From contig JAKOTZ010000262.1 in the NCBI GenBank assembly GCA_029776995.1, forward strand, positions 1 to 51,408: a stretch of 51,408 nucleotides of DNA, written 5' to 3'. The notes below the pieces were generated by a model. The model was not told the DNA's origin. It worked only from the letters and a program-made list of their open reading frames with translations, and ran no database searches. This document shows positions 1 to 51,408 of the stretch, in pieces. Origin of the DNA: Candidatus Hydrogenedentota bacterium. GTDB lineage: Bacteria > Hydrogenedentota > Hydrogenedentia > Hydrogenedentales > CAITNO01. The translations under genes and the position numbers were made by a program. The first letter of the stretch is position 1, and every line of letters begins with the position of its first letter.

Positions 1-471
1 CGCGCGGTTCCCTTTGAACTGCTGGGGCTGTGTCTTGAGTCGATGGGAGATGATGCCGGCGCGCTGGATGCCTGGACTTCCGGACGGCTGGCCGATCCTG
101 GACACCATCCGAATTTCGACCATGCCGATCGTCTGCTTCGGCAGACCGGTCCGGCGGCGGCCCGTGATTTCTGGCGGCAGATGACGGAACGCCTTCCTGA
201 GTCCAATCTGGCCTGGCTGAACCTGGGCCGCGCCGCCATGACACTCGGCTTCCATGAGGAAGCGGTTGCGGCTCTGGAAACATCCCTGCGCCACGGACCG
301 AACAACGCGGCAGCTTTAGCGCTGCTGGGGGAAGCGCTGGAACTGCTGGGCCGGAACGCCGATGCGGTTGCGGCTTACGAAAAGGCGCTGTCTATCAATC
401 CGGATATACCGAATCTGGCCGAGCGGATTCAGTCGCTGCGGCATCGCGATACAGCCGGCAATCAGCGCTGA
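1..471 (+). CDS. TPR-repeat protein, C-terminal part (5' end outside window)
   Basis: The reading frame is open from the first base, so this is the last 156 residues of a longer protein; the ATG at 43 is internal to the open frame. It contains at least two tetratricopeptide-like helical pairs, seen in the segments LAWLNLGRAAMTLGFHEEAV and AALALLGEALELLGRNADAV, with the spacing and small residues (A/G at positions 8 and 20) typical of TPR. TPR domains are protein-interaction scaffolds and no catalytic motif is visible. The gene ends convergently, overlapping the 3' end of the next minus-strand gene by about 10 bases. The function cannot be named without the missing N-terminus. Confidence 0.75.
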   Translation, partial: RAVPFELLGLCLESMGDDAGALDAWTSGRLADPGHHPNFDHADRLLRQTGPAAARDFWRQMTERLPESNLAWLNLGRAAMTLGFHEEAVAALETSLRHGPNNAAALALLGEALELLGRNADAVAAYEKALSINPDIPNLAERIQSLRHRDTAGNQR

Positions 472-1997
472 TCTTCCGACTCGGACAATTCCGTGGCGGG
501 CTTACCCACCTCAGAAGAGGAATCCCTGCGGGTATTAAGATACATCGCTGCCCGCAGAGTTGCTGCGACCAGCAGCAAAAGCAGTCCCCAGATCACTGGA
601 GTTCGCCCACACGTGAGTCGGGCCTGAAAAACCGCGACCCGCTCCGGATCCGGCGAATCCGGGTAAAGGGAAAACTCCCATCCGCGGATGACCACCTTAT
701 CTCCAGGCCCCAACCGGTGGCCAATACTGTTCCGGTCTGTTGCGTCGGAGACGGTATAAACCACTTCGGGCACTGGAGTTTCGCGATAAAACCGGAGGTA
801 ATATTTTCCGGCGTGAACACTGAGGCCTTCCCGGAGGGTAATTTCACTCCCGTCCGGGAGAGCAAGCGCGGCGGCCAGCACGGGTTCTTCCGCGCTTCCG
901 GCCTGGGCCGATTCGCGCAATGCCTGATCGAACCGCAACGTCCATCCGTTTAACAGTGCCAGTGTTTTCCCCGGGGTAAGGCGGTCCAGGCTGATGCGCC
1001 TGCCGGTCCGATATACTCCCACCAGCACTTCATTATCCCGCCAGGCTGCCGCCGAGACGCATTCCGGCACTATGGCCGGAACTTCGGCCAGCAACGAGGC
1101 GCCCGATCCAATTTCGACCGGATCTCCGTTCGGAGGCACGTGACAGGTGTTCAGGACGGGGCCATTAGGTTCTCCGGGTCCGGCCGGTCGGGATATGGAA
1201 AACAACAGTTGCCGATCCGGCGTGTTGGATATTCCCTGCAGCGTGATTTCCCGGCTGTCGGGAAGGGTCAGGCCGGTTCCGGGTTGCAGACTTTCAATCC
1301 ACTGGGTGCCGGAATGTTGTCGAACGCCCCAACGTGCGTCGGCTTCCACAGGCAGCGATTCCGGCAGCAGGGTTAATGCTTCATCCTCGCTGCCTGTCCA
1401 CCGGAAACGCAGCATCGTCTCTCCGAGTCTGCTCAGGTTGTCCGGTACGATAAAAAAGCCCTGTTTCCACGGGCTCTCCGGGTTTTCACGCACCGACCAG
1501 GCAGACGCGGGCTGTCCCCCGGGCACGCGGACCAATCCGGCCCATGGTCCCACCCGGACAACGGACACCGTGAAATCTTCCAGCGTGACCCGGGCGCCGG
1601 AAAAGATGAGCGATCGGGTATGCTTTTTACCGGAACGTATTTCCAGCAGGTGACGGTCTGGAAACCGGCGCTGCACTTCGACCGATTGGACCCGAAGCGG
1701 GAAAAGCAGTTCCCGTGCGTCCCATTGGAGATTTTGCGCAAGCACGCTGGCCGCGGCCCGGGGCCGGCTGAAGGGCAGCACCTCCAGGGGCATATTGCGG
1801 TAGGAGGCAAAAGGGCCGTGCTTTCCCGATTCCGCGACAACCAGGCGCTCGGTTCCCCCCACCTCCACGGGGATGATGCCATCAAAACGGACAATCCGGC
1901 AGTACAGGGAAAACGCGCCGACCGCCAAAAAAACGGTCAGGGCGAGAGCCCATGCGGTCAGAGCAAAACGTTTCCACCGGGAGGACATGGAAGGCAC
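462..1997 (-). CDS. membrane-anchored beta-rich protein downstream of a Ser/Thr kinase
   Basis: This protein of about 511 residues has a hydrophobic segment at its start (FALTAWALALTVFLAVGAF) and another near the C-terminus (VIWGLLLLLVAATLRAAMYL). Between them lies a long soluble region rich in beta-forming residues, with two similar stretches (LPDSREITL and LPDGSEITL). A GTG at 1997 has AGGG six bases upstream and is chosen as start; ATG at 1988 and TTG at 2048 are alternatives. It begins about 50 bases after the kinase stop, so the two are probably co-transcribed. The C-terminal layout (beta region ending at a single helix) faintly recalls ResB cytochrome c biogenesis proteins, but I see no diagnostic motif. 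Function unknown; a sensor or partner of the kinase is a guess from position. Confidence 0.6.
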   Translation of the reverse strand: MPSMSSRWKRFALTAWALALTVFLAVGAFSLYCRIVRFDGIIPVEVGGTERLVVAESGKHGPFASYRNMPLEVLPFSRPRAAASVLAQNLQWDARELLFPLRVQSVEVQRRFPDRHLLEIRSGKKHTRSLIFSGARVTLEDFTVSVVRVGPWAGLVRVPGGQPASAWSVRENPESPWKQGFFIVPDNLSRLGETMLRFRWTGSEDEALTLLPESLPVEADARWGVRQHSGTQWIESLQPGTGLTLPDSREITLQGISNTPDRQLLFSISRPAGPGEPNGPVLNTCHVPPNGDPVEIGSGASLLAEVPAIVPECVSAAAWRDNEVLVGVYRTGRRISLDRLTPGKTLALLNGWTLRFDQALRESAQAGSAEEPVLAAALALPDGSEITLREGLSVHAGKYYLRFYRETPVPEVVYTVSDATDRNSIGHRLGPGDKVVIRGWEFSLYPDSPDPERVAVFQARLTCGRTPVIWGLLLLLVAATLRAAMYLNTRRDSSSEVGKPATELSESEDQR

Positions 1998-2048
1998 AAC
2001 TTTCCCTACGTTAAGCATTACCGCGGCTGGGAAAAGGTTTCCGGGCAA

Positions 2049-2975
2049 TCAGCGGCGGAACAGGCCGCGTATGCGCTGCAAGATGCGGGCAAAGATGCCC
2101 TGCTGATTCCCTGCGCTCCGGGCGGCGGCGGGACGCCCCGCGCCTTTCTGGTCACCGCTGCGCGCGACGTGGCGCTTATACAGGGCCAGTAACTCATCCC
2201 GGAATTCCTGGGCGCTTTGGAACCGCTCGTTCGGATCGCGGGCGGTGGCTTTGGCAATAAAATCATCAAGTTCCGCCGGCAGTTCCGGTCGAATAGATGT
2301 CAGTTTTTCACCGGGAGCGGGAAGTTTTCCCGCCAGCATTTCAAACAGCATCAGGCCAAGCGGATACAGATCCGCCCGGTGGTCTACCTCAGCCGCATTC
2401 AGCTCCTGTTCCGGGGCCATATAGCGGAGTTTTCCGAGGTTGGCGCCGACCATGGTGAGCCCTTTGAACTGGTCATCCAGTTTGGCCAGCCCGAAGTCCA
2501 GCAGTCGGATGGAACCGTCGCGCATGACCATGATGTTTTCCGGGGACAGGTCCCGGTGAATGGTGAATTTGTGCGCGTACTCCAGCGCTGTCGCCACCAG
2601 GCAAAGGACCCGTACTGTCGAAGCAAGGTCCAGCTGTCCCTTCTGGCGAAGCCAGAGACGCAGACTTTTTCCATCCAGGTATTCCATCACGTAGAAGAGG
2701 GTGTTTTCCCATTTCTGCGCGTCATAGATTTTGATAATCCCGGGGTGATTCATCTGCCGGACGAGGTTGACTTCCCGGACGAACCGCGCGATGGCCTGTT
2801 TATTGGTCAGATAACGGGCGCGCAGGGTTTTCAGCGCTACCTGGCTTCCTGTCTGCCGGTCCTGGGCCAGATACACTTCCCCCATTCCACCTTTTCCAAT
2901 GGTGTCGAGCACCTCATACCGGTCCGCCACGACAACCCCCGGACTCAGCGTCATGTCTGCTTTTGCGGATTCCAT
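2049..2975 (-). CDS. Hanks-type serine/threonine protein kinase
   Basis: A soluble kinase of 308 residues. It has the glycine loop GKGGMGEVY (residues 27-35), the ATP lysine in VALK (about 49), the catalytic loop HRDLSPEN (140-147, base Asp142), the metal-binding DFG (160-162) and YMAPE in the activation segment. The catalytic loop has Ser where most Ser/Thr kinases have Lys (HRDLKPEN); similar HRDxSP variants are familiar in bacterial kinases. There is no transmembrane helix and no PASTA domain; after the kinase fold is a basic tail ending RILQRIRGLFRR, which could touch the membrane. AAGGGG lies about six bases before the ATG. The membrane protein that follows is a plausible partner. The target is unknown. 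Confidence 0.95.
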   Translation of the reverse strand: MESAKADMTLSPGVVVADRYEVLDTIGKGGMGEVYLAQDRQTGSQVALKTLRARYLTNKQAIARFVREVNLVRQMNHPGIIKIYDAQKWENTLFYVMEYLDGKSLRLWLRQKGQLDLASTVRVLCLVATALEYAHKFTIHRDLSPENIMVMRDGSIRLLDFGLAKLDDQFKGLTMVGANLGKLRYMAPEQELNAAEVDHRADLYPLGLMLFEMLAGKLPAPGEKLTSIRPELPAELDDFIAKATARDPNERFQSAQEFRDELLALYKRHVARSGDQKGAGRPAAARSAGNQQGIFARILQRIRGLFRR

Positions 2976-3072
2976 AAATGCCCCTTCAGCTATCCGCCGC
3001 GAGCGTACTTTTGCGTCCTGCGCCCATTATACTCTGACAATACCCCTTGATCTTACCAGAAACTGGACCGCA

Positions 3073-3534
3073 TCAATGGAGAGTGGGACCGAAACCCTCA
3101 AGCGTATTAATCAGCGTATTTTGTGACTCCACATTGCGGCGCGATCCAATTACGTTGGAAAGCATGTAGTCCAGCATTTCCATGTCGTTATCGAAATCGC
3201 TTTGCATCAGCCGTTCGATCAACAATTCCCGTTCCAGGCCACTGATCATTTCCGTAGATTCCAGACGGGTGATGGTTTCCCGGGCATGGTTCGAAAGCTT
3301 GGCCTCCTCAAAAGGTGAGAAGTGCCGCGGAGCCTGTCCGTGCGGCCGAACCTTCACCGCTACTTTTCGCCCATAGAGCAGATGAAACAGTTGATCCAGC
3401 GCCTCTTCGATCTCCCGGGCGCTGAGTCCCTGTTGCAACAGCCATAGCTGAGCATCCCGCATCGACGGCAGCTGCTCACTGTTTTCAGCCCTGGCCGCTA
3501 TCATGGCCACAAGTCTGTTGATCGCGTCGTTCAT
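3073..3534 (-). CDS. smg: Smg/DUF494 family protein
   Basis: A 153-residue protein that resembles E. coli Smg in its pattern rather than closely in sequence. It has an N-terminal helical part with QLWLLQQGLSAREIEEALDQ, then a block with F-E-E-A-K-L-S followed by GLERELLIERLM (Smg has REMVIERVL here), and a C-terminus ending in L-H, as in Smg. The biochemical role of this family is not established. ATG at 3534 is preferred over TTG at 3546 because a GGGTAA sequence precedes it and a good promoter (-10 at 3558-3563) fits. It stands alone between the kinase and the sigma factor region. The family call is by eye, so moderate confidence. Confidence 0.6.
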   Translation of the reverse strand: MNDAINRLVAMIAARAENSEQLPSMRDAQLWLLQQGLSAREIEEALDQLFHLLYGRKVAVKVRPHGQAPRHFSPFEEAKLSNHARETITRLESTEMISGLERELLIERLMQSDFDNDMEMLDYMLSNVIGSRRNVESQNTLINTLEGFGPTLH

Positions 3535-3893
3535 TCGATTACCCAATCGCCACTCATATTGTATCTGAAAAATTGGCAGCCTGACAACCGCCGGAGAGGT
3601 TTGTTTTTCTCCTGAACGTATGGGTCAGGGATAAAAAATTTTGAATGGGCAGCCTGCAAGACTTGACGCACCCGCGAAGAACAGTTGAGGGCTGAGGATG
3701 GTCTCTCAACTGCGCCCGTCGGCTTTTCCTTACGTCCAACCTATCTTGAGCGTATGGAATTATGAAACAAAATATCGGAAAAGATACAATTCCGGTCTGG
3801 GCTGACAGATAAATGTAACGGATTCGTACCGCGACAGTATGTATAGAAGCACCGATGGGATGTATACCGGATGCAGCCATGCCGCGGTCGGGG
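3535..3893. other. intergenic region between divergent smg-like and sigma-factor genes, with a hairpin
   Basis: I see no convincing gene in these 359 bases. It holds the smg-like promoter, a perfect 8-base inverted repeat (CAGTTGAG at 3682-3689 and CTCAACTG at 3705-3712, 15-base loop), a GGAGA/TCTCC hairpin near 3593-3612, and a nine-base direct repeat GGCAGCCTG (about 3575 and 3647). One copy of that repeat sits inside the smg promoter spacer. A plus-strand TACAAT at 3785-3790 is a possible -10 for the sigma factor, without a good -35. Confidence 0.5.
3558..3587 (-). promoter_or_regulatory. sigma-70-type promoter of the smg-like gene
   Basis: Read on the minus strand, TTGTCA (3582-3587) and TACAAT (3558-3563) are separated by 18 bases. 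Transcription would start near 3551, about 17 bases before the ATG at 3534. Confidence 0.6.
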
Positions 3894-4505
3894 ATGAACA
3901 TGACAGATCTGGCCGGGCATAGCGATGAACAGTTGATGGAGCTTCTTCGTACGGGTTGCGATGAGGCGCTCGCGGAACTGGTTCGGCGGTACCAGCAGGA
4001 ACTGTTCCGGTTCTGCCTGCATTATCTGCGCGACCCGGAACAGGCGCGGGACCGGGTGCAGGAAACTTTTTTGAGGGTTTTCCGCGCCCGGGAATCCTTC
4101 GATACGGCCCGGCAGTTCAAACCCTGGCTGCTGTGCATCGCGCGGAACCTGTGCCTGTCGGAATTGAAGCGTCCCCGGATGGCTTCTCTGGACGCCATCG
4201 GCGAGTCGATGGAAAACGCATGGGAAGACCGATGGTCGCCCGGCGCGGGTCCGGCCGCCGTGCGGTCGCCCTATGAACGGCTGGCCGTGGACGAACAGCG
4301 CAAGGCGCTGATCCAGGCGCTGGAAAGCCTGGACCCCGAAGATCGGGAGCTTATTGTCATGCGGTACTTTGAACAGTTGGGCCCTCAGGAAATGGCGGCC
4401 ATACTCGAAGTGCGGGAAGGCGCTCTGCGCACCCGCCTGCACCGGGCGCTCTGCCGCCTGCGGGCCCTGTGTGAGAAGAAACGGGAAGATCTTGAAGGAC
4501 TTTGA
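3894..4505 (+). CDS. ECF-type RNA polymerase sigma factor
   Basis: A 203-residue sigma factor with region 2 (LVRRYQQELFRFCLHYLRDP, then the -10-binding helix ending FLRVFRARESFD, and FKPWLLCIARNLCLSELKR) and region 4 (LESLDPEDRELIVMRYFEQL, followed by the helix-turn-helix QEMAAILEVREGALRTRLHRA). There is no region 1 or 3, as in extracytoplasmic-function sigma factors. ATG at 3894 is chosen because it begins just before the region 2 helix; ATG at 3900 and 3855 are also possible. The downstream gene overlaps it by 14 bases, so the two are made together and the downstream membrane protein is the likely regulator. The signal and target genes are unknown. Confidence 0.92.
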   Translation: MNMTDLAGHSDEQLMELLRTGCDEALAELVRRYQQELFRFCLHYLRDPEQARDRVQETFLRVFRARESFDTARQFKPWLLCIARNLCLSELKRPRMASLDAIGESMENAWEDRWSPGAGPAAVRSPYERLAVDEQRKALIQALESLDPEDRELIVMRYFEQLGPQEMAAILEVREGALRTRLHRALCRLRALCEKKREDLEGL

Positions 4506-6243
4506 TGAACATACCCTGCCGGAACAGGTGCAGGATTGGATTGACGGAGCCGAGTCGCCTGAAGCGGAATCGGCGGTTCGCCTGTTTTTGGAAAAATTTC
4601 CAGAAAAAAAGCCGGAGCTTTACTCACTCCGGGATCTGGCCGCTCAAATGCGCCAGATGGGAGATTCATGGCGGGAAACCGTTGGCGGGGAATTCCCGGA
4701 TCCGGAGGACCTTCCCGGCGCGGTGATGCTGGACGCGCGGCTGGAATCCATGGGCAATGCCTGGCGGGCGGGCATGCCTGAAATTCATCTGGAACGGGAT
4801 GTTATGGCGTTGCTGCAGGGTGAGCGACGGGCTGTCGCGCAGGCGGACGAAAATCCGAAGTCTCCTCAGGCGGACATCGTGCCCCTGCGGTCAAAGCGGT
4901 GCTCCGGGGGTGAAAATATATCCCGTCCGCACTCCTGGCGGGAACGGTCCCGATGGATGTTCCGGGCGGCTGCAGTCCTTGCCGTGTGCGGTCTGGCCGG
5001 CACGGGTTGGATCCTGTTTTCGGGGCCGCGCCAGGATATGGCCTCCACGAATCTCCGGCCGGATTCCGGAGAAGCCCGCCAAAGCCAGCCGCGCGACCGC
5101 GCCGCGGAACCGGTGTATACGGCCCGAAGGTCCCGTCAGCGTCTGGGCGATTCCGGCCGGGCGGAGCTGGAACAGAAATATGACGCGCTGCCCAGGCCGG
5201 TGGCTGCACCCGTTTCGGTACGGGTGGAATCCGCCCCTCCGGAAGAACGTTCCGCAAAGGCTACCCTGACGCTTCCAGACCTGATCGAACTGAAAAAGCG
5301 CGCCCTGGCCCGGGAAGCTGCCGCGGCGCGCCAGCTCAAAGATGCTGGCGCCCTGACTGCCGACGAGGCCCGCCAGTTGCTTTCCCGGGCCGATATTTCC
5401 CTGGACGCGTTTCTGGGCGCGGTCCAGTATTTACCTTCGGAGGAAGCTGCCGATTACCTTCGGCGGGCGGTGGAACAGTATCCGGATTCCCCCTATCTGC
5501 GGTACCTCCTGGCTAAAAACCTTGCCATGCACGATGCCACGCGGGAAGAAGCCCTGGTGCATCTGGCGGCGTTGCGCGAGCTGGATCCGGGGAACGGCCT
5601 TCCCAATTACCTGGAAGCCCGGGAGCGGTTGCGCGGTGGGGATCTTGCGGGCGCGATCACGGCTTTGGATGTCGGTTCACAGTTTCCCCAGGCTTCCGCT
5701 TTCAGCGTGGAGTCTGCCAGGACCCGGGCGGCAGCCCTGCAGGCAGCGGGAAGGCCCGCGGAGGAGTCTAATTTCGCGGCGGCCGCCGTGATGGGTGAGG
5801 AAGCCTACGCGGAACTGGTGGCGCTGGGACAGGAGTTACTGGCCCAGGCCCGGGAACTGGAGGCTATGCGGGAATACGAAACAGCCCAGTCGGTTACCGA
5901 ATCGGTCATGGCCCTGGGGAAATCTCTGGCGGAATCTTCCCCGTCGGCCAATGAGCAGCTTGCCGGCGCGGATATTCAGATGGATGCCCTGGATTTCTGG
6001 GTACGCCTTGCGGAACTGATCGCATCCTCCGACGGCGTGCGATCCCTCACCAGCACCTACCAGCTGGTGGCTGAATCGGTCGGGAGTGTAGTCTCCGCTT
6101 TGGGACTGGTTTCCTCCGCCTACGAATCCGCCGATCCGAACACGGCGGCAACCATGGCCCAGCAGGCGCTTCAGGAAGGCGATCTGGCTGCCGCAGCCGC
6201 AGTCATACAAACGGAAAGAGATGCGTCCGCCCCGGCCCAGTAA
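4492..6243 (+). CDS. membrane-anchored sigma-factor partner with repeat-rich C-terminal domain (putative anti-sigma)
   Basis: About 583 residues. The start is inferred as TTG at 4492, preceded by GGGAAG and overlapping the sigma gene by 14 bases. The N-terminal part (about 1-150) is acidic and helical, as in anti-sigma cytoplasmic domains, but lacks the HxxxCxxC zinc motif of ZAS-type anti-sigma factors. One transmembrane helix follows (around residues 155-177, FRAAAVLAVCGLAGTGWILF). The remaining 400 residues would be outside the membrane. They contain a proline/arginine-rich linker and TPR-like alanine-rich helical pairs (YLRRAVEQYPDSPYLRYLLA, EALVHLAALRELDPGNGLPN). The role as anti-sigma factor is inferred from overlap and topology only. 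Confidence 0.7.
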   Translation: MKDFDEHTLPEQVQDWIDGAESPEAESAVRLFLEKFPEKKPELYSLRDLAAQMRQMGDSWRETVGGEFPDPEDLPGAVMLDARLESMGNAWRAGMPEIHLERDVMALLQGERRAVAQADENPKSPQADIVPLRSKRCSGGENISRPHSWRERSRWMFRAAAVLAVCGLAGTGWILFSGPRQDMASTNLRPDSGEARQSQPRDRAAEPVYTARRSRQRLGDSGRAELEQKYDALPRPVAAPVSVRVESAPPEERSAKATLTLPDLIELKKRALAREAAAARQLKDAGALTADEARQLLSRADISLDAFLGAVQYLPSEEAADYLRRAVEQYPDSPYLRYLLAKNLAMHDATREEALVHLAALRELDPGNGLPNYLEARERLRGGDLAGAITALDVGSQFPQASAFSVESARTRAAALQAAGRPAEESNFAAAAVMGEEAYAELVALGQELLAQARELEAMREYETAQSVTESVMALGKSLAESSPSANEQLAGADIQMDALDFWVRLAELIASSDGVRSLTSTYQLVAESVGSVVSALGLVSSAYESADPNTAATMAQQALQEGDLAAAAAVIQTERDASAPAQ

Positions 6244-6271
6244 GCCGTTTACGGGACATCACGGATTAGGT

Positions 6272-6385
6272 TCAGGAAGACACCATACCGATAACATCCT
6301 GAACCAGCCATAAAATCTGGAGCAAAAGGTCCAAGATTCCCGTTATTCCCTGCAACAGGGATATGACAACCGCCAGCCAACCCAT
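6272..6385 (-). CDS. hydrophobic micropeptide 2 (37 residues)
   Basis: A short open frame, ATG at 6385 to TGA at 6272-6274. It starts MGWLAVVISLLQG and ends DVIGMVSS, and is rich in Leu, Ile and Val with only two charged residues (both Asp). It would form a single amphipathic or membrane helix; LLQ recurs about every ten residues. The start lies 45 bases after the stop of micropeptide 1 on the same strand. The ribosome site is weak (AGAAG very close to the ATG; GGAG lies further up, before a possible CTG start). I do not recognise it. Its composition and place next to another such peptide argue against chance, but it is below the size that can be called safely. Confidence 0.45.
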   Translation of the reverse strand: MGWLAVVISLLQGITGILDLLLQILWLVQDVIGMVSS

Positions 6386-6430
6386 ATCTTCTGTAACCAG
6401 TTGTACTCCGGACCCGATCGGAAGTTATTT

Positions 6431-6529
6431 TCAGAAGCCTGCAAACAGGGCCAGCACGACAGCCAAAATACCCAGTGCGACAGCGGCAACCTGCTGAATA
6501 ATGGCGAAGATATAGGCCAGAGTCACCAT
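6431..6529 (-). CDS. hydrophobic micropeptide 1 (32 residues)
   Basis: ATG at 6529 to TGA at 6431-6433. The ATG overlaps the stop of the secreted-protein gene in the arrangement ATGGTGA, and AAGGGG lies five to six bases upstream, inside the end of that gene, so translational coupling is likely. The peptide starts MVTLAYIFAIIQQ and ends LALFAGF. It has no charged residue at all and is a single hydrophobic helix. No family recognised. It could be a small membrane subunit, a toxin-like peptide or a secreted surfactant-like peptide; the sequence alone does not decide. Confidence 0.6.
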   Translation of the reverse strand: MVTLAYIFAIIQQVAAVALGILAVVLALFAGF

Positions 6530-8097
6530 AGCTGCCCCTTGCTTTTACGGTAGATCCGATGGGTTCCCATAAGCGCGGACAGCGACAAAACGATACTGAT
6601 CCAGTCTCCCGTACGACCACCCGTAGGACCGGACGTTACGGTATTACCGCAGGAGAACAACTGACGGGTCTTTACCGGCACACCCGACGCCTGGGCTTCC
6701 ACCCGAATGGTCAGCAACCCCTGATTCCCGCCGGAAAAGACGAGATCCGCCGCGTAATCCCCCTCCGCAGTGGGCAGAAAAATAAGTTGGATCGCCGTGG
6801 ACTGCCCTGGAGGCAGAGTATACGCGGCGGGTTCCAACAACCTGAACGCGCTGTCGCCCGTAAGCCGGCATTCTCCCGAGATGATGTCCCTGCCCGGATT
6901 GGTCAGGATGAACTGCTGGGAGAACGGTTTTCCCGCAGGCAGGATTCCCAGATGCACGTAACCGCTTTCTCCTCCGGGCGAAACCCTGAGGTTCGAGGGG
7001 ACACCCTGCTGAAACACGGCAGCCATTCCGGTTCCGGCAATACGCAGTATGGCGGGGGATCCGCTCTGGATCGGGGTCTCCGCCAGGATGTCCGGTTCCC
7101 GATGCCAGCCGGATTCAGTCAGCGCGGGGATTAACGGGCCGTTCGGGGTTTCAGATACGTAGTCCACGTTCCGAACCGCAGGATACGCCATGAATCCCGG
7201 GGAAACCCGAAGGCCGGTGAGCGAAAGCCGCAGTGGTGCGCCGCCAGGCACAGTATCTCCCGCTTCACGCCATCCCCCCTGGTCTTCCCGGAACAGGGCC
7301 GTCAGGGAAAACACGCCGGGGGGAACAGGCGTACCGGGCCGTTCCTCTGCAATGCCTTCGTAGGTTACGGCCAGCGCGGACTCGTTGCGTCCCAGCGCCA
7401 GGCCGGCCACATGGGCGATTCCGTTTTCCGCGATAACCGCGGGAATATTAAGCCGGGCCAATCCTCCTGAAACGCCCGGAACAGGCAGCAGGAGGTCATG
7501 GTCCAGGCCGTCGGGGATTAATCTGGCCAGCGCGGTCCATCTGGGCATGCCGTCAGGAAAATCCGCGGCGATCCAGAGGTCTCCGACACTCGCCAGTACG
7601 CCATAGCCGGCATCCGGCAAACCGTTTTCATCCGTGTCCGGAGCGGTTGTCACGTCAAAAATGACGGGATCAGATCGCCAGGTCAGTTTTTCCGGAATCT
7701 CGGGGTCGTCTGAAGGGGGAAGCGGAAACTCAGCGGTAACCGCCAGTTCATGTCTGCCCGGCGCAAGCCAGGCGGCGGTTGTGTACAGTTCAAACTGGAC
7801 TGAAACGTTTAACAGTACGCCGTCCAGGACAAACCCGATCGTTGGGGCTGCGGGCATATCCGAAGGGAAAGCCAGCACAGCCGCCAGGGGCAGCTGAATA
7901 CCGGGCGCGTTGTCCGGAATGATTACATTTCCCGCGGGTTGAATCATATAAAAATCGTCGGGAACCAACTCCGGGAAATTCTCTTTCGGGGGCGTTTGGA
8001 TGTCCTTATCCGGGAAAATGGATGTTGCCCCGGCTGTTCCCGCAATCAGATACAGTACGGAAACCCAAATGAAGCCGTTCAAGTAACGTGAACGCAT
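6523..8097 (-). CDS. secreted protein with ASH/choice-of-anchor-D-like domain and C-terminal membrane tail
   Basis: A 524-residue exported protein. The signal peptide (FIWVSVLYLIAGTAGA) ends near residue 25. The middle is beta-rich with no enzyme motif. Residues near 400-480 match the ASPM/SPD-2/Hydin (ASH, 'choice-of-anchor D') pattern: FILTNPG, then LPPGQSTAIQLIFLPTAEGDY, then LVFSGGN. The C-terminus has a Cys (FSCGN), a Gly-rich linker (SGPTGGRTGDW), a short hydrophobic helix (ISIVLSLSALMG) and a basic end (HRIYRKSKGQLW). That is the layout of protein-sorting tails, but I cannot assign it to a named CTERM family. ATG at 8097 is chosen over GTG at 8121 because a likely -10 (TGC-TAAAAT, 8112-8120) overlaps the latter. 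Two micropeptides follow. Confidence 0.75.
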   Translation of the reverse strand: MRSRYLNGFIWVSVLYLIAGTAGATSIFPDKDIQTPPKENFPELVPDDFYMIQPAGNVIIPDNAPGIQLPLAAVLAFPSDMPAAPTIGFVLDGVLLNVSVQFELYTTAAWLAPGRHELAVTAEFPLPPSDDPEIPEKLTWRSDPVIFDVTTAPDTDENGLPDAGYGVLASVGDLWIAADFPDGMPRWTALARLIPDGLDHDLLLPVPGVSGGLARLNIPAVIAENGIAHVAGLALGRNESALAVTYEGIAEERPGTPVPPGVFSLTALFREDQGGWREAGDTVPGGAPLRLSLTGLRVSPGFMAYPAVRNVDYVSETPNGPLIPALTESGWHREPDILAETPIQSGSPAILRIAGTGMAAVFQQGVPSNLRVSPGGESGYVHLGILPAGKPFSQQFILTNPGRDIISGECRLTGDSAFRLLEPAAYTLPPGQSTAIQLIFLPTAEGDYAADLVFSGGNQGLLTIRVEAQASGVPVKTRQLFSCGNTVTSGPTGGRTGDWISIVLSLSALMGTHRIYRKSKGQLW

Positions 8098-8111
8098 TGC
8101 ATATCTGCAGA

Positions 8112-8120
8112 ATTTTAGCA
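8112..8120 (-). promoter_or_regulatory. extended -10 element upstream of the secreted-protein gene
   Basis: On the minus strand TGC-TAAAAT occupies 8120-8112. No good -35 is visible. Transcription would start near 8105, only about eight bases before the ATG at 8097, so the leader would be very short. Confidence 0.4.
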
Positions 8121-8225
8121 CGCGATGATTCCGTTTAACGCCTATTCAGCCTGGAACGACTTTAACTCCTTTTATATGAGATTATACGCGTCCGCTTAAA
8201 GTTCCCGGAACTTCTTTTTGGAATA

Positions 8226-8234
8226 TGGTACAAT
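8226..8234 (+). promoter_or_regulatory. extended -10 element upstream of smpB
   Basis: TGG-TACAAT at 8226-8234, with no convincing -35. The start of transcription would be near 8241, about 25 bases before the smpB ATG. Confidence 0.45.
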
Positions 8235-8265
8235 GCCTTTCCGCAGTCCACGGGTGATTACCATT

Positions 8266-8724
8266 ATGGCAGAAAGCACAGTCGCGACAAACCGAAAAGC
8301 CTTTCATGAATACCATGTGCTGGAAACGCTTGAAGCCGGGATTCAGTTGTTGGGGTCGGAAATCAAGTCCATCCGCGCGCGCGGCGGGTTGAGTTTCAAA
8401 GATTCCTATGTCGAATTCCGGAAAGGGGAAGCCTGGCTGGTTGGAGCGCATATTCCTCCCTACGAAATGGCCAATCGGTTCAACCACGAGCCGGAGCGGG
8501 ACCGGAAGCTGCTGCTGCACCGCCGCGAAATCAACCGCTGGGCGGGAAAAAGCCAGGAACGGGGCCTGGCGGTTGTTCTGCTCAAATGCTACTTTAAGCG
8601 GGGAAAACTGAAAGTCCAGATTGGTCTCTGCCAGGGGAAAAAGCTTTACGACAAACGGGAAACGATCCGGCGGCGGGATGACGAACGGGAAGCGGAACGC
8701 GCGATGAAGGAATGGAAACGATGA
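8266..8724 (+). CDS. smpB: SsrA-binding protein SmpB
   Basis: A 152-residue SmpB, the partner that brings tmRNA to stalled ribosomes for trans-translation. The family signature is clear: NRKAFHEYHVLETLEAGIQL, LLGSEIKSIRARGGLSFKDS, AHIPPYEMANRFNHEPERDR, RKLLLHRREI, and the basic tail KKLYDKRETIRRRDDEREAE. Its length is normal. ATG at 8266 is chosen since the family starts just before the NRKA motif; ATG at 8218 would overlap a likely -10 element. The tmRNA gene is not in the window. The stop overlaps the next start in an ATGA. Confidence 0.97.
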   Translation: MAESTVATNRKAFHEYHVLETLEAGIQLLGSEIKSIRARGGLSFKDSYVEFRKGEAWLVGAHIPPYEMANRFNHEPERDRKLLLHRREINRWAGKSQERGLAVVLLKCYFKRGKLKVQIGLCQGKKLYDKRETIRRRDDEREAERAMKEWKR

Positions 8725-9203
8725 CAGCGCGGGGATCGGACGAGAATTTCCTGAAAAACAGGAAACTGCCGGATTTCCGTCCCCTGGAGATAGCCGTGCC
8801 GATTACCGTGGAGACGACCGATCTGGATTACGCCGGCATTGTCAGCAATATCTGCTATATCCGATGGCTGGAACTGATGCGGAACCGTTTTTTTGCTCAG
8901 TTTGCCTGTCCGCAATCCTGGATGGCGCAGCGCACGGCCGCGGCCGTGGCGGAAACACAGATTATGTATATGCGTCCATTGCGATTCGGCGCGGCGCTGA
9001 ATGGACTCATGTGGGTGCTGGAAGTGCGTCATGTGGATGCCCGGCTGGGAGCGGCGGTGATCGATGACGCAAGAAACCTCTGCGCGCTGGCCGTTCAGCG
9101 GGTGGTTACCGCCAACTGGGAGACCATGCGTCCCGTACGGCTGCCGGATACGCTGCTGCAGGCCTGGCAGGATTTAGGACAGCATCAGAATGAGGAGGAG
9201 TAG
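8721..9203 (+). CDS. hotdog-fold acyl-CoA thioesterase, 4HBT/YbgC-like
   Basis: A 160-residue single-domain hotdog protein. The segment TTDLDYAGIVSNICYIRWLE matches the 4-hydroxybenzoyl-CoA thioesterase/YbgC active-site region: an Asp followed by G-[IV]-V at the helix start, where the Asp is catalytic in this family. The substrate cannot be told from sequence. ATG at 8721 overlaps the smpB stop (ATGA); an ATG at 8712 gives three more residues. The last codons form the ribosome site of the micropeptide that follows, which ties the three genes into one transcript. Confidence 0.8.
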   Translation: MTARGSDENFLKNRKLPDFRPLEIAVPITVETTDLDYAGIVSNICYIRWLELMRNRFFAQFACPQSWMAQRTAAAVAETQIMYMRPLRFGAALNGLMWVLEVRHVDARLGAAVIDDARNLCALAVQRVVTANWETMRPVRLPDTLLQAWQDLGQHQNEEE

Positions 9204-9208
9204 CCTCT

Positions 9209-9301
9209 ATGTTTATTTTTGAAGGACTGTATCGCTTTGCGGAACTGATGTGGCGTTATCTTGCGTACGCGTTTGAGGTTTTCTTTGGCTGGCTGTTCTG
9301 A
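9209..9301 (+). CDS. aromatic-rich hydrophobic micropeptide 3 (30 residues)
   Basis: ATG at 9209, TGA at 9299-9301. A strong Shine-Dalgarno, GAGGAGGAG, spans the end and stop codon of the thioesterase gene and lies eight bases before the ATG, so expression is well supported for such a small frame. The peptide starts MFIFEGLYRFAEL and ends EVFFGWLF. It has seven Phe, two Trp and three Tyr. Its charges fall as E5/R9 and E12/R16, one helical turn apart, so a single salt-bridged membrane helix is likely. No family recognised. A CydX-type oxidase subunit was considered because ybgC neighbours cydX in E. coli, but no cydAB is present. Confidence 0.65.
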   Translation: MFIFEGLYRFAELMWRYLAYAFEVFFGWLF

Positions 9302-9304
9302 GTT

Positions 9305-9319
9305 TTCCCGTTCCGGGAA
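9305..9319 (+). terminator. small hairpin after micropeptide 3
   Basis: TTCCCG-TTC-CGGGAA is a perfect six-base stem just after the micropeptide stop. It is followed only by TGAATTTT, so it is at best a weak terminator; it may instead protect the 3' end of the transcript. Confidence 0.3.
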
Positions 9320-9431
9320 TGAATTTTCGAGACAGCTGGTTTTTAGATCTGATAATTTTGCAAAAGTTTGGCAGAAAAATATCTGAAACTAAAAAATCGT
9401 GCCGGGACCGGCGTAAGGAAGGGAACAGGTT

Positions 9432-11705
9432 ATGGCGTTTGATCTGAACATGATTCAGCAGGTGTACGCGGCGCTTCCGGAAAAAGTGGACCGGGCGAGG
9501 AAAGCCGTCGGACGGCCTTTAACGCTGGCGGAGAAGGTTCTGTTGAGCCATCTGTGGCCGGGAGTGGAGCCAAAGGCGTTTGCCCGGGGCGCGGATTACG
9601 TGGATTTCGCCCCGGACCGGGTGGCCATGCAGGATGCCACGGCTCAGATGGCGCTGCTCCAGTTTATGTGCGCGGGCCGAAGCCGAACGGCTGTGCCTAC
9701 CACCGTACACTGCGACCACCTGATCCAGGCTAAAACCGGCGCGCGGGAAGACCTGTCCGCCGCGCTGCAGGCCAACGACGAAGTGTACGCGTTCCTCGAA
9801 TCCGTATCGAACAAATACGGGATCGGCTTCTGGAAGCCCGGCGCGGGGATCATTCACCAGGTGGTCCTGGAAAACTACGCGTTTCCGGGCGGCATGATGA
9901 TCGGAACCGATTCCCACACGCCCAACGCGGGCGGCCTGGGCATGGTAGCCATCGGCGTGGGCGGAGCGGATGCTGTTGACGTGATGGCGGGGCTGCCCTG
10001 GGAACTGAAGTACCCGAAAATTCTCGGGGTTCGGCTGACCGGAAAATTGTCCGGATGGACAGCCCCCAAGGATATCATTCTTAAACTGGCGGGAATCCTG
10101 ACGGTCAAGGGCGGAACCGGTTATATCATCGAGTACTTCGGGGAAGGCGCCGAATCCCTGTCCTGCACCGGGAAAGGCACGGTTTGCAACATGGGCGCTG
10201 AGGTGGGCGCGACCACGTCGCTGTTTCCCTTTGACGCATCCATGGAACGGTACCTTAAGGCTACCGGCCGCGCGGATGTCGCCGAAATGGCCGCGCGGGT
10301 GGCGGATTGTCTGCGGCCTGATCCGGAAGTGGTTGCCCGTCCGGAGGACTATTACGATCGGGTTATCGAGATAGACCTGTCTGCGCTGGAACCGCACCTG
10401 AACGGTCCTTTTACCCCGGATCTGGCCAATCCGGTATCAAAGATTAAAGAGGCGGTCCGGGAACAGGGCTGGCCTGCCAAAGTGGAAGTCGCCCTGATCG
10501 GATCCTGCACCAATTCCTCCTACGAGGACATGACCCGCGCCGCGTCCGTCGCCAGACAGGCCCGGGAGAAAAACATCCGTGTGGCCACGGAATTTATGGT
10601 TACCCCCGGTTCGGAAATGGTCCGGGAAACCCTGGAACGAAATGGGCTGCTCAAGGATTTCGCCGAGATCGGCGCGGTGGTGCTGGCCAACGCTTGCGGC
10701 CCCTGCATCGGCCAGTGGGCCCGCCACCGCTATGGCGCCGAGGATGAGCCGAACACGATAGTAACCTCGTTCAACCGCAATTTTGCCAAGCGGAACGACG
10801 GCAATCCCAAAACCCACGCTTTTGTGGCGTCGCCGGAACTGGTAACGGCCCTTGCCCTTGCGGGCAGACTGGACTTCAACCCGGTGACCGATACGCTGGT
10901 CACCGAAGATGGCCGGGAAGTCCGCCTGGATCCTCCCGTCGGGCAGGAATTGCCGCCAGACGGGTTCCACTGCGCGGATCCGGGCTACGTGGCGCCGGCG
11001 GAAGACGGATCAGGCGTACAGGTGGTGGTCCGTCCGGACTCCGAACGGCTACAGTTGCTTGAGCCGTTTCCGCCCAATCCGGAACCGGCCCTGCTCGGTT
11101 TGCGACTGCTGCTGAAGGTCAAAGGGAAATGCACCACGGACCATATCTCAATGGCCGGGCCGTGGCTGCGGTATCGCGGACATCTGGACAACATCTCCAA
11201 CAACTGTTTCATCGGCGCGATCAATGCCTTTAATGACAAAGCCAACAGCGTGAAAAATCCCCTGACCGGTGAATACGGTGAGGTGCCTGCCGTGGCCCGC
11301 GCGCTCAAGGCTGCCGGCATCGGAACGGTAGTGGTCGGGGACGAAAACTACGGTGAAGGCTCCTCCCGCGAACACGCGGCCATGGAGCCCCGCCACCTGG
11401 GTGTACGGGTAATTTTAGTCCGCAGTTTCGCGCGGATCCATGAGACCAACCTCAAGAAACAGGGCATGCTGGCGGTGACGTTTGCCGATCCGGCGGATTA
11501 TGATAAAGTGCGCGAGGATGACGTTATCGACGTGCTGGGGCTGGATACGTTCACGCCAGGAAAACCCCTCACTGTCGTGCTGCACCACGCGGACGGCTCG
11601 CGCGATGAGTTCTCTGTGAATCACAGCTACAACGAGGCTCAGATCGCCTGGTTCCGTGCGGGTGGCGCTCTGAATCTGATCCGCCAGTCTCTTCAGTCGG
11701 CCTGA
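9432..11705 (+). CDS. acn: aconitate hydratase
   Basis: A 757-residue aconitase that isomerises citrate and isocitrate in the TCA cycle. The length and sequence look like the mitochondrial-type group rather than the ~890-residue AcnA or AcnB. Motifs: [35 protein letters not shown] (first cluster Cys), [10 protein letters not shown] (two more cluster Cys), and in the swivel domain [19 protein letters not shown]. All three 4Fe-4S ligands and the substrate Ser/Arg loop are present. ATG at 9432 follows AAGGAAGGGAACAGG. It stands alone, with no citrate synthase or isocitrate dehydrogenase beside it; the leuB-like gene is 16 kb away. Confidence 0.97.
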
Positions 11706-12081
11706 AATATTCCTGCTGTCTCCAGAAGTTTGGCGCTGCATCTATCTGACCGGCTCTGAGGACGGGAGGGGGAGAGGTATTTCTCCGGTCCCTCTGCGGC
11801 AATGCCTTATGCCGGCGGATCAGCGCGCGTCCTGTAAGTTCCGTAACCGTAAAGATTTTGTTTCCGGGCGTGTTCGCGGTACGGCTTTTTTCTGGTATGA
11901 TACAGCCCGTAACATGGCAACTATTGTCAACTTTATCACCTGTTCCAAACGTTAGGGTTTGACGGGTCGGAATCTGCCCTCTCGGGATGATTGGCGGTCC
12001 TGTGGGAGCTTATGTGATGCGTTTCAGGAAAACCCAACATATGTTTCGGGTTTCACTTAACGGTACAATATATGGATTGAA
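11706..12081 (+). other. long untranslated region ahead of the type II secretion operon
   Basis: No gene is seen in these 376 bases. It holds hairpins after acn (GGAGA/TCTCC near 11772-11787, CGGCA/TGCCG near 11800-11817), an extended -10 at 11893-11901, and then about 170 bases of leader before gspC. A second TACAAT lies at 12064-12069, too close to the gspC ATG for a normal leader. I could not match the leader to a known riboswitch. Confidence 0.5.
11873..11901 (+). promoter_or_regulatory. promoter of the gsp operon
   Basis: TGG-TATGAT at 11893-11901 is an extended -10. TTCGCG at 11873-11878, 17 bases upstream of the hexamer, is a poor -35. The predicted start is near 11908. Confidence 0.45.
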
Positions 12082-13068
12082 ATGATACCGTCGTTAGTTA
12101 TACGCCGTCTGTTTCTCATTCTGGATACGCTGCTGCTGATTGCGGTGGGAGCGGCGGGTGTTTTGCTGGCGGTCACCTGGATGCAGGCCCGCCTGCCGCT
12201 CCCGGATGAACTGCAAATGGAAGACCTCGCGGCTGATTCCGCATCTGTTCCCCTGCCGGCCCTGGGCAGCCGCGAGTCCTACGATACGCTTGCCAAAAGC
12301 GCCATGTTCGGCGAGGCGGGAACCTGGGATCCCAAAGCCGCGCCCGCCGCGCCGCCGGCTCCCCCTCCTCCCCCCGAACCGGTTGTGGAAGTTTCAGAAG
12401 AAACGTCCCTGCGCCTGAAACTGCTGGGCACGGTTGCGCTTACGCCCAAAAGCCCCTTCTCGTCGGCATTCATTCAGAATCTGGAGGCGAACGACAAGGG
12501 GCAGACGTATTTTGTGGGGGAGAGCGTGATGGAGAATGTCGTGCTGGATGAGATTCATCCGCGGATGGTTAAGCTGTTGAATAAGCGGATGAATCCGCCC
12601 CGCCTGGAAACGCTCAGCATGGAAGAACCGGACATTTCGCTGACAGCTGAGGCGTCCGGTAAAGGCGCCGTTGTTCCGGGAGCGCAGCCGACCGGACCGG
12701 TGCCGTCCGCGCCGTCGCCGAATACGCCGCCGGAGGCATCCTCCGCGGAAACCCGGTCCGTGAAACGGGACGAACTGATAGCCGATATCGCGGCGAATTA
12801 TTCAGACCTGATCAAGATTCAGCCTGAAATGGCGTATGATGAGCAGGGAAACGTGCTTGGGGTCACGGCAAAGAACGTAGGGTCTCTGCCGCTGGCCAAG
12901 AAGCTGGGATTCCAGGAAAACGACGTGGTACAAACCATCAACGGCGAACGGATAGACAGCCAGGAAAAACTGATGGAGATTTTTGAACGGTACCAGGATG
13001 CCACCGCTTTTCGGATCGGCATTTTGCGCAACGGGGTTACCCGCGTGATTACGTACCGGTTGGAATGA
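12082..13068 (+). CDS. gspC: type II secretion inner-membrane protein GspC with PDZ domain
   Basis: A 328-residue bitopic protein that links the inner-membrane platform to the secretin. It has one N-terminal helix (LLLIAVGAAGVLLAVTWM), a Pro-rich linker (residues about 90-105), an HR-like beta domain (LRLKLLGTVALT, SSAFIQN, YFVGESV, LDEIHPRMVKLLNK) and a C-terminal PDZ domain (KKLGFQENDVVQTINGERID). Domain order matches GspC. It is the first gene of the eleven-gene gsp operon and sits just upstream of gspD. ATG at 12082 has GGA five to six bases before it. Confidence 0.88.
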   Translation: MIPSLVIRRLFLILDTLLLIAVGAAGVLLAVTWMQARLPLPDELQMEDLAADSASVPLPALGSRESYDTLAKSAMFGEAGTWDPKAAPAAPPAPPPPPEPVVEVSEETSLRLKLLGTVALTPKSPFSSAFIQNLEANDKGQTYFVGESVMENVVLDEIHPRMVKLLNKRMNPPRLETLSMEEPDISLTAEASGKGAVVPGAQPTGPVPSAPSPNTPPEASSAETRSVKRDELIADIAANYSDLIKIQPEMAYDEQGNVLGVTAKNVGSLPLAKKLGFQENDVVQTINGERIDSQEKLMEIFERYQDATAFRIGILRNGVTRVITYRLE

Positions 13069-13124
13069 TCCGGGTTCTGTTACGGACATAATAGTGAATC
13101 TATGGGCAGGAAAGAGATCATACT

Positions 13125-15797
13125 ATGAGAACAGCAGTGGAAGGCAGGCGTCAGTCCTGGCGCGTATGGTGGATTCTGCTGGGAGTGGTGCTGGTGGCCG
13201 GAGCCTGGGGAATGGATGCCTCGGCTCAGGATGAGGAATTCCCCCCTTCGGCGGACGTGGTGCCACCGGTAGAGGATGCCGTCCCGGCAGAAAACGGCGC
13301 GCCCCAACCGGATACGCCGGCGCCTGCTCCCCTGGAACCTGGACCTCAGGAGCCCCAGGAAATGGTACAGGAGGAGGAAGCTCCGCCGCCCCCGCCGCCT
13401 CCGCCGCCAACTCCGGCGCGGACCGGCTCTTTTTCCTCTCCTTCCAGCCGGCCGGTAGTGGCGCCTCCGGCGCGCGGCAGGTCTTTTCCGCGCGGCGCTT
13501 CCGCCCCGAAGCCTGCCGGACCGGCCGTGCCGCCTCCCCCTGAACGCAAGGAAGTTCCCAACGATCAAAAAACCGGCGAAACCCCACCCGAGAACGAGAT
13601 GGTCAATTTTGATTTCCGGGATGCCCCGCTGACCGATGTGATTCAGGCCATATCAAAGCTGACGGGACGCAATTTTGACGTGGACCCCAACATCGGCGCC
13701 TCCACGGTTACCCTGATTACGCACGATCGCATTCCCCCTGAGATGGCCTATGAAGTGCTGGAGTCCGTGCTGAGCTCCAGGGGATTTGCCATGGTGGAAA
13801 GCCTGGACGGTCACCTGATCAAAATCGTGCCCATCCAGGACGCACCGGGGTCTGCCAAACCCCCGCTGTACATCGGGGACAAACAACCCCCGGCCAGTTA
13901 TGACAAATTTTCCACCCATATTCTGACCCTGCAGCACGCGGATGCCACCGAAATTCAGAAGGTGTTGCAGATTCTGGGCTCCCGAAACGCCCAGATTGAC
14001 GTGTACGCGCCGACCAACACCCTGATCATTACGGACATCGCCGACGGGATCCGCCGGATGTTCGCGTTCTTGGAGCAGGCGGACGTGCCGGGTTTCGACA
14101 CGTCCATGGAGATTTTTACACTGGAATATACCCGGGCCGAAGTGCTGATGAACCAGATCAACCAGGTGCTCCTGGGCGACGGAACCCAGGGTCAGGCGGG
14201 AGCGGCGCGCGCGCCGGTGACTGCGCCTTCCCCCGTGCGTCCGCCCATACGCCCGACCATAAGCGGCCGCCCCGTTTCTGGAGGACCTTCATCGCAAATT
14301 ATCGGGAGCCGGGAGGAAGTGCTCCGTATGGTGCCTGACGAGCGGCTGAACGCTCTCATCGTAGTGGCCACGGAAGGCATGATGGAAAAGGTACGCGATC
14401 TCGTGCGGCGGCTGGACGCGCCCACGCCTTATGAAGCGAACAACCTTCACATCTACCAGCTCCTTAACGCGGACGCGGAATCGGTGGAACAGGCGCTGCA
14501 GCCGCTGATCAGCGGATCCGCGCCCCGCCGCCAGACCACGGGCGGCGCAGCCGGAGGAGCAGGAACCGCGACAGCTGGCCGTTCGACGTCCACTGCTTCA
14601 GCGGGGGGAGGTGCCATTTCAGATGTCCAGCCCTTTGAACAGAAGGTTCAGGTAACCCGGTACGACCGTACCAATTCTTTGCTGATCGTCGCCTCCCCGC
14701 AGGATTATAAACTCCTAGAGTCTTTCATAGCCCGTCTGGATGTGCCCCAGCGCCAGGTTGGCGTGGACGCGGTGGTTATGGACGTTACCATCAGCAATGA
14801 CTTCGGGCTAGAGGTTAACACGTCGGCAGTAAAAGGCAGGGACGGGGACCTGTTCGGCGTGACGGACACCTCCGCCATTGCTGAATTGAATACAGCTATA
14901 GGCGCGGCGCAGGAGATTGTCGGAGGACGCCGCGCGGCCCTGACCTCGGCGGTCCTCGCGCAGGGCGTCAACGGCGGGCTCACCGCAGGCGTGTATGACG
15001 ACCTCACGCTGACTATTGACGGCCAGCGGGTGAAGGTGCCCTTTGTCCCGGTGCTCATGCAGGCGGTGGAAAAGCTGACCGACGTGGAGGTGCTTTCCCA
15101 GCCCAGCCTGGTCACCCTGGATAACGAGGAGGCGTCCATCGTGGTAGGCCAGGAAGTCCCCTTTATCACGGCGACCAGCAGTTCCCGGCGGAATGACGGC
15201 ACGGTGGACGTTGGCGTGTACGGGGGCTACACCCGCGTCGAACGCCAGGAAGTCGGTATTAAACTGAAAGTGACGCCCCAGATTTCTGAAGGGGATAACG
15301 TGCAAATCAAGACGGAGATTGAAATTTCGGATACCGATGCCAAACAGATCGGTACGGTGGATATTCTGGGTCCCACCACCAACAAATCCGTGGTTACCAA
15401 CAAATCCCTGGTTAAGGACGGAAGCACGGCGGTTATCGCCGGACTGATCCGGGACAGCGCGAAACGGGACCGCACGCAGCCGCCGGTCCTGGGAGACATT
15501 CCGCTGATCGGCTGGATTTTCGGCAGCCAGTCCAGCCGGCGTGAAAAACGCAACATGGTGGTCCTGATCACGCCGCATATCGTCAAGGAAAGCTCCGATA
15601 TGGAACGGCTGACGCAGGACAAAATGAACAAGTACTATGACGCCCACGTGGAAGAGCTGTTCAAATCGGGATTCTTTGACAAGATTTTCCGCAAATACAC
15701 CAAACGGGAAAATTACCGTCCAACCCTGGAGCGCGCGGAATCCATGACGGGCCGCCGTGAGACTCCCAGGTTTAACCGGGGCGACATGAAACGGTAA
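13125..15797 (+). CDS. gspD: type II secretion outer-membrane secretin GspD
   Basis: An 890-residue secretin, the outer-membrane pore. After the signal peptide (cleavage likely after DASA, near residue 30) comes a long Pro/Ala-rich stretch (to about 155), unusual before the N0 domain (VNFDFRDAPLTDVIQAISKL). Three secretin_N repeats follow (ILTLQHADATEIQKVLQIL; IFTLEYTRAEVLMNQINQVL; HIYQLLNADAESVEQALQPL). The third carries a Gly/Ala/Ser-rich insertion. The secretin core shows VLSQPSLVTLDNEEASIVVG, VPFIT and the closing IPLIGWIFGSQSSRREKRNM with LITPHIV. The C-terminal tail after this is about 70 residues and basic; no GspS pilotin is nearby. ATG at 13125 follows AGGAAAGAG. Confidence 0.95.
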   Translation: MRTAVEGRRQSWRVWWILLGVVLVAGAWGMDASAQDEEFPPSADVVPPVEDAVPAENGAPQPDTPAPAPLEPGPQEPQEMVQEEEAPPPPPPPPPTPARTGSFSSPSSRPVVAPPARGRSFPRGASAPKPAGPAVPPPPERKEVPNDQKTGETPPENEMVNFDFRDAPLTDVIQAISKLTGRNFDVDPNIGASTVTLITHDRIPPEMAYEVLESVLSSRGFAMVESLDGHLIKIVPIQDAPGSAKPPLYIGDKQPPASYDKFSTHILTLQHADATEIQKVLQILGSRNAQIDVYAPTNTLIITDIADGIRRMFAFLEQADVPGFDTSMEIFTLEYTRAEVLMNQINQVLLGDGTQGQAGAARAPVTAPSPVRPPIRPTISGRPVSGGPSSQIIGSREEVLRMVPDERLNALIVVATEGMMEKVRDLVRRLDAPTPYEANNLHIYQLLNADAESVEQALQPLISGSAPRRQTTGGAAGGAGTATAGRSTSTASAGGGAISDVQPFEQKVQVTRYDRTNSLLIVASPQDYKLLESFIARLDVPQRQVGVDAVVMDVTISNDFGLEVNTSAVKGRDGDLFGVTDTSAIAELNTAIGAAQEIVGGRRAALTSAVLAQGVNGGLTAGVYDDLTLTIDGQRVKVPFVPVLMQAVEKLTDVEVLSQPSLVTLDNEEASIVVGQEVPFITATSSSRRNDGTVDVGVYGGYTRVERQEVGIKLKVTPQISEGDNVQIKTEIEISDTDAKQIGTVDILGPTTNKSVVTNKSLVKDGSTAVIAGLIRDSAKRDRTQPPVLGDIPLIGWIFGSQSSRREKRNMVVLITPHIVKESSDMERLTQDKMNKYYDAHVEELFKSGFFDKIFRKYTKRENYRPTLERAESMTGRRETPRFNRGDMKR

Positions 15798-15801
15798 ACG
15801 C

Positions 15802-17595
15802 ATGTCCATGGAATCTGAAATCAATGCCGGCGCGATGAATTCCGAAGAGGTTCAGGACCTCTCCGCGCTGGCCGGTATGCGGCTGGGTGAAATCCTGGTG
15901 CGGCTCGGCGCGATCCACCAGGAACAGATCGACGAAGCGTTGGAGCTTCAGAAACTGCGTCCCAAGCGGCTGGGCGAGATTCTGCTGGACCTCGGCTATG
16001 TGGAAGAGGACGCGCTGATGCGGGCGCTGGCGGCGCAGTTCGACCTGCGTTACGAGCCCGATCTCAAAGCGCAGGTGGATCCATCGCTGACCACGCGGGT
16101 CCCGATCAGTTTCATCCGCGAATACCACATGGTTCCTTACCGCATGAATGGCACTTCCTGCCTGGTGGCGGTGAATGATCCGATGAATCTGCTGCCCCTG
16201 GACGACCTGCGGCAGGTGCTGGATATGCCGGTTACGCCGGTGCTTTGCAGGCGGGATGACATCCAGTACATCATCGACCGGTACTTTGAACAGCAGTCCG
16301 CCAATGCCGACGAGCTGCTGGACGCGATTGCCCTGGAAGATGGCGAAGAGGGTAAGGTTCACACGCTGGATTACGCCGAGTCGGACCGTGACCTGCTGGA
16401 CCTTGCCAACGAAGCGCCTATTATCAAGCTGATCAACCTCATTATCTCCGGGGCGGTCCGGGAACGCGCGTCAGATATCCATCTGGAGCCGTTTGAGTAT
16501 AACGTGCGCGTGCGCTACCGGATCGACGGCGTCCTGTACGAGAAGTTCACGATTCCCAAATCGCAGCAGGCCGCGGTGGTATCCCGCGTTAAAATCATGG
16601 CCAACCTCAATATCGCGGAACACCGCCTTCCCCAGGACGGCCGCATTAAAATCCGCCTGAGCGGCAAGGAAATCGACATCCGCGTTTCCATTATCCCCAT
16701 CGCCCACGGGGAACGGGTCGTCATGCGTATTCTGGAAAAAGGGAACTTCCTGTTCAGCCTGGAACAGCTGGGCATGGATAACCGCGACCACAAACTGATG
16801 GATAAGCTGATCCAGAGTTCGCACGGCATCATCCTGGTCACCGGGCCGACGGGTTCGGGGAAATCCACCACCCTGTATGCCGCCCTCCAGCGGGTAAACT
16901 CGCCGGATAAAAACATCATTACGGTTGAAGATCCGATTGAGTACCTGATTCCGGGGATCAGCCAGATCCAGGTGAGGCCCAAAATCGGCCTGACGTTCGC
17001 CGCCGGATTGCGCAGTATCCTGCGTCAGGACCCGGACATCATCCTGGTGGGCGAAATCCGTGACCTGGAAACTGCCGAAATGGCTGTCCAGGCCTCCCTG
17101 ACGGGGCATCTGGTATTCGCGACCCTGCACACCAACGACAGTTCCGGCGCCATCACCCGCCTGATCAACATGGGCATCGAACCCTTCCTGGTGACATCCT
17201 CTACCATAGCGATTCAGGCGCAGCGCCTGGTGCGCCGCATCTGCGACCACTGCAAAGAACCCGTTGTACCAAAACCGGAAACCCTGCTGGAAGTGGGGGT
17301 TTCGCCGGACGATCCCCGGGCCAGGGTGCTGTACGCGGGGAAAGGGTGCGACAAATGTTCCGGGCGCGGATACTATGGCCGGACCGGGATCTTTGAGCTG
17401 CTGGTCATGTCGCCCAAAATTCAGGAGATGGTGCTGCGCGGCGCTGATTCCAACGAAGTCAAACGTGAAGCGCGCCGCGAAGGGATGCGCACCCTTCGGG
17501 AAGACGGCATCGAAAAGGCCCTGCGCGGGATGACCACGATTGAAGAAGTGCTTCGGGTTACCCGGGAAGACGTGGTGGAAGAGGCGCTAACGTAA
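15802..17595 (+). CDS. gspE: type II secretion ATPase GspE with tandem MshEN-like repeats
   Basis: A 597-residue hexameric ATPase that drives pseudopilus assembly. Walker A is GPTGSGKSTT (about residues 347-356), the Asp box is near ITVEDPIEY, Walker B is DPDIILVGEIRD, the His box is ATLHTND, and the zinc-binding C-x2-C pairs are CDHC (about 480) and CDKC (about 515). The N-terminus has two copies of a 24-residue pattern, beginning RLGEILVRLG (27-50) and RLGEILLDLG (56-79), each ending A-L-x-x-Q. This is the cyclic-di-GMP-binding MshEN motif arrangement. Start ATG is at 15802, five bases after the gspD stop. Confidence 0.96.
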   Translation: MSMESEINAGAMNSEEVQDLSALAGMRLGEILVRLGAIHQEQIDEALELQKLRPKRLGEILLDLGYVEEDALMRALAAQFDLRYEPDLKAQVDPSLTTRVPISFIREYHMVPYRMNGTSCLVAVNDPMNLLPLDDLRQVLDMPVTPVLCRRDDIQYIIDRYFEQQSANADELLDAIALEDGEEGKVHTLDYAESDRDLLDLANEAPIIKLINLIISGAVRERASDIHLEPFEYNVRVRYRIDGVLYEKFTIPKSQQAAVVSRVKIMANLNIAEHRLPQDGRIKIRLSGKEIDIRVSIIPIAHGERVVMRILEKGNFLFSLEQLGMDNRDHKLMDKLIQSSHGIILVTGPTGSGKSTTLYAALQRVNSPDKNIITVEDPIEYLIPGISQIQVRPKIGLTFAAGLRSILRQDPDIILVGEIRDLETAEMAVQASLTGHLVFATLHTNDSSGAITRLINMGIEPFLVTSSTIAIQAQRLVRRICDHCKEPVVPKPETLLEVGVSPDDPRARVLYAGKGCDKCSGRGYYGRTGIFELLVMSPKIQEMVLRGADSNEVKREARREGMRTLREDGIEKALRGMTTIEEVLRVTREDVVEEALT

Positions 17596-17596
17596 A

Positions 17597-18829
17597 ATGG
17601 CCGTTTACGCCTACAAGGCGCTGGAGCGCAAATCCGGGAAAACGATTCGGGGCGTGGTGGATGCCGAGTCGCCGGTGCTGGCCCGGCGGAAATTGCGCGA
17701 ACAGAACCTGTATCCCACCTGGCTGCAGGAACAGACGGCCGGGGCCGGGGCTTCAAAAGCCGCGAAAGGCCCCCGCTCGGCCGGTTTCGGCCGGATTTCC
17801 CAGCGGGATATTGCCCTGATGACCCGGCAGCTGGCGGTATTGCTGAAGGCGGGTATGCCCCTGGTGCAGGCGCTGGACGCCCTGATGGAACAAACCTCTA
17901 GAGTCCGGCTGCGCACGATTATTTTTGACGTTCGCGACAAAGTGAACAGCGGCCGGGGCCTGGGGGATGCCCTGGCCGAGCATCCCAAAGTGTTTTCGGC
18001 CCTGTATACCAACATGGTGCGCGCCGGCGAGACCAGCGGAGCGCTGGAACAGGTCCTGATCCGCCTGGCGGACATCATGGAACGCCAGGCCCGGCTCCGC
18101 GCGCAGATTCTTTCCGCGCTGGCCTATCCGGCATTCATGGCCCTGTTCGCGGTAGCCATTATCGTGTTTATGATGACGGTCATTATTCCGCGGATTACCC
18201 GCCTGTTTGAACGGCAGGGACAGGACCTGCCCGCGATCACCAAAGCGGTGATCAATACCAGTTACGTGATTGGACACTATTGGTTTGTTATTGCGGGCGC
18301 CGTGTTCGGGGTATACATGCTTTGGCGGCTGTGGACCCGGACGCCCCGCGGCAGGCGCCGGTGGGATGCAATCCGTCTTAAAATGCCCCTCTATGGAACG
18401 TTATATCTTAAGACCATTTCGGCGCGGTTTGCCCGTACCCTGGGGACCATGCTCCAGAGCGGTTTGACCATGCTGCCCGCGCTGGACGTTGTTTTTACCG
18501 TAATCGACAACAAAATTATTCTGGACAACCTCGAAAAGTTGAAAACCGACGTGCGGCGGGGCAGGGACCTGGCGCATCCGCTCAAGGAATGCGGATTGTT
18601 CCCGCCCATGATGATCCACATGATCGAGCTGGGCCAGCGAAGCGGCGAACTGGAATCCATGCTGATCCAGGTGGCCGACACGATGGATGAAGACGTGCGC
18701 CTGACCATTGACGCGCTGGTCGCCCTGCTGGAGCCGGTGATCATCATTGTCATGGGGCTGTTCGTCGGAACGCTGGTTTTATCCATCCTGCTGCCCATCT
18801 TCAAGATGAGCACACAGATCGGAAAATAA
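17597..18829 (+). CDS. gspF: type II secretion inner-membrane platform protein GspF
   Basis: A 410-residue polytopic protein with two T2SSF domains. Each has a cytoplasmic helical bundle (FGRISQRDIALMTRQLAVLL; TISARFARTLGTMLQSG) with the family pattern ending in M-I-x-x-G-[EQ] (NMVRAGETSGALEQ; HMIELGQRSGELES). Membrane helices are at FMALFAVAIIVFMMTVIIP, YWFVIAGAVFGVYMLW and PVIIIVMGLFVGTLVLSILL. The start immediately follows the gspE stop (TAAAATG), consistent with co-translation. Confidence 0.95.
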   Translation: MAVYAYKALERKSGKTIRGVVDAESPVLARRKLREQNLYPTWLQEQTAGAGASKAAKGPRSAGFGRISQRDIALMTRQLAVLLKAGMPLVQALDALMEQTSRVRLRTIIFDVRDKVNSGRGLGDALAEHPKVFSALYTNMVRAGETSGALEQVLIRLADIMERQARLRAQILSALAYPAFMALFAVAIIVFMMTVIIPRITRLFERQGQDLPAITKAVINTSYVIGHYWFVIAGAVFGVYMLWRLWTRTPRGRRRWDAIRLKMPLYGTLYLKTISARFARTLGTMLQSGLTMLPALDVVFTVIDNKIILDNLEKLKTDVRRGRDLAHPLKECGLFPPMMIHMIELGQRSGELESMLIQVADTMDEDVRLTIDALVALLEPVIIIVMGLFVGTLVLSILLPIFKMSTQIGK

Positions 18830-18865
18830 ATATAACGGCGCGCGCGCGCCATGGAGGCTGATATC

Positions 18866-19273
18866 ATGCGCAAGGAACAGTTGTCTGATTTTGGAAAGCG
18901 GAAGAAACGCCAGGCAGGTTTCTCGCTGATCGAACTGATGGTGGTCGTGGCGATCATGGCCACCCTGGCCACGGTGGCATCGCTGTTTTTCCTGGGAGCG
19001 ACAGACGATGCCGATATCGCCAAGGCGCGAACTGAAATAAAAGCGCTTAAAGGGGCCGTGACCCAGTACATGCTCAAAAACAACCGACAGCTGCCCAATT
19101 CCCTCGAGGAAGTGGCCCAGTACATGGATCCGCCGAAAATCCCTAAGGATCCCTGGGGTAACAACTACATTTACCAGAAAGAGGGAACACGCAAATTCGT
19201 CATTATGTCGTACGGCGCTGATGGCGCCCCCGGCGGTGAAGGGGTCAACGGCGATATCAGCAGTAACGACTGA
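18866..19273 (+). CDS. gspG: major pseudopilin GspG
   Basis: A 135-residue type IV-pilin-like protein. The prepilin peptidase site is QAG/FSLIELMVVVAIMATLA with Glu at +5. The C-terminal half has the GspG pattern (LPNSLEEVAQYMDPPKIPKD, PWGNNYIY, SYGADGAPGGEG) where acidic residues bind calcium. GGAGG at 18853-18857 lies eight bases before ATG 18866, which decides this start over ATG 18851. It should be cut and methylated by GspO, whose gene is not in the window. Confidence 0.96.
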   Translation: MRKEQLSDFGKRKKRQAGFSLIELMVVVAIMATLATVASLFFLGATDDADIAKARTEIKALKGAVTQYMLKNNRQLPNSLEEVAQYMDPPKIPKDPWGNNYIYQKEGTRKFVIMSYGADGAPGGEGVNGDISSND

Positions 19274-19284
19274 CAGGAGTGGCC

Positions 19285-20142
19285 GTGCCGGACTGTCGCG
19301 CTCCGTACAGACCGGGAATTTCCCGTGGCCGCGGGGGATTCACCCTGCTGGAACTCTCGGTGGTTATGGTTTTGCTGGCCATTGCTGCCGCCGTTGCGGC
19401 GCCGCAGTTTTTTCCCGCGCTCCGTTTCGCGTCCGCCGAGTGGGAAGCGCGGCAGCTGGCCGGGTTCGGCACGGAAGCGGCCGCAGAGGCCTGCCTTTTT
19501 AAAGATTCTGGATTTGTCCGGATTGACCTCTCCGGCCAGGAATACTGGGCTGTACGGCTCATTTATCCTGATCCGGATCTGGACAAACTGGCCGAACAGT
19601 ATGCGCCGCCTCCGATAATGGGCGGTCAGCAGGCAGGAAGCCGGTTATTCGAAAAAAACAGCAGCGCCGGCGGGTTCGGCATATCTCAGGGGGACATGGC
19701 GCAAGCCGTGAAGCAGATGGGGGAGGAAGGTGAACTGGACCCGGAATCTGCGGATCTCCTGATGCGGTGGAAAGTCGACCAGTTCGTGCGTCGGAATCTC
19801 GAAGCGCGCGCGCGGAACGTGATTCCGGGAGAGGGGCTGTTTGAAGACACTGGACCGCTGTTCGAAAAATCTTTTTCGTTCGAGGAAGAGGAACCTGAAG
19901 AAGAGGAACTGGGCGGCCTGCTGGACCGGAGGCGGATTCCGGAAGGCATGCGGATCACAGCGGTAACCGTAAACGGTGAACGATTCACCCGGGGGCTGGT
20001 TGAGATTGAGGTGCCCGCCACGGGCTTTTCGGCGCCGGTGGAAATTGAACTGGCCAGCGATGACGGCGAATCGTTTTTGGTTACATGGAATCCCATGATC
20101 AACCGAGGTTCCTTCGTGTCTACAGGGGAGGGTGGAGCGTGA
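19285..20142 (+). CDS. gspH: GspH-like minor pseudopilin, unusually long
   Basis: A 285-residue protein with the prepilin site RGG/FTLLELSVVMVLLAIAAA. Position after gspG and sequence after the helix (PQFFPALRFASAEWEARQL) fit GspH/FimT. GspH is normally about 150-190 residues. Here a central stretch (about residues 95-215) with KQMGEEGELDPESADLLMRW and an acidic run (FEEEEPEEEELGG) has been added between the helix and the C-terminal beta part. GTG at 19285 is chosen because AGGAG (19275-19279) ends five bases before it; GTG 19279 overlaps that site. Confidence 0.75.
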   Translation: MPDCRAPYRPGISRGRGGFTLLELSVVMVLLAIAAAVAAPQFFPALRFASAEWEARQLAGFGTEAAAEACLFKDSGFVRIDLSGQEYWAVRLIYPDPDLDKLAEQYAPPPIMGGQQAGSRLFEKNSSAGGFGISQGDMAQAVKQMGEEGELDPESADLLMRWKVDQFVRRNLEARARNVIPGEGLFEDTGPLFEKSFSFEEEEPEEEELGGLLDRRRIPEGMRITAVTVNGERFTRGLVEIEVPATGFSAPVEIELASDDGESFLVTWNPMINRGSFVSTGEGGA

Positions 20143-20672
20143 ACCGAAAAGCCGCTATGATGACGCATCCGCCCGCAATCCGGCAGCCGGATATTTCAGG
20201 TGGATTCACGCTGGTAGAAATTCTGGTGGCGCTTACTGTGTTGGCGGTGGCCGCCTTCGTGCTGGTCGACGCCCACCTGACCGCGGCCAAAATCCATCTG
20301 GACGCGGCCGAAGCCGCGGAAAAACGGATGCTGCTTGAAGGGGTGGTTTCCCGGGCGGAGGTGGCCTTGTCCGCGGGCAACCTGTCCGGAGAAGGATTTT
20401 TTGACGACACCCGCCAGGATTACCGATGGTCCTTTCAGGCCGAACCCTACAGCGCGGACGCATTCACGCCGCTCTTCCACGTGCAGGCATCCCTGATTGG
20501 TCCGGACGGTGAAGATACCCTGGAATTCTACTGGTTTGATCCCAGCGGCGGGGAATCCAACACGGACGCAAGCCTGACCGGTAAGTCTTCTGTACGCAGA
20601 GGACCCGCCCGGGCAACCCTGCGTTCAGGCGCCGGCGGAATGAGCCGCATGGGTGGCGGAGGGCGGCGCTGA
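20139..20672 (+). CDS. gspI: minor pseudopilin GspI-like
   Basis: A 177-residue pseudopilin with the cleavage site SGG/FTLVEILVALTVLAVAAF. The order H-I-J-K and the short leader support GspI. The start is GTG at 20139, overlapping the gspH stop (GTGA), with GGGAGG seven bases upstream; ATG 20157 is an alternative. The C-terminus ends in a Gly/Arg-rich tail (GAGGMSRMGGGGRR), unusual for GspI. GspI is part of the pseudopilus tip complex with J and K. Confidence 0.8.
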   Translation: MNRKAAMMTHPPAIRQPDISGGFTLVEILVALTVLAVAAFVLVDAHLTAAKIHLDAAEAAEKRMLLEGVVSRAEVALSAGNLSGEGFFDDTRQDYRWSFQAEPYSADAFTPLFHVQASLIGPDGEDTLEFYWFDPSGGESNTDASLTGKSSVRRGPARATLRSGAGGMSRMGGGGRR

Positions 20673-21502
20673 TGCCTGATTTTTCCGCGCGCGCAATATC
20701 TCCGGTAAAAGGTTTTACCCTGCTGGAACTGCTGATCGCGATTACCATCCTCGCCATCATTACGGGCATCGTGTATGCCGTGTTCTCATCGGTAACCGAA
20801 ACCATGGCGGCGGCCCGGGAAGACGCGGACCGGTTGCAGGTGCGGTTGGCGCTGCACCGGTATCTTGCCGCGGCGCTGGAAGGGATTTCCGCGGATTCCG
20901 CCTGCCTGGATGAGAGCCGGGCGTTCGAGGGAAAATCGGAGGACGGTCCAGCCGGCCCCGCGGATTCCCTGGTGTTTACGGCGGGGATCCCGGAGACCGG
21001 TCCCGGCGCGCTGCCCGGAATGATCAAGCTCATTTCCTTTGAGGTGGTATCCGATCAGGACGTCCCTCAGGACGCGCTGGTATACCAGGTGGACACGGAC
21101 CAGCCCTGCATGACCCTGCTGATTTCCGAGCAGCCGCTGGCTGCGTCCAGCGGACTGGAAGGCGCTATTTCCGGGACGGATCAGCTTCCCATAGTATCCC
21201 GCGCGATCCCCGTAACCCTGTTTGACGTGCTGTATTACGACGGCCTGTCGGATGAGTGGACAGAGGAATGGAATTCTCTTGATGAGGGACGCCTTCCCTG
21301 GGCCGTTTGGGTTCGGGCTAAACTGCCGGATCCCGTGGATGCCGCGTATCCCTCCAGCCCGGATGCGGCGGACGTGGATGTGATTGTTCCGGTGGCCCAG
21401 GGCATGGGTACGGAAGTGGGGTTCCTGGATTTCAATCGCATTATGCTGACGTCAGAGTTTGGGACAGACCAGCGTGATCGCGCCGGAAAAAAGAAGGAAT
21501 AA
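20672..21502 (+). CDS. gspJ: minor pseudopilin GspJ-like
   Basis: A 276-residue pseudopilin with KG/FTLLELLIAITILAIITG and then the GspJ-type YAVFSSVTETMAAAREDADR. The C-terminal domain is beta-rich with VTLFDVLYYDGLSDEWTEEW and LPWAVWVRAKL, as in GspJ. The start overlaps the gspI stop (TGATG). GspJ binds GspI and GspK at the tip of the pseudopilus. Confidence 0.85.
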   Translation: MPDFSARAISPVKGFTLLELLIAITILAIITGIVYAVFSSVTETMAAAREDADRLQVRLALHRYLAAALEGISADSACLDESRAFEGKSEDGPAGPADSLVFTAGIPETGPGALPGMIKLISFEVVSDQDVPQDALVYQVDTDQPCMTLLISEQPLAASSGLEGAISGTDQLPIVSRAIPVTLFDVLYYDGLSDEWTEEWNSLDEGRLPWAVWVRAKLPDPVDAAYPSSPDAADVDVIVPVAQGMGTEVGFLDFNRIMLTSEFGTDQRDRAGKKKE

Positions 21503-21509
21503 CCCGGAG

Positions 21510-22688
21510 GTGATAGCCCACACCAAAAACAGGATGGCTTCCGCCCGCGCGGGTGTTGCGCTTTTGGTGGCGCTGGTATTCGTGGCGTTGCTGTCGGCGC
21601 TGGTTTTCGGTTTTTTTTATGACATGGAGGTATCCGCGTCTTCGGCTTATGCCGTCGGTGACGACTTTCTGGCCTGGCTGGCGGCCCGGTCCGCGGTGGC
21701 CCAGGCAATGGGGCTCCTGGCCGACGACCTGGCCCAGGTGGAACAAAGCGGCATGCCCCCCTACGACAGCGAACTCGACACCTGGGCTGCGGGCATTCCG
21801 GCGACCGATCTGAATGAGGCGAAAATGCGCGCCTCCATATCCGACGAATACGGAAAAATCAACCTCAACGCGCTGTTTCTCAAACAGGGGGATCAGCTGG
21901 TCCGCAACGAGCGGCTCATCCAGGCGTTGCGCGATTTCTTCGCGTTGCGCACCGCCGGTGACCAGAAGGACCCCACGGACGCCATTCTGGACTGGCTGGA
22001 CTATGACGACATGGATGCCGAAGAGCCTGAAGGGGCGGAAAACAGCTATTACATGGGATTGCAGAACCCCTACCCCTGCAAAAACGGCCCCATGGATTCG
22101 ATTGAGGAGCTGCTGCTGATCAAAGGCATTACCCCGGAGCTCTATTTTGGGGATCCGGAACAGAACCAGTTGCCCCTCTCTGAGTACCTCACCGTTCACG
22201 GGGACTGGCGCGGACGGGTGAACGTGAACACCGCCCGGGAAGAGGTGATCGCCGCTGTGATCGGCGCCAGTACCGGAAACCAGGACCTGGGGCTGGCCCA
22301 GCAGATCTTTGACGAAGCCCGGATGAGCCCTTTTGAGGATCTCAGCCGCCTTGCCCAGTTTTTGCCACTCCCCGCGGAGCCGCCCGCGGCCCAGCGTCCC
22401 GCAAGGACTGCCGATGGTCGGCGGGTGGATCCAAGGGAATTGGAACGGCAGCGCCAGACCGCCCAGACGCAGCGGATGTTCCGGGTGGACAGTTACGTCT
22501 TCAGGATTCAGGGCGACGGCATGAAAGGCGATACGATCGTTCGAATTGAGGCTTATGTGTGGCGCACGCCGCTGGACCCCAGGGAACTGGAAGAATATGC
22601 CGCAAACTTCGGGTCGATTCTGGAGGGATCCGCGGAGCCGGTTCCCCCTGAGGCGTTCCGCGTGCTGGACTGGAGAATTATAAAATGA
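21510..22688 (+). CDS. gspK: minor pseudopilin GspK
   Basis: A 392-residue protein with the GspK-type N-terminus ARAG/VALLVALVFVALLSALVFG. It lacks the usual Glu at +5, which is normal for GspK. The large alpha domain shows the GspK features SISDEYGKINLNALF, AILDWLDYDDMDAEEPEGAE and the later helix-hairpin-helix-like VNVNTAREEVIAAVI. GTG at 21510 follows the gspJ stop with AAGGA upstream; ATG at 21534 is the other candidate. It caps the pseudopilus. Confidence 0.9.
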   Translation: MIAHTKNRMASARAGVALLVALVFVALLSALVFGFFYDMEVSASSAYAVGDDFLAWLAARSAVAQAMGLLADDLAQVEQSGMPPYDSELDTWAAGIPATDLNEAKMRASISDEYGKINLNALFLKQGDQLVRNERLIQALRDFFALRTAGDQKDPTDAILDWLDYDDMDAEEPEGAENSYYMGLQNPYPCKNGPMDSIEELLLIKGITPELYFGDPEQNQLPLSEYLTVHGDWRGRVNVNTAREEVIAAVIGASTGNQDLGLAQQIFDEARMSPFEDLSRLAQFLPLPAEPPAAQRPARTADGRRVDPRELERQRQTAQTQRMFRVDSYVFRIQGDGMKGDTIVRIEAYVWRTPLDPRELEEYAANFGSILEGSAEPVPPEAFRVLDWRIIK

Positions 22689-22771
22689 AGGCGGTCTCGC
22701 GAAAACGGTGGATGTCGGCAGTGACGGCCTTCCATATCCACCGGCAACGCTTCCGGTCAGATAAGGATTAA
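22685..22771 (+). CDS. possible 28-residue basic micro-ORF between gspK and gspL
   Basis: An ATG overlapping the gspK stop (ATGA) opens a frame that ends at TAA 22769-22771, five bases before the gspL ATG. The peptide starts MKAVSRKRWMS and ends RFRSDKD, with nine Arg/Lys. It contains the gspL ribosome site. It may be a real coupling ORF that carries ribosomes from gspK to gspL, or chance; no family is recognised. Confidence 0.3.
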   Translation: MKAVSRKRWMSAVTAFHIHRQRFRSDKD

Positions 22772-22775
22772 TAGC

Positions 22776-24230
22776 ATGGGTGTATATCTGTCAGTCGTAC
22801 GGACAGAAGGAGATGACATACGGCTGGCCGGTCTGCGTGTCGGCCGGGGGATGCCTTCTTTGGTGGAAGTTCTGGAAGGCAGGGCAGCGTATGAATCTCC
22901 CGAACAGCGGGATGAGGCCATCCGGAACGAAACGGAAAACCTGCTCAGCCGCATGAAAACCCGGCCGCTCGCGTTCGTGCTCTGCCTGCCGGCGCATCGG
23001 ATCATCAGCCGCCTGATCAAAGTGCCTTTTAAGGGACGGTCCCAGGTCAGCCAGGCCGTTCCAGTTGAGCTGGAGCCCCATCTGCCGTTTCCGGTAGACG
23101 AGTTGGCGCTGGATTTTACGGTAACCCGCGTGCTGGAGGACGAAACCGAAGTGCTCGCCTTCGGCATCCGGCAGAGCGCGCTGGACAACAGCCTGGCGCC
23201 TCTGATGGAACTTGACGCGCACCCTGAAGCCGCCGTTCCCGACACCTCCGGATTAACCGCGCTGTGGCTTGCCGCGCACAGGCGAACCCGGGAGCCCGCC
23301 GTGGTGGTGCACCTGTGTGAAACGTGCTGCGTGTTCACGTTTCTGCGCGACCGCAATATCTGCTTCACCCGGGCCATCCCCATAGCCGGTTCCGACGCGG
23401 CAGCAAATCCTGACGCTTTTACCCGGGAACTGCGGAATACCCTGCGCAACCTGGCCCTGACCCGGAAAGGGGATCCCGAACCGGACCGCCTGTACCTCAC
23501 GGGAATTCCGCAGGAGCATCCTGTTGTTGCCGCGCTGGAACAGCAGCTGGGACTGCCGGTGACGGCGGAAGTGATGCTTCATGCCGTTCGGGGTAGTCGA
23601 AGAATTCCCGCTGCAAACGAAGAAACGCTGTGGTTTAACCGGTGGGAACCCCTGATCGGCGCCGCGATGGCGGCAGCCGGCAGGGATGGTGCGGTCAATC
23701 TGATCCGAGGCGCCCAGGGCGGACGCGCGCTGGTCAGCGGTATCATCAGTCATGCCCTGTTTTCCGCGTGTCTGGGCCTGGTGGCGGTGATGCTCTGGGG
23801 ACTTTCCTATCACGTGGCGGTACGCCGCCTTGAAATGGAGCGGGCCCTGCTCGAGAGCCAGGCCGAGCAGGTGGACGCGGAAATTCTCCGCCTGGCGGAT
23901 GAAGGATTGGGAGAAGACGTTGACACTACCCCATTCTTTGATCCACCGCTGCTGGACGTGTTGAATGACCTGAGCGGACGTATTCCCCCGAAATCCGCCA
24001 CGATTGTCGAAGTCCGCGTGGCGCCGCCGGGGACGCCGGGCGCCTGGATTAGCGTGACCGGAGAAACCGGCAGCGCGTCCCAGTTCGACCAGATCATGGC
24101 ACGTCTGAAAGAAGCGTCCCTGTACAGGGTTTCTCCTGACGCCTCCGTCAAAATGCAGGGCGAACGGACCATTTTCCGGGTGCGGCTGTTCCGTCCCGGC
24201 GAGGAGATAGCCAGTAATGAACAATCTTGA
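22776..24230 (+). CDS. gspL: type II secretion protein GspL-like (PilM/PilN-type fold)
   Basis: A 484-residue protein. The N-terminal 310 residues form an actin-like (PilM/GspL) domain: FVLCLPAHRIISRLIKVPFK, QAVPVELEPHLPFPVDELAL, and AVVVHLCETCCVFTFLRDRN. A single membrane helix follows (HALFSACLGLVAVMLWGLSY), then a coiled coil and a small ferredoxin-like domain (LLDVLNDLSGRIPPKSATIV ... WISVTGETGSASQFDQIMAR), as in GspL and PilN. It connects GspE to the periplasmic part of the machine. ATG at 22776 has AAGGA eight bases upstream. Confidence 0.85.
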   Translation: MGVYLSVVRTEGDDIRLAGLRVGRGMPSLVEVLEGRAAYESPEQRDEAIRNETENLLSRMKTRPLAFVLCLPAHRIISRLIKVPFKGRSQVSQAVPVELEPHLPFPVDELALDFTVTRVLEDETEVLAFGIRQSALDNSLAPLMELDAHPEAAVPDTSGLTALWLAAHRRTREPAVVVHLCETCCVFTFLRDRNICFTRAIPIAGSDAAANPDAFTRELRNTLRNLALTRKGDPEPDRLYLTGIPQEHPVVAALEQQLGLPVTAEVMLHAVRGSRRIPAANEETLWFNRWEPLIGAAMAAAGRDGAVNLIRGAQGGRALVSGIISHALFSACLGLVAVMLWGLSYHVAVRRLEMERALLESQAEQVDAEILRLADEGLGEDVDTTPFFDPPLLDVLNDLSGRIPPKSATIVEVRVAPPGTPGAWISVTGETGSASQFDQIMARLKEASLYRVSPDASVKMQGERTIFRVRLFRPGEEIASNEQS

Positions 24231-24780
24231 TCAGCGAGACCGTATCGGACTGATGTTTGTCTTTTTTGTGGCGGTGCTGGTGCTGATGATGGCCGCTTAT
24301 ATTCCGCGGGGGCCCCGTCAGCGCTGGCTCAATTCGGAAAGCGCCCTGACGGCGTCGAGATCCGCCCTGCAGGAAAAATTGTTGCAGTACGCGGATCAGC
24401 AGGACCGCCTGGCCCGGCAGAAACAGCTGATGGAACTGCTGGAAAAACGGCCGTCCGATTTTTCCCTGTTCGCCCTGATGGACAACCTGCTCAATAAAAC
24501 CGGCCTGCGTTCCAAGGCCCAGTTGGAACAGTACCGCCCCAGGGGCGCGTCCGCCCGCCAACCCATGGTGCAGCTGCGCATGCAGGGTGTCGCGCTGTCA
24601 GAACTGGTCAGCCTCCTGCATGAAACGCTGAAGCGGGAAAATGTGGTAGCCGTGTACAAAGTGGACGCACTGAAGCCCGCGGTTACCGGAAAAGGGCTGG
24701 ACTGTGACATCACCTTTGCTACCGTAGTGCTGGAAAAGAATGGAGCTGAGGAACCCGCGGCGCCAGCGGCCGAGGGTTAA
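24217..24780 (+). CDS. gspM: type II secretion protein GspM-like
   Basis: A 187-residue bitopic protein. It has one N-terminal helix (IGLMFVFFVAVLVLMMAAYI), a coiled coil (ALTASRSALQEKLLQYADQQ) and a C-terminal ferredoxin-like domain (VQLRMQGVALSELVSLLHET), the layout of GspM/PilO. It overlaps gspL by 14 bases and is the last gene of the operon. It meets the HAD gene tail to tail with a four-base overlap, so no terminator fits between them. Confidence 0.82.
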   Translation: MNNLDQRDRIGLMFVFFVAVLVLMMAAYIPRGPRQRWLNSESALTASRSALQEKLLQYADQQDRLARQKQLMELLEKRPSDFSLFALMDNLLNKTGLRSKAQLEQYRPRGASARQPMVQLRMQGVALSELVSLLHETLKRENVVAVYKVDALKPAVTGKGLDCDITFATVVLEKNGAEEPAAPAAEG

Positions 24781-25472
24781 TCCGCCGCGCGCCGGATAAG
24801 TAGAGGTGAAATCAGCCTAACCACATCGGAGGCTGTAATCTCCGAGAAATCCCGGATCTGCATCGTGGTACGGTCCAGATAGCCCGCGCTGACCGGCGAC
24901 ATACCGTGGGTGACGGCTACGCAGGGCATGCCCGCGGCTTCGGCCGCCAGAAACCCGGAATAACTGTCTTCAAAAACCACGCACCGGGAGGGTTCCAGCT
25001 TCAGACAGGCTGCCGCCCGGAGAAAAAGGTCCGGCTTAGGTTTTCCGGGCAGATCCGGACTGGGGGTTACAATCACGGCAAACTGTTGCCGAAGCCCCAG
25101 TCCGTCCAGTACGAGGTCCACGTTCTCCGACGGGGCATTGGATGCCACGGCCAGTCCGGCGCCCATATCCGCCAGCGCGGCAACCAGATCCCGGAGACCC
25201 GTTATTTCGGTAATGTGTTCCCGGTAAATCTCCCGGTATATCGCCTCCTTTTCATCAGCCAGGCTGTCCGGTAGATCTGGCGACCCGAACAGTTCCCGCA
25301 TGCGGATCATAATGGTTCGGTTGTCCCGGGAGTGAATGTTTTCCCGGTAATAGGTCTCATCGATAGGAAGGCCGTGCCGCCGTCCCAGTTCAATCCAGGC
25401 CCGGCGGTGGAACGGATGGTTATCCACCATGGTCCCGTCTACATCAAACAGGCAGCCGAAAAGATAGCCCAT
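24777..25472 (-). CDS. HAD-superfamily phosphatase, beta-phosphoglucomutase-like
   Basis: A 231-residue haloacid dehalogenase-type hydrolase of subfamily IA. Motif I is FDVDGTMVDN (nucleophile Asp and acid/base Asp), motif II is VASNAPSEN, motif III is GKPKPDLFLRAA (Lys) and motif IV is VVFEDSYSGFLAA. The helical cap follows motif I (HPFHRRAWIELGRRHGLPID). Family members dephosphorylate sugar phosphates or isomerise beta-glucose-1-phosphate; the substrate is not defined here. ATG 25472 has AGGA eight bases upstream, and the open frame upstream overlaps dgkA and is not part of the gene. Confidence 0.9.
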   Translation of the reverse strand: MGYLFGCLFDVDGTMVDNHPFHRRAWIELGRRHGLPIDETYYRENIHSRDNRTIMIRMRELFGSPDLPDSLADEKEAIYREIYREHITEITGLRDLVAALADMGAGLAVASNAPSENVDLVLDGLGLRQQFAVIVTPSPDLPGKPKPDLFLRAAACLKLEPSRCVVFEDSYSGFLAAEAAGMPCVAVTHGMSPVSAGYLDRTTMQIRDFSEITASDVVRLISPLLIRRAAD

Positions 25473-25528
25473 GAATATGTTCCTGATTTTTTTGGTCCCC
25501 TGGCCGTTTATAGTACCCGAAACGCGAA

Positions 25529-25993
25529 TCATCCGGCGAACAGCGGTTTTGCCAGCGCCAGAAAACGGGGGCCAAAGATAATCAGGCCGACGGCCAGCGT
25601 TCCCATCACCGCCAGCAGCACCCCCGCCGCGGCGGCATCTTTGGCGTGCCCGATCATGGGGTGGCGGTGCGGAACCGCAGCGTCCGCCAGGAATTCGAAG
25701 GCGGTGTTGATGGCTTCCGCTGTCCAGACCAGGGCAATGCTCAGCGCGACCGCGCACCATTCCATTGCCGTGAGGCCGAACCACAGCCCGCCTGTGATCA
25801 CGCCCACCGTCGAGACCAGTTCGATGCGCGCGTTGGGCTGCGTCCGGACCAGCACGGCGATGCCTTGCAGCGCGTACCGCGCGCTGAACAGCCGGTCGCG
25901 CAAGCCCAGGGGCCTGCTCCTCGGCGAGGGTTCCCCGGACGGGCCTTCCGTCAATGCGTCCCGGTTTTTATGTGAGGTCTTCGGCTGACGCAT
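25529..25993 (-). CDS. dgkA: diacylglycerol kinase/undecaprenol kinase (DgkA family)
   Basis: A 154-residue small integral membrane kinase. The family motif is present: EAINTAFEFLADA followed by HPMIGHAKDAAAAGVLLAV, with ARYALQGIAVLVRTQPNARI before it and three membrane helices. Members phosphorylate diacylglycerol (Gram-negative type) or undecaprenol (Gram-positive type); the sequence does not separate the two for me. The N-terminal 30 residues are polar and Pro-rich. It overlaps the end of the adenosyltransferase gene by 26 bases. Confidence 0.9.
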   Translation of the reverse strand: MRQPKTSHKNRDALTEGPSGEPSPRSRPLGLRDRLFSARYALQGIAVLVRTQPNARIELVSTVGVITGGLWFGLTAMEWCAVALSIALVWTAEAINTAFEFLADAAVPHRHPMIGHAKDAAAAGVLLAVMGTLAVGLIIFGPRFLALAKPLFAG

Positions 25994-26588
25994 CGGGGGG
26001 TGCCTCGGCGCCTTCCATGGCCAGGTCGTAATCCACGGTATGCCACTGCCCGCCGTCCAGGTGCCGCGCGAGAACGAACAGGAAATCGCTCAGACGGTTG
26101 ACAAAGGGAAACAGTTCAGACAGCCGGGATTCCGGGTACCGTTCCGCCAGCGCGGTCAGCCTGCGTTCGAACTGGCGCGCGATCACGGCAGCCATGTCGG
26201 CTTCGGCGGCGACCGGGTTGGAGGCGGATACGATGAACACCCGGGGCAGCTGCACCTCAGCTTCCAGCCGGGCCTGTTCCCGTTCCAGCCTGGCCAGGTG
26301 TCCCACCCCGACGAAACCCCGTTTCCACTGGGGTTTTCGGTTGAGCGGGTCGCTCAGTTCGGAACCCATCAGAAAGCACACGTTCAGCAGCCACCAGAGG
26401 ATTTCTCCTTCGCGGGTTCTGGACGGATCCCGCTCCAGCGCCATCAGCCGCAGCCGTGCCAGTTGTGCCCGCAGCGCGTCCAGAGCTCCGGCTGCCTCTA
26501 CGGCCGGATCATGCTTGGGCACAACATCGCCGGAAAGCAGGCGGGTCATGCCCCTGTCGCCCTGTCGGGTGGTTACCTGGGATTTCAT
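25968..26588 (-). CDS. cob(I)alamin adenosyltransferase, PduO type
   Basis: A 206-residue protein of the PduO-type ATP:cob(I)alamin adenosyltransferase family, which makes adenosylcobalamin. The ATP-binding start is TTRQGDRGMTRLLSGDVVPK and the C-terminal family signature is FVNRLSDFLFVLARHL. The usual RRAER motif reads RQFER, so one conserved Arg is Gln. Residues near the middle (LNVCFLMGSELSDP) fit the five-helix bundle. The start overlaps the exonuclease stop (ATGA). No B12-dependent enzyme is near. The altered motif leaves room for another role. Confidence 0.78.
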   Translation of the reverse strand: MKSQVTTRQGDRGMTRLLSGDVVPKHDPAVEAAGALDALRAQLARLRLMALERDPSRTREGEILWWLLNVCFLMGSELSDPLNRKPQWKRGFVGVGHLARLEREQARLEAEVQLPRVFIVSASNPVAAEADMAAVIARQFERRLTALAERYPESRLSELFPFVNRLSDFLFVLARHLDGGQWHTVDYDLAMEGAEAPPDASAEDLT

Positions 26589-27379
26589 GGGCGCTGATTC
26601 CTTTTTCCGGCCTTCCGGGGCGCTTCCAGTTCCAGGGCTACCGGGCAGTGGTCCGAGCCTGTCACTTCTCCGCAGATCCAGGCGTTTTTAACCTGTTTCA
26701 TCAGCGCTTCGTCCACGCAGAAATAATCAATTCTCCAGCCGACGTTTCTCGCCCGGGCCCCGCCCCGGTAGAACCACCACGAATATTCCACCCGGTCCGG
26801 ATGCAGCCGGCGGAACGTATCCGCGTAGCCCCGCGCCAGGAAACGGCTCATCGCCTCCCGTTCCTCGATGTAGTAGCCGGCGCTGTTCTCATTCTCTTTG
26901 GGGCGTGCCAGGTCGATCGGCTGATGGGCGATATTGAAGTCTCCCGTTAAGATCACGTGTTTTCCCGACTGCCGGATCCGGTCGGCGAGATCGCCGACAG
27001 CCTCGCAGAAACGCACCTTGTAATCGATTCGGCGCCGTTCCTCCTGACTGTTCGGCCAGTACCCGTTGATCAGGCAGAACCAGTCGAAGTCCGCCACCTG
27101 GACCCGGCCTTCCGAATCAAACTCGGGATCACCCATTGGCGCTACCGATCGGGGCTCGATTTTCGTGAACAGGGCAGTACCGCTGTATCCGCGTTTGGCC
27201 GCCGGGTTCCAGTAAGTGTAGTAACCCTCCGGCGCGCGGATCTCCGGCGGAAGTTCATCCGGCAGCGCGCGCGTTTCCTGCAGGCACAGAATGTCCGGAC
27301 GGACCGACTGGAACCATTCCATAAACCCATTTTTCAATGCCGCGCGCAGTCCGTTTACGTTCCATGACATCAGAATCAT
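26585..27379 (-). CDS. xth: exodeoxyribonuclease III
   Basis: A 264-residue ExoIII/AP-endonuclease that nicks DNA at abasic sites in base-excision repair. Motifs in order: MSWNVNGLRA (Asn), LCLQETRA (metal Glu), GYSGTALFTK, INGYWPNSQEE, LTGDFNIAH (Asp/Asn pair), WRIDYF and TGSDHCPVALE (Asp-His). All catalytic residues of the family are present and the length is typical. GAGGA lies six bases before ATG 27379. It leads a four-gene minus-strand operon. Confidence 0.97.
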   Translation of the reverse strand: MILMSWNVNGLRAALKNGFMEWFQSVRPDILCLQETRALPDELPPEIRAPEGYYTYWNPAAKRGYSGTALFTKIEPRSVAPMGDPEFDSEGRVQVADFDWFCLINGYWPNSQEERRRIDYKVRFCEAVGDLADRIRQSGKHVILTGDFNIAHQPIDLARPKENENSAGYYIEEREAMSRFLARGYADTFRRLHPDRVEYSWWFYRGGARARNVGWRIDYFCVDEALMKQVKNAWICGEVTGSDHCPVALELEAPRKAGKRNQRP

Positions 27380-27680
27380 ATGCCGTCCTCAGTCCTGCAT
27401 CCCCGGGAAGGATTAACCGTACGCGTTGTGCCTTTACGGCAGCGACAGGGATGTCCTGAAAAAACATGCTACACCGCGCCGGTCATTCCTGGCAATCGCG
27501 GTTTCAGCTTCAAGATGCATATGGAATAGCCCTGTCTGTCCGCAAGGTATGGCCGGGCGGAATCTGTCAGGCGATTTTTGTTATACTGATAGCCTTGCGA
27601 GGTTTGCGGATCACGCCCGACAGCGTCGTATGGTTTGTCTGACCGGCAGGAACGCTGTCCAGAAATTACGGAGAAACAGA
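27380..27680. other. divergent intergenic region between xth and the leuB-like gene
   Basis: I see no gene here. An extended -10 element, TGT-TATACT at 27579-27587, would start leuB transcription near 27594, leaving a leader of about 87 bases. No clear -35. The coding-looking frame upstream of 27681 has none of the family's features. Confidence 0.45.
27579..27587 (+). promoter_or_regulatory. extended -10 of the leuB-like gene
   Basis: TGT-TATACT matches the extended -10 consensus in five of six hexamer positions. No matching -35 at 16-18 bases. Confidence 0.5.
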
Positions 27681-28760
27681 ATGAAAACCTATAAAATCGC
27701 ATTGCTTCCCGGTGACGGCACAGGTCCTGAAGTGCTGGACGAAGGCGTGAAGGTGGTTCAGGCGGCCGCCGAAAAATGCGGATTCAAACTGGAAACGCAA
27801 CTGTACGATTTCGGCGGTGAGCGGTACATGCGAACCGGTGAAGTGCTTCCAGACAGCGCTCCCGACGAATTGCGCCAATATGACGCGATTTACCTCGGCG
27901 CTATCGGCCACCCGGATGTCAAACCGGGGATCCTTGAAAAGGGAATCCTGCTCCGGTTGCGTTTTGAGCTGGATCAGTACATTAACCTTCGGCCCGTAAA
28001 ACTGTATCCGGGCGTGTGGACCCCCGTGAAGGATAAAGGTCCGGAAGACATTGATTTTGTCGTGGTCCGCGAAAATACCCAGGACCTGTACTGCGGCATG
28101 GGCGGACTTATGCATGAAGGCACGCCAAACGAAGTGGCAACCCAGGTGGCCATCTACTCCCGGTTCGGCGTGGACCGCTGCCTCCGGTACGCTTTTGAAT
28201 ACACCCGCAAGCGGAATAAGCGCAAAACCCTGACGCTGGTCGGAAAAACCAACGTGCTGACCTACGTTTACGGCCTTTGGGAACGGGCCTTCCACGAAAT
28301 GGGCGAACGGGATTACCCGGATATCAAGCGGGAGTATGCCCATGTGGACGCGACCACCATGTGGTTCGTGAAGAACCCGGAGTGGTTTGACGTGATCGTG
28401 ACCGGGAACATGTTTGGCGATATCATCACGGATCTGGGCGCGATGATCCAGGGCGGTATGGGGGTCGCGGCCGGCGGCAATATCAATCCGGAAGGGGTCT
28501 CCATGTTTGAACCGATCGGCGGCAGCGCGCCGAAATATACCGGCCAGAACGTGATTAACCCGTTGGCCTGCATTTTTGCCGGCCAGATGATGCTCGACCA
28601 TCTGGGTGAGACGGAAGCCGCCCGGATTGTCGAGGATGCCTGCGTGCGATTCCTGCAGTCCGGTGTGCTTCCCGGCCTTTCCGTGGTGGATATCAAAAAG
28701 GCGGGGCTTTCCACCACAAAAATTGGAGACATGATTGTCGAAAACGTGGCGTCGATGTAG
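27681..28760 (+). CDS. leuB: 3-isopropylmalate dehydrogenase-like enzyme
   Basis: A 359-residue beta-decarboxylating dehydrogenase (isocitrate/isopropylmalate family). It begins ALLPGDGTGPEV and has GAIGHPDVKPGILEKGILLR, then LRFELDQYINLRPVKLYPGV (substrate Arg residues), VVRENTQDLYCG, the Tyr/Lys region NVLTYVYGLW and the metal site DVIVTGNMFGDIITDLG, followed by FEPIGGSAPKYTG. This fits LeuB, but tartrate/malate dehydrogenases of the family share the pattern; no leuA, leuC or leuD is nearby, so the substrate is inferred. GGAG lies seven bases before ATG 27681. Confidence 0.82.
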   Translation: MKTYKIALLPGDGTGPEVLDEGVKVVQAAAEKCGFKLETQLYDFGGERYMRTGEVLPDSAPDELRQYDAIYLGAIGHPDVKPGILEKGILLRLRFELDQYINLRPVKLYPGVWTPVKDKGPEDIDFVVVRENTQDLYCGMGGLMHEGTPNEVATQVAIYSRFGVDRCLRYAFEYTRKRNKRKTLTLVGKTNVLTYVYGLWERAFHEMGERDYPDIKREYAHVDATTMWFVKNPEWFDVIVTGNMFGDIITDLGAMIQGGMGVAAGGNINPEGVSMFEPIGGSAPKYTGQNVINPLACIFAGQMMLDHLGETEAARIVEDACVRFLQSGVLPGLSVVDIKKAGLSTTKIGDMIVENVASM

Positions 28761-28851
28761 CGGATCGGCGTTTCCGGTGCCGTAATTAGCTCCCCTCGGC
28801 GAGGTCCCGGGTGTTTTTTAGAGAAACATTCCCAAAAACGAAAAATTTAAC

Positions 28852-28880
28852 TTGACTTTTGCGCTGGAATCAGGCATAAT
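28852..28880 (+). promoter_or_regulatory. strong consensus promoter of the glycine-rich secreted protein
   Basis: TTGACT (28852-28857), a 17-base spacer and CATAAT (28875-28880) make one of the best sigma-70-type promoters in the window. Transcription would start near 28887, giving a leader of about 60 bases. A run of six T at 28814-28819 just upstream may mark the end of the previous transcript. Confidence 0.75.
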
Positions 28881-28946
28881 TACCTTAGACAGCCCCAATG
28901 ACGGGCAGTGTAGGCAACAAAGAATTAAACACAGGAGACGGACGCC

Positions 28947-29168
28947 GTGAAAAAGACTGTATTTATCGTAGTGATGGCGCTTGTGATGGCCGTGGTTGCC
29001 GGTGTGGCAATGGCAGCGGATTCTCCTGCATCCACCCATACCCCCACCATCCGTGTGGCGGGCAGCACGGTCTCCGGCGGAGCGGGCGGTCTGGGCGGAG
29101 TCGCGGGCGGTCTTGCCGGTGGATCGACCGGTGGCAGTGGCGCAGATCTGAAAGTCGCCCAGTACTGA
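28947..29168 (+). CDS. small secreted glycine-rich protein
   Basis: 73 residues from GTG 28947 (AGGAG about nine bases upstream). A signal peptide is clear: MKKTVFIVVMALVMAVVAG, cleavage likely after AMA. The mature part of about 50 residues starts ADSPASTHTPTIRVAG, has a Gly/Ala core in short GG repeats (GGAGGLGGVAGGLAGG) and ends GADLKVAQY. There is no Cys. With a consensus promoter and a very strong terminator it is a single-gene unit, probably highly expressed. I recognise no family; structural surface protein, secreted peptide and bacteriocin-like roles are all open. Confidence 0.75.
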   Translation: MKKTVFIVVMALVMAVVAGVAMAADSPASTHTPTIRVAGSTVSGGAGGLGGVAGGLAGGSTGGSGADLKVAQY

Positions 29169-29193
29169 AACTGATCTGAAGAGATTAAGTGAA

Positions 29194-29231
29194 AAAAAGC
29201 TCTCACGTCAGTGATGACGGGGGAGCTTTTT
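29194..29231 (+). terminator. strong intrinsic terminator after the glycine-rich protein
   Basis: An 11-base-pair outer stem (AAAAAGCTCTC with GGGAGCTTTTT) continues after one mismatch into CGTCA/TGACG closed by a GTGA tetraloop. The 3' side runs into TTTTTATTTT. The A-run on the left could let it work on both strands, which would also serve the converging glpQ-like gene. Confidence 0.85.
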
Positions 29232-29395
29232 ATTTTGGGATCAATATTTACTTGCCGGACTGGTGAAAAAAGAATTTCAGCTATTCCCCCTGATCTTTCT
29301 GATCTGGGATATTTGACGCAATCCCGAGGAGAGATGAAAGGGCAGGGGGATAAAATGGTGTAGAGAAGTCCTGGCAGATGCAGATAAGATTGATG

Positions 29396-30382
29396 TTAAC
29401 GGTTAAAGACGGACTGCCGGACCTTTATTGCGGTACCGGTAAAATCGGTAAATAGTCCGTCAACGCCATATTCCTGGTAAAATTTTTCCAGCTCCGCCGT
29501 GATATCCGCGTAACCTGACCCCACCTGATCGTCCCGAAACGTATAGGGATGCACTTTAAGCCCCAGCGCGTGAGCACGACTGACCAACGATGGATCCTTG
29601 TCCACCAGTGTTTTGTCGGGACCAATCGCCTGGGCAATTTCCGCGATAGCCTGCAGCCCTTTGTCGGTCAGCATGCCCCGCTGCATGGGATGGTCGGAAA
29701 TCAGCTGTACCATCGGCAACGCGCAACCCAGTTCTTTGCGGAGGCGGCGCAGCGCGTCAGGATCAAAACATTGAATGTAAACGGGACAATTTTTCTCTCC
29801 GACCTTAAGGCTTTGTGCCAGGGCAAGAAAGTCTGCCTCCATCGGCTTTCCTTCCTTCCGGTGGAATGCGGGATCTTTAAGTTCGGGATATACGCCCACT
29901 TTCCGCCCGGTTGACCGGTTCAACCCCTGAACCAGTTGTACCACTTCTTCAAATGTGGGGATGGTCAAAATTTCAATTTCCTGAGGGAACCGGTTGGAGA
30001 GCCGTTCCCGGGCGCGCAGCTGGCGGATTTCATCCAAAGTAAAATCGATGGCGTACCAGCGCCCGTCAGCGCGTTTTCGGTCGGGAAACCATTTGGCCAC
30101 ATCCGTTGTGTCTTCCAGGTGGATATCGTGCCGGCAGATGAATGCGCCATCCCGGGTACGCACCAGGTCCGGTTCAATATAATCCGCGCCCATGCCGTAT
30201 GCCATGGCATACGCTGCCAGGGTATGCTCGGGCAGGTACCCGCTCGCTCCCCGGTGCGCGATGATCACCGGCGGGGTTTCCAGCGGCTGTTCCGGCCTGG
30301 CTGATTCGCTCCAGCCAAGCATAACCAGGGCGGGGAGTACCAGGATTAACGGGTTTACCAGGCGTACACTCGACGTTTTCAT
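29396..30382 (-). CDS. glpQ: secreted glycerophosphodiester phosphodiesterase
   Basis: A 328-residue GDPD-family enzyme that cleaves glycerophosphodiesters to glycerol-3-phosphate and an alcohol. It has a signal peptide (LVNPLILVLPALVMLG), the catalytic pattern AHRGASGYLPEHTLAAY and EPDLVRTRDG, the HD pair in CRHDIHLEDTTD, and the late Lys/Trp-region VGVYPELKDPAF. The length fits periplasmic GlpQ. ATG 30382 overlaps the stop of the NYN gene (ATGA), so it belongs to the pgsA-alr-NYN operon and could recycle phospholipid head groups. Confidence 0.93.
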   Translation of the reverse strand: MKTSSVRLVNPLILVLPALVMLGWSESARPEQPLETPPVIIAHRGASGYLPEHTLAAYAMAYGMGADYIEPDLVRTRDGAFICRHDIHLEDTTDVAKWFPDRKRADGRWYAIDFTLDEIRQLRARERLSNRFPQEIEILTIPTFEEVVQLVQGLNRSTGRKVGVYPELKDPAFHRKEGKPMEADFLALAQSLKVGEKNCPVYIQCFDPDALRRLRKELGCALPMVQLISDHPMQRGMLTDKGLQAIAEIAQAIGPDKTLVDKDPSLVSRAHALGLKVHPYTFRDDQVGSGYADITAELEKFYQEYGVDGLFTDFTGTAIKVRQSVFNR

Positions 30383-30942
30383 GATCGTCCTTTCTTTTCA
30401 GGGTGTTTTCGAAGGAGTTTTTCCCGGATGGCCTGCAGGCTGGCGCGGGCCTGGTCATCAAGGGCGTCTTCCACCCGTCCGCGGTTCCGTGCCGACTCCA
30501 TCTGCGCCGCGGCGAGCCGTTCCCTGACCCGGTCCGCCTGCTCTTTCAGTGTTTTGAGGAAATACGCTGCGTCTACAGTCAGGCTGCCCATGCCCCGGCA
30601 GAGGTCGCGGATCCCCCGGTCACTGCTGACGACCACCAGTTCGGACCGGACCGGATGGCGCTGAACATATCTTTCAATGTAAGCGTCGGCAGACTGCCGC
30701 TCTGCCGTATAGGTGATGGTCAGGCGCGGCGACTGTGCGGAGACCGCCGTAGACCCGGACGGCGGCGCGTCATGGCGTCCGTCAAACACCAGTGTCACCG
30801 CGCAGCTGTTCATGAGCGTAAAATCAATCAGCCGGGAAATCAGCTGCTCGCGGGCAGCGCGGGAATCCTGAAACAGAAGCTTCCGCAGGGATGGGTCTTT
30901 GTGGATGACATTATAACCGTCGATCAGGTAATGCTCAGCCAC
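30379..30942 (-). CDS. NYN-domain ribonuclease, YacP/Rae1-like
   Basis: A 187-residue protein with a PIN-like NYN domain: YLIDGYNVIH at the start (catalytic Asp and Asn), TLVFDGRHD, SADAYIERYV (acidic) and VVVSSDRGIRD. This matches the YacP family; B. subtilis Rae1 is a ribosome-associated mRNA nuclease of this family. The last 60 residues are a charged helical tail. GTG at 30942 has GGAG nine bases upstream, 15 bases after the alr stop. Confidence 0.88.
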   Translation of the reverse strand: MAEHYLIDGYNVIHKDPSLRKLLFQDSRAAREQLISRLIDFTLMNSCAVTLVFDGRHDAPPSGSTAVSAQSPRLTITYTAERQSADAYIERYVQRHPVRSELVVVSSDRGIRDLCRGMGSLTVDAAYFLKTLKEQADRVRERLAAAQMESARNRGRVEDALDDQARASLQAIREKLLRKHPEKKGRS

Positions 30943-30957
30943 GCGCGGTTGCTCCGT

Positions 30958-32088
30958 TTATGGTTCCCCGATGTATACCCGTTCCACGCGCGAACCGATC
31001 CCTGTCAGGATCACGTACGGGATCGTGCCGGCCCAGCGGGCCAGTTCTTCCGCGGTAATCTGGTCGGGACCGTCGACACCAATCAGCGTGACCGGATCCC
31101 CCTGGCGGACCTCCGGCAGATGGGTCACCTCGACCATGGTCTGGTCCATGCAGACGCTGCCCCGCACCGGACACCGTTTTCCGCGGATGAGCACGTAGCC
31201 CCGGTTGCTCAGCGCGTGCGGGTATCCGTCCGCGTATCCCACGGGGATCACGGCAATGCGGGCCGGATCCTGGGTGCGGTAGGTCCGGCCGTAGCCGATG
31301 GATGCGCCCCCGGGCAGTTCCCGCACCTGAATTACCCGGGTTTCCCAGCGCAGCACCCGTTCCAGCAGTCCAGCGTTTGGCGCGGGAGGTCCCGGCCAGA
31401 TGCCATAGGTAAGCAGCCCCGGGCGGACGGCGTCAAATACGCTGTCCGCGTAGTGCACCAGCCCGGCGCTGTTTGCGGCGTGGGCGCAGGTAAAGGGTAT
31501 GCCCGCCTGCGCGGCATCCCGCAGCAGCTGCCGGAAACGTTTGATCTGGGCGCGGGTTTCCGGTTCATCGGGATTGTCCGCTGAAGGGAAGTGGGTCGCG
31601 ATGCCTTCAATATCCAGCCGGGCAATTCGGGATATCCGCCGCATGGCCTCGACTGCTTCGGAATCGTGAAATCCCTGCCGTCCCATGCCGGTGTCGACCT
31701 TAACGTGTACCCGGACCACTTTGTCCAGCCGTTCAGCAATTTCCCCGAGCCGTACCGCCATATCCAAATCAGAAAGGCCGATTCGCAGGTCCAGTTCAAC
31801 CGCCTGGTCAAGCTGGTCCATGTGGGGCGATACCATTAACAGGATCGGCGCGCTGATACCGGCCGCCCGCAGCGCGGCCGCCTCGTCCAGAGAGGCCACC
31901 CCAAGCAGCAGGCAGCCCTCGGTTGCCGCAACTTTTCCCAGTGGGATCAGGCCGTGCCCGTATGCGTTGGCTTTGATCACGGCGATAATGCCCGCGGAAC
32001 CTCCCGCAAGACGCCGGGCCAGCCGCAGATTGTGGCGGTAGGCGTTCAGGTCGATCAGCGCGCGGCTGGGGCTTTTCCAGGCGTTCAT
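30958..32088 (-). CDS. alr: alanine racemase
   Basis: A 376-residue PLP enzyme converting L- to D-alanine for peptidoglycan. The PLP lysine is in AVIKANAYGHG (about residue 39), followed by GVASLDEAAALRAAG, HVKVDTGMGRQGF, THFPSAD, HAANSAG, and the second catalytic region SIGYGRTYR with IPVGYADGYPHALSN. The C-terminal barrel has SVCMDQTMVEV. ATG 32088 overlaps the pgsA stop (ATGA). A long open frame upstream runs across pgsA on another frame and is not part of the protein. Confidence 0.97.
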   Translation of the reverse strand: MNAWKSPSRALIDLNAYRHNLRLARRLAGGSAGIIAVIKANAYGHGLIPLGKVAATEGCLLLGVASLDEAAALRAAGISAPILLMVSPHMDQLDQAVELDLRIGLSDLDMAVRLGEIAERLDKVVRVHVKVDTGMGRQGFHDSEAVEAMRRISRIARLDIEGIATHFPSADNPDEPETRAQIKRFRQLLRDAAQAGIPFTCAHAANSAGLVHYADSVFDAVRPGLLTYGIWPGPPAPNAGLLERVLRWETRVIQVRELPGGASIGYGRTYRTQDPARIAVIPVGYADGYPHALSNRGYVLIRGKRCPVRGSVCMDQTMVEVTHLPEVRQGDPVTLIGVDGPDQITAEELARWAGTIPYVILTGIGSRVERVYIGEP

Positions 32089-32699
32089 GCGGAATGTTCC
32101 CCGCCTGCGGTTCGCAACGCCTGCCAGTTTACCCACGCGAACTGGGCGCCGGAAAATGCGGTATACAGCGCGACAATCGATATGGCCGCCATCGAAATCC
32201 ACTGCAAGATCGGGCCGGCCACAGACTGGAGGCCTGCCGCGTCCGCGTGCCATGTCAGCGCGGCACGCCACAGGATCGCCAGGGCCAGAAATACAAACAC
32301 GTAAACCATCTGAAATACGGTTTTTGCCTTGCCGTAGGTGTTCGCGCCCAGCACCACCCCGTCCGCGGCCACCAGCGCCCGGGCTCCGGTCACCAGGAAT
32401 TCCCGCGCCAGGATTACCACCACCGCCCATCCGGGAACCCACAATTCCGGCAGGTCTCGCATCATGATGAACGCGGCGACCATGAGCACTTTGTCAGCCA
32501 GCGGATCCATCAGCTTGCCGAAATTGGATACCATGCCGTAGCGCCGGGCTAGCTTGCCGTCGTAATGGTCCGTGATGGCGGCCGCGGTGAATACCACATA
32601 CGCCGCCGCCAGGGATGCCAGCGACGGAATCGACATCAACGCCACAAACACGCCCGCAAGAACGCATCGCGCCAGGGTAAGTTGATTCGGCAGGTTCAT
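32085..32699 (-). CDS. pgsA: CDP-diacylglycerol-glycerol-3-phosphate 3-phosphatidyltransferase
   Basis: A 204-residue membrane protein that makes phosphatidylglycerophosphate. The start NLPNQLTLARC is typical of PgsA. The CDP-alcohol phosphotransferase motif is complete: D-x2-D-G-x2-A-R-x8-G-x3-D-x3-D in DHYDGKLARR ... FGKLMDPLADK. About five hydrophobic helices follow. ATG 32699 is preferred over a start 12 codons upstream because of the family N-terminus. It leads the alr/NYN/glpQ operon. Confidence 0.94.
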   Translation of the reverse strand: MNLPNQLTLARCVLAGVFVALMSIPSLASLAAAYVVFTAAAITDHYDGKLARRYGMVSNFGKLMDPLADKVLMVAAFIMMRDLPELWVPGWAVVVILAREFLVTGARALVAADGVVLGANTYGKAKTVFQMVYVFVFLALAILWRAALTWHADAAGLQSVAGPILQWISMAAISIVALYTAFSGAQFAWVNWQALRTAGGEHSA

Positions 32700-32911
32700 A
32701 ATATCATTGTAACAAAGCGCCCGGCTCCGCCGCATGCTGTGGAATGGCCTGTCCTGCGTTCATTAACCTGTTCATTACACCGGGAAACTGAGGAAATGCT
32801 GAGCGGTGAAGAAATACCCCGAAATAAAACACGCCGCCCATTCCCGGAAAATTTTTCCAAAAAATGTTCATCGACTTTGAATCCAGCCGGACAGGCAGTC
32901 AACGGGCAGCA

Positions 32912-32941
32912 TTGCGGATGGCCGGGAATTTTTGCTAAACT
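32912..32941 (+). promoter_or_regulatory. promoter of the yebC-ruvC-namZ fusion operon
   Basis: TTGCGG (32912-32917) and TAAACT (32936-32941) with an 18-base spacer; TGC before the -10 makes it extended. Predicted start near 32948. Confidence 0.55.
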
Positions 32942-32954
32942 GTAACTGCCGGAC

Positions 32955-32966
32955 CTTTCCGGAAAG
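32955..32966. promoter_or_regulatory. 12-base perfect palindrome in the yebC leader
   Basis: CTTTCCGGAAAG is a perfect palindrome centred about 13 bases after the predicted transcription start. The position would suit a repressor operator, but no regulator is known. Confidence 0.3.
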
Positions 32967-32994
32967 TACAGCAGGACCAGGAGAAACACGTCTC

Positions 32995-33747
32995 ATGTCA
33001 GGACACTCAAAGTGGAGTACCATTAAACGGAAAAAAGGCGCATTGGATGCCAAGCGGGGCAAGATTTTTTCGCGTCTGGCCAAGGAAATCACCATCGCCG
33101 TGCGCCAGGGCGGGCCGGACCCGAACGGAAACGCCCGGCTGCGGACCGTGCTGATTGCCTGCCGGAATAACAATATGCCCCGTGAGAATATCGAACGGGC
33201 CATCAAACGGGGTACAGGCGAAATCGAAGGTGCGGCCTATGAGGAAATCCGTTACGAAGCTTACGGCCCCGGCGGCGTGGGCATCCTGATTGACGTGACT
33301 ACGGATAACAAAAACCGCACCCTGGCGGAAGTTCGCCACCTGGTAACCAAGGCCGGCGGGTCCATGGCGGCCGCCAACGCGGTAGCGTGGAATTTTGATT
33401 CCCGCGGCGTGATTACGGTTCCCAAGGAAGGTATTTCAGACGACGAAATCCTTGAAAAAGCTATCGAAGCCGGCGCCGAGGACGTGGACAGCTCCGGGGA
33501 CGTGCATGAAATTTACACGGACCCCACCCAGCTTCACGCGGTCGCCGACGCGTTTGAAAAAATGGGAATCAAAGCCCAGGAAATCGAACTGAAAATGATT
33601 CCCAAGACCCTTCAGAAAGTGGATGGCAAAATGGCGGGCGCCGTGCTGAAGCTCCTGGACGCGCTCGAAGAACACGACGACGTACAGAATGTGTTCTCCA
33701 ACGCGGACATCAGCGAGCAGGACATGGAGGCGGCACTCAACGAGTAA
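32995..33747 (+). CDS. yebC: YebC/TACO1-family translation or transcription factor
   Basis: A 250-residue member of the YebC/PmpR/TACO1 family. It starts MSGHSKWSTIKRKKGALDAK and has GKIFSRLAKEITIAVRQGG, NNNMPRENIERAIKRGTGE, and a Gly-rich core YEAYGPGGVGILIDVTTDN with KAGGSMA. TACO1-like proteins help ribosomes pass proline stretches, while some YebC proteins are DNA-binding. It sits upstream of ruvC as in many genomes. ATG 32995 is fixed by the family N-terminus. Confidence 0.97.
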   Translation: MSGHSKWSTIKRKKGALDAKRGKIFSRLAKEITIAVRQGGPDPNGNARLRTVLIACRNNNMPRENIERAIKRGTGEIEGAAYEEIRYEAYGPGGVGILIDVTTDNKNRTLAEVRHLVTKAGGSMAAANAVAWNFDSRGVITVPKEGISDDEILEKAIEAGAEDVDSSGDVHEIYTDPTQLHAVADAFEKMGIKAQEIELKMIPKTLQKVDGKMAGAVLKLLDALEEHDDVQNVFSNADISEQDMEAALNE

Positions 33748-33751
33748 GCGA

Positions 33752-34267
33752 TTGCGCGCCATCGGTTTTGACCCCGGCACAGCGGCTGCGGGATGGGGAG
33801 TGGTGGAACTTTCGGGCGGCCGTCTGAGGCATGTGGCCCACGGGGTGATTGCGACCGGTCCCGAAGATGCGATGCCGGTCCGCCTGGCCTACCTGTATAA
33901 GTGTGTCGACGAGTTGCTGACGGACTACCATCCTGACTGCGTGTGCGTGGAACGGCTGTTTTTCAAACAGAATGTTACCAATGGCATAACGGTTGCCCAG
34001 GCCAGGGGGGTGATCCTGCTTGCCGCGGCGCAGCGGGATCTGCCCATCGGCGAGTTCAGCCCCACGGAAGCTAAAACGGCAGTGACCGGCTACGGCCGGG
34101 CGGAAAAACGCCAGGTTCAGGAAATGACGCGGCTGTTGCTGGGATTGGAAGAACGGCCTCGTCCGGATGATGCCGCGGACGCGCTCGCGCTGGCCATCTG
34201 CATGCTGCAGAACCGGTCCGGCCTGCCTTTCCCATCCATTCCGCCCGGCAGAAAAGATCGCCCATGA
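33752..34267 (+). CDS. ruvC: crossover junction endodeoxyribonuclease RuvC
   Basis: A 171-residue Holliday-junction resolvase. The first catalytic Asp is in AIGFDPGTAAAGWG, the catalytic Glu in VERLFFKQNV, and the C-terminal acids in DDAADALALAI. The start is inferred as TTG 33752, four bases after the yebC stop, since RuvC begins just before [LI]-G-[IF]-D-P-G; no ATG or GTG is placed correctly. No ruvA or ruvB follows. The stop overlaps the next ATG (ATGA). Confidence 0.92.
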   Translation: MRAIGFDPGTAAAGWGVVELSGGRLRHVAHGVIATGPEDAMPVRLAYLYKCVDELLTDYHPDCVCVERLFFKQNVTNGITVAQARGVILLAAAQRDLPIGEFSPTEAKTAVTGYGRAEKRQVQEMTRLLLGLEERPRPDDAADALALAICMLQNRSGLPFPSIPPGRKDRP

Positions 34268-36483
34268 ATTTTGACGCATGGCTATCAGAGGCCGTGCGCC
34301 GGGCCGGGGCGCCGGGCGCGGTGGCCTGTGCGGGCAAGGAAGGCCGCACCGTATGGCAGGGGGCATATGGGCTGAAACAGCGTGTTCCAGTTCAACAGAC
34401 CACCAGCCTGGATACGCGTTATGACCTGGCTTCGCTTACCAAAGTGGTTGCCACGACGACGGCGGTTATGCTTCTGGTCGAAGAAGGGCTTCTGGATCTG
34501 GATCAGCCGGTTTCCAGATGGCTGCCCCTGAAGGGGCTTGATCGCTTTACGTTGCGGCACTGCATCACGCACACGACGGGTCTGCCTGCCTACCGGGAAC
34601 TGAAAACTCAGGTAGGTTCGCCGGTATCCATGCTGGAACAGATCGTGCGGCTGCCTCTGGAGGCGGCCCCGGGAACACGCCGGGAGTACTCAGACTTCGG
34701 TTTTATGCTGCTGGGTATGGTCGTAGAGCAGGCGACTGGGGACCGGCTGGACTATTTTTGCGGCGAGCGGATTTTCGGTCCGCTGGGAATGCAAAAAACC
34801 GGTTTCCGGCCTGCGCCGGATGTTCGGCAGGAATGCGCTCCGACCGAACAGGATGCCTGGCGTGGACGGCTTGTCCAGGGGGAAGTGCATGATGAAAACG
34901 CGTACGCCATGGGCGGCATAGCAGGGCACGCGGGGCTGTTTTCCACAGTGACCGATCTCGCGCGGTTCTGTGAAGCGCTGCTGGGCGGCCGCATGGTCAA
35001 GCCGGAAACCCTTCAAATGATGATCCGGCCCCAGTGGGATTTTTATCCCTGGCAGGGCTTGGGGTGGTGGCTGGATCCCCCGGTGGACTGGGCCAACGGA
35101 TTTCTTTTTTCACGCAATGCCTTTGGTCATACGGGATGGACCGGCACGTCCATCTGGATGGATCCGGATACCGGCGGGTTTGCCGTGCTGCTCAGTAATA
35201 CCTGCCATCCCAGCCGAAAACGGCGGGACAATGGAACGCTCCGCCGGACGTTTTATCTTGGCGCCGGCCTTTACCTGGCGCCGGAACAGAGCAATGTTTT
35301 TACCGCGGCGGACCTGATGCAGCGGGACCGGTTCTCCGTTCTGCGCAAACGCCGGGGTATTGGCGTGCTGACCAACACGGCAGCGGTAACCGCCCGGGGA
35401 ACCCCCCTGAAGGATTTACTGGAGCAGTTTGATGTTCCGGTCAGGATGTGGTTCAGTCCGGAACACGGGCTTAGGCGTCAGGCCGAGGCCGGAGAACAGG
35501 TGGAATCTCAACGGGCGTCAGGCGTTCCCGTGGTCAGCCTGTACGGGTCTCAGGATAGGCCTACACCGGAACAGTTGCGGGGGCTGGACCTGCTGGTGGT
35601 GGATCTGCCGGATGTCGGGGCACGGTATTACACGTATCCGCATACCCTGTTTGCGTGCATGACGGCCTGCGCCGAGTCCGGGGTGCCGGTTATGGTGCTG
35701 GATCGGCCCAATCCGCTGGGCGGCGATGTGCTGGAAGGTCCGGTGGCCGCCGGACCGTTTTCTCCCGTGTGCTGGGGACCGGCGCCGGTTCGGCACGGGA
35801 TGACCCTGGGAGAGGCGGCAGAGTGGTTTCAGGCGTGGAAAAAAATAAAAGGGCTTAAACTCGAAGTGCGTCGGTGTGGAAATTGGCGCCGTGAACTGAC
35901 GTATCCGCAGTGCGGGTTGGCATGGCAGGCGCCCTCGCCGAACCTGCCGTGTCCTGAATCCGCGCTGGCCTATGTCGGCGCGTGTCTGCTGGAGGGCACC
36001 AACCTGAACGAGGGGCGGGGCACGGATAACCCGTTTTTGCAGTTTGGCGCGCCGTGGCTGGACGCGGAGCGGCTGCTGAACCAGCTGGATCCCTCCCTGT
36101 ACGCCGGATTTGCGCTTCGGCCGGTGACGTACACGCCCCGTTCAATCCCCGGAAAGGCGGTCAAACCAACCTATTTGGATCAATCCTGCCGGGGAGTGGC
36201 GTTAGAAGTGACAGACTGGCAACAGGCCCGTCCTTTCCGTCTGTTTGTGGAACTGTTGCGGGCCATTCGGCGTATCCATGGGGATATGCTGGCATTTACC
36301 TCCCACTTTGACGCGCTGGCCGGCGGAGCCGAGATCAGACAGCGGATCATTACGGGGCAAAGCATGGATGATATGTACGACGAATGGGAACGGCAACATG
36401 CGGCATTTGACGCAACCCGCCCCAAAAGATATCCCCGAACGCCGGATCTGCTGAATGGTATGCCCGCGTTGCCTGTCTCGTAA
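34264..36483 (+). CDS. fusion of AmiE-like serine hydrolase with NamZ (DUF1343) exo-muramidase
   Basis: A 739-residue two-domain protein without a signal peptide. Residues about 1-345 are a beta-lactamase/class-C-esterase fold: nucleophile in ASLTK (S-x-x-K), YSDFGF as the Tyr motif and FGHTGWTGTS as the third motif. Residues about 355-739 are a DUF1343/NamZ domain: GVLTNTAAV, WFSPEHGLR, VVSLYGSQDRPT, DLPDVGARYYTYPHTLF, VMVLDRPNPLGGDV, RHGMTLGEAAEWF and EGTNLNEGRGTDNPF. In B. subtilis, amiE (beta-lactamase-fold amidase) and namZ are separate genes in one muropeptide-recycling cluster. The fusion therefore likely removes peptide and terminal MurNAc in the cytoplasm. Specificities are inferred. 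Confidence 0.9.
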   Translation: MNFDAWLSEAVRRAGAPGAVACAGKEGRTVWQGAYGLKQRVPVQQTTSLDTRYDLASLTKVVATTTAVMLLVEEGLLDLDQPVSRWLPLKGLDRFTLRHCITHTTGLPAYRELKTQVGSPVSMLEQIVRLPLEAAPGTRREYSDFGFMLLGMVVEQATGDRLDYFCGERIFGPLGMQKTGFRPAPDVRQECAPTEQDAWRGRLVQGEVHDENAYAMGGIAGHAGLFSTVTDLARFCEALLGGRMVKPETLQMMIRPQWDFYPWQGLGWWLDPPVDWANGFLFSRNAFGHTGWTGTSIWMDPDTGGFAVLLSNTCHPSRKRRDNGTLRRTFYLGAGLYLAPEQSNVFTAADLMQRDRFSVLRKRRGIGVLTNTAAVTARGTPLKDLLEQFDVPVRMWFSPEHGLRRQAEAGEQVESQRASGVPVVSLYGSQDRPTPEQLRGLDLLVVDLPDVGARYYTYPHTLFACMTACAESGVPVMVLDRPNPLGGDVLEGPVAAGPFSPVCWGPAPVRHGMTLGEAAEWFQAWKKIKGLKLEVRRCGNWRRELTYPQCGLAWQAPSPNLPCPESALAYVGACLLEGTNLNEGRGTDNPFLQFGAPWLDAERLLNQLDPSLYAGFALRPVTYTPRSIPGKAVKPTYLDQSCRGVALEVTDWQQARPFRLFVELLRAIRRIHGDMLAFTSHFDALAGGAEIRQRIITGQSMDDMYDEWERQHAAFDATRPKRYPRTPDLLNGMPALPVS

Positions 36484-36497
36484 CAGGTATTCGGGAC

Positions 36498-37361
36498 TCA
36501 GGCTTCTTTCTGCATCACTTCAGTGACCAGTTCATCGATCCGGCTCAGGTCACTGAGATAGCTGCTCATCACGCGGATGGCGCATGGACCGTCCACCCCG
36601 GACTCTGTCCATACCGCGTCAGGAATTTCAAACCAGACAGGATCGGTTACCCCGTGTCCGCACATCCCGGCGATATAATCCGCAACGGTTATGTTGCAGG
36701 CTATGGCCGTGTAGGCGCCGGAGCAGCGGGCGAGTTCGTGATGGCCGCCAACCGCCTGCACGTAAAGGTCATCCAGTTTCCAGTGGAGCGCCAGCCGCGC
36801 GCCAAGTTCCGCGTGATCGATGCCAATCAGTTCATGTTCCGCGCGGAACATCGGTATCCGCCGCTCCATGGTTAACTTTTCTGTCTCAGCCACCAGGTCC
36901 GGAACGACCGTGTACAGGAGCATCTTGCCGATATCATGCACCAGCCCCAGGATAAAGGCTTCGTCCGCGGAGGGCAGCAGCAGTCCGAGCGGGCCTTCCA
37001 ATGCCAGGGCGCGCATGGCCGTTGCGGTTCCGGCCGCGTGCCGGATCAGCCGTTCCGGGGAGCCCTTCATGGACTCGAACACCGCGGCGGTCAGGCACAG
37101 GTTTTTCAGCACTTTTGCCCCGAGCAGCGTGGCGGCGTGGCGGACGCTGGTTACCTGCTGGCGCAAACCGTAAAAAGCCGAATTCACCAGCCGCAACACC
37201 TTGAAAGTCAGCGCCGGATCCAGCGCGATTTTGTCTGCCGCGTCAGACAGAGATCCGTCGGGATCATCCAGAATACGCCTGACCTCGCTGACCACGCCGG
37301 GCATGCTGGGCAGGCTGACGACCTCGTCCAGAAATTCCTCGATATCCCGGTATTTAGGCAT
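36498..37361 (-). CDS. HDOD-domain signalling protein
   Basis: A 287-residue protein made almost entirely of one HDOD domain, a HD-GYP relative without the catalytic set. It begins with the family pattern SLPSMPGVVSEVRRILDDPD, then ADKIALDPALTFKVLRLVNS and AATLLGAKVLKNLCL, and retains HDIGK (LVHDIGKMLLY) and GGHHELA. HDOD proteins act in signal transduction, often near chemotaxis or c-di-GMP systems, with no agreed enzymatic activity. GGAGG lies nine bases before ATG 37361. It overlaps the end of the 98-residue gene by eight bases. Confidence 0.9.
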   Translation of the reverse strand: MPKYRDIEEFLDEVVSLPSMPGVVSEVRRILDDPDGSLSDAADKIALDPALTFKVLRLVNSAFYGLRQQVTSVRHAATLLGAKVLKNLCLTAAVFESMKGSPERLIRHAAGTATAMRALALEGPLGLLLPSADEAFILGLVHDIGKMLLYTVVPDLVAETEKLTMERRIPMFRAEHELIGIDHAELGARLALHWKLDDLYVQAVGGHHELARCSGAYTAIACNITVADYIAGMCGHGVTDPVWFEIPDAVWTESGVDGPCAIRVMSSYLSDLSRIDELVTEVMQKEA

Positions 37362-37650
37362 GTCTCTGTCCCTCCGGTTCCGGCCACAGCAGGGGCGGCA
37401 GTTTGGACAGGCGTTGACCAAAGAAACGTTCCGTTATGATTATAGACTCCAGGATGACATCCGGGGAGACCTGGACGGCAGCCTGTTCAAGCGGCAGGGA
37501 CTGCATTTCACCTTCCGTGCCGGGGAACGCAAACAGCAGCCCGCCTTCCAGCGGCGGACGCTCGCCGGTAGACACAACAACGCCCCGCTTCCCCGTGGCA
37601 TCCCTGAAGTAGCCAACGAGGGCGGGGCCTCGTGTACGCCATCGAATCAC
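37354..37650 (-). CDS. hypothetical 98-residue protein between TIGR04073-like and HDOD genes
   Basis: The frame begins at GTG 37650, one base after the stop of the upstream gene (TGACGTG), and ends eight bases inside the HDOD gene. Such tight spacing on both sides supports a real gene. It looks soluble: KRGVVVSTGERPPLEGG, LLFAFPGTEGEMQSLPL and ILESIIITERFFGQRLSKL. I recognise no domain and no signal peptide. The ribosome site is poor, consistent with translational coupling. Confidence 0.55.
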   Translation of the reverse strand: MIRWRTRGPALVGYFRDATGKRGVVVSTGERPPLEGGLLFAFPGTEGEMQSLPLEQAAVQVSPDVILESIIITERFFGQRLSKLPPLLWPEPEGQRHA

Positions 37651-37651
37651 G

Positions 37652-38029
37652 TCAGAAAATGTACTCGGGTTCCAGCACCGCTTCGTAGTTGACTGCTTTA
37701 TCCGTCACGGGGAACGTTACCGCTTCGTAAAATCCTGTTCCCGTGCGCATAACCGCCCGCGCGGTACCCATTACCGGCGCCACCCCGATCAGATACCCCA
37801 GGGGTTTTCCCTTTTTGAGGTTCTTGTCAAAGGTGACCGGGATTTCGGCCCATCCCAGCATGATGTTGGAGAGGCCTCGTCCCAGTTTGGTCAGGGTTTT
37901 TTCCAGGGCTGTGGGTTTAGGCAGGTCCACATCCGGATCATAGGTTTGCGCCTGGGCTACGGGGAGGATCACCCATACCCCAACCATTAAAACCGCCAAC
38001 GCTGCCAGACCGACTTTCGAATGTTTCAT
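37652..38029 (-). CDS. TIGR04073-type exosortase-associated small exported protein
   Basis: A 125-residue exported protein. The signal peptide is KHSKVGLAALAVLMVGVWVI, with cleavage after AQA. The mature part matches the pattern I recall for TIGR04073: LTKLGRGLSNIMLGWAEIPV, then KKGKPLGYLIGVAPVMG, RTGTGFYEAVTFPVTDK and the C-terminal VLEPEYIF. This family is described as linked to exosortase/PEP-CTERM systems; its function is unknown. GGAGG is eight bases before ATG 38029, and a near-consensus promoter lies at 38085-38113. Confidence 0.82.
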   Translation of the reverse strand: MKHSKVGLAALAVLMVGVWVILPVAQAQTYDPDVDLPKPTALEKTLTKLGRGLSNIMLGWAEIPVTFDKNLKKGKPLGYLIGVAPVMGTARAVMRTGTGFYEAVTFPVTDKAVNYEAVLEPEYIF

Positions 38030-38084
38030 GAAAGTATCCTCCATGCCATCCGCCGGCATGTCAATAATTATCTGTCGCGTGTTT

Positions 38085-38113
38085 AGTCTAGCACATCCGA
38101 CCGCCATTGTCAA
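38085..38113 (-). promoter_or_regulatory. consensus promoter of the TIGR04073-HDOD operon
   Basis: On the minus strand TTGACA (38108-38113), 17-base spacer with TGC at its end, TAGACT (38085-38090). Start near 38078, leader of about 49 bases. Confidence 0.75.
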
Positions 38114-38210
38114 GAGTTTCCCGCGGAAATTTGTGTCTGTTGCCGGCATACAGGAGGTCCTCCGGAATCTCGCTGTAACGGAATTATTAAAACGGGCCGG
38201 CACAGACGGC

Positions 38211-38216
38211 TATAAT
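38211..38216 (+). promoter_or_regulatory. perfect -10 upstream of the cation exporter
   Basis: TATAAT at 38211-38216 with no good -35 (TTAAAA at 17 bases). Transcription would start near 38223, about 57 bases before the ATG at 38280. Confidence 0.45.
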
Positions 38217-38279
38217 GAGCAGCCGTTGAGGATGCAGCATGCTGCGCGACGGAACAGTTATGAATATGGTGGAACGCAC

Positions 38280-39281
38280 ATGAACCGGCATGACGCTGGA
38301 GATCCTGCGTTGCAGGTCCCTGGGTTAAATGCGCGCCGCGACAATGTAATGATGGCAGCGGCAGGGATCAGTTTCTTTGTCGCGGTCCTGATGGTGGCAG
38401 GGAAAGGGTTGGCCTGGTGGTGGACAGGCAGTGTGGCCATTCTTTCGGATGCGGCGGAGAGCATCGTGAATGTGCTGGCCGCGATGATGGCCACGTTCAG
38501 CCTGTGGTATGCCCGGAAGCGTCCGGATGCTGAACACCCGTACGGTCATGAAAAAATCGCATTTTTTTCAGCGGGCTTCGAGGGAGCGCTGATCGGCATG
38601 GCGGCGGTGGCTATCTACTGGTCGGCTGGATGGCGGCTGCTTCGGGGAGGCGCCTTGACCCATCTGGATGCGGGCATGGCCATTGTGGCGGCTTTATCCA
38701 TGGTTAATCTGGCGCTGGGCGCGGCGCTGGTAATTGCGGGGAGGCGCATGGGGACCCTGGTGTTACGGGCCAATGGGCTGCATCTGCTGACGGATGTGTG
38801 GACCAGCGCGGGGGTGCTGGCGGGAATTGGGCTGGTACGGTGGACCGGTCTGGCCTGGCTGGATCCCCTGGCGGCGCTGGTCGTGGCGACGAATATTATG
38901 GTCACCGCCTTCCATCTACTGCGAGAGGCGTTCCGGGGGCTGCTGGACCGGGCGGATCCGGAATCCACCCGCCGCCTGCTGGAATGCCTGGACCGGGCTC
39001 AGGCAACCGGAGAAATAGATGGGTACCACCAGTTGCGATTCCGGGAAACCGAAACAATGGCGTGGATAGAACTGCATGTATTTCTTTCCGGCGCATCCAC
39101 CCTGGCGCGCGCGCATGACCGGGTGACGCGGCTGGAATCCGCCGTGGCTAAATTGTTCCCAGGAAAACGGGTTCACATTACCACCCATCTGGAGCCTTCT
39201 GAGACCTGCCATGACGGGCTGCACCCCCGGGGGCATGAAGCGGAAAGCGGGGGGCTGGAGCAGAAGGATGATCCCGCCTGA
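38280..39281 (+). CDS. CDF-family divalent cation exporter
   Basis: A 333-residue cation diffusion facilitator. It has six hydrophobic helices, with the metal-site helix SVAILSDAAESIVNVLAAMM (TM2) and its partner HLLTDVWTSAGVL (TM5), and the motif RPDAEHPYGHEKIAFFSAG between TM2 and TM3. The C-terminal cytoplasmic domain has the ferredoxin-like dimer fold (IDGYHQLRFRETETMAWIEL ... KRVHITTHLEP). In the TM2 site the second Asp of the common D-x-x-x-D is replaced, reading DAAESIVN, so the metal (Zn, Fe, Mn or other) is uncertain. ATG 38280 has GGTGGAA upstream. Confidence 0.92.
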   Translation: MNRHDAGDPALQVPGLNARRDNVMMAAAGISFFVAVLMVAGKGLAWWWTGSVAILSDAAESIVNVLAAMMATFSLWYARKRPDAEHPYGHEKIAFFSAGFEGALIGMAAVAIYWSAGWRLLRGGALTHLDAGMAIVAALSMVNLALGAALVIAGRRMGTLVLRANGLHLLTDVWTSAGVLAGIGLVRWTGLAWLDPLAALVVATNIMVTAFHLLREAFRGLLDRADPESTRRLLECLDRAQATGEIDGYHQLRFRETETMAWIELHVFLSGASTLARAHDRVTRLESAVAKLFPGKRVHITTHLEPSETCHDGLHPRGHEAESGGLEQKDDPA

Positions 39282-39292
39282 TCGTTGGCGGG
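39273..39292. other. hairpin between converging CDF and EF-hand genes
   Basis: CCCGCC-TGATCGTT-GGCGGG, a perfect six-pair stem spanning the CDF stop. No T-run, so a terminator is unproven. Confidence 0.3.
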
Positions 39293-39297
39293 TGGCG

Positions 39298-40614
39298 TCA
39301 GCCGATGTAGTTCAGCAGTACATCTCCGGCAAGACCATACCGTCCATCAGTCCGCTGATAAGCAGCCACCTGGGCTACCCGATTGCCTCCGGCGGCTATT
39401 TTATTGACGTCTTTATAATTCAGAAGGATGGCCGTTACCCCCGCGTCGGCGAGAGAAAGCAGTTCTCCGGGTTCCGTGGTTCCGCTTCCGTTATCCTGCC
39501 ACAGGCGAAGAGAGGAAAAAATCTGGTCGCGGCTGTCAATTACGCTGTCTCCATTGCCGTCGAATTTTCGCAGTTCTTCAAAGCCATTGGCGGCGCCGTA
39601 CTGGTCTCCAAAAAGTTCCAGGCCCGAGTCAATAGTGCCGTTGCCGTTCCGGTCCAGCGCCAGGAAGGCATCCCCGCCGGTCACGAAAGCCGTCTGCACG
39701 GGGGAACCCTTTCCCAGAATGTCGAAACGCGCGCCGGCTGCCGCGGAGGTCAGGTTCAGCTGGCCGTCGCCATTCAGGTCCAGAACCAGGGGATCCGACT
39801 GGGCGGCCTCTTCAGCGGTTGCCGCGAACTGCCCCGAAATCTCGAAGGAAAACTCCATCTGCACTGATGCGGAAAACCGGATGGATTGCGCGGTTCGTGT
39901 TCCCCCGAAAAACTTTTTAAACATCCGGTTAACCAGTGTCTCCAGGGTTTCTTTGTTATCCCGCGCGTTTCCACTGCTGAACAGCGACAGCCACTCATTC
40001 AGGTCGCCGGGCAGACTCTCCAGCATCCGCGACGTCAGGGCGATAAACTTATCCAGGAATTCTCTGCTGTTGAAGGACTTCAGGCCCATTTCCGCGGCAT
40101 TGCCGAAACCCTTCAGCGCTTCGCCGCTGATGCTGCCGGAGAGGGAAAACGAGGCGGAAAGCCTGTACCCCAGGGAGACAACGGCCTGAGCGGACGGAGA
40201 ATTGTCCTCCGCGGCCAGGCGGCCAAGCTTCAACTCAAAACTGGCGGCTGCCTCCTCTTTCATGGAACCGTAAAAACTGAACGTCAGCTGCCTTGCTCCC
40301 CCGTCCGAATCCTTTTCGGTAAGGGAAGCAACCGGGGCGGCTGCTTCACGCATTTTTTCGGGGAGGGAAAAATCAGCGCGGTCCCTGATCTGGCGCGTTA
40401 AGCGGTTCGGATTAATGTCCGGGCGCCTTGGAAGATCAGCCTTGCCCGTTGTCTTATCCGATGGAACTGCCGGATCCGGTTCGGATTGATTTTTGCCGGT
40501 GGCTATTTTTCGGGGCAGCGGTTCGGCGCTGGCACGGTCGCGGGCCAGCAAAGCTGTCAGGGCGTCAACCGCGTCTGTCCCAGGACGCCTGCCCATACCC
40601 TGAATTCCGTCCAT
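39298..40614 (-). CDS. EF-hand-like calcium-binding repeat protein without signal peptide
   Basis: A 438-residue protein. The C-terminal 170 residues carry calcium-loop motifs: VLDLNGDGQLNLT, ALDRNGNGTIDSGLELFGDQ, KFDGNGDSVIDSRDQIFSSL and RLWQDNGSGTTEPGEL. That series is typical of RTX/hemolysin-associated calcium-binding proteins. The N-terminal part is polar, with a middle region of amphipathic strands (FSFYGSMKEEAAASFELKLG; RFSASVQMEFSFEISGQ). No Sec signal is visible at ATG 40614 (AAAGGG eight bases upstream), so it is intracellular or leaves by another route. Function unknown. Confidence 0.8.
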   Translation of the reverse strand: MDGIQGMGRRPGTDAVDALTALLARDRASAEPLPRKIATGKNQSEPDPAVPSDKTTGKADLPRRPDINPNRLTRQIRDRADFSLPEKMREAAAPVASLTEKDSDGGARQLTFSFYGSMKEEAAASFELKLGRLAAEDNSPSAQAVVSLGYRLSASFSLSGSISGEALKGFGNAAEMGLKSFNSREFLDKFIALTSRMLESLPGDLNEWLSLFSSGNARDNKETLETLVNRMFKKFFGGTRTAQSIRFSASVQMEFSFEISGQFAATAEEAAQSDPLVLDLNGDGQLNLTSAAAGARFDILGKGSPVQTAFVTGGDAFLALDRNGNGTIDSGLELFGDQYGAANGFEELRKFDGNGDSVIDSRDQIFSSLRLWQDNGSGTTEPGELLSLADAGVTAILLNYKDVNKIAAGGNRVAQVAAYQRTDGRYGLAGDVLLNYIG

Positions 40615-40693
40615 GGAATGTCCCTTTCAGGTGGTTACGGTCCGTCGCACTCGGATTATCGGCAAAACGGACATAAAACTTGAGGGACTGCTT

Positions 40694-41599
40694 TTACGGC
40701 GAGGGAGGAACAGATTCAGCAAGGCCGTCCCGGTAGAGCAGTATGACGTCCTGTCCAGTACGCAGATGACGCATGATGCTCAGGACCCGATGTCTGGGGT
40801 CGGGGTGCCGGTTCTGGGCATAGTTTTCAGCTTCCGTCCGGTCATCGAAGATATCCACATTAATAATATCGTAATGGTCATATTCCCGCCGCAGGGCGCG
40901 GCCCAGGGCGATCAGCGCGCCGCGCCCTGCCCCGGGGGCGGTTACGCCGACAATACCTTTCTGGGACAGGATGTCCGGTCCGAGCGCTTTGGCGTCTTCG
41001 GGTTCACGTCCCCAGGAAGCAACCACTTCCCATGCCGGCGGTTCGGCCGGGACTGTGTCATCCGTCTCCTGCTGAGAAGGCGGCGGGACGCCATCGGATT
41101 CGGCTGAATAGGCGTCGGCGCTGTCGGGAGGCGGTGCGTCATCCTGCGGCGCCGGCGCGGGAAATGCGGCAGGCAGGCGGTTTTCCGCGGCTGTATTTTC
41201 GGTACTACCGGTTGCGGGAGCCATATTGGGCGGTGCCCCCCCCAACCGCTGCACTTCTTCGCGCAAAAGCTGATTTTCCTGACGCAGCACATCATTATCC
41301 CGTCGGAGATCGGCCGTGATCTGGTTCAGGATGATGTTCAGGCTTTCCTGCAGCTGTTTGAGGTCAGCCCGCAGCGCGGCGATTTCTCCCCGCAGCAGGG
41401 CAACTTCCGAACCTTCACGCGTCGCGTTGGCGGAGGGATCGGAAGCTTCAGCGACAGGGGTAATCCGGGGGGATTGCGGCAGCGGCGAGGATGGCGTATC
41501 GGCGCCAGCCGGGAGGGGAACAGCCAGGATTGTCAGTCCCCATGAAACCATTAAGGCAATCCGGCGATAATGGAACTTATAGAAACTTGCTGCAGTCAT
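40694..41599 (-). CDS. secreted coiled-coil protein, function unknown
   Basis: A 301-residue protein with a signal peptide (RIALMVSWGLTILAVPLPAG, cleavage near AGA). Then comes a coiled coil (VALLRGEIAALRADLKQLQE ... LRQENQLLREEVQRL), a long Pro/Ala/Asp-rich linker (about 130-200) and a small C-terminal alpha/beta domain (GVTAPGAGRGALIALGRALR, DHYDIINVDIFDD, GQDVILLYRDG). No catalytic motif is recognised. AGGA lies about seven bases before ATG 41599. It diverges from the next gene. Confidence 0.7.
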   Translation of the reverse strand: MTAASFYKFHYRRIALMVSWGLTILAVPLPAGADTPSSPLPQSPRITPVAEASDPSANATREGSEVALLRGEIAALRADLKQLQESLNIILNQITADLRRDNDVLRQENQLLREEVQRLGGAPPNMAPATGSTENTAAENRLPAAFPAPAPQDDAPPPDSADAYSAESDGVPPPSQQETDDTVPAEPPAWEVVASWGREPEDAKALGPDILSQKGIVGVTAPGAGRGALIALGRALRREYDHYDIINVDIFDDRTEAENYAQNRHPDPRHRVLSIMRHLRTGQDVILLYRDGLAESVPPSP

Positions 41600-41705
41600 G
41601 GAAGTATCCTGTTACGGTGCCAGGTGCTGTTCAGCCCGGAATAGTTGCGCTGGACGGCAGGAATACCGCATAGTATACCCACGGGCGTCAGGATAACAGG
41701 CACAT

Positions 41706-42437
41706 ATGCTGGAATTGTATTCCACATCAGAATGGTTCTTCTTCGCGCTGTTTATCGCGGGGGTGGCCACGCTTGCGGTTAGCCTGTATATAGAGTACCG
41801 GATGATGCAGCAGCGGGTCTTCGCGGAAATCGCGGAAGAATGCGGGCTGCGGTTCAGTTACCTGAGCTTCGGGCTGCCCCAGCGGCTGGGATTCCTGTAT
41901 CAGCTGGACCGGGGACGCAACCGGATGGCTACCAACATTATCTCCGGGGTGTACAAAGAGTTCCAGGTGTACGTGTTTGATTACCGGTACGTCACGGGTA
42001 ACAAGCAGGACGCGCGAAAACACCACTGCAGCATTGCCATGCTGCGCCATGGGCAGCGCCTGCCGGAAGTGCGGGTTTATCCCCCGGCCCAGCTGGAAAA
42101 ATTTGAACGCATAGCCCGTTTCGACCGGATTGAATATCATCCGCCCCATGATGATTTCCGAAAAAATTTCACCGTGCTGACGGACAACCCGGAGTTTGCC
42201 GAACAGTTTTTGCATCCGGCTATGATCGAATACCTGTTGCGCCATCCGGATATGGCCGTCGAGGCAGGCGGTAACTGGCTCTGTACCACCACGGCCGGGC
42301 CGCTTATCCCTGAAGAGGTGCCCCGCCGGCTGGACCAGCTGATAAAGATCCTGCGCGTTATCCCGGCGCCGGACTCCAATTTTGCCGCGCTGCAGGCCCG
42401 GGCGGACGGGGCAGATAACACACCCTCCGGATTTTAA
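41706..42437 (+). CDS. membrane-anchored protein of unknown function
   Basis: A 243-residue protein with one N-terminal helix (WFFFALFIAGVATLAVSLYI) and a cytoplasmic domain. The body has FAEIAEECGLRFSYLSFGLP, ISGVYKEFQVYVFDYRYVTG, and NFTVLTDNPEFAEQFLHPAM followed by LLRHPDMAVEAGGNWLCTTT. This order resembles DUF3137-like proteins, where a lipid- or membrane-linked domain follows the anchor, but I cannot confirm it. The gene ends convergently 22 bases from the GH97 gene. Confidence 0.65.
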   Translation: MLELYSTSEWFFFALFIAGVATLAVSLYIEYRMMQQRVFAEIAEECGLRFSYLSFGLPQRLGFLYQLDRGRNRMATNIISGVYKEFQVYVFDYRYVTGNKQDARKHHCSIAMLRHGQRLPEVRVYPPAQLEKFERIARFDRIEYHPPHDDFRKNFTVLTDNPEFAEQFLHPAMIEYLLRHPDMAVEAGGNWLCTTTAGPLIPEEVPRRLDQLIKILRVIPAPDSNFAALQARADGADNTPSGF

Positions 42438-42459
42438 TTATATAGAGCTGGCGGAACCG

Positions 42460-44436
42460 TCAGCGGGCCGGGGTGAACACGGCGGCCACACCGCCGCCGC
42501 GAGCTAAACGCACGCTCAGCGATTCCCCGGCTGTCACTTCACGGGTCTCCCGGACATAATCCTGCGCGGCCACGTCCGCGTTGAGCCCGTCCGTGAACAG
42601 TTCCATATTCCATTTGCCGTCCCCGAGAAAATCCAGCGGCACGGTCAGTTCCCTGTCCTGCCAGTTGGTCAGCCCGCCCAGCCACCACTGGTCGCCGTGG
42701 CGGCGGGCCAGCAGCACGTGGGATCCGACAACACCTTCCAGCGGACGGATCTCATCCCAGGTGGTCGGGCACCGCGCGATAAAAGAGAGGCATTCCGGTT
42801 CTTTTTCGTATGCGGAGGGGCTGTCGCTGAGCATTTGCAGCGGGCTTTCCAGCACGACATAAAGCGCCAGCTGGTGGGCCCGCGTGCCCATGCTGAACGG
42901 CAGGTTGAAAATAGGTTTGAAGCTGTCTTTCTGTGCGTTCCGCATGGCGCCCGGCGTGTAATCCATAGGTCCGGCCACCATACGGATGAAGGGAATGGCC
43001 GTGGTATATTCCGGGCCGCTTTTGTCGCTCCACTTGCTGTATTCCATGCCCATGACCCCCTCCCGGGTAATCAGGTTCGGCCAGGTGCGCCGCAGGCCGG
43101 TGGGCTTGAAGGCGCCGTGGAAATCCAGCAGCAGATGGTGTTCCGCGGTCGCCCGGGCCATCCGCTCGTAGAATTCCACTACTTTCTGGTCATCCCGGTC
43201 CATGAAATCCACCTTCACCCCCGCGATGCCCAGGTCGCGGAACCACGGCAGCACCTGATCTTTCTGGGCATCCAGGGTGCGCCAGACGCACCAGAGAATC
43301 AGGCGGACACCTTTTTCCTTGCCATACTGGGCCAGCGCGGCAAGATCTACGTTCGGATTCAGATCTGTCAGGTCGGTGGTTTTTGACCAGCCTTCATCCA
43401 GGATGACATACTCCAGACCGTTCTGGGCGGCAAAGTCAATGTACTTTTTATATGTGTCGTTGTTGATGCCGGACTTGAACGGAACGTTCCACATGACGTT
43501 CGCGTGCCACCAGTCCCAGGCCACCTTGCCCGGACGGATCCACGAGGTATCCTGTAACTGGCAGGGGGTAGCCAGCCGGTAAACCATATCGTTTGCCAGG
43601 AGATCCGTGTCTTTTCTTGCCACGCAGACCACCCGCCACGGGAAACTGCGCGTGCCGTTTACTTTTGCGATGAACGGTTCCGCCTCAGCAACATGGATGT
43701 ACCGGTCGCGGTCTGGTTTCTCGACTTTCGGATAGGGGGCAAAGCAGCCGGTCAGCAGCGTGGCGTCTTTCTGGTCCCTGCCGATGAACATCCCCGGGTA
43801 GGAGAGCAGATCCGCCTCGGTGATGAGCAGCGCCGGGCCGTTCTCCAGTTTGGCGTACAGCGGAAGAAAAGCCATTTCATCGGCAGGCCACTCCGCCGGG
43901 GACTGCACGGTATACTCAGACTCAAATGAGCAGTTCCACTTCCGCGTGGCGGTGCGCCACACCTTCCAGGGACCATTCAGGCGGAATGCCACCGTTTCCG
44001 ATTCGATTTCAACCTCACCGGGAAGGCTGGTTTCAAACCGCCAGGCGACTCCATCGTCGTATGCCCGGAAAGTTACTGCGTAATTGCCCTCAAACGTCAG
44101 CGTCATCTGCTCCGCGCGGTTAGGGATGCGGCTGCGCTTTTCGGCTACGGGAGGCTCTATTACCTCATCCACGGAAGCGCGCTGCACATCCAGCAGGCGG
44201 GGGGTGGCGCCAAGCGCAGCCCCTTTATAGAGTTTCAGCGCGATTGGAGCCGGCGGCAGCACTTCCTGCCCGTCCACTGCCAGGGACCACTGCAACGTTT
44301 TTTCGATATAGACCGACACCGTGATGGACTTATCCGGCGAACTCACCTGTTCCGTTCGGGCGTGCGCAGGAACGCATATCGCAAACAAAAGAAGAGCTGT
44401 AACGGATATAACAAGGGCAAGGCGAGAAAGGTTCAT
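42460..44436 (-). CDS. glycoside hydrolase family 97, secreted
   Basis: A 658-residue exported enzyme. The signal peptide is LALVISVTALLLFAICVPAH, cleavage near AHA. An N-terminal beta-sandwich leads to a TIM barrel with LEYVILDEGWSK, GVRLILWCVWRTLD, GVKVDFMDRDDQ, LLDFHGAFKPTGLRRTWPNL and TREGVMGMEYSKW, the order seen in GH97. Asp near residue 410 (KVDF) falls where the nucleophile of retaining GH97 enzymes lies, and Glu near 460 (REG) where their acid/base lies. That favours a retaining alpha-galactosidase-type member over SusB-type alpha-glucosidase; substrate inferred. GGAGG lies seven bases before ATG 44436. Confidence 0.9.
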   Translation of the reverse strand: MNLSRLALVISVTALLLFAICVPAHARTEQVSSPDKSITVSVYIEKTLQWSLAVDGQEVLPPAPIALKLYKGAALGATPRLLDVQRASVDEVIEPPVAEKRSRIPNRAEQMTLTFEGNYAVTFRAYDDGVAWRFETSLPGEVEIESETVAFRLNGPWKVWRTATRKWNCSFESEYTVQSPAEWPADEMAFLPLYAKLENGPALLITEADLLSYPGMFIGRDQKDATLLTGCFAPYPKVEKPDRDRYIHVAEAEPFIAKVNGTRSFPWRVVCVARKDTDLLANDMVYRLATPCQLQDTSWIRPGKVAWDWWHANVMWNVPFKSGINNDTYKKYIDFAAQNGLEYVILDEGWSKTTDLTDLNPNVDLAALAQYGKEKGVRLILWCVWRTLDAQKDQVLPWFRDLGIAGVKVDFMDRDDQKVVEFYERMARATAEHHLLLDFHGAFKPTGLRRTWPNLITREGVMGMEYSKWSDKSGPEYTTAIPFIRMVAGPMDYTPGAMRNAQKDSFKPIFNLPFSMGTRAHQLALYVVLESPLQMLSDSPSAYEKEPECLSFIARCPTTWDEIRPLEGVVGSHVLLARRHGDQWWLGGLTNWQDRELTVPLDFLGDGKWNMELFTDGLNADVAAQDYVRETREVTAGESLSVRLARGGGVAAVFTPAR

Positions 44437-44480
44437 GGCGTTTCCTCCCGTTTATGGTCTTCGTGACTGCATTTCCGCCT

Positions 44481-44489
44481 ATCATACCA
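44481..44489 (-). promoter_or_regulatory. extended -10 of the GH97 gene
   Basis: Minus strand TGG-TATGAT, identical to the gsp operon -10. TTGCGG 19 bases upstream is a possible -35. Start near 44474. Confidence 0.5.
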
Positions 44490-44647
44490 GCAGAAGGATT
44501 CCACACCGCAATTCCCGGCACTTCTCCCGGTTTGCCTGGAAATCCTGATTCATGAAATAATAGTTTTGTCCCGGGCGACGTTCTGTCGGCGGGAAAGGTC
44601 TGGTATTCAACGGTTTCCGACAGTTAACCAAATAAGGAGCGCGAGTT

Positions 44648-45859
44648 ATGTCCCGACTGGAAGGCAAGGCGTTGGTTGCGCAGGGCGGAGGGCCTACCGC
44701 CGTCATCAATCAGAGCGTGGTGGGCGTGGTGCTTGAAGCGCGCAAATATCCGTGGGTAACCCATGTATACGGCGCGATCCATGGCGTGCGGGGAATTGTG
44801 GATGAGAATTTCTACGATCTGACCGAAGCCACTACCCACAATCTGGAGCGGGTGGCCCAGACACCGTCGGCGGCATTGCTTTCCACCCGGGATAAACCGG
44901 ACGTGGAATACTGCAAACGGATCTTCGAAGTGTGCCGCGCCCACGGCATCCGTTTCTTTTTCTACTGCGGCGGCAACGACAGCGCGGACACCTGCCGGAT
45001 CGTGAACGAGCAGGCCAGGGAAGCGGGCTATGAGCTTCGGGTTATCCACGTGCCCAAGACCATTGACAATGACCTCAAAGTAACCGACCACTGCCCGGGA
45101 TACGGATCTGCGGCCAAATTCGTGGCCCAGGCTTTTTCGGGCGCCAACCTGGACAACCGGGCCATTCCGGGGGTTTATATCGCCGTGGTGATGGGCCGCC
45201 ACGCGGGGTTCCTTACGGCCGCGAGCGCCCTGGCCCGGAAGTATCCGGATGACGGTCCGCACCTGATCTACCTGCCCGAACGCCCGTTCAGCCGGGAAAA
45301 ATTCAAGGCAGACGTGAAGCGGGTGTATGAGCAGTACGGGCGTTGCGTCGTGGCGGTATCCGAAGGGATTGTCGACGAAAGCGGCACGCCCATCGTGGCC
45401 GCGTTCACCGGCGGTGAGCGGGACGCGCACGGCAATATCCAGCTCTCCGGCACCGGCGCGCTGGGCGATGTCCTGGCGGCCGAAGTCAAAGCCATGGGGA
45501 TCAAACGGGTCCGCAGCGACACGTTCGGATATCTCCAGCGCTCTTTCCTGGGCTGCGTATCCGAAGTGGACCAGCACGAAGCCCGCGAAGTGGGCGAAAA
45601 AGCTGCCCACTATGCCATCTGGCACAATGTGGATGGCTCAGTGGCGATCAAACGGGAGGGCGATTACGCGGTTTCCTACTTCCTGACCCCGCTGGAGACC
45701 GTGGCGCGGCATTCCACCACCATGCCGGACGCGTTCATCAACGACGAAGGCAACGATGTCACCGACGCCTTTATCCGTTATGCCCGTCCGCTGGTAGGTT
45801 CCATGCCCCAGCCCGAACGGATCCAGGCGCCGAAGGTAAAGAAGATTCTGAACGCCTGA
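44648..45859 (+). CDS. pfp: 6-phosphofructokinase, pyrophosphate-dependent type
   Basis: A 403-residue PFK that phosphorylates fructose-6-phosphate. Start ALVAQGGGPTAVINQSVVGV. The site that reads GGDGS in ATP enzymes is CGGNDSADT here (about residue 107), and the active-site loop is HVPKTIDNDLKVTD (about 135-148); Lys in PKTIDND rather than Gly is the mark of PPi-using enzymes. VVMGRHAGFLTAAS and LPERPFS follow. PPi use is inferred from these residues; Asn in place of Asp in GGND is uncommon. AAGGAG is nine bases before ATG 44648. Confidence 0.88.
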   Translation: MSRLEGKALVAQGGGPTAVINQSVVGVVLEARKYPWVTHVYGAIHGVRGIVDENFYDLTEATTHNLERVAQTPSAALLSTRDKPDVEYCKRIFEVCRAHGIRFFFYCGGNDSADTCRIVNEQAREAGYELRVIHVPKTIDNDLKVTDHCPGYGSAAKFVAQAFSGANLDNRAIPGVYIAVVMGRHAGFLTAASALARKYPDDGPHLIYLPERPFSREKFKADVKRVYEQYGRCVVAVSEGIVDESGTPIVAAFTGGERDAHGNIQLSGTGALGDVLAAEVKAMGIKRVRSDTFGYLQRSFLGCVSEVDQHEAREVGEKAAHYAIWHNVDGSVAIKREGDYAVSYFLTPLETVARHSTTMPDAFINDEGNDVTDAFIRYARPLVGSMPQPERIQAPKVKKILNA

Positions 45860-45880
45860 TTTCCTAAAACCGCAGACAGG

Positions 45881-45912
45881 CCGTCCCACTCGATGGGTGG
45901 GGCGGTTTTTTA
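45881..45912 (+). terminator. intrinsic terminator after the phosphofructokinase gene
   Basis: An 11-pair stem (CCGTCCCACTC with GGGTGGGGCGG, two G-T pairs) with a three-base loop, followed by TTTTTT. Confidence 0.85.
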
Positions 45913-45931
45913 TTGGACCGGGTGAAATCCA

Positions 45932-45937
45932 TATAAT
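45932..45937 (+). promoter_or_regulatory. -10 element of the guaB-guaA operon
   Basis: Perfect TATAAT. The only -35-like sequence, TTGGAC at 45913, is just 13 bases away, so the -35 is unclear. Start near 45944. Confidence 0.45.
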
Positions 45938-45956
45938 ACTACCCCCGGGGGGAAAC

Positions 45957-47491
<1,535 letters not shown>

Positions 47492-47534
47492 GCGGGAGGA
47501 GAATCCAGAAAACGAAAGCGGGCAGGACTAAAAA

Positions 47535-49088
47535 ATGAACAGAGAAGACATTCGTCGTCCCATCGTAGTGCTGGATTTTGGAGCGCAGTACAGTAAATTA
47601 ATCGCCCGGCGGGTGCGGGAAACCAACGTATACAGCCTGATTGTGCCGTTCAACGTGGAAATTTCCCGGCTTCGGGAACTGCGTCCGGCCGGGCTGATTC
47701 TCAGCGGAGGACCGGCCAGTGTCCATCAGCCCGGCGCTCCGCTTCCCGACCCGGGAATTTTTGAGCTGGGCGTTCCTATTCTGGGCATCTGTTACGGCGC
47801 GCAGCTGCTGGCGCACATGCTGGGCGGTCGGGTTGACCGGGCGGATCGGCGGGAATATGGCGTGGCGTGGCTGGAGCATGAGGATGTTTCGGGGCTGCTT
47901 ACCGGGGTGGACCGCCGCGCCAGGGTCTGGATGAGCCACGGCGACCGGGTGGAGCGGCTGCCCGACGGATTTGTCGCGATCGGTCGGACGGAAAACTCGC
48001 CATACGCGGCGATCGCGCACCGGGAAAAGAAATGGTACGGCGTACAGTTCCATCCGGAAGTGGTCCATACGCCGCAGGGACAAATTATTTTCCGGAACTT
48101 TGTGCACGGCATCTGCGGTTGTCCCGGGGACTGGAAAATGGCCTCTTTTGCTGATGTGGCCGTACAGGAAATCCGCGAAAAAGTGGGGGACGGCAGGGTA
48201 CTGTGCGCGCTGAGCGGCGGCGTCGATTCCAGCGTGGCGGCCACCCTGATCCACCGGGCGATCGGTGACCGGCTCACCTGCGTGTTCGTGAACAATGGCC
48301 TCCTCCGGAAGGGGGAACCCGAACTGGTGCAGCGGGTGTTCCGGGATCATTTCCACATGAACTTTGTTTACGTGGACGCGGAAGAACGGTTTCTTTCCGC
48401 GCTGCGCGGGATCACCGATCCCGAACAGAAACGGAAAATCATCGGCGGCGTGTTCATCGATGTGTTTGAGGATGAGGCCCGCAAGATAGGCCAGGTGGAT
48501 TTTCTGGCCCAGGGTACGCTGTATCCTGATGTGATCGAGTCGACATCGGCAACCGGCGGACCTTCGGCAACGATCAAGAGCCACCATAACGTGGGCGGGC
48601 TGCCGGAGAAAATGAACCTCGCGCTGATCGAACCCCTGCGGGAACTGTTCAAGGATGAGGTCCGGGCGCTGGGGCGTGAACTGGGCCTGCCCGAAGAGAT
48701 TGTCGGCCGGCATCCGTTCCCCGGGCCGGGGCTGGGGGTCCGCTGCGTAGGCGAGGTGACCCGGGAACGGCTGGATACCCTGAGAGATGCCGACGCGATA
48801 TTTATCGAAGAAATACGGGCGGCCGGGCTGTATGATGAGATCTGGCAGGCGCTGGTCTGCCTGCTGCCGGTCCGAAGCGTAGGCGTCCAGGGAGACGAAC
48901 GGACCTATGAAGAAGTCTGCAGCCTGCGCGCCGTGACTTCACAGGATGCCATGACGGCGGACTGGTACCGGTTTCCGCCGGAGCTGCTGGCCAGGGTGGC
49001 GAACCGGATCTGCAACGAGGTCCGCGGCATCAACCGGGTACTGTACGATATCACCAGCAAACCCCCCGGCACGATCGAGTGGGAATAA
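47535..49088 (+). CDS. guaA: GMP synthase (glutamine-hydrolysing)
   Basis: A 517-residue two-domain enzyme turning XMP to GMP. Glutaminase domain: [18 protein letters not shown], nucleophile Cys in [12 protein letters not shown] (about 86), and the His-Glu pair in [13 protein letters not shown]-pyrophosphatase domain: [20 protein letters not shown] (P-loop, about 226-233), then the dimer domain with [13 protein letters not shown]-type sequence and a C-terminus ending TIEWE as in most GuaA. It follows guaB by 43 bases, with CAGGA eight bases before ATG 47535. Confidence 0.98.
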
Positions 49089-49951
49089 TGCCGGATTTTG
49101 TCGGTCCAGCCGAAATTGGGGCGGATATTGGAACGCTTCGTGACCGGCTGCGGCGCCTGTACAGGCGTTATCACCGCCCGGACTACATAGATACGGACCC
49201 CCTTTCCGTGGTGTATGACTACAGTGATGCCGCGGATCGCGAGCTGGCAGGACTGGTTGCCGCCGGACTGGCTTTTGGGGACGCGAAACAGATTCAGCGC
49301 GCCGCCCGGTCGGCCCTGGGGCGGCTCGGACCTGAACCGGCATCCTCCCTGCTCCGGATGCCGTCCGGAGATATTCGGCGCCTGTATGCGGCGTACCGAT
49401 ACCGCTGGGTATCCGGATCGGACATGGCGGCTTTTTTACTGGGTGTCCGTCGCCTGCTTGAGGAAAATGAAACCATTCAGGCAGCGGTTGCCCGTTCCGC
49501 GGCCTGCGAACAGAGCCGACGGAAAGATCCGGAGTTTCTCCGGCATGTGCTGGTGAACTGGTCCCGTCAGCTGTTTCAGGCCATGGACCGCGCCTGGCAT
49601 CCGCTCTGGCCGGACCCGGAACGGGGCGGAGCTTGTAAACGGATGCTGCTGTATCTGCGCTGGATGGTGCGGCGGGACAGGGTGGATCCGGGCTGTTGGA
49701 CCGTGCTTTCGCCGGCACAATTGCTCTGTCCAGTGGACCGGCATATCCACCGCCTGGCCCTGGCCTGGGGAATTACCCGCCGAAAGAACGCGGACTGGAA
49801 AACATCGGTGGAAATTACCCGTGTATTTCGGACGCTGTGCCCCGGGGATCCCTGTCGGTGGGATTTCGCGCTGACCCGGGCGGCCATGCTTGGCGGCCTG
49901 CCATCGGAATGGACAGTAGCCGCTGAGCGCACTGATCAGGTCGCAACGTAA
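49088..49951 (+). CDS. TIGR02757/DUF2400 family protein
   Basis: A 287-residue protein. It shows the TIGR02757 pattern: YIDTDPLSVVYDYSDAADRE near the start, AAGLAFGDAKQIQRAARSAL, then KRMLLYLRWMVRRDRVDPGC, CPVDRHIHRLALAWGI and the DP-x(n)-DFALTR ending. The fold resembles helix-hairpin-helix DNA glycosylases, but no biochemical function is established that I know of. ATG 49088 overlaps the guaA stop (TAATG), so it is co-translated with guaA. Confidence 0.85.
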   Translation: MPDFVGPAEIGADIGTLRDRLRRLYRRYHRPDYIDTDPLSVVYDYSDAADRELAGLVAAGLAFGDAKQIQRAARSALGRLGPEPASSLLRMPSGDIRRLYAAYRYRWVSGSDMAAFLLGVRRLLEENETIQAAVARSAACEQSRRKDPEFLRHVLVNWSRQLFQAMDRAWHPLWPDPERGGACKRMLLYLRWMVRRDRVDPGCWTVLSPAQLLCPVDRHIHRLALAWGITRRKNADWKTSVEITRVFRTLCPGDPCRWDFALTRAAMLGGLPSEWTVAAERTDQVAT

Positions 49952-51069
49952 GGGGAACTTTCCTCAAAGATATGCACGGGCAGACCGGGGAAATCCTGCC
50001 GGAGCCGTTCAGCCAGGCGCCGAACGCCGGGAAACTCTGTTTCGTGGTGGCCTGCTTCAATGATCACATGGCCTGCCGTGACCGCGTCCAGGGCATTATG
50101 GTATGAGAATTCGCCGGTGATGTAGGCGTCTGTTTCCGGAGGCAGGCGGGTGATCAGGCTTCCTCCGCTGCCGCCCAGCACGCCAACCGTCTTCAGGCAA
50201 CGGTTTGCCGCATCCGGCGGCATGGCCAGGCGGGCCTGCGGCGCCGACAGTTTCTCCCGGACATACGCCAGCAGTTCCAATGGAGACATGGGTTCCGGAA
50301 GGCTTCCCAACCTTCCCAGGCCCACATCCGGACGGGTGTTTTCGAGTGGAATGACATCGTAAGCAGGCTCTTCATACGGGTGCGCGGCCCGCATGGCAGA
50401 CAACACAGCGTCCGTCAGATGGCGTTCAGCAATCATCTCGAGCCGGACCTCGGGTTCTTCATTCAATTGTCCCCGGGCTCCAGTAAAAGGATTGGCTTCG
50501 TCCGGCGCGAAAAAGGATCCTGTTCCGGGCGCCGCAAAGGCGCATTCCCGGTAGATACCGATGACGCCCGCCCCGGCGTCACTCATGGCGCGCCGCACCC
50601 GGGCAACCTGATCGGCCGGGAGAAATGTCACGATTTTCACCTGTTTTGCTTCAGCGGCAGGAAACAGGGGCCTTACCCCGCTGAGCTGAAGGATCTCAGC
50701 CAACGCGTCATTGATGCCTCCGGGAGCCGCGTCCAGGCAGGTATGCGCGGCGATGCAGTGCATGCCCTCCGCCGCGGCCTGAATCAGCGCGCTGATGCCG
50801 GGTTGGTCCGTGCGGAGGGCTTTGACGGGATCCCATACCGGAGGATGGTGCGCGAGAAACAGGTTGGCTTTTCGCTCCCGGGCAAAAGAAACAGCCTCCG
50901 GCCGCAGATTAAGGCACGCGCAGACGCCCGTAACCGCCGCGTCAGGGCGTCCGATCTGGAGCCCTCCCCGATCCCAGCTTACCCCCCACGACGGCGGGGC
51001 GAGCCGGTCCAGCCACTGCTGTATCATCCGAACGGTTGTTTTTCCATCGTCATGTCCAGTTTTACTCAC
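49936..51069 (-). CDS. Nif3-like dinuclear-metal protein (DUF34)
   Basis: A 377-residue Nif3/YqfO-family protein. The N-terminal half has WDRGGLQIG, the metal ligands LAHHPPVWDPVKAL (His-His) and IAAHTCLDAAPGG; the C-terminal half has TGEFSYHNALDAV and GHHETEF, the second metal set. An insertion of about 110 residues (VKIVTFLPADQVARVRRAMS ... AHPYEEPAYDVIPL) is the CutA-like YqfO-type domain. GTG 51069 has AAGGA eight bases upstream and overlaps the upstream gene's stop; ATG 51027 is an alternative. Its substrate is not settled in the family. Confidence 0.9.
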   Translation of the reverse strand: MSKTGHDDGKTTVRMIQQWLDRLAPPSWGVSWDRGGLQIGRPDAAVTGVCACLNLRPEAVSFARERKANLFLAHHPPVWDPVKALRTDQPGISALIQAAAEGMHCIAAHTCLDAAPGGINDALAEILQLSGVRPLFPAAEAKQVKIVTFLPADQVARVRRAMSDAGAGVIGIYRECAFAAPGTGSFFAPDEANPFTGARGQLNEEPEVRLEMIAERHLTDAVLSAMRAAHPYEEPAYDVIPLENTRPDVGLGRLGSLPEPMSPLELLAYVREKLSAPQARLAMPPDAANRCLKTVGVLGGSGGSLITRLPPETDAYITGEFSYHNALDAVTAGHVIIEAGHHETEFPGVRRLAERLRQDFPGLPVHIFEESSPYVAT

Positions 51070-51408
51070 GTGAGGATTCCTTTTCAGTGTTGTCTTCCCC
51101 GGGAACCGCGGCAAACGCGCCGTATCCCACCACCCGTGCTGTGTCTCCGGATGCGTCGGCGCTGGTACGGTAATCCACCAGCTGCCAGGGAGCCTTGCGC
51201 GCCCGGGCATAAGCCATAACAGCCGCGACGGCCGGCGCGCCACAGAGGTCCCGGTTCCGGCCGAACAGCGCGCGCGGATCGTTGGTCAGTATCGCGTCTA
51301 TGGACCGGCGGTCTGTCCGTTCTGCCTGGGGAAGGTTGAGGTAGTGAGAAAGATCTGTGGATGCCAGCACCGCATCGTCCGGTTCCAGCAGCCCGGCCAG
51401 TTGTTTTC
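51062..51408 (-). CDS. MEMO1/AmmeMemoRadiSam system protein B, C-terminal part
   Basis: The frame continues off the end of the window, so this is about the last 115 residues of the protein. LASTDLSHYLNLPQAERTDR, then SIDAILTNDPRALF, CGAPAVAAVMAYAR and ARVVGYGAFAAV match the C-terminal half of the MEMO family (DLSHY with conserved His). In many bacteria this protein is encoded with AMMECR1 and a radical SAM protein; those would lie outside the window. Its stop overlaps the Nif3-like start, so the two are co-transcribed. Confidence 0.9.
   Translation of the reverse strand, partial: KQLAGLLEPDDAVLASTDLSHYLNLPQAERTDRRSIDAILTNDPRALFGRNRDLCGAPAVAAVMAYARARKAPWQLVDYRTSADASGDTARVVGYGAFAAVPGEDNTEKESSRE

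Follow-up and report, generated by a model that had tools for sequence, protein, structure and literature searches.

A gene of the window (the whole stretch of 51,408 nucleotides that was analyzed) was found to belong to a family of 19 genes, itself included, which occur in 18 of the 68 phylum genomes searched and are spread over four taxonomic families. The gene is a self-contained, monocistronic-looking unit for a small Gly-rich peptide that is probably exported. Short Gly-rich low-complexity genes are easily overlooked; here an orphan open reading frame could be placed in a defined protein family whose tail is strikingly constant, and two of the four taxonomic families have a candidate modifying enzyme encoded next door.

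The gene and its product

The unit consists of the following features, all on the + strand:

28852..28880, +, sigma-70-like promoter, TTGACT-17-CATAAT, 10/12 matches to consensus
28881..28946, +, untranslated leader, including the ribosome site AGGAGA (28933-28938); no strong fold, z -1.6
28947..29168, +, gene for a 73-aa Gly-rich, putatively secreted protein; GTG start, TGA stop
28947..29015, +, signal peptide, residues 1-23, MKKTVFIVVMALVMAVVAGVAMA; AxA cleavage site, read by eye
29016..29075, +, variable mature N-terminal segment, residues 24-43; Ser/Thr-rich, unconserved and length-variable columns in alignment A2
29076..29138, +, Gly-rich segment, residues 44-64, GGAGGLGGVAGGLAGGSTGGS; from alignment A2
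29139..29165, +, conserved C-terminal tail GADLKVAQY, residues 65-73; directly 5' of the stop codon
29194..29231, +, rho-independent terminator; 16 pairs, one A/G mismatch, loop GUGA (GTGA in DNA)

The -35 box TTGACT (28852-28857) and the -10 box CATAAT (28875-28880) are separated by 17 bases, and AGGAGA lies 8 bases before the GTG at 28947. These elements, the signal peptide and the 16-pair terminator with its GTGA loop had all been described in a first-pass annotation of this DNA and were recovered here. Cleavage at the point read by eye would give a mature peptide starting with ADSPAST..., and the two Ala residues of the AxA site are nearly invariant (A21) and invariant (A23) in alignment A2. 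The mature part contains no Cys, as had been stated before. Ser and Thr account for 93 of 326 residues in its variable segment, measured in the 12 rows that were left after rows of the same name had been collapsed.

In the AlphaFold2 model (pLDDT 53) the signal helix, residues 2-22, is the only helix, and the Gly-rich segment is modeled with low confidence as neither helix nor strand. With 15 similar sequences as input, the low pLDDT is weak evidence that the peptide is disordered. Gly is encoded by GGT or GGC at 12 of 15 codons in the window gene and at 270 of 305 codons over 18 units, compared with 118 of 197 in eight window genes, a background taken from this genome only. This codon choice is compatible with high expression.

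On one side the unit is flanked by an isocitrate/isopropylmalate dehydrogenase gene (Iso_dh, E 2e-92) and on the other side by a convergent glycerophosphodiester phosphodiesterase gene (GDPD, E 4.9e-51). The terminator has a folding energy of -21.9 kcal/mol on the + strand (z -6.5 compared to shuffles) and of -16.5 kcal/mol on the - strand. Because it is nearly symmetric, with an A-run on the 5' side in addition to the T-run, and folds on both strands, it may serve the converging GDPD gene as well.

Promoter and terminator in the homologous units

Taken alone, the window promoter is within chance expectation, with 2 sites in a 1.5-kb region compared to a mean of 1.0 in shuffles. It is convincing because a promoter-like site (at least 9/12 matches, at most 150 bases upstream) was found in 18/18 full-length units, whereas 2.96 were expected from 200 dinucleotide shuffles per unit. 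In 17 units the best site of the scan has a spacing of 17 bases; in the 18th, that of genome G039, the best scanned site has a 16-base spacer and the aligned 17-base site was picked by eye. The units of family f7 are AT-rich and gave shuffle rates of 0.35-0.57, therefore their promoters are weak evidence.

A terminator was called in 13 of the 18 units compared to 1.07 expected; the uncalled ones are those of G013, G005, G039, G034, and G029, the last three belonging to f7. The terminator of the window was absent from the list of one scanner and was called by the script that was applied to all 18 units. A promoter and a terminator of its own are thus a feature of the family, and the compact unit for a secreted Gly-rich peptide that had been proposed from the window appears to be kept as such across its homologs.

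The 3' part of the leader is near-identical in G001. When nine leaders were aligned, the promoter was kept and similarity in the leader was merely patchy; no conserved RNA leader structure is claimed from this alignment. An Rfam search over 28700-29450 yielded four matches, each under its gathering score.

Conservation and selection on the mature peptide

All members carry a signal peptide, a Gly-rich segment and a tail GAD(V/L/I)x..Y located at, or one residue before, the stop codon. The C-terminal half of the mature peptide, GGAGGxGGxAGG...GGAD(V/L/I)xVAxY, is the most conserved part, with conservation being strongest over the last ~30 residues. Alignment A2 has 18 rows; the 19th gene, that of G031, falls on the ends of two contigs and was kept outside it. 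Columns A23, A46, G47, G50, G51, A53, G65, A66, D67, and Y73 are invariant, and A21, G45, G48, G54, G58, G59, G64, V70, and A71 nearly so. In 16 of the 19 genes the terminal Tyr stands directly at the stop codon, while the three f7 genes add one residue, H or N. The tail is also specific at the DNA level: a degenerate pattern for it had 14 sites in 13 of 68 genomes, all of which are this gene, and its reversed control had 0. A variant pattern for the f10 tail matched in 2 of 68 genomes, both times in this gene.

Selection was measured in the three close pairs G000/G001, G013/G016, and G034/G029. The pN/pS of the mature part (from codon 25) was 0.12, 0.07, and 0.11, respectively, that of the last 31 residues 0.10, 0, and 0.05, and that of the first 24 codons 0.22, 0, and 0.19. 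These values rest on small counts (the mature part shows 1 to 6 nonsynonymous differences) and point in the same direction in all three pairs. The mature peptide is under purifying selection in these pairs. Conservation therefore extends past the signal peptide, which contradicts the lack of conservation there that the first-pass annotation had named as grounds for refutation. That the tail hardly changes over the four families speaks for a conserved partner.

Distribution in the phylum

In a first search of 100 genomes, clear homologs of the gene (E 2e-5 or better) turned up within its own genus (84% identity), elsewhere in its family and in a second family, and weak matches at E 0.01-1 were plentiful. 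The gene is single in its own genome, where it gave the self match and one match at E 0.95. A profile of 15 rows identified 18 of the 68 phylum genomes at E <= 0.01, from which the match in G060 was rejected as it lies inside a 574-aa frame. A second profile, used on 386 genomes overall with at most 14 candidates scored per genome, added G031, in which two contig ends interrupt the gene, so that its pieces were read separately; a match in G022 was dropped since it lies within a long frame, and so were second weak matches in G001 and G007.

By family, the gene is present in 12/17 genomes of f1, 3/4 of f7, 1/2 of f3 (in two copies) and 2/3 of f10. It was not found in 50 of the 68 phylum genomes, with 0/42 in the remaining families including 0/25 in f5, and therefore it is not a universal envelope component. 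Five apparently gene-less genomes were checked via their neighboring genes. In G009, G012, and G022 the contig ends before the expected site, while in G004 and G015 it continues for more than 1 kb without the gene at the expected place. Contig ends inside the gene or beside the expected site were recorded at L081 1-260 and L082 1-84 (G031), at the end of L102 (G022) and at the starts of L106 (G012) and L110 (G009); such breaks could come from repeats, strain variation or hard-to-sequence Gly-rich DNA. The two copies of G018 (L052 8260-8559 and L053 7774-8064) have a longer variable segment and the tail ADVLVAQY, and a separate promoter-like site and terminator accompany each copy.

Weak matches (E 8e-4 to 0.1) in 20 genomes outside the phylum were excluded from the count. 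The matched frame of G355, the best of them (E 8e-4), has neither signal peptide nor tail and was rejected; inspection outside the phylum covered this frame and, at the G352 locus, the Gly-rich frames. No plasmid or phage record matched at E 0.1. A named genome collection (two scans) and viral contigs (one scan) contained pattern matches, none of which was confirmed by tblastn, where a low-complexity filter is suspected to be the cause; the exact tail pattern had 0 matches in the viral contigs.

Comparison with known families

The family was found in none of the curated libraries, and no convincing match was obtained for the window protein. Pfam was run on the window protein (E up to 10) and on 15 members (E up to 1), NCBIfam and PHROGs on the window protein; what these libraries and the solved structures returned were matches to the signal peptide or matches of composition. 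The earlier statement that the protein has no known domain holds, as DUF5826 at E 0.14, below cut-off, is the sole Pfam entry listed for it. GRP (PF07172) and New_glue (PF21827), which we take to be eukaryotic families, likewise have a signal peptide followed by a Gly-rich segment. PF07172 matches 2 of the 15 members (best E 1.3e-5) and PF21827 matches 4 of the 15 (best E 0.0035), but neither matches the window protein at E 10, and these matches are taken as composition. Residues 1-28 of the window protein weakly match ExtJ (NCBIfam NF040942, E 0.003); however, the signal peptide alone is matched and the score of 17.9 compares to a cut-off of 52.5.

Several protein types were considered and rejected. 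A profile search against the PDB gave a best E of 0.024, judged to be composition only. RTX calcium-binding repeats are tandem GGxGxDxUx units, and a single GGxGxD-like stretch precedes the tail in most f1 rows; it is missing from f7 and G025 and is never repeated. No mature-part Cys occurs in 18/18 rows, and the h-region Cys of some rows is not part of a lipobox (by eye), which speaks against a lipoprotein. PEP-CTERM, GlyGly-CTERM and LPXTG proteins end in a transmembrane helix followed by basic residues, whereas the tail here consists of 9 polar or mixed residues ending at the stop, and no such NCBIfam match was obtained for the window protein. Glycine-zipper families of Pfam were listed neither for the window protein (E up to 10) nor for the 15 members (E up to 1). 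Searches of the literature by tail sequence, or by the assumed phylum name together with 'glycine-rich', returned nothing on the family, and the titles and abstract openings of other papers name nothing similar.

In layout the peptide resembles the single-stranded-DNA-binding protein, in which a flexible Gly-rich linker is followed by a conserved C-terminal docking tip. Here as well, a Gly-rich linker precedes a short, nearly invariant C-terminal motif. In contrast to that protein, no folded domain was found in the peptide, it is predicted to be exported and its tail is different, so the likeness is one of analogy and not of kinship.

A glycosyltransferase neighbor in two families

When 18 regions were compared, separate contexts were found for {G000, G001}, {G003, G008, G016}, {G006, G011}, {G005, G010}, and {G029, G034, G039}; G007 and G014 share no context and G013 is on a short contig. 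The context thus mostly differs between genera, with one exception that spans f3 and f10. In 4/4 loci of these two families (G018 twice, G025, and G031) the divergent upstream neighbor encodes a PMT_2 domain followed by TPR repeats:

L053 4909-7395, PMT_2-TPR neighbor
L052 6245-8046, PMT_2-TPR neighbor
L054 8117-13205, PMT_2-TPR neighbor
L081 from about 418, PMT_2-TPR neighbor

At the first copy of G018 this neighbor is in pieces in separate frames. The neighbor in G031 was assigned by its 63% similarity to the G018 protein, without a Pfam scan; it was inspected after the other three loci were known, and agreed with them. Since each of the ten genomes searched, that of the window included, has 5 to 9 matches to PMT_2-TPR genes (partial ones included), four of four by chance is unlikely. 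The four loci may share one ancestral arrangement, and the neighbor is a candidate for either a modifying enzyme or an inherited arrangement. Neither the window nor any of the 14 f1/f7 regions examined (4.8 to 18 kb each) has a PMT gene near the unit; in G007 a PMT_2-TPR match lies on the same contig, about 12 kb off.

Possible functions

The reading that we tentatively prefer, and hold with less than even confidence, is that of a small structural peptide of the envelope or matrix, which would be abundant, Sec-exported and flexible and would carry a docking tail. The self-contained gene would probably be transcribed abundantly, and its product would be exported via Sec and cut by signal peptidase I after AMA, leaving ~50 residues. 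The Ser/Thr-rich mature start is perhaps O-glycosylated at the membrane's outer face. The Gly-rich stretch would be a flexible spacer, and the tail GAD(V/L/I)xVAxY, which resembles a short beta-strand, would dock on an envelope or matrix partner that is itself conserved. The first-pass annotation had offered surface, adhesive or antagonistic peptides as typical products of such units; a surface or adhesive role is possible, and overall its interpretation is partly supported. If the peptide is abundant, it would make a good candidate component of the envelope or matrix, and its gene could be a useful metatranscriptome marker.

A secreted glycopeptide is possible in view of the Ser/Thr-rich variable segment and of the PMT-TPR gene next to the unit in f3 and f10. 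As a more specific, and rather unlikely, version, the protein may be a minimal acceptor peptide that is secreted and forms a pair with a PMT-type (dolichyl-phosphate-mannose type) glycosyltransferase. Its Ser/Thr start would be O-glycosylated during export, the Gly-rich part would act as spacer and the invariant GGAD(V/L/I)xVAxY tail would be a previously undescribed tag, anchoring or cross-linking the glycopeptide to a conserved envelope partner.

The constancy of the tail across four families also argues against both a species-private signal and an arms-race toxin. A small exported precursor with a conserved C-terminus at the stop and a dedicated promoter could be the source of an extracellular signal, with a protease freeing a C-terminal xVAxY peptide after export that is then sensed by the producer. 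Such signals usually diverge between species, unlike this tail, and no receptor or protease gene was recognized among the identified shared neighbors, which are partly annotated; we regard this role as a minor possibility. A Sec-exported, microcin-like antagonist appears improbable. Class II microcins are small, Gly/Ala-rich and exported, and the window peptide resembles them in being small, Gly/Ala-rich and predicted to be exported. One of 15 members weakly matches the putative-bacteriocin Pfam family YxzE (E 0.013), and AcrB-type pump genes, with 26-32% identity between families, lie within about 4 kb in G006, G011, and G025. However, class II microcins have a double-glycine leader and the window peptide a Sec-type signal peptide, and NCBIfam and PHROGs gave no bacteriocin family for the window protein. 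No immunity gene was recognized nearby (the neighbors are partly annotated), and most contexts differ between genera. The antagonistic role proposed earlier is further disfavored by the mature charge, which ranges from +1 to about -7 across members, and by the uniformity of the C-terminal half across species and families.

The position of the tail directly before the stop codon, with Tyr as the last residue in most of the genes, could likewise mean that the tail is recognized as a free C-terminus, in the manner of PDZ domains, by an envelope protease or a quality-control sensor; the peptide would then be a stress reporter and not structural. Given the H or N that follows Tyr in f7, which a strict C-terminal ligand would not tolerate, the chance of this is judged to be slim. 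That the frame is a functionless chance Gly-rich ORF is very improbable. Gly-rich low-complexity sequence is easily matched by chance, and matches at E 0.01-1 are indeed abundant, but purifying selection in three pairs, a tail pattern with zero control matches and a promoter-like site in each full-length unit all speak against it.

Other neighbors and the promoter pattern elsewhere

A PilM-like gene (E 1.8e-6) is located at 22776-24230 of the window, with linked genes within 21459-24780. A PilM-like gene with two linked genes occurs at a distance of 4 to 6 kb both in G000 and in G011 (~6 kb in the latter, which belongs to a different genus), and a DUF1559 gene is near the unit in both G011 and G018. 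The sharing of PilM-like, AcrB-type and DUF1559 genes was given little weight, because these are common families or lie kilobases away. In 3/3 f7 genomes the gene is directly upstream of tRNA-Pro(CGG) (L013 1351-1429, L014 1348-1426, and L015 1779-1857).

The promoter pattern, allowing at most 1 mismatch, had 3, 4, 4, and 4 matches in G000, G001, G003, and G011, respectively, compared to 0, 0, 3, and 0 for the reversed control. No shared regulon is claimed, as 4 of these 15 matches are the unit itself and 10 of the other 11 precede unrelated or no clear genes. An exact match in G001 (locus L088, G001:C12) precedes a pilin-like gene.
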